24,549 bases of DNA from a virus. Shown in pieces: positions 1 through 24,549 of this stretch. Where the stretch lies: positions 1 to 24,549 of the IMG/VR virus record IMGVR_UViG_3300042455_000471, one strand, 5' to 3'. Under the pieces are notes generated by a model, which was not told the origin of the DNA, ran no database searches, and worked only from the letters and a program-made list of their open reading frames with translations. Position 1 is the stretch's first letter; each line of letters begins with the position of its first letter. Both the position numbers and the translations under genes were made by a program.

Positions 1-121
1 TCTTGAAGCCACTCGAATTAATCTGTGAAAAGTGAGCAAATAAGTCTGCGCCACCATCGTCCGGAGTAATGAATCCAAAACCTTTGGCGTCGTTAAACCA
101 TTTTACTTTTCCTGTTACCAT
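1..121 (-). CDS. CspA-family cold-shock protein (C-terminus outside window)
   Basis: The first 40 codons are visible, starting [18 protein letters not shown] and continuing through [16 protein letters not shown]. These are the RNP1 (KGFGFI) and RNP2-like (LFAHFS) nucleic-acid-binding strands of the cold-shock OB fold. Family members bind single-stranded RNA/DNA and melt mRNA secondary structure in the cytoplasm. The ATG at 121 follows a good ribosome site, AAGGA, about 10 bases upstream, and a late-promoter-like motif lies 45 bases upstream. The gene runs off the left edge, so the last third is unseen. The call is secure from the motifs; its role in infection (phage or host mRNA handling, cold growth) is inference. 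Confidence 0.93.
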
Positions 122-165
122 TTTACTATTTTCCTTGTTTGTAAATTTATGCTGTCTGTGTGAGT

Positions 166-173
166 TATTTATG
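166..173 (-). promoter_or_regulatory. T4-type late promoter motif (CATAAATA) before the cold-shock gene
   Basis: On the minus strand the sequence reads CATAAATA, one mismatch from the T4 late consensus TATAAATA. It lies about 45 bases upstream of the cold-shock start and overlaps the end of the 82-aa gene. A single 8-base match is weak alone; it is supported by similar motifs before many genes in this window. Confidence 0.35.
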
Positions 174-417
174 AACTTTTATCCATAATCTTTAGATTAA
201 GCAACATGTTTTCAACTGTTAGTTTAGTAATAGTTGCCAACATTATCAGTTTGTCATCATCAGTATACACTTCTTTGTCAAACATGTCAAGTATACTTGT
301 GCCAATCATTCTAAATGCCTGTTCTTGCCCAACAGCAAGTTTACCCCAATCTGCGGGATCGCCAGCTTCTACTTCTGCGGCAATTTCTACCAATTGGTCT
401 AGTGTTATTTTTTTCAT
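169..417 (-). CDS. Small conserved phage protein, 82 aa, unknown function
   Basis: The product begins [19 protein letters not shown] and is mostly predicted helical and acidic, with a leucine/methionine-rich C-terminal half ([20 protein letters not shown]). No signal peptide, membrane segment or catalytic motif is visible. The start overlaps the stop of the upstream oxygenase gene by 4 bases (ATGA), so translation is probably coupled. Size and style match small conserved genes of T4-like aquatic phages, but I cannot assign a family. The out-of-frame reading on the plus strand over the same bases is a shadow. Confidence 0.75.
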
Positions 418-1061
418 AGTGTTATTTGTCCAGTTCCAAATCCCATATGTCCTCTAGCAAAACAATTAAATGCTAGACTGTATCTAGTGTCTGTTGAATC
501 ACTTGCGGGAACTGTATGTTCTAGATGGGAAGGGAACAACAAGAGATCTCCAGTTCTCGGATAAATGGTATGTGTGCTTGAGTTATACTCGTTCACATGA
601 GTTTTTTTAAACGTGGGCGTTGTTGTTGAGTGAAACAGGTTCACATGCGACCATGCCTGTTCAAACACAATTGGAGCAGTGGTGGCTGTTGTTTCTATAT
701 AGTAGACTCCACTGATCATAGAATTTTTATGATTATGTTTAATCACAAGTTCATCATTTAGATATCGATTGGCCCAGCTGGTTGATATATCAAATTTTAT
801 ACCATCGTCGACGCCCAACGATTGATGCACAAAATAATCAATTGCGTCTGTTATCTGTTTACGCAAATTCTTGAGTTGAGGTTTGTCTAGAATGTACATG
901 CCTTTTGATCCCTCATCGAGATCTTCGTCAGTGCCATCGTGGCCGGTTCGTTGATAAGGATACTCAAGATTTTTTAACCAAGTTTTGGTAATGATATTGA
1001 GATTGCCTAGATGTGTTTGAAACAAAGGTATTGCAAACAATGGCGTTATTCTATGTTGCAT
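414..1061 (-). CDS. 2OG-Fe(II) oxygenase family protein (paralogue 1)
   Basis: This 215-aa protein resembles the phage 2OG-Fe(II) oxygenase group (TIGR02466/2OG-FeII_Oxy_5 type). Visible marks are H109-N-H111 in the strand leading to SMISGVYYIE, then GDLLLFPSHLEHTV with distal H182, and TRYSLAFN with R193, which should bind the 2-oxoglutarate carboxylate. Such enzymes couple 2-oxoglutarate decarboxylation to hydroxylation of a protein, nucleotide or small molecule; the substrate is unknown. It abuts the next gene upstream, a clear paralogue (SW-NR-, SGVYYI and RYSLAFN shared), and overlaps the small gene downstream by 4 bases. The proximal metal motif is H-x-H rather than H-x-D/E, as in the other two oxygenases here. 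Confidence 0.85.
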   Translation of the reverse strand: MQHRITPLFAIPLFQTHLGNLNIITKTWLKNLEYPYQRTGHDGTDEDLDEGSKGMYILDKPQLKNLRKQITDAIDYFVHQSLGVDDGIKFDISTSWANRYLNDELVIKHNHKNSMISGVYYIETTATTAPIVFEQAWSHVNLFHSTTTPTFKKTHVNEYNSSTHTIYPRTGDLLLFPSHLEHTVPASDSTDTRYSLAFNCFARGHMGFGTGQITL

Positions 1062-1712
1062 TTAAACAGTTAGGGTATTGATTACACCACCGGCTGTGCC
1101 TCGGGGGAATAGGTTAAAGGCCAAACTGTATCGTATCTTTGACGATTGATTTTCCTCAACCGAATGAGTCATCATGGATGGGAACATGATTAGGTCATTT
1201 TTGGCAGGATACAAACCCCAAGCATCGGCATTGAAGAAATTCAGCTTGGCATCGTTACCGTGGTCTTGATAATTGAAGTCCACTCTCACAGTTTCGGTCC
1301 ATAGGTTATAGTTGCCCTTGTCTTTGTGACATACAAATGCACCAGTATCAACGCCTGTGTCTATGTAATAAACACCACTGATAAGGCTGTTGCCATGATA
1401 GTGTTGTCCAGAGTAGTCGCCTGTGTAATGACGATTCACCCAACTGTTCTCCATGCGAAAATCCATGTTGCGTTTTACGTCTAAGACTGTGTAGATAAAA
1501 TTATCTGCCGCTTTCATAATTTTAGCTTTCAACGGAGCAAGTTCTGGAGTATCTAAAATATACTTGTTCACTGTATAGTCACCGTTGTCGGCGGCCATGC
1601 GTTCATATTCTTGATTTTCAATGAATTCGCGCATGCCTTTATCCAATGACCCAATGTTGGTCTGGTACAAAGGCACGCCAAACAGTGGAGTGACCTTATA
1701 GGTAGGTGTCAT
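1062..1712 (-). CDS. 2OG-Fe(II) oxygenase family protein (paralogue 2)
   Basis: The 216-aa product has the same architecture as its downstream neighbour. It begins MTPTYKVTPLFGVPLYQTNI, has H104-Y-H106 before NSLISGVYYID, then LIMFPSMMTHSV with H183, and KIRYSLAFN with R194. These are the putative Fe(II) and 2-oxoglutarate ligands of a double-stranded beta-helix dioxygenase. Both genes start with the same T-P-L-F-x-(I/V)-P-L phrase, so the pair arose by tandem duplication. The stop lies directly before the next start, and the gene overlaps the preceding DUF454-like gene by 4 bases. The substrate cannot be told from sequence. Confidence 0.85.
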   Translation of the reverse strand: MTPTYKVTPLFGVPLYQTNIGSLDKGMREFIENQEYERMAADNGDYTVNKYILDTPELAPLKAKIMKAADNFIYTVLDVKRNMDFRMENSWVNRHYTGDYSGQHYHGNSLISGVYYIDTGVDTGAFVCHKDKGNYNLWTETVRVDFNYQDHGNDAKLNFFNADAWGLYPAKNDLIMFPSMMTHSVEENQSSKIRYSLAFNLFPRGTAGGVINTLTV

Positions 1713-2119
1713 TTAATCCATCCAATTTTTTTACCTTGTGCTTTTCTGTTGTCATATTCTTCAACTGAGCTGGGGAATCTCCAAGCCCATATGGCCACCA
1801 GCATCATAAACACTGCTGTGTATATTATACCACGAACTGGGACTGCTGTCAACCACATGGTGATCAAACTGGTTGTCATCATGAACAACATGAAGTATTT
1901 CATCTTCTGTGGGAACACACGCTTTTCACCCCAGTTAGTAAGGAACGGTCCAAACAGTTTGTGATTGTAAATCCAGGCATGCATCTTGGGACTACCTTTG
2001 GCAAAGCAATAGGCCGCAAACACCACAAAGATTGAGTAGGGGATACCTGGTGTAACTAATCCAACATAGGCCATTCCCAAACTAAGGAAACCTAATATTT
2101 TCCATAAGAATTTTTTCAT
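1709..2119 (-). CDS. DUF454/YbaN-like inner-membrane protein
   Basis: The 136-aa product resembles the DUF454 (YbaN) family: a Gly-rich first hydrophobic segment (GFLSLGMAYVGLVTPGIP), a second segment ending in CFAKGSPKMHAWIYNHKLFGP, then NWGEKRVF and two further membrane segments at about residues 75-93 and 97-114. Family members are small inner-membrane proteins of unknown function. I chose the ATG at 2119 (MKKFLWK) because it has AAGGAATAGC directly upstream and follows the previous stop by one base; a longer reading would need a TTG at 2149 inside the upstream gene. A membrane protein beside the oxygenases may be an auxiliary host-modifying gene, but this is inference. Confidence 0.8.
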   Translation of the reverse strand: MKKFLWKILGFLSLGMAYVGLVTPGIPYSIFVVFAAYCFAKGSPKMHAWIYNHKLFGPFLTNWGEKRVFPQKMKYFMLFMMTTSLITMWLTAVPVRGIIYTAVFMMLVAIWAWRFPSSVEEYDNRKAQGKKIGWIK

Positions 2120-2120
2120 G

Positions 2121-3083
2121 CTATTCCTTAACAGGTCTAAATATTCCAATTAAGGAATTGTCGCCGGGTGTTCGATACCCGCTTGGCCAAGATCTTGTCA
2201 CAGACCCGCTCGAGGGATTATTAACATTTTTTGCTTTAGTGCTTTGATTACCACCAACAAAAGAGTATGTTCCGCTACTGGCAGTATAGATAAAATTCAC
2301 ATGACCATAACTCCATAAAGCTATGTCTCCAGGCTGTCCTTGATTAAGTGGGATCTTAACGGCTTTATATGCAGCAGCTTTATCCCTAATATCAAAAGCC
2401 CAGGCAGTTTGCACAAATCTGTAGCCGCATCGTTTCAACACCCAATTTACATAACCCATACACCAAGCAGTTTGGTCAGTAAGCCAAGCACCAGTCTGTG
2501 GATATCCAAGTTCTTTCCATATACCAGTGATCCTAGAATTACTGGCGCGGCCGCCCATTCCTGTCTCTTCCCAAATCCCCTTGCCGGCTTCGTCGAGATT
2601 CTGCGACAGCAATGAAGGAATGTCACTGGCTAGTACCACATCAGTGTCAATTAAACTCTCACCGTCTGCTCCTTGTGGAGTACCCGGAAAGTTTTGTTTA
2701 ACCTGGTCGTTAGATGCAACATTGTAAGCACCGGGATTAGCCACATATGCACTTGTTTGTCTGTTAATGGCTGCTTGTGTTGCTGGAGCAATTACTACAG
2801 GAGGGACTACAAAGGATGCAAATGTTCCGGAGAACACATTTCCGCTGCCAGTAGCAGGATGGCCACAGGTTGCCGCATCACCTTCTCTACATATTAGAAT
2901 GCCGTTAGCATATACTGTACTACTAGATCCAGCCATTGTAGGGCTACTATGCGAACCACGACCGTGACCTGCTACTGCATCTCCTAGTCTTGCAATTGGT
3001 GAACCATTTACAAAAACATTAGAAGAACCTGCTGCGATTGTTCCGCCGGCAATATCGGCGCCTTGTCTCGATACTCCTGGCAT
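2121..3083 (-). CDS. PAAR-repeat spike tip fused to a CHAP/NlpC-P60-like peptidoglycan hydrolase
   Basis: This 320-aa protein has two parts. Residues 1-88 are a PAAR domain: MPGVSRQGADIAGGTIAAG, VFVNGSPIARLGD, and H40, H45, C65, C73 and H75 as candidate Zn ligands, ending ATGSGNVFSG. PAAR proteins cap the membrane-piercing spike of contractile tails. Residues about 190-320 look like a CHAP/TIGR02594-type amidase or endopeptidase: TDQTAWCMGYVNWVLKRCGY with nucleophile C208, PGDIALWSYGHVNFIY with H261, and SFVGGNQ with N279. A linker of about 100 residues rich in Ala, Val and Pro joins them. The protein should sit at the baseplate tip and cut peptidoglycan during entry. It precedes two small, probably structural, genes. 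Each domain call is strong. Confidence 0.88.
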   Translation of the reverse strand: MPGVSRQGADIAGGTIAAGSSNVFVNGSPIARLGDAVAGHGRGSHSSPTMAGSSSTVYANGILICREGDAATCGHPATGSGNVFSGTFASFVVPPVVIAPATQAAINRQTSAYVANPGAYNVASNDQVKQNFPGTPQGADGESLIDTDVVLASDIPSLLSQNLDEAGKGIWEETGMGGRASNSRITGIWKELGYPQTGAWLTDQTAWCMGYVNWVLKRCGYRFVQTAWAFDIRDKAAAYKAVKIPLNQGQPGDIALWSYGHVNFIYTASSGTYSFVGGNQSTKAKNVNNPSSGSVTRSWPSGYRTPGDNSLIGIFRPVKE

Positions 3084-3084
3084 A

Positions 3085-3465
3085 TTAAAAATCCTTGGGA
3101 ATATTCTGTTTGATCTTTGCTATATAGTTGCCAAGATCATTTAGTGCTTTGCTAACTTCTTTGTCCGACGGCTGTTTATCACGAAAACTCAGCAGTTTGC
3201 CTTCTTCAATTAGACTTCTATATGAGGTGATGAATTGCACTAATTCATAAGGCCCAATAATATGGATACCAGGGCCTTCGCCAAGCTCACGCAATTTTTG
3301 CTGATGACCTTCGATTTCCCCTAATGTACTAGCTAAGGTAGTTGTTTGGGCAGCAATTATGGCCAACGAATTCTTAATATCAGTTGAATTCGTTGCAATT
3401 GTTCCTAATGCTGTAGCAATATCGGCATAGTAACTACTGTAATCAATTGGGTCTCCTGCGGCCAT
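3085..3465 (-). CDS. Hypothetical protein with coiled-coil tendency, 126 aa, possibly virion-associated
   Basis: The N-terminal 80 residues contain Ala/Thr/Ile-rich heptad-like stretches (TALGTIATNSTDIKNSLAII, then TTTLASTLGEIEGHQQKLRE) suggesting a coiled coil; the C-terminal part (YELVQFITSYRSLIEEGKLL) is helical. No membrane segment or enzyme motif is visible. It ends one base before the PAAR-CHAP start and begins three bases after the next stop, so it is in the same operon. Position beside a baseplate tip protein suggests a structural or assembly role, which is inference only. Confidence 0.7.
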   Translation of the reverse strand: MAAGDPIDYSSYYADIATALGTIATNSTDIKNSLAIIAAQTTTLASTLGEIEGHQQKLRELGEGPGIHIIGPYELVQFITSYRSLIEEGKLLSFRDKQPSDKEVSKALNDLGNYIAKIKQNIPKDF

Positions 3466-3468
3466 AGA

Positions 3469-3786
3469 TTAACCTTTGATAATACTACCAGCACTTACTG
3501 GCTGAATGCCTGTGGTCTGGAATACATACTGCTTGCCAACTTCCGGATCTGTTTCTGCCATGGTGATGATTGCACTTGAATTAAATGTCAACTTGGCATC
3601 CGGATGAACTGTCATCAGTACTGGAGACATTGCTGGTCCTTTCTGTGTCATGGCCAACATTAAAGGACGATCTAGAGTGATAGTTCCCATTGTGTCTTCC
3701 ACAAATTTGCCCATGACTTCTTCTCCAGTAATCAATTTAACTGAGATGATATCACCTGCTGCAAATTTTTGTTTATTAAATAACAT
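3469..3786 (-). CDS. Small phage protein with LSm/SH3-like N-terminal strand pattern, 105 aa
   Basis: The stretch GDIISVKLITGEEVMGKFVE followed by TMGTITLDRPLML resembles the first strands of an Sm-like barrel (G-D-x-V-x-V-x-L-x-x-G-x-E-x-x-G). The rest is short beta-rich sequence (VLMTVHPDAKLTFNSSAIIT) and an open C-terminus. The ribosome site TTAGGAAAATATAA precedes the ATG. Proteins of this size and pattern occur in aquatic T4-like phages without known function. The Sm-like fold is a tentative reading from pattern alone; a small beta-barrel virion protein is an alternative. Confidence 0.7.
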   Translation of the reverse strand: MLFNKQKFAAGDIISVKLITGEEVMGKFVEDTMGTITLDRPLMLAMTQKGPAMSPVLMTVHPDAKLTFNSSAIITMAETDPEVGKQYVFQTTGIQPVSAGSIIKG

Positions 3787-3800
3787 TTATATTTTCCTAA

Positions 3801-4049
3801 TTAGTATCCGCTACCGTTGAAACCAGTTTCATCGATATATTTTCTTAATTCTGTAAAGCCACCAATTACATTACCATTGATGATAATTTGTGGTACTGTT
3901 CTAGCAGTTGGTACAGCTTCTAACAATTCTTCTCGAGTGTAACCGTCACCAATTTTACGTTCTTCAAATTTAACACCTTGCTGTGTCAACAATGCTTTTG
4001 CTTGATCACAATAAGGGCAATGGTACTTGCTCCAAACTATTACTTCCAT
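3801..4049 (-). CDS. Glutaredoxin
   Basis: The 82-aa protein has the classical dithiol active site H-C11-P-Y-C14, the cis-proline motif TVPQI (P53) and the GG turn (IGGFTELRKY) that binds glutathione. Glutaredoxins reduce ribonucleotide reductase using glutathione in the cytoplasm. It lies 20 bases downstream of nrdB and in the same direction as nrdA-nrdB, so it most likely recycles the C-terminal cysteine pair of the phage NrdA, as T4 NrdC does. Length is normal for a phage glutaredoxin. Confidence 0.95.
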   Translation of the reverse strand: MEVIVWSKYHCPYCDQAKALLTQQGVKFEERKIGDGYTREELLEAVPTARTVPQIIINGNVIGGFTELRKYIDETGFNGSGY

Positions 4050-4069
4050 GATGTGTCCTTTTAACTGTA

Positions 4070-5170
4070 TTATATAGCCGGCAATTCAGCATAGTCAATA
4101 TTTTCTCCCATGACGCCGATAACATAGTTTGTGCTTTCTGTTTCTTGTAGAGCACTTTGTTTCTTGCTGGTATCTGTGTGCTTGTTGAACCACGGAATTG
4201 GAGTTGATTTTGGTGCGGCCTGAAGATACTTGATACCAATATCTTTTAATGCGCCCACTGCGGTATAATCTACAAAATCTTTTAGGATGTTGGCATTGAG
4301 TCCAATAACAGGACCTAACTTGAACAAATAGGTGGCCCATTCTTTTTCTTCACGAATAACATCCATGTAAAGTTGATACACTTCTGCATGGCATTCTTCT
4401 CGAGCTTCGACAAATCGAGCATCCTCTTTGACCACTTGATTGATCATATAAGCAGTCCACCCTTTGTGTAAGAGTTCATCTTGCAAGATCAATTGAATGA
4501 TGTTGCCATTACCCATAAAGATTTTATTCTCTACCATGGCCAAGCTGGTGGCAAAGCTAACCATAAAGCGGAACGCTTCTAGCGCATAGCTGGCATGTAG
4601 TGCCAACCAAACAGCCTTAACGTGTTCTTTCTCAGTAACCTCTTGTCCAAGTTCTTTACGGCAGTTAATAACGTGTAGCTTGTCATAGTAGTTGCCTACC
4701 GAACTGGCCATGTCTACAATTTCTCGAGTGTCATGGATGGTGTTGAACACATCCTTGGGTACATTGTAAATGTTACGAATAATATGGCTGTAACTCTTAC
4801 TGTGAATATTTGTTTCAAAGAATCCCCAGTTGTACATAAGTGCTTCTACTTCAGGGAGACTACACACCGGAGTAAATACCTGTGTTGGTCCACGACCTTG
4901 CAAACTATCCAGTGCTGTTTGACGAAGTAGGTTGCTAGTGAAGATATGTTTGACAGCATCGCTGGCATCTTTAAAATCGTTCGAATCTTTAGTCAAACTA
5001 ATCTCTTCTGGTTGCCAAAAGAATCCTCGGGCAGTTGAATCAAAGTCTGCAATCTTTTTATATTTTACTTCTTCAAAGCGTTGAATGGTCACTGGCCCTG
5101 CTGGATCCAGAAACATCTTGCGATTGAGATAGTCTGTTTTTGTGGTTAGGTTATATTGTTGTTTGCTCAT
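4070..5170 (-). CDS. nrdB: Class I ribonucleotide reductase, beta subunit
   Basis: The 366-aa protein aligns by eye along the E. coli class Ia NrdB. Expected diiron and radical residues are D88 (ALDSLQGR), E119 and H123 (FFETNIHSKSY), tyrosyl radical candidate Y127, E198 (YALEAFRF), E232 and H235 (QDELLH). It generates the radical that NrdA uses to reduce ribonucleoside diphosphates. One oddity: the E-x-x-H metal motif (ETIH in E. coli) has one extra residue here, giving E-T-N-I-H, while H-to-Tyr spacing is kept. The C-terminal tail ends in an acidic, Tyr-containing peptide that should dock on NrdA. The start overlaps the nrdA stop by 4 bases (ATGA). Confidence 0.97.
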   Translation of the reverse strand: MSKQQYNLTTKTDYLNRKMFLDPAGPVTIQRFEEVKYKKIADFDSTARGFFWQPEEISLTKDSNDFKDASDAVKHIFTSNLLRQTALDSLQGRGPTQVFTPVCSLPEVEALMYNWGFFETNIHSKSYSHIIRNIYNVPKDVFNTIHDTREIVDMASSVGNYYDKLHVINCRKELGQEVTEKEHVKAVWLALHASYALEAFRFMVSFATSLAMVENKIFMGNGNIIQLILQDELLHKGWTAYMINQVVKEDARFVEAREECHAEVYQLYMDVIREEKEWATYLFKLGPVIGLNANILKDFVDYTAVGALKDIGIKYLQAAPKSTPIPWFNKHTDTSKKQSALQETESTNYVIGVMGENIDYAELPAI

Positions 5171-7500
5171 AATTTACATGCCTCGCAGTCTTCGTCTTCG
5201 ATTACTTCTCTTTCGTTATGGAACCCGTTGTAGTGTACTTCGGGAGTTGCTTCGGCCATTGCTTTGCTACCTGCCTTATTAATCAGGCTGTAGTAGAATG
5301 TTTTCAATCCCCACATGTGCGCCTGCATCAAATTTTTAGCAATCAATGTAGTAGGCACTTTACGATCTGCCCAGTGTGCTGGATTGTAGAATGTGTTAGT
5401 TGAAATTGATTGATCAACATAGGCAGCAAGAACTGCGGCTGTTTTCAAATAGCCATCACAGTCTTTCTGTTCCCACATCATTTGATATTTGTTTTTTAGT
5501 TTATGGTATTCAGGAACAACCTGTACAAATGATCCTGCCTTTGATTCTTTAACTGATATTAGGCTCATGGGCATTTCAATGCCATTGGTTGAGTTAATAA
5601 CAACACTTGAACTTTCAACAGGGGCAATGGCCATCAATGTGGCATTACGCACACCGTACTGCTTCATATTACCACGTAGTGTTTCCCAATCAAGTTCAGG
5701 AGCGAAGTCTGCCAGTTCATTAACACCCTTGGCACGAAGTTCCCAGGGAAAGACGCCTTGTCCATATCTAGTTTTATGACTCTCTGTACACGGGCCACGT
5801 TCTTTGGCTAATTCAACTGTGGCTTCTGTTAAGTAGAACGCTTGGTGCTCCATCCAGGTTTTAACATCCTGTAGTGCATCTTTCTCGCCATACTTGAGTC
5901 CACGCTTGGCATGCCAGTAGGCAAGATTTGTAACACCAATACCTAGTGGTTGTATCTCGTCGTTACTAAGTTTACTCTGTATCGACAAGAAATCTTGATA
6001 GTCAAGAATGTTACACAGGCTACGCTGTAGAATCCTACAGGCTCTACGCATATCCTCTGGATTGCGGAACGATCCCCAGTTGATAGATCCCAGTGTACAT
6101 AACGCTATGCGTCCACTATCGTCGTCTAATCGCTTAAATGAACGTGTGGGTAATAGGATCTCACAGCACAAGTTACTTTGATAAATCGTATGGTACTCAG
6201 GATCAAAAGGTCCTTGGTTCATGACATTATCAATGAATACGAGATATATTCGACCCGTGTCTGTGCGCTCTTTTAGTATACCACTCTTGAACACTTCTTC
6301 GGCACTCATCGTTTTCTTACGGAGGCCTTTTTGTTTTTCGTACTTGACATAGAGTTCTTCAAACAACTCAGTGTCTTTGTAAAACGCTTCGTATAGGTCA
6401 GGTACTTCGTTGGGATCAAAGAAGGTTATGTCTTCTTTGTTTTTGAATCGTCTCCAGAAGAAGGCACTAAGCACAACCCCATAATCCATATGACGGACTC
6501 GGGTTTCTTCTGTTCCTTGGTTGTTCTTAAGAACAATAAGATCATCAAACTGATGATGCCAAATAGGATAAAAAACAGTAGCACTTGCATTACGAATACC
6601 TCCTTGACTGCAACTACGCAGGTCACCAAACCACTTCTTCAAGAAGGGTATCATACCTGTGTGCATAATCTCACCACCACGGATGGGACTGCCTAATGGA
6701 CGTAGTCGTCCAATTTCTAAACCAATGCCTGCACGTTTGCTGGCATACTTGGCCATCATTTCACCTGAAGCAAAAATACTATCCAAGTCATCATCACTGC
6801 GAATAAGTACGCACGAACTGAATTGTTTAGTAGGGGTACCGAGACCAGCAAGGACAGGAGTAGCAAGAGTAAATAGACCATCGGAGGCTGCATTGTAGTA
6901 TTCCTTGATATAACGCATACGTGATGCATTAGGTTCTTCTTTATGAAAAACAGTAGCGGCTGCAACCATATATCTAATTTGTGGAGTTTCGTATGTTTGT
7001 TTTGTACTACGATTTTTAACTAGATACTTTTCTATCAATTGCTCAATGGCAGCATATGAATATGTTTCATCCTTTTCATGATCCAACATGTCATTCATCT
7101 TGTTCCAGTCATCTTCTGTGTACCACACAAGTAGGTCTGGCGTGTACAGACCGGTGGCCACATTTGTCTTGACTATTTCATATAGACTAGGGGGAGTGTA
7201 GCTACCGTAAACATCTTTACGCAACATGCTAACTCGCTGTTTGCCTGCTACATACTGATAATTGGTATGACCAACGTCGGGATTGTTTTCAACGTCTATG
7301 AGATCCACAATGGCTCTTAGAGTGATTTCATCTACTTCTCTTGTGGTTATGCCGTCATAAAAATGTGGCTGTGCTTTGATCTCGATCATGCTTTGGCTAA
7401 CATCTGCAATACCGCTACATACTTTTGCCACCTGTGCCTGCCATTTCTCAATGGTGAGTGGCTCTCGATCACCATTTCTTTTGATTACTGTTATTTCCAT
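5167..7500 (-). CDS. nrdA: Class I ribonucleotide reductase, alpha subunit
   Basis: The 777-aa protein is a full-length NrdA. Residues 1-90 resemble an ATP-cone (VIKRNGDREPLTIEKW). Catalytic residues are visible: C230 (FSSCVLI) and C468 (ALCTLGSINWG) as the redox pair, N443-L-C445-C-E447 with the thiyl cysteine C445, the radical-transfer tyrosines Y736-Y737 (TFYYS) and the C-terminal shuttle cysteines C772 and C775. It reduces ribonucleoside diphosphates for phage DNA synthesis. The C-terminal pair is C-x-x-C, closer than the C-x4-C of E. coli. The operon order is nrdA, nrdB, glutaredoxin. Upstream there is only a 13-base gap to the previous gene. Confidence 0.98.
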   Translation of the reverse strand: MEITVIKRNGDREPLTIEKWQAQVAKVCSGIADVSQSMIEIKAQPHFYDGITTREVDEITLRAIVDLIDVENNPDVGHTNYQYVAGKQRVSMLRKDVYGSYTPPSLYEIVKTNVATGLYTPDLLVWYTEDDWNKMNDMLDHEKDETYSYAAIEQLIEKYLVKNRSTKQTYETPQIRYMVAAATVFHKEEPNASRMRYIKEYYNAASDGLFTLATPVLAGLGTPTKQFSSCVLIRSDDDLDSIFASGEMMAKYASKRAGIGLEIGRLRPLGSPIRGGEIMHTGMIPFLKKWFGDLRSCSQGGIRNASATVFYPIWHHQFDDLIVLKNNQGTEETRVRHMDYGVVLSAFFWRRFKNKEDITFFDPNEVPDLYEAFYKDTELFEELYVKYEKQKGLRKKTMSAEEVFKSGILKERTDTGRIYLVFIDNVMNQGPFDPEYHTIYQSNLCCEILLPTRSFKRLDDDSGRIALCTLGSINWGSFRNPEDMRRACRILQRSLCNILDYQDFLSIQSKLSNDEIQPLGIGVTNLAYWHAKRGLKYGEKDALQDVKTWMEHQAFYLTEATVELAKERGPCTESHKTRYGQGVFPWELRAKGVNELADFAPELDWETLRGNMKQYGVRNATLMAIAPVESSSVVINSTNGIEMPMSLISVKESKAGSFVQVVPEYHKLKNKYQMMWEQKDCDGYLKTAAVLAAYVDQSISTNTFYNPAHWADRKVPTTLIAKNLMQAHMWGLKTFYYSLINKAGSKAMAEATPEVHYNGFHNEREVIEDEDCEACKL

Positions 7501-7513
7501 CTATGTCTCTACT

Positions 7514-8041
7514 TTATTTGATATTTATTGGTAATGCCGAACTGGACCACACGATGTCGGTTTTGATTTCTTGTAACACATTAAGATCATGAGCTATCCT
7601 TGGTTCGTAGTTTAACACAGCGTTATCTGCTACTAGAAAGAATTTTGAATCGTGATCTTTGGGGAGCATAGACTTATGTATCTCACAAACGGTATCCATA
7701 AACCGCTGTGTTAATTTAATAGTATACAGCATGCCGAGACAAATAGCAAGATCATCTAGCTTGCCGTCGATAACCAAATGCCAAGGGTCAGGCCAAGTGT
7801 TTGGTTGTTGGGGGTCTAAGAAAGGATTGACAAACGGAGCATGGCTCCAGAGTTCAGCAACATCACTTAATGGAGTGGCGCTGACTTCTAAACTATCTCT
7901 GAACTGCTTCCATTTAAATAATCTTTCGTTTCCGTAAAGATCAAACACCGTACGATATTGAATATGATATCGTTCCAGTTTGACCGGAAGACAGCGGATT
8001 TCGATATGACAACAACAGTGTTTCAATTCCACTGTCGCCAT
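7514..8041 (-). CDS. Hypothetical protein, 175 aa, start overlaps tail-spike 3' end
   Basis: I do not recognise the family. The sequence begins MATVELKHCCCHIEIRCLPV, followed by the aromatic and Pro-rich block WSHAPFVNPFLDPQQPNTW and PDPWHLVIDGKLDDLAICLG. Such composition (many W, H, P, D) is typical of a real folded protein, not a shadow. The ATG lies 101 bases inside the spike gene in another frame, with only a weak AAAAGA upstream; no internal ATG before residue 98 is available, so a non-ATG start near 7940 is the alternative. It ends 13 bases before nrdA. Possible roles include a spike chaperone or adaptor, unproven. Confidence 0.65.
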   Translation of the reverse strand: MATVELKHCCCHIEIRCLPVKLERYHIQYRTVFDLYGNERLFKWKQFRDSLEVSATPLSDVAELWSHAPFVNPFLDPQQPNTWPDPWHLVIDGKLDDLAICLGMLYTIKLTQRFMDTVCEIHKSMLPKDHDSKFFLVADNAVLNYEPRIAHDLNVLQEIKTDIVWSSSALPINIK

Positions 8042-9533
8042 CGTTGTCTTTTAATTCTACATTAAAAACAAAATCTGTCATAAGAATCCCCTCTGGTGTA
8101 GATGAACTGGGTGATGAATACACGTAGTTGTCGGAGAATGTAAATTCGCCTACTGACTCAGTGACCATTACCACTATTTGTCCTGCTCGTGAATGATCGC
8201 CTAACTGTAAAACATAATCTATGTAGGTATATCTGTTGAATGCTGCAAATACTGACAGTGGTTTAAAACCGTCTGATAGATAGATTATTTCATAATTCAT
8301 ATCTATCAAACTGACCCTGGAGGCGTTTTCAACTTCTGTTATTGCAGGTCTAGTACTCACTGCGGTGAATCCTGCTGCTTGATGTCTGTTGCTGGTGCTG
8401 TCAATCACAGTATTGCCATTTTTCTCTCCAAACTTGACGATACTGGATGTTGGCGTGGCTGCGTTGTTGGTGTTGTTGCCGCAGTTGATGAATCTGGAAC
8501 GTTGTATAACTGTGCCTGTACCATTGTCAGATATAAAGGCGTGTGCGGCAATTTCTTCAAACTCACAGTCAAAGACACGCCATAGGTTTCCTTGGCCGGG
8601 TACACCGTTAATCACTATTGCGGTGTTGCAGACAAAAAATCTACAGCCGTCAAATTTCACGCTGGTATCAAAACTTGGCGGAGCACTGGAATCTATGGTA
8701 ATCTGATCAGATCTCACGGCCAACGGAGTTGATTGCCACACACAGTCTTTGAGCGTGATGTTGGTTACTTTAGTACCATCAAGACTGTTTTCCCAGTACA
8801 ATGATGGATTGGAGTTTTGAATATCACCAACGATAGGGTCTCCCAACACATAGCCGCTGGTCCATTTTACATTGGTGAACGCACTATCTGCTACTCCGGT
8901 TAATACCGTTTGACCTTGATTGTGATCAATTGTTAAATTACTGATATTGACATCGGTTGGTCTATTGCCACTGGTGAATTCTGCAACTTCTTGACCGTTA
9001 GCTGTGACAAATAAAATACTGTTGTTGCCTATCTGCAGAATAGCACCGTCTCTGGTTTCGCCTTGTATCTTTGCCGTGCTAGGAATTTTTAAGTTGCTGC
9101 TGAAAAAATATGTGCCGTTGGGGATCAGCAGAGTTTTTTTGAATCTAGGATCTATGTTTCTAAACAATTCATTCAAGGCATTTTGAAAAAATGGCACACA
9201 GTCTGTGCTGCCATCCGGTATGGCTCCAAAATCCAACACACTGACATATTCATCTAATTTGGTCTGAAGTGACCTGGCAACACTTTGCGCTATAGAAGGT
9301 TCAGATTCACTGAATCTATAACTGGCTGCAAGTTCTAATATGTTATCATGCTCGGTGAGCACTTTGGTATTGCCAACATAAGGGGCACCGTCAGCCACGC
9401 TGCCGTTACCTATGAACAGTTCCTGGGAATCTACTGCCCATGCAAATTCTGCCGCGCTCAGTTGAGGAACACCGATTCCTGCATTTTTAAGGCCTCTTCT
9501 GACCTGGATTTTTGATATCTGGACAACAGCCAT
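7941..9533 (-). CDS. Tail spike/fibre with Mtd-N-like anchor and pectate-lyase-type beta-helix
   Basis: The 530-aa protein has an N-terminal segment (residues 1-60: VQISKIQVRRG, AAEFAWAVDSQELFIGNG) that matches the short N-terminal fold of phage tropism-determinant and other baseplate-attached fibres. A linker helix (about 70-92) leads to VLDFGAIPDGSTDCVPFFQNAL, the signature start of the pectate-lyase-3/tail-spike right-handed beta-helix, followed by many short N/T/S-rich coils (IQGETRDGAILQIGN, TDVNISNLTIDH, IVINGVPGQGNLW). The C-terminus YSISYGV is a typical trimer-end strand. Such spikes bind, and often cleave, surface polysaccharide. Catalytic residues cannot be assigned. A late-promoter-like motif lies 24 bases upstream. 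Confidence 0.88.
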   Translation of the reverse strand: MAVVQISKIQVRRGLKNAGIGVPQLSAAEFAWAVDSQELFIGNGSVADGAPYVGNTKVLTEHDNILELAASYRFSESEPSIAQSVARSLQTKLDEYVSVLDFGAIPDGSTDCVPFFQNALNELFRNIDPRFKKTLLIPNGTYFFSSNLKIPSTAKIQGETRDGAILQIGNNSILFVTANGQEVAEFTSGNRPTDVNISNLTIDHNQGQTVLTGVADSAFTNVKWTSGYVLGDPIVGDIQNSNPSLYWENSLDGTKVTNITLKDCVWQSTPLAVRSDQITIDSSAPPSFDTSVKFDGCRFFVCNTAIVINGVPGQGNLWRVFDCEFEEIAAHAFISDNGTGTVIQRSRFINCGNNTNNAATPTSSIVKFGEKNGNTVIDSTSNRHQAAGFTAVSTRPAITEVENASRVSLIDMNYEIIYLSDGFKPLSVFAAFNRYTYIDYVLQLGDHSRAGQIVVMVTESVGEFTFSDNYVYSSPSSSTPEGILMTDFVFNVELKDNDGDSGIETLLLSYRNPLSSGQTGTISYSISYGV

Positions 9534-9556
9534 AGTAGTAAATTCCCGTTATAGAG

Positions 9557-9564
9557 TATTTATC
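9557..9564 (-). promoter_or_regulatory. T4-type late promoter motif (GATAAATA) before the tail spike
   Basis: The minus strand reads GATAAATA, which would place the transcription start near 9551 and leave a leader of about 18 bases before the spike ATG at 9533. It overlaps the stop of the nuclease gene. The fit to a late structural gene supports it. Confidence 0.5.
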
Positions 9565-10255
9565 TTCCTAGACTGTAGTATTCCTCTACCTTGTTTAACC
9601 AAGCGTCCTGCCATTTGTTGAAGTCTGCAGGCTCTAGAGTAAACTGTTGATATTCAAAAGCACGACTGCACATAAAGATAACACCCTTGCGAATATCTGT
9701 GCCGTAGACTTCATTATGTGCTAGTATATAGGCCATCAGTTGTAGATAGTAATCTTCCACCCACTCTGCTTTCTTGGGCTTGTTGGTCTGCTTGTAATCC
9801 ATTACCGCAGGCTCGCCTTCGTGTATGCCCACTAGGTCAGTGGTGCCCGAGAATAGACCGGGAAAGTACAGGCTCTGTTCCATGGCCCATATTTCGTTTA
9901 CCTTGCTTAGTCCGTTTTCAATAATCACATCAGCCATTTTATTGGCCTGTATGTGTACAGGATTATTTCCAGGTTGACGTTGCATGCCGCACACAAAACG
10001 TTCTAGATTGCCGTGCATGGCTGTGCCTACACCTGCGGCTTCTGTGGTAATTTGTTGTGCCTTGGCATGCCCAATTCTATCACGCCATTCATTCAAATGG
10101 GTCATGTCTTTAGTAGCACCAAGTATAGTGGTCACTGATGGAAGGCTTTCGCCGTCCGGAGTAAGATATACTCGCTTGCGAGTAATTGGATCGTTGACCT
10201 GTTGACAGGGCTTATATTGAAATTTTTCTACAAAGGGAGGTGGAGATATAGTCAT
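9560..10255 (-). CDS. PD-(D/E)XK-fold nuclease (RecB/Cas4-like exonuclease family)
   Basis: The 231-aa protein carries PSVTTIL near residue 40, GTAMHGNLERF with H81, LFSGTTDLVG with D140, AVMDYKQTNKP with D153 and K155, and DYYLQLMAY with the Q172-x3-Y176 motif. Together these define a RecB-type PD-(D/E)XK nuclease. These nucleases are widespread in T4-like aquatic phages and probably act in recombination or host DNA degradation; the exact substrate is not known. No Cas4-type cysteine cluster is present. It lies alone between the spike and the acidic-protein block, with a 32-base gap upstream. Confidence 0.88.
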   Translation of the reverse strand: MTISPPPFVEKFQYKPCQQVNDPITRKRVYLTPDGESLPSVTTILGATKDMTHLNEWRDRIGHAKAQQITTEAAGVGTAMHGNLERFVCGMQRQPGNNPVHIQANKMADVIIENGLSKVNEIWAMEQSLYFPGLFSGTTDLVGIHEGEPAVMDYKQTNKPKKAEWVEDYYLQLMAYILAHNEVYGTDIRKGVIFMCSRAFEYQQFTLEPADFNKWQDAWLNKVEEYYSLGR

Positions 10256-10287
10256 ACTGTATATATTACAGGAAAACTACGGGGACG

Positions 10288-10674
10288 TCAAGTCTGGGGT
10301 GTTGCTTGTGATTGTGCCAATTGTCCGGCCGCTGCTGATGCTGCTGTTTGGTCTACTGCTGTTTGACTATCTTCTGGGGATTTGGTTCCGTCACCTTTTG
10401 GCTCTTCGTCTGGTGCACCTGGTACGTTTAGTTCAATGCCGTCAGCGTTAAAATTCTTAACCATCTGCTGAATAGTTGGTATTGAATCGTACATGGCCTT
10501 GAATGTTTCGTAGTCTGCTGTTAGTTCAAATCCATTTGTGGCTAGAACTTTGTTGAGTCCATTCCAATTTAATTTAGCAGGCGCCTTCTTACTGGCGGCA
10601 CGACCAATGTAATTACGAAGAACCATAACGAATCGATCACCTTCATCATCGCCGCTAAATTCAAAAAATCTCAT
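10288..10674 (-). CDS. Hypothetical acidic protein with MRFFEF N-terminus, 128 aa
   Basis: The N-terminal half (MRFFEFSGDDEGDRFVMVLR through GLNKVLATNGFELTADYETF) looks folded and helical; the C-terminal 45 residues are low-complexity (Pro, Asp, then Gln/Ala/Ser/Thr), probably disordered. The start overlaps the upstream stop by 4 bases (ATGA). Its first residues resemble those of the neighbouring 92-aa protein (MKFFDI) and of the KxDG nucleotidyltransferase (MRAFEF). I cannot assign a family; a virion-internal or scaffold-associated role is possible. Confidence 0.72.
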   Translation of the reverse strand: MRFFEFSGDDEGDRFVMVLRNYIGRAASKKAPAKLNWNGLNKVLATNGFELTADYETFKAMYDSIPTIQQMVKNFNADGIELNVPGAPDEEPKGDGTKSPEDSQTAVDQTAASAAAGQLAQSQATPQT

Positions 10675-10949
10675 TTTATAGCCGCCAACTGTTTTTGTAA
10701 TTCAGCAAGTTCTTCTTGCTTTGATTTTATTTGATCTTGAATTTGTTTTTTTTGATTGGCGCGATCCAACGCCTGCTGTGCCATCATCTTTTGTTGCATC
10801 TGCGGATCTTGAGCAGGAGCAGCAGTAGGTGCAGGACCTGCTGCTGGTGCAGCACCTAACGGCGCTCCAGGGGTGCCAGGAGCAACCGTTGGGGCAAGTT
10901 CTCTAATTTTTAAGAAGTCGCCCTCGTTGGTGATGTCAAAAAATTTCAT
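10671..10949 (-). CDS. Low-complexity/coiled-coil protein with MKFFDI N-terminus, 92 aa
   Basis: Three regions are visible: an N-terminal peptide MKFFDITNEGDFLKIREL, a Pro/Ala/Gly-rich stretch (about residues 19-46), and a C-terminal charged coiled coil (QKKQIQDQIKSKQEELAELQ). It is coupled to both neighbours by ATGA overlaps. Such a design fits a phage assembly, scaffold or linker protein, not an enzyme. The segments TNE-G and IRE-L near the N-terminus resemble prohead-protease sites, a speculative point. No family recognised. Confidence 0.7.
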   Translation of the reverse strand: MKFFDITNEGDFLKIRELAPTVAPGTPGAPLGAAPAAGPAPTAAPAQDPQMQQKMMAQQALDRANQKKQIQDQIKSKQEELAELQKQLAAIK

Positions 10950-12487
10950 CCTGCCAATACTTTCATCAAACGGCTTTGACGATCAATGCTTTCACGCTGT
11001 TCACGTCCTGCATCACCTAGGCCCCCTGCTGCTGGTTCAGCTGCATCAAAGTCGTCACCTGCAACTTCGTCGCCCATATCCATTCCTGGCTCGGCATTCA
11101 TGGCGTCTGGTTCTGCAGGAGCTGCCATGTCTGCACCTGGCTCGCCGCCTAGCATTTCAGCACTTTGTTCTTCGCCAGTAAGTGCTCTCACGCTGGAAGC
11201 TAGGGCCTCGCGAGTAGCTTTGAGATTTTCTAGTGCCGATTGGATAGCCGGAGCTGATGCAGATATAAACTGCTTGGCCTGCTCTTGTCCCATTTCGTCA
11301 CGGATAGAATCGCCTAACTGTAATAGAGTATCGTTCTCCATACCAGAAAGTTCCTCGATCCAACGGCCAACTCTGTCAACCATTGTCTTTGCTGTGACAA
11401 TCGCAGACGCTTGCTGGATTTCACCTTCTCTTAGATTACGCATATTATCTCCTGTATTTTTTGATTCTGTTTCAATTGATTCTTTCATGTTGGCTTCAAT
11501 CCATTGCATGACATCCCAAAGGTCATTGACCAGTTGATTAGGGCGGACTGGTTCGCCGCCACCACGTTCTGCCATTTTAGATTGTGCTCTAATTGCCGCT
11601 AGTAAATTAATTGCATCTTCTGCATTATTAATATACGCTTCATTCTGTAGACTTTCGCCTTGATTAAAAGTTCCATAGTCTTCATCGCCACCATGACCTG
11701 CTGATGCTAGGGCATATGCATCATCGGTGTCGCCGCCTTCGTCGTCTGATCCTTGTACAACATAACTAATTTCGGATTCTAGATCTTGAATATACGAATC
11801 TATATTGCGAAGTTCGCCGCCATCTTGATCGGAATAAGAATTCCAAATTTCATCGATGGCAGACTCAATATCACCCTTGCTTAGAGCCGCCATAATTTTA
11901 TCATAGTCGGGATCACCGTAGCCGCCAATTTCATTCATATCTTCGTCGAATTTCTTAAGAAGATCTACTACCGCTTGTTCGTCAAAGTTGCCACCTTCCG
12001 TCATACCTTCTTGTACTGGTTGGCCATTATCATATTGTCCAAATTGTCCAGCAGGGAAATCGCCTACTTCGTAATCTTCCGGATTAGGTGATTCAGTGTC
12101 AATCCATGCCTGTGCTTCGTCTGGACTATTAAAAGGACCGTGGTATGGATCACGTTGGCCAGAACGTGGTCCCAAGAGCATTACATAGAACGCTTGTGCT
12201 TCTTCTAGTTGTGTGTTGTCAACAATAGGCTCATCACGCTCTGCAAGTTCTGCAACAATAGCATCGTGCATGAACTGTGCCTGTGTTAGAGCATCGTTTT
12301 CCACCGTTTCGTTGAAGTTAGAACTGCTACGGGCCGTGTAGATCTGTGTGCGTAGTTTATTACGTGCATCTTCCAGCTGTTCAACACTGAATGTTTCTAA
12401 GTTTAGTTTACGCCCAAAAGTTTTAGACAACGATTCATTTAGTCTTTTAGATGATCTATTGAATGCAAAAAGGTCTGTTGTTTTCAT
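10946..12487 (-). CDS. Large acidic phage protein, 513 aa, possibly prohead core or internal protein
   Basis: The N-terminal 90 residues (MKTTDLFAFNRSSKRLNESL, FSVEQLEDARNKLRTQI) form a helical domain that resembles a protein conserved in T4-like aquatic phages, as far as I recall it. Residues about 99-130 (AFYVMLLGPRSG, HGPFNSPDEAQAWID) look like a small alpha/beta domain. The middle is very acidic and Gly-rich (GSDDEGGDTDD) and residues 440-500 are Ala/Glu/Asp/Met-rich. No enzyme motif is seen. Acidic low-complexity composition, first position in an ATGA-coupled operon and a late-promoter-like motif suggest a scaffold or internal head protein. This is inference. Confidence 0.75.
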   Translation of the reverse strand: MKTTDLFAFNRSSKRLNESLSKTFGRKLNLETFSVEQLEDARNKLRTQIYTARSSSNFNETVENDALTQAQFMHDAIVAELAERDEPIVDNTQLEEAQAFYVMLLGPRSGQRDPYHGPFNSPDEAQAWIDTESPNPEDYEVGDFPAGQFGQYDNGQPVQEGMTEGGNFDEQAVVDLLKKFDEDMNEIGGYGDPDYDKIMAALSKGDIESAIDEIWNSYSDQDGGELRNIDSYIQDLESEISYVVQGSDDEGGDTDDAYALASAGHGGDEDYGTFNQGESLQNEAYINNAEDAINLLAAIRAQSKMAERGGGEPVRPNQLVNDLWDVMQWIEANMKESIETESKNTGDNMRNLREGEIQQASAIVTAKTMVDRVGRWIEELSGMENDTLLQLGDSIRDEMGQEQAKQFISASAPAIQSALENLKATREALASSVRALTGEEQSAEMLGGEPGADMAAPAEPDAMNAEPGMDMGDEVAGDDFDAAEPAAGGLGDAGREQRESIDRQSRLMKVLAG

Positions 12488-12513
12488 ATTAGTTAAGGTC
12501 CAGAATGATAGTA

Positions 12514-12521
12514 TATTTATT
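12514..12521 (-). promoter_or_regulatory. T4-type late promoter motif (AATAAATA) before the 513-aa gene
   Basis: The minus strand reads AATAAATA, one mismatch from consensus, 27 bases upstream of the ATG at 12487. It sits in the 33-base gap between two genes, partly over the upstream stop. Confidence 0.4.
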
Positions 12522-12961
12522 CATATGCAGGTCAATCGCTGCACAATGTTTTTGGCATTTATAGCTCGATCTCTGCTTTCACAGTATCTAGCCCATAACA
12601 TGTCTGCACGGTTGTGATCATGTTTGAGCTGTGCTTTTTGATATTGAGCACGAAGCATTTGACTGTCATGGTACCAGCGGCCGTACTCCTGATCTGCCCT
12701 ATGCAGCTTATCAGCGTGAATTGACAGTTTGTTTACAGCCAACATATTGGCCAATCGTATGGCTGCTGCATTTAGGTAAATGTCTTTGTAAAGCCAGGTG
12801 TCATTATATCTAAGGTGTTTGACAATGCCTTCGCTGACAATGAGTACATCGCCCACAAGGATTCCTTCTGCGACTTTAACTGGGAGAATTTGATGTTTTT
12901 CAATTAATCTTTGTTGTGCAGAACTAACTACTTGCTCTAAGCGTTTAGAAATGTTAGTCAT
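12521..12961 (-). CDS. Hypothetical phage protein, 146 aa, helical C-terminal half
   Basis: The N-terminal half contains short strands (ILPVKVAEGILVGDVLIVSE) with a Lys/Arg-rich helical lead. From about residue 62 the sequence is strongly helical with regular Ala, Leu, Arg and His (LNAAAIRLANMLAVNKLSIH, ARYCESRDRAINAKNIVQRL). No membrane segment or catalytic motif is seen. The start is unusual: the ATG at 12961 directly follows the T-run of a terminator-like hairpin and has no clear Shine-Dalgarno beyond an AGG within the hairpin. I do not recognise a family. Confidence 0.7.
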   Translation of the reverse strand: MTNISKRLEQVVSSAQQRLIEKHQILPVKVAEGILVGDVLIVSEGIVKHLRYNDTWLYKDIYLNAAAIRLANMLAVNKLSIHADKLHRADQEYGRWYHDSQMLRAQYQKAQLKHDHNRADMLWARYCESRDRAINAKNIVQRLTCI

Positions 12962-12985
12962 AAAAAAAGGACCTATGGCCCTTAT
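12962..12985 (-). terminator. Terminator-like hairpin abutting the next start codon
   Basis: On the minus strand AAGGGCC-ATA-GGTCCTT (one mismatched pair) is followed by a run of seven T and then at once the ATG at 12961. It would end transcripts of the coiled-coil/TM gene 13004-13309, or attenuate the downstream gene. Confidence 0.6.
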
Positions 12986-13003
12986 TTAATTGTATTCAAC
13001 CTG

Positions 13004-13309
13004 TCACTTGAACAAGCTGGCAAATGTTGCAGAGTGGCCGGATAAAAAGCCCAACACTGCTATGCCGCCTGCTGTCATATAGATCCATTTTTGTTTGAAA
13101 CGTTCTAATTCTGTAATTTTACTGGCCAATTGACTATGTTGTTCACAGCTTGCTCCGTACATGTCATCTAATTTGGCCATGACACTGTCGCGAGTCTTGT
13201 CTAGACAGTCGTGCATGTCTTTGACATCAACCTTGATCTCGTCTAATTTTTCGTCTAGGTTTGCTACCTTGGTCTCTACTACACCAAGTCGTTCTACGGT
13301 TGTGGCCAT
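13004..13309 (-). CDS. Coiled-coil plus single-TM protein, XhlA/holin-like topology
   Basis: The 101-aa protein has an N-terminal coiled coil (residues about 5-70: VETKVANLDEKLDEIKVDVK, then HDCLDKTRD and MAKLDDMY) and one C-terminal hydrophobic segment (about 75-90: WIYMTAGGIAVLGFL) with a short tail. This matches the topology of XhlA-type haemolysin/holin accessory proteins, but sequence similarity is only general. C35 and C55 are in the coiled coil. The ribosome site AAGGAAAC precedes the ATG, and a late-promoter-like motif lies about 95 bases upstream. Role in lysis is possible but unproven. Confidence 0.72.
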   Translation of the reverse strand: MATTVERLGVVETKVANLDEKLDEIKVDVKDMHDCLDKTRDSVMAKLDDMYGASCEQHSQLASKITELERFKQKWIYMTAGGIAVLGFLSGHSATFASLFK

Positions 13310-13402
13310 TATGGCTGTTTCCTTTTATGTTAAGTCAAGTGCTCGCTCCGAGCCATGTGCCTAAGTGTTCCGAAATGCCTAATGGTTTTGCCTGTTAAAT
13401 TG

Positions 13403-13410
13403 TATTTATC
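13403..13410 (-). promoter_or_regulatory. T4-type late promoter motif (GATAAATA) before the coiled-coil/TM gene
   Basis: The minus strand reads GATAAATA at the end of the upstream gene, about 94 bases before the ATG at 13309. The leader between holds no ATG-started ORF that I can support. Confidence 0.45.
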
Positions 13411-13810
13411 CCGCTTGTGTGATTTCGTATATCCAAATATTTGCACGATCACCTTTACTAATAAATGCTGCTGGATCTATATCAACTGAATTATTTAGTT
13501 GATTGGTTATAGGAACCCCATTGATATCGTCAATTAACAGGCCAACTGGGTCTTGACCTTTGAGAAAAACACTATCACGTTCTGTATCAAAGTTCCAAGT
13601 CCAATAAGTAGCCTTACCTTCTAGGTCTCTTGGCAACTGTCCGGACTGTTGACTGGGGTCGGACAGAAAGGAAAAATTAGAACGCAGGCCAATTGCCTGT
13701 TGAAGAGCGTTGAAGTTGGCCTGTTGTCCTAATTTCAATTGATCAGTTTCATATCTACTAGCGTGAGTTCTAGTGATGTCTACGAGAGTAATAACTTGAT
13801 AGCGTGCCAT
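13406..13810 (-). CDS. Hypothetical phage protein, 134 aa
   Basis: The sequence starts MARYQVITLVDITRTHASRY and contains LGQQANFNALQQAIGLRSNF, KATYWTWNFDTERD and INGVPITNQLNN. It appears mixed alpha/beta with a Trp-rich centre and is probably a small soluble protein. I recall similar small proteins in T4-like aquatic phages but cannot give a function. A weaker promoter-like motif (CGTAAATA, 13821-13828) stands only 11 bases before the ATG, with no Shine-Dalgarno between, so the transcript may have almost no leader. Confidence 0.72.
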   Translation of the reverse strand: MARYQVITLVDITRTHASRYETDQLKLGQQANFNALQQAIGLRSNFSFLSDPSQQSGQLPRDLEGKATYWTWNFDTERDSVFLKGQDPVGLLIDDINGVPITNQLNNSVDIDPAAFISKGDRANIWIYEITQAG

Positions 13811-13846
13811 AATGTGCTACTATTTACGCCTACGATTGACCAGCCA

Positions 13847-13870
13847 ACAAAAAAGCACCCGAAGGTGCTT
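13847..13870 (-). terminator. Rho-independent terminator with UUCG loop
   Basis: On the minus strand AAGCACC-TTCG-GGTGCTT forms a perfect 7-bp stem with the very stable UUCG tetraloop, followed by TTTTGTTG. It ends the transcript of the 121-aa structural-type gene 30 bases after its stop. The same stem and loop recur at 17992-18011. Confidence 0.9.
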
Positions 13871-13900
13871 TAGTGCTTCCCATCCCTGAGAATTAACTAA

Positions 13901-14266
13901 TTAGGTCTGTAGACCAACAAAAGTTGTTGGGTTAGTTACAGTCAATGTACCACCGCCTGTAAATGTCCAAACACCAGAAGATGTACGTGAACCTGCTGCA
14001 ATGATACGGCCTAAACGGATTGCAACTGTGTCAACGTCAAGAGCGTGACCGTCACCGATAAATGCTAGCTCAAGACCGTTGGCCTTGCCTTGCATCAATG
14101 CACCGGTAGTGCCGATTTCATCTGTCAATAGTGACATAGTTGCTGCGTTACGTGCTGTTGCATCGCCGCTGTTATTCAAAACACACTTAAACAGTTTTAG
14201 TTGTAGTGTAGATTGTAGTGTGCCCAATGCTACTGCTGTGGGGTTTACTCTTGTTGTTTCTGCCAT
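13901..14266 (-). CDS. Probable abundant small structural protein, 121 aa
   Basis: The product (MAETTRVNPTAVALGTLQST to FTGGGTLTVTNPTTFVGLQT) is rich in Thr, Ala, Gly and Val with beta-type strands and no catalytic motif, like small capsid decoration or tail proteins. The expression signals are exceptional: an exact TATAAATA late promoter, a perfect 11-bp stem-loop at the predicted mRNA 5' end, a strong AAGGAG Shine-Dalgarno and a strong terminator just after the stop. That makes it a monocistronic, highly expressed late gene. Structural function is inferred from composition and signals; I recognise no named family. Confidence 0.78.
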   Translation of the reverse strand: MAETTRVNPTAVALGTLQSTLQLKLFKCVLNNSGDATARNAATMSLLTDEIGTTGALMQGKANGLELAFIGDGHALDVDTVAIRLGRIIAAGSRTSSGVWTFTGGGTLTVTNPTTFVGLQT

Positions 14267-14288
14267 GATGTTTTCTCCTTATCAATGA

Positions 14289-14335
14289 TCCCGCTCCGGG
14301 ACCGGCAATATATAAGAATCACCTTGATTCTTATA
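14289..14335 (-). promoter_or_regulatory. 5'-UTR stem-loops before the 121-aa late gene
   Basis: On the minus strand an 11-bp perfect stem with an AGG loop spans 14335-14311 (arms ATAAGAATCA / TGATTCTTAT plus one closing pair). A second hairpin, TCCCG-GAG-CGGGA, spans 14301-14289. The first begins within about two bases of the transcription start predicted from the late promoter, so it should cap the mRNA 5' end, an arrangement known to slow decay of mRNAs. Confidence 0.75.
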
Positions 14336-14338
14336 CAG

Positions 14339-14346
14339 TATTTATA
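14339..14346 (-). promoter_or_regulatory. Exact T4-type late promoter (TATAAATA)
   Basis: This is the only exact match to the T4 late consensus that I found in an intergenic position. The predicted start (six bases downstream) is near 14333, 67 bases before the ATG at 14266. In T4 such sites need the phage sigma gp55 with gp33 and the gp45 clamp. Confidence 0.75.
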
Positions 14347-14380
14347 TTGGATTGAAAAAATCACGCCGATACGGCTGATT

Positions 14381-15481
14381 TTAGTCGGCTCTAAAAGGAG
14401 TCCAGCGGTCTCTAGGTACCAACTTTGAACCACCAGCAACATAGCCTTCCCCGCCGGGCTTGCCACCTGTTGTGGCTGTAATGTCACCTCCGGCAGCGTC
14501 TAACTCACGTATTACTTCATCTTTGGCTGCCATGATTTCACGCACCAGTTCAAACAACTTGTCCATAACTCCTGGATGTTGTTCGCTGTGTGCTGTGATC
14601 TTGGCAGCTTTAGCAGGAGTTTTTTGCACAAAAGACATGAACGCTTCTGTGTTGATGTTGTCCAATTGCTTGGCCTTTGATTGAGTGTTCACAAAGGTAT
14701 AGATCTCACTCTGCAGATAGCCCATGCCTGCTACAGGAGCCAACAGGTTGTTTATTGCCCGCTGATTTTTGGCCAATGCTTCTATCTTGCTGAGATTATC
14801 TGCTCCCACAGCAGGTCTGTAACTCACACTGGTGAGTCCAAACACCTTGAGTTCAGGGTTACCACTGAACTGCTCAACGTCATTGAAGTCTTCACCACTC
14901 TTGTCTCCAAAGTAACTGAACAGTTTGTGTGCTGCCACTGCCACTTTGGCCTTGGCCAACTGACGGCCAACTTCACTGCTGCCTGTCACGGAATAAGTGG
15001 TTTGATTAGGAGTGAATGATATTTTACCATCGCCACCTTTATAGGGTTTACCTGGATGGAATAGAATATCTCCATAAACATAGCCACGGAATTCTGCAGG
15101 TGTTGCCTTTTCAAATATGGGCCACAGTGCGGCCATATCACTGGCAAATTTAGGACGCCAGTCTTCACCTTTGCCACGACTCATGATAAACTGTTTTAAT
15201 TCTTCTGGGTTAGAGCTTTTGCCTTCTTCACGTCCCCAGTTGTTCTTGCCTACCATGCGGAAGGTGCCATCTTCTTCACGTCCCCAATAGACTGTGGGGT
15301 TGCCGTCCCACTTAATGGTAATACTGGTTTCTGGACTGGCTAAATCTTTTAGGATCTGTATGGCTTTGACAGCACCATTGGCCTCTGTGAACACTAGATC
15401 TTCTAGGTGATTAAACTCACGGCCCACTTTCTTGGGTGCAGGAGCCGCTTCGTCTTCAATTAGGAATTCAAATGCTCTCAT
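14381..15481 (-). CDS. KxDG nucleotidyltransferase (ligase/DUF6267-like)
   Basis: The 366-aa protein has K57-W-D-G60 (TIKWDGNPTVYWG), which looks like motif I of covalent nucleotidyltransferases (DNA/RNA ligases, capping enzymes), followed by FRMVGKNNW, FRGYVYGDILF (motif III-like G-D) and GKISFTPNQTTYSV. It resembles the phage family I know as DUF6267; no OB-fold or helicase part is evident. The likely chemistry is transfer of AMP or GMP to a lysine and on to a nucleic acid end or other acceptor. The ATG at 15481 overlaps the upstream stop (ATGA); a TTG 30 bases further upstream has no support. The N-terminus MRAFEFLIED resembles neighbouring proteins. Confidence 0.82.
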   Translation of the reverse strand: MRAFEFLIEDEAAPAPKKVGREFNHLEDLVFTEANGAVKAIQILKDLASPETSITIKWDGNPTVYWGREEDGTFRMVGKNNWGREEGKSSNPEELKQFIMSRGKGEDWRPKFASDMAALWPIFEKATPAEFRGYVYGDILFHPGKPYKGGDGKISFTPNQTTYSVTGSSEVGRQLAKAKVAVAAHKLFSYFGDKSGEDFNDVEQFSGNPELKVFGLTSVSYRPAVGADNLSKIEALAKNQRAINNLLAPVAGMGYLQSEIYTFVNTQSKAKQLDNINTEAFMSFVQKTPAKAAKITAHSEQHPGVMDKLFELVREIMAAKDEVIRELDAAGGDITATTGGKPGGEGYVAGGSKLVPRDRWTPFRAD

Positions 15482-16287
15482 TTTGTAATGTTTATCATTC
15501 TGCGCATCCAACCTATTGTTCCAGGTTGATAGCTTTCAAAGGCTTCGTTCTTCGGCAATTCGATTCCTTGTTTGCCTAGTGTTTCTCTAGCACCTGCAAC
15601 TAGCTCTTCGTAGTTGGGCAGTTTCTTGATATAATTGAGAATGGTGTCCACAGAACGAATGTCTTTGACCGTGGCTGATTGTCCCAATAGCTGCTTGCTG
15701 ATCACATTCCAATCGTTGCCGTCAGGTAACAGTTCGTCTGTGGTAGCGTTTAGTAAACCATGTTTGGGACTGTACTTCATGCCTCTAGCACGGGCAATTG
15801 AACTCAATACAATGTGGCGGTGCTCTCCACGGTACTCACCCTGTCCACCGATCATGCTACCTTGTTGAAACTTGGGATTTGCGGAAAACATAAAGTCAGC
15901 TTGCACAAACCCATTGGCAGCATCACCGTTGATAGGAGTTTTCCAATGCACATTATCTCCGCTGAGCTTGACATTTTCTTTGCCAAACTGTGCTATCAAT
16001 TTGTCGGCAAAGGCTCTTTTGTCTACTTCATTGGCATCCACTGAAAGATCTAGATCCCCGGAACTGTTGCGCTCAAAGGTGCCATCTGGATCTTCTTTGC
16101 GGCCTGTGGTGCCCAACCATTTCACCGGTTTTTTGTCATCTGCGTGTTTTTCTTTGGTAAAGTCCAGGCCTGTGATCTTTTCGATATACAGGACCGTCGA
16201 CTCAACGTCGCCTGTGGCGATGCGTTGCGTTAGTGATTTTTTATCGGCGTCCTTGAATACATTACCGCCTTCAAATAGCTTATTCAT
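15478..16287 (-). CDS. Pol-beta-superfamily nucleotidyltransferase
   Basis: The 269-aa protein has a nucleotidyltransferase core: GTTGRK at residues 59-64, then SGDLDLSVD with D78-x-D80, and FVQADFMFS with D131 as the third carboxylate. These would bind two Mg ions and transfer a nucleotide from an NTP. The following block (YRGEHRHIVLSSIARARG) is conserved-looking and basic. It is translated directly before the KxDG nucleotidyltransferase with a 4-base overlap, and its start overlaps the small upstream gene by 8 bases, so the three are one operon. The substrate is unknown; tRNA, RNA ends or protein are all possible. N-terminus: MNKLFEGG. Confidence 0.8.
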   Translation of the reverse strand: MNKLFEGGNVFKDADKKSLTQRIATGDVESTVLYIEKITGLDFTKEKHADDKKPVKWLGTTGRKEDPDGTFERNSSGDLDLSVDANEVDKRAFADKLIAQFGKENVKLSGDNVHWKTPINGDAANGFVQADFMFSANPKFQQGSMIGGQGEYRGEHRHIVLSSIARARGMKYSPKHGLLNATTDELLPDGNDWNVISKQLLGQSATVKDIRSVDTILNYIKKLPNYEELVAGARETLGKQGIELPKNEAFESYQPGTIGWMRRMINITK

Positions 16288-16567
16288 TGTTGTTAGATTC
16301 TTCTAGTTTTCTTTTGGCCTTACGCGATTCTGCCAATCTTCGTACACCGCGGGTAAATTTACTGGGATCTTGTCCTTTGATAGCATTGATCAATCGACGC
16401 TCTAATTCGTCAGCACTTTCAGCGTCATAATGCTTGTGTATGCTTTCCAACAGATTAATAGCGGAATTAATGATGTTGGTGGCACGGCTTTCGATCAACG
16501 AATCCGTATTGCGTACTTCGGCAATTTCATTGAGTTCCTGCAGAATTGATCTGGTACGAAGTTTCAT
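16280..16567 (-). CDS. Small helical basic protein, 95 aa, first gene of the nucleotidyltransferase operon
   Basis: The protein is almost entirely helical: MKLRTRSILQELNEIAEVRN, INSAINLLESIHKHYDAESA, DELERRLINAIKGQD, then a basic tail (GVRRLAESRKAKRKLEE). No enzyme motif is visible. It has a good ribosome site (ATAGGAAAC) and overlaps the Pol-beta-type gene by 8 bases. It could be a partner or nucleic-acid-binding subunit of the two nucleotidyltransferases, by position only. A TATAAT-like -10 element on the minus strand lies at 16606-16611, without a good -35. Confidence 0.75.
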   Translation of the reverse strand: MKLRTRSILQELNEIAEVRNTDSLIESRATNIINSAINLLESIHKHYDAESADELERRLINAIKGQDPSKFTRGVRRLAESRKAKRKLEESNNNE

Positions 16568-16648
16568 AAATTGTTTCCTATCATGTATTTAACTCATTTT
16601 AAACAATTATAACATTGTACTGAAAAATGCGCGATTGCACAAGAGCTG

Positions 16649-16656
16649 GATAAATA
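16649..16656 (+). promoter_or_regulatory. T4-type late promoter motif (GATAAATA), plus strand
   Basis: GATAAATA stands 43 bases before the ATG at 16699 in the divergent intergenic region and is oriented toward the plus-strand genes. It matches the variant seen before other late genes here. Confidence 0.5.
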
Positions 16657-16698
16657 ACTCAGTAGAAACCATGAGTACTACAACACAGAGAGAACAAT

Positions 16699-16875
16699 AT
16701 GAAATACTTATCAAGCAGGATGCTGGCTATATTGGAACGATTAGCAGAAATGTTCCCAGGATCCAATTACCAAAGCCGCTTAGACGCTTATCTAAGCACC
16801 AAAGGCATTACCGATGCCGCACAGTTGGAAAACTACATCCGACAATTCAATTCTCAAAAGGAAAGCTATCTATGA
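16699..16875 (+). CDS. DUF3563-like small protein, 58 aa
   Basis: This short gene reads MKYLSSRMLAILERLAEMFP, then GSNYQSRLDAYLSTKGITDA and AQLENYIRQFN. The core LxxMFPxxxYQSRLxAYL...AxxxExYxRxF resembles DUF3563, a family of short bacterial proteins of unknown function. GAGAGAACAAT provides a ribosome site. The stop overlaps the next start (ATGA). A longer overlapping reading in another frame from 16635 is mostly a shadow: only its last 40 codons, from 16872, look real. Function unknown. Confidence 0.78.
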   Translation: MKYLSSRMLAILERLAEMFPGSNYQSRLDAYLSTKGITDAAQLENYIRQFNSQKESYL

Positions 16876-16994
16876 AATCATTTTTAAACGCATTATACGA
16901 AATCGGCCTAAGTATTGGACAGGCTCGCGCCGCTGCGGCAATGGCTCGTGCAGGCATGCACAAAGAAGCTAGAGACATAATGTTAGCCAAATAA
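16872..16994 (+). CDS. Micro-protein, 40 aa, Ala-rich helix
   Basis: The product is MKSFLNALYEIGLSIGQARA followed by AAAMARAGMHKEARDIMLAK. It is a compact amphipathic helical peptide with no membrane segment. It is translationally coupled to the 58-aa gene by an ATGA overlap and has AAAGGA about ten bases upstream. The regular pattern of Ala, Arg and Met and the intact coupling argue that it is coding. I do not recognise a named family. Confidence 0.7.
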   Translation: MKSFLNALYEIGLSIGQARAAAAMARAGMHKEARDIMLAK

Positions 16995-16999
16995 ATTCC

Positions 17000-17007
17000 G
17001 ATAAATA
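17000..17007 (+). promoter_or_regulatory. T4-type late promoter motif (GATAAATA) predicting a leaderless mRNA
   Basis: GATAAATA ends five bases before the ATG at 17013. With the T4 spacing of six bases from the last A to +1, transcription would begin at the A of the start codon. Confidence 0.5.
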
Positions 17008-17012
17008 TTGGC

Positions 17013-17588
17013 ATGAACTTGGTGTACATACACGGTGCTAATGCCACCAGCGAAAGCTTCAATTATATCAGAAGTAAATTAGGTCAAGGTATCGATATCA
17101 ATTACGACAGTCGTAACGGGTTCGAAAACAACCTAAAAGACATGCAGGCAACACTAAAAGATTATAAAGATCTAGTATTTGTTGCACACAGTCTAGGTGG
17201 TATCTACAGCCTACACTTAGCCAACTGTATTCCGGAATCTGTTAACGGTGCTATTACACTTAGTACTCCGTATGGGGGCGCCGAAGTAGCGGACTATGCT
17301 CAATACTTTTTGCCTTTTAGCAGACTAATGCGAGACATTGGTCCTAGTTCGTGGGTTATGAAGCAAGCTAGCCGTATTAAAATACAGCACCCGTGGACTA
17401 ACATTGTGACTGTAAAAGGACAAAGTCCTTTTATGCACGAGCCCAATGACGGGGTTGTGACCATTGCTAGCCAGAAACATCATAAGGATATGGAACTAGT
17501 GGAAGTCCAATACAACCACTACGAAGTAGTGCTTAGTGATGAAGTGGTAACCCTTATCAAGGAACGAGTAAAAAAGTTCAGAAAATAA
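17013..17588 (+). CDS. Alpha/beta-hydrolase (lipase/esterase-like)
   Basis: The 191-aa protein shows the oxyanion-hole phrase YIHGANAT, the nucleophile elbow AHSLGG with S60, an acid candidate in EPNDGVVT (D146) and H169 in YNHYEVV. It is short but contains a full triad, as in lipase- or PGAP1-like hydrolases reported in T4-like aquatic phages. The substrate may be a lipid or other ester; there is no signal peptide, so it acts inside the cell. No Shine-Dalgarno is present and the late-promoter-like motif is only five bases upstream. The next gene has a separate promoter. Confidence 0.88.
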   Translation: MNLVYIHGANATSESFNYIRSKLGQGIDINYDSRNGFENNLKDMQATLKDYKDLVFVAHSLGGIYSLHLANCIPESVNGAITLSTPYGGAEVADYAQYFLPFSRLMRDIGPSSWVMKQASRIKIQHPWTNIVTVKGQSPFMHEPNDGVVTIASQKHHKDMELVEVQYNHYEVVLSDEVVTLIKERVKKFRK

Positions 17589-17589
17589 G

Positions 17590-17618
17590 TTGCTTTTTTG
17601 TCTCTAGGCATATATAAT
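17590..17618 (+). promoter_or_regulatory. Sigma70-type promoter for the 90-aa gene
   Basis: TTGCTT (17590-17595), a 17-base spacer and TATAAT (17613-17618) form a near-consensus host-type promoter. The start should be near 17625, giving a leader of about 54 bases with a CAGGAG ribosome site. It probably serves early or host-RNA-polymerase transcription. Confidence 0.8.
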
Positions 17619-17678
17619 AAACTAACAGCGAAAAAGAAGTAGTTGTTAGCAACAGACATTAACACACAGGAGATTATT

Positions 17679-17951
17679 ATGTCAGAAATTTTTACAGCAC
17701 CAAAGCTACCAGAAGTTAAATTCAATAAAAACGGTTATGAAATCCGTACAGATATCTTGGGCATGGCTAAAAGCCTAGTGCAAGACGACTTTCAATCTAA
17801 GTTTGCAGGTTGGGAAATGACAGCTACTCGTGATGAGAAGACTGGTCAAATTGTTAGCACAGTTCAAATGCCAGAGTTTCCAGGTTTAGATAAAGTATTA
17901 GAGACCGCCGAAAAAATGTACGCATTTGTTAATGCAGGCGTAAAGAAATAA
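17679..17951 (+). CDS. Small conserved phage protein, 90 aa, under its own promoter
   Basis: I start this gene at the ATG at 17679 (MSEIFTAPKLPEVKFNKNGY) because CAGGAGATTATT precedes it; the longer TTG reading lies in the leader. The rest, EIRTDILGMAKSLVQDDFQS to LDKVLETAEKMYAFVNAGV, is mixed alpha/beta, soluble and without motifs I can name, though similar small proteins occur in T4-like aquatic phages as far as I recall. Strong sigma70 promoter, good ribosome site and strong terminator make this a well expressed monocistronic gene. Function unknown. Confidence 0.82.
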   Translation: MSEIFTAPKLPEVKFNKNGYEIRTDILGMAKSLVQDDFQSKFAGWEMTATRDEKTGQIVSTVQMPEFPGLDKVLETAEKMYAFVNAGVKK

Positions 17952-17991
17952 TATTACGCTCATAGAGCAAAAATATATAGTGGTAAAAAGA

Positions 17992-18015
17992 AAAGCACCT
18001 TCGGGTGCTTTTTCT
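17992..18015 (+). terminator. Bidirectional rho-independent terminator with UUCG loop
   Basis: AAAGCACC-TTCG-GGTGCTTT (8-bp stem) is followed by TTTCTTT on the plus strand. On the minus strand the same hairpin is followed by TTCTTTTT. It ends the plus-strand 90-aa gene and, convergently, the minus-strand desaturase. Confidence 0.9.
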
Positions 18016-18720
18016 TTATGCTCTAACTGTTGCTAATTTAAAGAACCGCAGTATACAGATATACATCCAGCCAATATCGAACTCCCACCAACGTTGACTA
18101 AACTTAGCATTGGCTCCGTCTGCATGATGCCCGTTGTGTAGCTCCTCGCCGCCTATCCAGAAAGCCCAGGGTATTAAATTCTTCGAAGTGTCGTTGGTTT
18201 CAACATTTCGATATCCCCACCAATGGCTGAGTCCGTTGATAACTCCAGCTGCCCATATTGGAATCCAAATCATTTGAATACCCCACACCACTAAACCTAT
18301 AGGGCCAAAAAGAACAAGGTCTATGACCAACATTAAAAGAATCCCTAAGCGGCTGTGCGGGGTATAAAGTTTACGCTCGATCCAGTCATTAGGTGTGCCT
18401 GTGCTCAACTGATCGATCATTGCGGTATCTTTGCTAGCCTTGTGATATAAGAATGCTCCGCCAAATAGCACACGCCAAATTCCGTATATTTGGGGACTAT
18501 GCGGATCGCCCTCTTGATCACTCTTCTGGTGATGTTTGCGATGGATGGCTACCCATTGTTTGGTCACCATACCGGTTGATAACCATAGCCAAAAGCGCAT
18601 TAGATGTGCCAGGATTGGGTGAAATTGTACTGCTCTGTGTGCTTGACTTCTATGTAGGTATAGAGTGACACAGGCTATGGTAATTTGAACCATTACCAAG
18701 GTTGCGATTATTATATTCAT
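18016..18720 (-). CDS. Fatty-acid desaturase (delta-9/acyl-CoA type)
   Basis: The 234-aa membrane enzyme has all three histidine boxes of membrane diiron desaturases: H23-RSQA-H28, H60-RK-H63-H64 and H195-NG-H198-H199 (EELHNGHHADG), plus an extra His in GLSHWWGY. Hydrophobic segments lie at about 3-21, 36-53, 125-143 and 146-165. It should insert a double bond in acyl chains, raising membrane fluidity. It is shorter than typical bacterial delta-9 desaturases but complete in its boxes. Desaturases are known in T4-like cyanophages. There is no clear Shine-Dalgarno at the ATG at 18720; the gene is divergent from the HAD gene and ends at the bidirectional terminator. Confidence 0.95.
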   Translation of the reverse strand: MNIIIATLVMVQITIACVTLYLHRSQAHRAVQFHPILAHLMRFWLWLSTGMVTKQWVAIHRKHHQKSDQEGDPHSPQIYGIWRVLFGGAFLYHKASKDTAMIDQLSTGTPNDWIERKLYTPHSRLGILLMLVIDLVLFGPIGLVVWGIQMIWIPIWAAGVINGLSHWWGYRNVETNDTSKNLIPWAFWIGGEELHNGHHADGANAKFSQRWWEFDIGWMYICILRFFKLATVRA

Positions 18721-18735
18721 ATTTTACTTAGCCCG

Positions 18736-18764
18736 TTGACACAAGGGTTAAAGTATGTTATAAT
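18736..18764 (+). promoter_or_regulatory. Perfect-consensus sigma70 promoter (TTGACA-N17-TATAAT)
   Basis: TTGACA at 18736-18741, exactly 17 bases, and TATAAT at 18759-18764. Predicted start is at 18770-18771, the start codon itself of the HAD gene, so the mRNA would be leaderless. Confidence 0.92.
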
Positions 18765-18769
18765 ACAGT

Positions 18770-19369
18770 ATGAAAAACAAACTTATACTCACCGATGCCG
18801 ATGGCGTCTTGTTAGATTGGGAATGGGCGTTCTCAGTTTGGATGCAAGAACGTGGATACACACTAACAGCGGATAACAAGAAAAGCTATTATCTACATCA
18901 CCACTATAACGAACTAGAAGAAAAAGATGCCAAAAAGGTTGTAAAGACTTTTAACGAATCTGCAGCAATTGGATTCCTTCCTGCACTTAGAGATGCTGCT
19001 CACTATGTTAAACGACTACATGAAGAACACGGCTACGAATTCCGTGTTATCACAAGCCTAAGTCTGGACAAGAACGCACAGAAACTGCGTGAAATGAATC
19101 TACGTAAGTTGTTTGGCAATGCTATCGAAACAGTTATTTGCCTAGATACAGGCGCAGACAAAGATTCTGCATTGGCTCCATACAAAGACAGCGGCCTGTG
19201 GTGGATTGAAGATAAACCTGCCAATGCTGATGTCGGACATGCTTTAGGTTTGAAATCTGTTCTTATTGAACACGGGCATAATATGCATCACAAGTGTTCT
19301 TACCCTGTAGTCAAGAATTGGAGTGAACTCTACGAACTTGTTTTAACTCCAGTATCTACTGCTGTCTAA
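18770..19369 (+). CDS. HAD-superfamily hydrolase (phosphatase/deoxyribonucleotidase-like)
   Basis: The 199-aa protein has the HAD motif I LTDADGVLLDW with nucleophile D9 and D11, a motif II Ser/Thr in VITSLS, and a motif IV-like WWIEDKPANAD, in a Rossmann layout with a small cap. It may dephosphorylate a nucleotide or another small phosphate ester, similar to phage 5'(3')-deoxyribonucleotidase-like HADs; the substrate is not proven. The promoter is a perfect sigma70 consensus placed so that translation starts at the mRNA 5' end, and no Shine-Dalgarno exists. Its 3' end overlaps the convergent glycosyltransferase gene by 27 bases. Confidence 0.88.
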   Translation: MKNKLILTDADGVLLDWEWAFSVWMQERGYTLTADNKKSYYLHHHYNELEEKDAKKVVKTFNESAAIGFLPALRDAAHYVKRLHEEHGYEFRVITSLSLDKNAQKLREMNLRKLFGNAIETVICLDTGADKDSALAPYKDSGLWWIEDKPANADVGHALGLKSVLIEHGHNMHHKCSYPVVKNWSELYELVLTPVSTAV

Positions 19370-20059
19370 ACTGTCCCAGTAGGCTTTATTATTGCGATTG
19401 ACAAAGTTCTTAACTAGGTACTTGGCCATGCCCATATAGCCCATCTTCTTAAACCTACGGCTATCTTGTCCAAAGTGATGGCGAATGATTCTAAACTTTT
19501 TAGGGCTATACTTGCGTGATAAGAAGAAGTCTTCGCTTGTGGAAAACTGTTCAGGAAATCCCCCAAACTCTTCAAAACGATCTCTGCGGGTCAGCATGAA
19601 TGCTCCCACAGCAAAGGGTGAGAAGAATTTTAATGCATGATTGATTAGATTAAATGTAGTAAATCCGACTTTAGCTCTTAGATCCTTGTCGTAGCATTTG
19701 ATGTTTAGGCCAATGAGATCTAGGTTCTTACTCTCAATCAAATTGACAGCATCTTGAATCACAGTGTCTTTAAAGAAGCGCACATCAGCATCAATGAATA
19801 ATATGTAGGGCGTATTAACCAATCGAGCTCCGTTGTTCTTAGCAAAGCTAACAGGCCCGCCATCGATAACCTCAACATTCAACTCACCTTTCATTATTTC
19901 GATAACTTCTCGTGTTTTGTCTGTGGAACAATCTGCAATGATAATTCTGGTGTTGCCTATTGATTGTTGGCGTAGATGCATTAGCAAATGCGCAATGTAG
20001 TTTTCCTCATTCTTACAGGGTACCACTATGGTAATTTTATCACTTATTGTTTTTGGCAT
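19343..20059 (-). CDS. Family 2 glycosyltransferase
   Basis: The 238-aa protein is a GT-A fold enzyme: TIVVPCKNEENYIAHLL at the N-terminus, IIADCSTDKT (D43), and ILFIDADVRF with the metal-binding D90-x-D92. GAFMLTRRDRFEEFGGFPE is the usual acceptor-side segment, followed by TSEDFFLSRK. It would transfer a sugar from a nucleotide-sugar to a glycan, lipid or protein acceptor. No membrane segment is certain. The ribosome site AAGGTAGAAGGCAA precedes the ATG and the gene follows the LpxH-like gene by 21 bases, so the two may share a transcript. The 3' end overlaps the HAD gene on the other strand. Confidence 0.92.
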   Translation of the reverse strand: MPKTISDKITIVVPCKNEENYIAHLLMHLRQQSIGNTRIIIADCSTDKTREVIEIMKGELNVEVIDGGPVSFAKNNGARLVNTPYILFIDADVRFFKDTVIQDAVNLIESKNLDLIGLNIKCYDKDLRAKVGFTTFNLINHALKFFSPFAVGAFMLTRRDRFEEFGGFPEQFSTSEDFFLSRKYSPKKFRIIRHHFGQDSRRFKKMGYMGMAKYLVKNFVNRNNKAYWDSLDSSRYWS

Positions 20060-20080
20060 TTGCCTTCTACCTTAAAATTA

Positions 20081-20965
20081 TTAAACTTTAGCTGCCACTT
20101 CATCGACGCTAGGGTCATCTCGCAACTGGCTTGATCTTTGAATGCTAGTTCTATTCTTCCCGGAACGTCTTGAGGATTGTTCACGTGAACCGCTATTAGT
20201 ATCAGTATCCACATCGTCTCGCTCCTTAGTCCAAGTTATGATTTCCCACTTACCATCGTGGTGCTCTACAAGTGCTGTACACGATTCAACCCAGTCGCCG
20301 TCATTCATATACGTAATGCCATCTATCTCTTTGATCTCTGCGTGATGTATGTGTCCGCATATGACACCGTCAAAGCCGCGTTTCTTACAGTAGGCCATTA
20401 GATTCCGTTCAAACTGAAATATAAAGTCTACTGCTTTCTTAACACGGGCTTTAAGATACTTGCTCAAACTCCAATAGCCAAAACCCATACGATGTCGTAG
20501 CCAATTGAACTTGCTGTTGGCAGATAGAATAAAGTCATAGGCCTTATCACCTAAGAATGCCAACCACGGTGCCAGTCGGGTAATGCCGTCAAACAGGTCG
20601 CCGTGGGTGACTAGATAGTGTTTGCCGTCTACCCCAACATGTTCAAATTGATTAACCACTTCCACATTGCCAAAGTTAATACCGTAGGGCATTAATGGTC
20701 TTAAGAATTCATCGTGATTGCCTGCTACGTAGATTACTCGTGTGCCACGTTTGGCATGTCCAAGTATACGTCTTACAACATTGGTGTGTGATTGCTTCCA
20801 ACGCCATTTGTTTTGTTGTATGCGCCATACATCTAGTATGTCCCCTACCATATAGAGTGTTTCGCAGGTGTTGTGTTTGAGAAAGTTGTTTAACTTATCA
20901 GCTTGACTATCTCTAGTACCTAAATGCACATCGGATATAAAAATAGAGCGATAAGTTTTTAGCAT
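20081..20965 (-). CDS. LpxH-like metallophosphoesterase with charged C-terminal tail
   Basis: The 294-aa enzyme shows the metallophosphoesterase ligands in order: SDVHLG (D12, H14), GDILD (D42), GNHDEF (N83, H84), THGDLFD (H121) and GHIHHAE (H205, H207). The pattern and the region LMPYGINFGNVEVV match the UDP-2,3-diacylglucosamine pyrophosphatase (LpxH) group of lipid A synthesis. Residues about 248-294 form an extra Ser/Arg/Asp-rich, probably disordered tail not usual for LpxH. It precedes the glycosyltransferase. The motif GATAAATA lies six bases before the ATG and no Shine-Dalgarno is seen. LpxH activity is inference; other UDP-sugar or nucleotide phosphoesters are possible. Confidence 0.88.
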   Translation of the reverse strand: MLKTYRSIFISDVHLGTRDSQADKLNNFLKHNTCETLYMVGDILDVWRIQQNKWRWKQSHTNVVRRILGHAKRGTRVIYVAGNHDEFLRPLMPYGINFGNVEVVNQFEHVGVDGKHYLVTHGDLFDGITRLAPWLAFLGDKAYDFILSANSKFNWLRHRMGFGYWSLSKYLKARVKKAVDFIFQFERNLMAYCKKRGFDGVICGHIHHAEIKEIDGITYMNDGDWVESCTALVEHHDGKWEIITWTKERDDVDTDTNSGSREQSSRRSGKNRTSIQRSSQLRDDPSVDEVAAKV

Positions 20966-20971
20966 AGCTAA

Positions 20972-20979
20972 TATTTATC
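20972..20979 (-). promoter_or_regulatory. T4-type late promoter motif (GATAAATA), near-leaderless
   Basis: GATAAATA on the minus strand ends six bases before the ATG at 20965; with T4 spacing, transcription would begin at about 20966, one base upstream of the start codon. Confidence 0.5.
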
Positions 20980-21010
20980 GCCCTAGGCTGTGTGTAATGT
21001 TACAGTTGTG

Positions 21011-21169
21011 TTAAATCTGTACCAAAGTCCATTTGCGTGTAAATGACTTACCTTCGGCCTTGTGTTTCCGTATCTTAGCGAACTCTTTTTTACGTAGTTC
21101 GGAAACTGTTTCAGTATCATGGTCGACGCAAGCCTTGTACAGCTTCATTAATAATTTACGCTGTTTCAT
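21011..21169 (-). CDS. Small basic conserved protein, 52 aa
   Basis: The product is MKQRKLLMKLYKACVDHDTE, then TVSELRKKEFAKIRKHKAEG and KSFTRKWTLVQI. It is basic (Lys/Arg-rich) and helical, with a Trp-containing C-terminus; a nucleic-acid-binding role is conceivable but unproven. A strong AGGAGG ribosome site 8-13 bases upstream and a late-promoter-like AATAAATA support it. Similar short proteins occur in T4-like aquatic phages as far as I recall. It sits between the thermonuclease and the LpxH-like gene. Confidence 0.82.
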   Translation of the reverse strand: MKQRKLLMKLYKACVDHDTETVSELRKKEFAKIRKHKAEGKSFTRKWTLVQI

Positions 21170-21189
21170 GGTTGTGTCCTCCTGTACTG

Positions 21190-21197
21190 TATTTATT
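21190..21197 (-). promoter_or_regulatory. T4-type late promoter motif (AATAAATA) before the 52-aa gene
   Basis: AATAAATA on the minus strand lies 21 bases before the ATG at 21169, with the AGGAGG ribosome site between them. One mismatch to consensus. Confidence 0.5.
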
Positions 21198-21217
21198 CTA
21201 GGGTCGTAAAAAAATGC

Positions 21218-21292
21218 TCACTTAGAACGCCATTCCGGGGCACGACTCCCATAACGTTCTGCCCAGCAGCCGGGCACATCTAAGTAACGCAA
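21218..21292 (-). other. Possible micro-ORF (24 codons, TTG start) in a structured gap
   Basis: In the 125-base gap between the thermonuclease and the 52-aa promoter, one minus-strand frame reads RYLDVPGCWAERYG then SRAPEWRSK and a stop. The composition (two W, two Y, two P, no low complexity) looks protein-like, and a weak TTAGGAA stands before a TTG. No ATG exists and an in-frame stop lies just upstream. The same DNA can form short hairpins (GCCC/GGGC at 21261-21275, AACG/CGTT at 21286-21297). It may be a micro-gene, a gene remnant or an RNA element. Confidence 0.3.
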
Positions 21293-21322
21293 GCGTTCCT
21301 AAGGTAGATGTTCTGTTCTAAA

Positions 21323-21763
21323 TTAATTACACCAGCTTTGTTTGGCTTCACCGTAGTATTCACGGGCCAAGCCATTGCTGATAAGTCCCTGTCTAATGCT
21401 TTGTCCGTTTACCAAGATGTCTCCCAATATACGGCCACCAAACTTATCCCATCCATAGATAATAACCTGGTGCTTTGGGTGGGATTGTAAGGCTTGAGTT
21501 GTAAATTTACTCGCCAATTGCGCTCGTTGGTCTTCTTGTGGACATTGAGCTCTGTGTCCTTTTTCTGGCGTGTCGACTCCGTAGATCCTAACAGCAAGTT
21601 CGGGCTTGAGTGGCTGTGGGAGAAAGGGAGCGGCGATTACAATAGTATCGCCATCACTCACTCTAATAACCTGTGCATCGTAGGTCGCTGACTTTGCGGG
21701 CATCTTGCCCTGTGCAAATGCTAGTGCAGGTACTGCCAACAGCAGTAATAGAAATTGTTTCAT
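21323..21763 (-). CDS. Secreted thermonuclease (staphylococcal-nuclease-like)
   Basis: The 146-aa protein has a signal peptide (MKQFLLLLLAVPALAFAQG) and an SNase fold: VIRVSDGDTIVI (D37, D39), VRIYGVDTPEKG with R59, D64 and E67, then FGGRILGDILVNG with R111 and LISNGLAREY. These match the calcium ligands and catalytic Arg/Glu of micrococcal nuclease, so it should cleave DNA and RNA with Ca2+, in the periplasm or outside. C74 and C145 could form a disulphide. The ribosome site TTGGAG precedes the ATG. The role during infection is uncertain: scavenging nucleotides or degrading extracellular DNA. Confidence 0.93.
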   Translation of the reverse strand: MKQFLLLLLAVPALAFAQGKMPAKSATYDAQVIRVSDGDTIVIAAPFLPQPLKPELAVRIYGVDTPEKGHRAQCPQEDQRAQLASKFTTQALQSHPKHQVIIYGWDKFGGRILGDILVNGQSIRQGLISNGLAREYYGEAKQSWCN

Positions 21764-21787
21764 GTATACTCCAATAAGTGCTATTAT

Positions 21788-22423
21788 TTAGTTCCAAGCA
21801 ACCATTTTGAATCGCTCCTCTGGGATGCCAAAGTACTCACACTTCCAACGACTCTGTGCAAAGAAGTCTAGATGATGCCACTTGTCTTTCTGTGCTAGGA
21901 TCTGTTGGGCAGCATCACGCCAGTCTATGGCCAGCAACACAGGTTCTACAATTTTGCGAATATATTCTGTTTCTTCGTAGACAAAGCTGTCCCATTCCCA
22001 GTGTAGTACTTCAAAGACATTGCCCGCACGGTCAGCATAGTCCATAGAAAAGTCCAAGCCCCATTTAGGACGTAGTGCTATCACCTTGTTGACCAAAGGC
22101 AGTGTACGAGCCCAGTATTCCAATTCTTCTAGTGCAGCACCTGTGTAGCCTTTGCGTTCAAACAGTAGGCTATGATTAAGATGTGAGCCTTCTGTGGTAG
22201 GCTGTTGCATAAACCAATCCTGTTTAAGGGCTCGTAGATGTTCTCTGTGCTTTTTAGGTTTAGCTCTGTTGCCGTAGGCAAAATGTTGTTCTAAGGGAGT
22301 GAGGTCGTATCCGTTCTGGTCAAATAGATCAAGATCATCTATGGTGGGTTGGTACAGCAGTTTCTCTATGGGCTGGTCCCAATAACCATTTGCATCAAAC
22401 TGATTATCGGATAGCGTAATCAT
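21788..22423 (-). CDS. Hypothetical phage protein, 211 aa
   Basis: I do not recognise the family. The N-terminal third is acidic (TIDDLDLFDQNGYDLTPLEQ), followed by a basic region (GNRAKPKKHREHLRALKQDW). Then comes an aromatic block: RPKWGLDFSMDYADRAG and VFEVLHWEWDSFVYEET, and a helical C-terminus with several Trp residues. High W, D and Y content and long uniform coding argue for a real folded protein. It starts one base after the stop of the Cys-rich gene upstream and is followed by the thermonuclease after 24 bases. Possible functions cannot be inferred. Confidence 0.75.
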   Translation of the reverse strand: MITLSDNQFDANGYWDQPIEKLLYQPTIDDLDLFDQNGYDLTPLEQHFAYGNRAKPKKHREHLRALKQDWFMQQPTTEGSHLNHSLLFERKGYTGAALEELEYWARTLPLVNKVIALRPKWGLDFSMDYADRAGNVFEVLHWEWDSFVYEETEYIRKIVEPVLLAIDWRDAAQQILAQKDKWHHLDFFAQSRWKCEYFGIPEERFKMVAWN

Positions 22424-22424
22424 A

Positions 22425-22826
22425 TTACTTTACAATAGGTCCGCCAGTGATCCAAAGTTGACAGCTACGGGTTCCAGCACATTTAAAGTGTAGTAGAGTA
22501 CAGTAGCCTAGATCAGCTGCTTCGCGAGTTTTCTCTGCTTCGTATGCCTCTGCGCCCATTCCGTCGTGTATGCACTTGTACATTGCATCGGTGATGTTGA
22601 ATGCCGCACAATTACCACAGGTCATTGTCTTGGCAGTCTTTTCGTTTATATCCCACTGCTTGGCTGCGTCTTTCCAATAGTTGCCAGGCTCATCAGGATT
22701 GGCAGGACCGTAGTGGTGTTTGTCTATAGCTGTTTGTCTATTCTTGACATTTACTTCTAGATCGTGTGTGGCAATAGGACAGCCTTTGTTTGCTGCTTCT
22801 ACAATGTTGATATATTTTCTGTACAT
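22425..22826 (-). CDS. Cys-rich protein, possible metal or Fe-S binding, 133 aa
   Basis: Seven cysteines stand at 16, 70, 73, 85, 109, 116 and 122. The cluster TMTCGNCAAFN (C70-x2-C73), AMYKCIHDG (C85), LGYCTLLHFKC (C109, C116) and TRSCQLWITGGP (C122) has the spacing of a zinc- or iron-sulphur-binding fold. I recall similar small phage proteins but no function. The gene is tightly placed: its start directly precedes the stop of the GLEYA-like gene and its stop is one base from the next start. No signal peptide. A structural virion protein with a bound metal is one option. Confidence 0.75.
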   Translation of the reverse strand: MYRKYINIVEAANKGCPIATHDLEVNVKNRQTAIDKHHYGPANPDEPGNYWKDAAKQWDINEKTAKTMTCGNCAAFNITDAMYKCIHDGMGAEAYEAEKTREAADLGYCTLLHFKCAGTRSCQLWITGGPIVK

Positions 22827-23573
22827 TTAGAATCCGTTAGTGGCTGAGTTGTAGAACAGTTTACCAGACCAGTTTGATGTTTTAGATTGTGTACTACTTG
22901 CCCAACTAACCGTCATTGTGCCTGGTCCTGTTAGGTTACCAAACATAACACGGAAAGGATAGTAGATGTTCGCTGTCATTGCTATAGTCCCGCTCACTTC
23001 TGTAACACCGTGAAGACCGCCGTTCTTTACAACGGCATTAGTATGAGTATATCCTGTAATAGCATCCGGGCCTATCCACATATAACTAGCATCGTCGGTG
23101 CTGGTGTAGAATGTATAGGTATCTGTAGTAGGTGCTAAGAAGTATCCTGTCAGCATAATGCTGGTATATTCTGGTAGGCTGGATAAGTTTAAACTTGTAT
23201 AGACACCTTGAGAAGTAGCAGCATAGGTATCGAAAAATGTTAGATCATCGTTAGCCGGAGTAAAATCAGTACCAAAATAGCCATTAGCATTTGTTGTGCC
23301 AGTTACTGTGCGATGATAAACTCCAGATGTAAATGTAATAGCTGCAACGTTAATCCATGGACGCCCTTGCAATAATCCACCTGGATTAGAATTATTCACT
23401 AATGTATTTCCAGAATACTTAGTAGGCAGATTATCTATATCGTAGGTGTTATTTTCTCTATAGTATGGCGCAGTAGTATCGCCTGCTGCTTGTCGTCTTG
23501 TTTGTGCGATGCCTAGCTTGGCTTCTTGCTTTAACTGTTTAGTTGATAGTGTTGATATTCCGTTTGCGGCCAT
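22827..23573 (-). CDS. Phage virion protein with a GLEYA/PA14-like carbohydrate-binding domain
   Basis: The 248-aa protein has an N-terminal virion segment (MAANGISTLSTKQLKQEAKL, LPTKYSGNTLVNNSNPGGLL) and a C-terminal jelly-roll with LTGYFLAPTTDTYTFYTSTD, DASYMWIGPDA and YYPFRVMFGNLTGPGTMTVS. The phrase TDTYTFYTSTDDASYMWIG is the hallmark of GLEYA/PA14 domains, which bind glycans in yeast flocculins and bacterial adhesins. It is probably a tail-fibre or head decoration protein that contacts surface sugars. AGAGGATATAATA forms the ribosome site, with a weak GGTAAATA motif upstream (23592-23599). The GLEYA label is by pattern; PA14 is the closest alternative. Confidence 0.82.
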   Translation of the reverse strand: MAANGISTLSTKQLKQEAKLGIAQTRRQAAGDTTAPYYRENNTYDIDNLPTKYSGNTLVNNSNPGGLLQGRPWINVAAITFTSGVYHRTVTGTTNANGYFGTDFTPANDDLTFFDTYAATSQGVYTSLNLSSLPEYTSIMLTGYFLAPTTDTYTFYTSTDDASYMWIGPDAITGYTHTNAVVKNGGLHGVTEVSGTIAMTANIYYPFRVMFGNLTGPGTMTVSWASSTQSKTSNWSGKLFYNSATNGF

Positions 23574-23594
23574 TATTATATCCTCTGTGAGTAT

Positions 23595-24029
23595 TTACCG
23601 TTTAAAGTTGAACGCCACGCTGATTCTAACCTGCTCGCTAGTGTTGGGCCTTACTCTATGCTCTAATGCCCCGGGAAATACTAGTAAATCTCCTGCTTGG
23701 GGTGATTCTGTCCAGTATGCTTCGCCCTGCTTAAACTCTATAAGACCCGCGGGAACTTGTACATACAGCACACCTACTCGTGCCCACTGACTGTGACTAT
23801 GCCAACCTGTGCCTTCGCCCTGTAGGTTCGCATTAAACCACCATGTGTCTATACTACCCGCTTCTGCTTCAACTGCCCTATATGTTGATTCAAACCATGG
23901 AAAAGGCTGACCAGTATACCCTATACTCTGCCAGCCTGCTCCGTACCTGCGTCTATAGTCCAAACCACGCTGATGTTGTATCTGTTCTGCCAGCCCTGCG
24001 TCAACTGCCAGCCTCCGGTGTTCAAACAT
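23595..24029 (-). CDS. 2OG-Fe(II) oxygenase family protein (third member)
   Basis: The 144-aa protein has H77-S-H79 in GWHSHSQWARVGVLYV, GDLLVFPGALEHRVRP with H124, and VRISVAFNFKR with R135. This is the same ligand order as the two large oxygenases at the left of the window but in a shorter protein, related to the phage putative 2OG-oxygenase group. The N-terminus (MFEHRRLAVDAG) uses the ATG at 24029; a TTG one codon upstream is not needed. Located between two structural-type genes, it may modify a virion protein or host target. The substrate is unknown. Confidence 0.85.
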   Translation of the reverse strand: MFEHRRLAVDAGLAEQIQHQRGLDYRRRYGAGWQSIGYTGQPFPWFESTYRAVEAEAGSIDTWWFNANLQGEGTGWHSHSQWARVGVLYVQVPAGLIEFKQGEAYWTESPQAGDLLVFPGALEHRVRPNTSEQVRISVAFNFKR

Positions 24030-24032
24030 CAA

Positions 24033-24549
24033 TTACCAATAGAAGTTAAACACATGTGAAGTGCTGGTAACACCGGTCAATCCTGTAGGATCGTATGATA
24101 TAAATCTGTCGCCGCCCGAGACCACGATGGCCGTTACAGTTCTAATACCAAAGCCTGCTATGTTGCTGGTTATTCTAGCACCGATTGGTATAGCCGCTGA
24201 CTCGGCAAATCTAGGATCATTTGCAAGACACATAGTAAGGCCTAGCGTGCCGCCATTATAAGGATGTACTAATCCAGTGAATGTGTTCGGGAACTCTTCA
24301 CTCACAGTTGTACCGTTGTTGACGATAGTATGTCTAGCACCAGTGAAGTTTACTGTGGCCACGCCGCCCCATCCAGGTGAAACATCTACTCCCCAGTTAC
24401 TAGGATCTGCTGTGAACACTGGTGCGGTGACTATGCAAGTTGTGGAATCGCTAGTATTTGTTACGGTATTGCCTACTCGAACTTGTTTATCTAAATTAGG
24501 ATACGCTGACTTGGAAATATAGATAGTGGTCAGAGTGTTAGTGACTACC
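24033..24549 (-). CDS. Structural-type phage protein, 5' end outside window
   Basis: The frame is open for 172 codons to the right edge, beginning TNTLTTIYISKSAYPNLDKQ and reaching PNTFTGLVHPYNGGTLGLT, GARITSNIAGFGIRTVTAIV and TSTSHVFNFYW at the stop. An internal GTG at 24419 is unlikely to be the start since coding continues upstream without interruption. The sequence is rich in Thr, Val, Gly and Ser with beta-strand periodicity, like repeated Ig-like or fibre domains. Next to the GLEYA-like protein it is probably a tail-fibre or tail component. No enzyme motif seen. Confidence 0.78.
   Translation of the reverse strand, partial: VVTNTLTTIYISKSAYPNLDKQVRVGNTVTNTSDSTTCIVTAPVFTADPSNWGVDVSPGWGGVATVNFTGARHTIVNNGTTVSEEFPNTFTGLVHPYNGGTLGLTMCLANDPRFAESAAIPIGARITSNIAGFGIRTVTAIVVSGGDRFISYDPTGLTGVTSTSHVFNFYW

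Follow-up and report, generated by a model that had tools for sequence, protein, structure and literature searches.

The window analysed here, the whole 24,549-nucleotide stretch of the viral record IMGVR_UViG_3300042455_000471, carries three overlapping genes on the minus strand (14381-16567) and raises the question of what two unlike nucleotidyltransferases and a small partner protein do together in a phage. The best explanation, to which we give a probability of about 0.5, is that the enzymes form a late-made, head-packaged pair that fills gaps, seals nicks and is ejected with the genome. The sequence-only reading had proposed that the pair processes and then seals or modifies nucleic acid ends. 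It was right that a Pol-beta-superfamily nucleotidyltransferase (NTase) is coupled to a KxDG covalent-nucleotidyltransferase fold, and its process-then-seal idea is plausible; it missed the DUF6267 identity of the KxDG protein, the family X affinity of the NTase, the T4-like leader, the protease sites and the late box.

Two nucleotidyltransferase-type enzymes in one operon

The small partner gene (16280..16567) encodes a 95-aa protein, described earlier as basic and mildly so by a hand count of 18 K/R against 16 D/E, which matches phrog_11854, annotated 'virion structural protein' (E 4.9e-20). Its N-terminus, MKLRTRSILQE, includes an [LI]xE site, and the motif SI[LI]xE[LI] is found at this end in 90/90 distinct relatives. 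The gene overlaps by 8 bases (16280-16287) that of the 269-aa NTase (15478..16287), which in turn shares an ATGA (15478-15481) with the gene for the KxDG protein (14381..15481; 366 aa from the ATG). An alternative upstream TTG start at 15511 appears in the open reading frame listing, and K57-G60 becomes K67-G70 in TTG numbering. Both overlaps, the single operon, the D78-x-D80 and D131 of the NTase and the K57-W-D-G60 of the KxDG protein were all present as first described.

The three NTase aspartates do not vary in an alignment of 28 NTases (A4), in which the relatives share 51-94% identity with the window protein, or in a nine-row set that reaches down to 25% identity (A6); because of such invariance across aligned relatives, we do not regard the NTase and KxDG motifs as chance occurrences. 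The best 50 listed structural matches of the predicted NTase structure (pLDDT 88.9) are all DNA polymerase lambda, beta or mu entries, with a top Z of 9.8; the alignment of residues 1-219 with Pol lambda (Z 9.8, rmsd 3.6, 183 aligned) covers what we take to be the family X palm and its flanking subdomains. The structure-model work left aside the Phosso and S-WAM1 rows. Against a family X profile (118 loci, 80 scanned, 74 used) the NTase scored 36.6 (P 3.4e-4); 40 block shuffles reached at most 24.2, and the reversed sequence 13.0. Set A6 scored 41.0, with no value above 20.0 among 30 shuffles. The hhalign probability was just 38-66%. At E up to 10 the window NTase matched no Pfam family, and the 28 NTases together listed 11 families with no polymerase family or Pol X domain among them, the sole NTase family being AbiEii in one protein (E 0.14). 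As there is no Pfam Pol X match, we do not file the NTase as a family X member. Its identification as RlaP was rejected, since it has no PF10127 match and its scores of 15.1 and 13.7 against an RlaP profile built from two sequences lie at null level. Taken together, profile comparison and predicted fold suggest a placement near the family X DNA polymerases and not with RlaP. A single degenerate pattern run against genome contigs, a weak search for cellular homologues of the NTase, returned 24 stretches and no relative.

The KxDG protein matches DUF6267 (PF19782; E 5.5e-18, 65.9 bits against a cut-off of 27). Its K-W-D-G (15302..15313, minus strand; K67-W-D-G70), E355-G356, K363 and R367 are invariant in the 39 aligned proteins of set A5, down to 30% identity. 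The KxDG, the EG and a lysine conserved in all 39 rows correspond to what we take to be motif I (KxDG), motif IV (EGxV) and the motif V lysine of the ligase superfamily. All of the best 50 listed structural matches of the predicted model are RNA or DNA ligase entries, weak ones with a top Z of 6.4, in a range that the structure-search tool rates as common; both proposed folds thus found structural counterparts, the KxDG one weakly. Comparisons of DUF6267 with profiles of Rnl1, Rnl2, gp30-type ligases and the Phosso/Atu_ph07 partner proteins (one to four sequences each) stayed within shuffled nulls, profile A7 scoring 23.0 against the Phosso/Atu_ph07 partner with a null maximum of 24.9. The NCBIfam search gave no match, sequence-profile searches of the PDB nothing relevant, and the literature searched no mention of DUF6267. 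PADLOC returned DpdE alone for this protein (E 0.019); we disregarded this match and membership of a defence system with it. A role as replicative DNA ligase in the jumbo phages is disfavoured, because the relatives G001 and G002 already have a DNA ligase of the canonical ATP-dependent type (PF01068).

The NTase was found in 85/85 informative loci retrieved with DUF6267 queries from two distant branches; both queries came from pair-holding loci whose records count among the 85, related sequences are not independent counts, and loci on the same contig may be counted twice. In the 217-locus set, 12 loci do not show the complete trio: seven have no KxDG gene, four no small gene, and one is S-WAM1. 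Five of those seven stop in or just after the NTase gene, one is Phosso, and the last, L203, has no detected KxDG gene though its locus is not truncated. Two natural polyproteins (L445 and L446) fuse NTase and DUF6267; L446 also has an HD domain (E 1.1e-7) and a HAD-like part. Six loci encode DUF6267 joined to a Cu/Zn superoxide dismutase, which would fit oxidative damage. The two families are inseparable in this phage lineage, and apart at large: DUF6267 occurs in 469/50,697 phage records, of which 454 carry the name Synechococcus, Cyanophage or Prochlorococcus, and the NTase in one record with the window query or nine with the Phosso query, none from the organism groups named for DUF6267.

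Leaders, protease-like sites and a late-type box

Both enzymes begin with short extensions. The NTase leader MNKLFE (16270..16287, minus strand; residues 1-7 below pLDDT 50) ends in an LxE/GG cleavage-like site (the slash marking the putative cut), and the KxDG leader MRAFEFLIE (15455..15481, minus strand; model residues 1-25 below pLDDT 50) resembles T4 capsid-targeting sequences. Of the distinct KxDG proteins in the first set of loci, 105/109 show the strict leader pattern, as do just 10/66 distinct DUF6267 proteins of the L205/L208 branches, where 61/66 have [LIV]xE before the domain; 115/117 distinct NTases carry an [LIV]xEGG leader and two have none. As a control, the pattern picks out 2/230 T4 open reading frames, IPII and IPIII only (it misses IPI and Alt), 7/455 in G001 and 7/359 in G002, and none at internal methionines (0/813, 0/1607 and 0/1295). 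A leader with a Cys/His module stands on four other proteins as well. The six cyanophage DUF6267 proteins examined and the Phosso and Atu_ph07 pairs are leaderless. In the cyanophages S-WAM1, P-TIM40 and S-RIM2 it is the HIGH-type enzyme that bears the leader.

An [LI]xE/[AGSD] site lies within 25 residues before the domain in 138 of 167 distinct KxDG proteins, 29 having none. The density of such sites before the domain is 37 per 1000 residues for KxDG proteins and 81 for NTases, compared with 0.74 and 0.81 inside, a 50- to 100-fold difference; G001 proteins at large have 2.5 per 1000. Leader pattern and domain boundaries were chosen after the sequences were seen. In L445 and L446 the sites stand at the starts of the NTase and DUF6267 parts and within neither.

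Upstream of the operon lies TAAATA (16586..16591, minus strand), a T4-like late promoter -10 box. Of 107 distinct regions preceding the small gene, 106 have it within 90 nt, usually between -22 and -27, and in G001 and G002 the box is over-represented ahead of genes. Directly upstream of leader-bearing open reading frames it is seen in just 2/7 cases in each of these genomes; the others may lie inside operons. An S77 prohead protease was found in 4/7 records searched and a gp23-type capsid in 5/5, and G001 and G002, of which the window is a fragmentary relative, have both.

The T4-like leader, the protease sites and the late box point to head packaging and away from an operon that acts early in the cell. 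We infer that the operon would be transcribed late to give a small head protein, a family-X-like NTase and a ligase-type DUF6267 enzyme. Like T4 capsid-targeting sequences, the leaders would direct their enzymes to the core of the prohead. A T4-type (S77) prohead protease would remove the leaders by cutting after [LI]xE, and the mature enzymes would be packaged and then ejected with the genome. The polymerase-like enzyme could then fill short gaps and the ligase-type enzyme close the remaining nicks, so that the entering phage DNA (RNA is less likely) would have its gaps or damaged ends mended ahead of any phage gene expression. DNA is the favoured substrate, if unproven. Among the top-ranked papers listed, titles and opening lines of abstracts contain no report of an NTase/DUF6267 pair as packaged; the clade in PMC9723584 was considered as a possible relative and left out of the comparison. 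If the proposal is true, phage particles contain repair enzymes besides host-takeover effectors and DUF6267 gains a function. The layout of leaders and polyproteins also allows candidates for packaged cargo to be recognised in sequence.

Alternative explanations

An unlikely alternative is RNA repair, in which the NTase would restore lost tRNA nucleotides and DUF6267 reseal the RNA, in an RlaP/Rnl-like counter-defence against anticodon nucleases. RNA ligases head the structural matches of the ligase model, and in Phosso and Atu_ph07 the NTase gene overlaps that of another KxDG protein with a sub-cut-off match to PF09414 RNA_ligase (Atu_ph07, E 9.8e-4 over positions 3-169 of 171; Phosso, E 0.024). 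The HD and HAD-like parts of L446 are of the end-healing types described for RNA repair in PMC7824862, and G001 has 32 tRNA genes and a tmRNA. Against this stand the null-level RlaP score, albeit from a two-sequence profile, and a Pfam search of G001 and G002 in which PF10127 was absent. Both the box of late type and the leader of head type favour the particle, though an RNA-repair kit could itself be packaged.

It is improbable that the pair serves modification, the NTase nucleotidylating a protein or small molecule and DUF6267 partnering a HIGH-type nucleotidylyltransferase in the chemistry of cofactors or nucleotides. In the cyanophages S-WAM1, S-WAM2, S-H9-2, S-RIM2 and P-TIM40, DUF6267 is followed by a protein annotated as a cytidyl(yl)transferase (CTP_transf_like in S-WAM1). 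In S-PM2, a protein of 591 aa that bears the name cytidyltransferase-like matches 398 columns of the DUF6267 model, which makes a fusion likely there. L445 starts with a HIGH-like motif, judged by eye, and L446 resembles it; PMC5512222 regards the Pol-beta NTases found in injected proteins as enzymes that modify proteins, and PMC9503650 describes HIGH-type NAD synthesis in phages. However, a HIGH-DUF6267 fusion was found by motif in just 1/93 and 0/217 loci, with L446 a second by similarity, S-SM2 has no cytidyl(yl)transferase neighbour in the stretch read, and ligase and family X folds suit nucleic-acid ends better.

Slightly less probable still, the proteins could be head core components with enzyme-derived folds that need no activity. 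The leader and site pattern and the virion-structural annotation of the small partner's family would fit this, but the catalytic residues are invariant across aligned relatives. That the genes are chance neighbours in a gene-dense phage is very improbable: the families do also occur apart (Lak-A2 has an NTase with no ligase-sized KxDG reading frame seen nearby, the next one, of 122 aa, having a KIDG string; cyanophages have DUF6267 with no NTase detected by the window and Phosso queries), but the complete pairing of informative loci already disfavours this reading, as do two polyprotein fusions and the overlap with another KxDG gene in Phosso and Atu_ph07.

DUF6267 in cyanophages and comparison with known systems

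In PMC2984593, T4 DNA ligase homologues are described as not found in cyanomyoviruses, distant ones being either unidentified or absent. DUF6267 adjoins replication genes in S-WAM1 and S-PM2, and neither phage has a PF01068 or PF01653 match; this makes the question directly testable. DUF6267 is a candidate for the ligase that appears to be missing from T4-like cyanophages. A wider proposal, which we hold tentatively, is that an in-capsid repair kit mends the entering genome and that leaderless DUF6267 is an unrecognised polynucleotide ligase of T4-like cyanophages. The kit would comprise a gap-filling enzyme that resembles family X together with a ligase of a new type, delivered by T4-type leaders or as head-protease-cut polyproteins with HAD-like and HD parts, and elsewhere superoxide dismutase.

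RlaP with an RNA ligase (PF10127; T4 nrdC.11; PMC7824862) likewise sets a Pol-beta-superfamily NTase beside a covalent ligase in phages, whereas here there is no PF10127 match, the profile is at null level, the ligase is DUF6267, and head-type leaders and a late-type box are present. The DUF6267 proteins of T4-like cyanophages belong to the same family (PF19782), but there they are leaderless (six examined), neighbour replication genes in S-WAM1 and S-PM2 and have no detected NTase. African swine fever virus, with DNA polymerase X and a DNA ligase (PMC5330486, PMC6344480), pairs a ligase with a small polymerase of family X in viral gap-fill-and-seal repair; our case is a phage, its DUF6267 is not a Pfam DNA-ligase family, and the likeness is one of enzyme types. 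Polyvalent proteins (PMC5512222) are multi-domain and predicted to be packaged and injected, an idea that L445 and L446 share; here the set is repair-like, prohead-protease-like sites lie between the parts, and most genes are separate. The head-related features have their counterpart in T4 IPII and IPIII with their capsid-targeting sequence (PMC9026906), which share the M[KR]..EF[LI]xE-type leader, the LxE/IxE-type sites, the S77 protease and the gp23-type capsid; the putative cargo here would instead be nucleotidyltransferase-fold enzymes, partly made as polyproteins.

The operon and its two enzymes

Re-reading the sequence bore out the three open reading frames, both motif sets and the overlaps that the sequence-only reading had described; the genes lie on the minus strand: a small gene (16280-16567, 95 aa), a nucleotidyltransferase (NTase; 15478-16287, 269 aa) and a KxDG gene (14381-15481, 366 aa). 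The ATG at 15481 is most likely the start of the KxDG gene, because the reading frame begins at the equivalent ATG in 93 loci and the conserved leader opens with it; another in-frame start is found 30 bases upstream in 105 loci. The KxDG protein is a DUF6267 member (PF19782; E 5.5e-18), and K67-W-D69-G70, H35, E37, D38, D148, E355-G356, K363 and R367 are invariant in 39 aligned KxDG proteins, down to 30% identity; we take these residues to be the ligase and capping-enzyme motifs I, IV and V. All of the best 50 structural matches to its model (mean pLDDT 86.3; residues 1-25 disordered; a long helical region between 237 and 340) were RNA or DNA ligase entries (top Z 6.4, 4.7 Å, 179 residues); since a Z of about 6.4 may reflect a common arrangement, the motifs carry the ligase-type case. 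Small ligase profiles did not score above shuffled nulls against this protein.

No Pfam polymerase family was found in the NTase among 28 members. Its model (pLDDT 88.9; residues 1-7 disordered) returned solely DNA polymerases lambda, beta and mu among the best 50 structural matches (top Z 9.8, 3.6 Å, 183 residues), a list that leaves room for other Pol-beta families, given the over-representation of family X in the PDB. Cellular family X proteins were therefore gathered by a motif pattern for a profile test (at least 118 loci, 80 scanned, 74 used). The profile of 120 distinct NTases scored 36.6 against family X (P 3.4e-4, 150 columns), where 40 block shuffles reached at most 24.2 and reversing the profile gave 13.0, and a more diverse nine-row set scored 41.0 (null maximum 20.0 in 30 shuffles); the hhalign probability was only 38-66%. 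In the sequences displayed, GTTGRK aligns with GSLRR, SSGDLDL with TIGDLDL, VQADFM with LQVDLR, and RHIVLSSIARARGMKYSPKHGLL with NVRLRELAGRQGLKVNEYGVF. Against RlaP, represented by two proteins only, the profile scored 15.1, which is the null level.

Elsewhere in the window lie a fatty acid desaturase gene (18016-18720; PF00487, E 5.4e-12), tandem glycosyltransferase (PF00535) and calcineurin-like phosphoesterase (PF00149) genes (19343-20965), a GLEYA/PA14 adhesin-type domain (22827-23573) and a PAAR motif joined with a CHAP domain (2121-3083), the product of which is perhaps a tail-tip lysin.

Coupling and fusion

All three genes are present in 205 of the 217 loci of the first searches, a set selected by the pair itself. 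A less biased search started from DUF6267 proteins of two branches whose identity to the window is 30% and 34%, and found 93 loci; where more than 1 kb lies upstream of DUF6267, the NTase is present in 85 of 85 (two being the query records) and the small gene in 84 of 85, with overlap or fusion in 75 of 89 NTase-ligase pairs. The NTase family also occurs in Phosso and Atu_ph07, where its gene overlaps that of another KxDG protein; the match of this other protein to RNA_ligase stays below the family cut-off. No NTase match was found in the DUF6267-bearing cyanophage records, which counts against a strict coupling rule, and beside the Lak-A2 NTase we saw no ligase-sized KxDG frame, only a 122-aa frame with a KIDG string. 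At locus L203 (5995-6765) the NTase and small gene occur and KxDG was not detected, although about 6 kb follow.

In six phage loci (L436-L441) DUF6267 is joined in frame to a Cu/Zn superoxide dismutase (for L437, 4377-6101, dismutase E 1.7e-47). Two others encode polyproteins with cleavage-like [LI]xE/[AGSD] sites. The 1144 residues of L445 (2661-6095) comprise a start that by eye looks HIGH-like, a part read as HAD-like from DUF2608 (E 1.8e-5), NTase and DUF6267 (E 2.2e-36), and two of its four sites lie at the NTase and ligase starts. L446 (3-4289; at least 1428 residues, 5' end open) has HIGH-like, HAD-like, HD (E 1.1e-7), NTase and DUF6267 parts; of its eight sites, with N also permitted after E, some immediately precede the HAD-like part, the NTase and DUF6267, and none falls within the NTase or DUF6267. 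An HExxH-like stretch was also seen there by eye.

In the cyanophages S-WAM1 and S-PM2, DUF6267 has DNA polymerase, recombinase, primase-helicase and MazG genes nearby, and neither phage has a PF01068 or PF01653 match. A passage in a review leaves the existence of a distant gp30 homologue in cyanophages undecided (PMC2984593); DUF6267 is a candidate for such a counterpart.

Leaders, cleavage-like sites and late-type boxes

A leader pattern composed after the leaders were seen matches 2 of 230 T4 ORFs (150 kb), namely IPII and IPIII, and 0 of 813 internal Met; T4 IPI and Alt do not match. It occurs in 7 of 455 ORFs of the relative phage genome G001 (0 of 1607 internal Met) and 7 of 359 of a second, G002 (0 of 1295), five being alike by eye. 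In the first set, 105 of 109 distinct KxDG proteins conform to the pattern; in the two distant branches 10 of 66 do, and 61 of these 66 keep [LIV]xE before the domain. The motif [LIV]xEGG is found in 115 of 117 NTases and SI[LI]xE[LI] in 90 of 90 small proteins. An [LI]xE/[AGSD] site lies at most 25 residues before the domain in 138 of 167 distinct KxDG proteins. Per 1000 residues, such sites number 37 before the domain versus 0.74 inside it in KxDG proteins and 81 versus 0.81 in 161 NTases; the overall figure for G001 proteins is 2.5. These densities are to be read as a pattern and not as a P-value, since domain boundaries were author-set and the sequences are related.

The leader is followed in 24 distinct KxDG stretches by a Cys/His module, WSxKYKxSIxC..GFSQxAHCxGRKK, and leader plus module recur in four other proteins (L147, L173, L188 and L208). 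The last, encoded between NTase and DUF6267 (7151-8272), is a second NTase-like protein (GSS..GDVDL..QIDFM by eye) with no Pfam match at E up to 0.1. A further Pol-beta-like protein of G001 (303064-303774; TGSNANYTWTEHSDLDLH by eye) begins MRLRELHE. Phosso gp449 (L155, 7488-7685), two genes past the NTase, has a leader-like start by eye (MKAIEILSESQ), unlike the Phosso pair itself, which is without a leader. The HIGH-type 'cytidyltransferase' of cyanophages has a T4-like leader in S-WAM1, S-RIM2 and P-TIM40 (L156 9167-10222, L404 3393-4550, L407 4168-5241) and lacks one at its start in S-WAM2 and S-H9-2; the G001 equivalent, by eye, has leader MKLLELFE at 133582.

Both G001 and G002 encode an S77 prohead protease and a gp23-type capsid protein, and that of G001 carries KYLAE/SATAG close to its N-terminus, where its sequence suggests it would be cleaved. 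TAAATA, likened to the T4 late box, is found in the 60 nt ahead of 78 of 455 G001 genes, against 372 of 20,000 random windows; for G002 the figures are 55 of 359 genes and 317 of 20,000. Of 107 distinct relatives, 106 have it in the 90 nt that precede the small gene, and it stands directly upstream of only 2 of 7 leader-bearing ORFs in G001 and likewise in G002. The T4 late box is TATA-type according to a passage in PMC2988020, and by this likeness TAAATA may be a late promoter.

Substrate and comparison with T4

Coupling of a family-X-like enzyme with one of ligase type naturally suggests filling followed by sealing. DNA ranks somewhat ahead as substrate because of the family X affinity of the NTase, the head-type leaders and the superoxide dismutase fusions. 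RNA stands somewhat behind, favored by the RNA ligases that head the ligase matches of the KxDG model, the below-cut-off RNA_ligase hint in the Atu_ph07 partner, the HD and HAD-like parts of the polyproteins, and the tmRNA gene and 32 tRNA genes of G001 (353 kb; loci L223 4882-5318, L224, L225 and L238). Taking DNA as preferred, we give roughly even odds (about 0.5) to a late-made gap-fill-and-seal pair that would be packaged in the head, cleaved, and ejected with the genome as putatively active enzymes. The N-terminus of the KxDG protein of the window, MRAFEFLIE, resembles the T4 IPII/IPIII leader MKTYQEFIAE, of which, as a passage in PMC9026906 describes, ten residues are enough to direct packaging, with processing under the control of residues 8 and 10.
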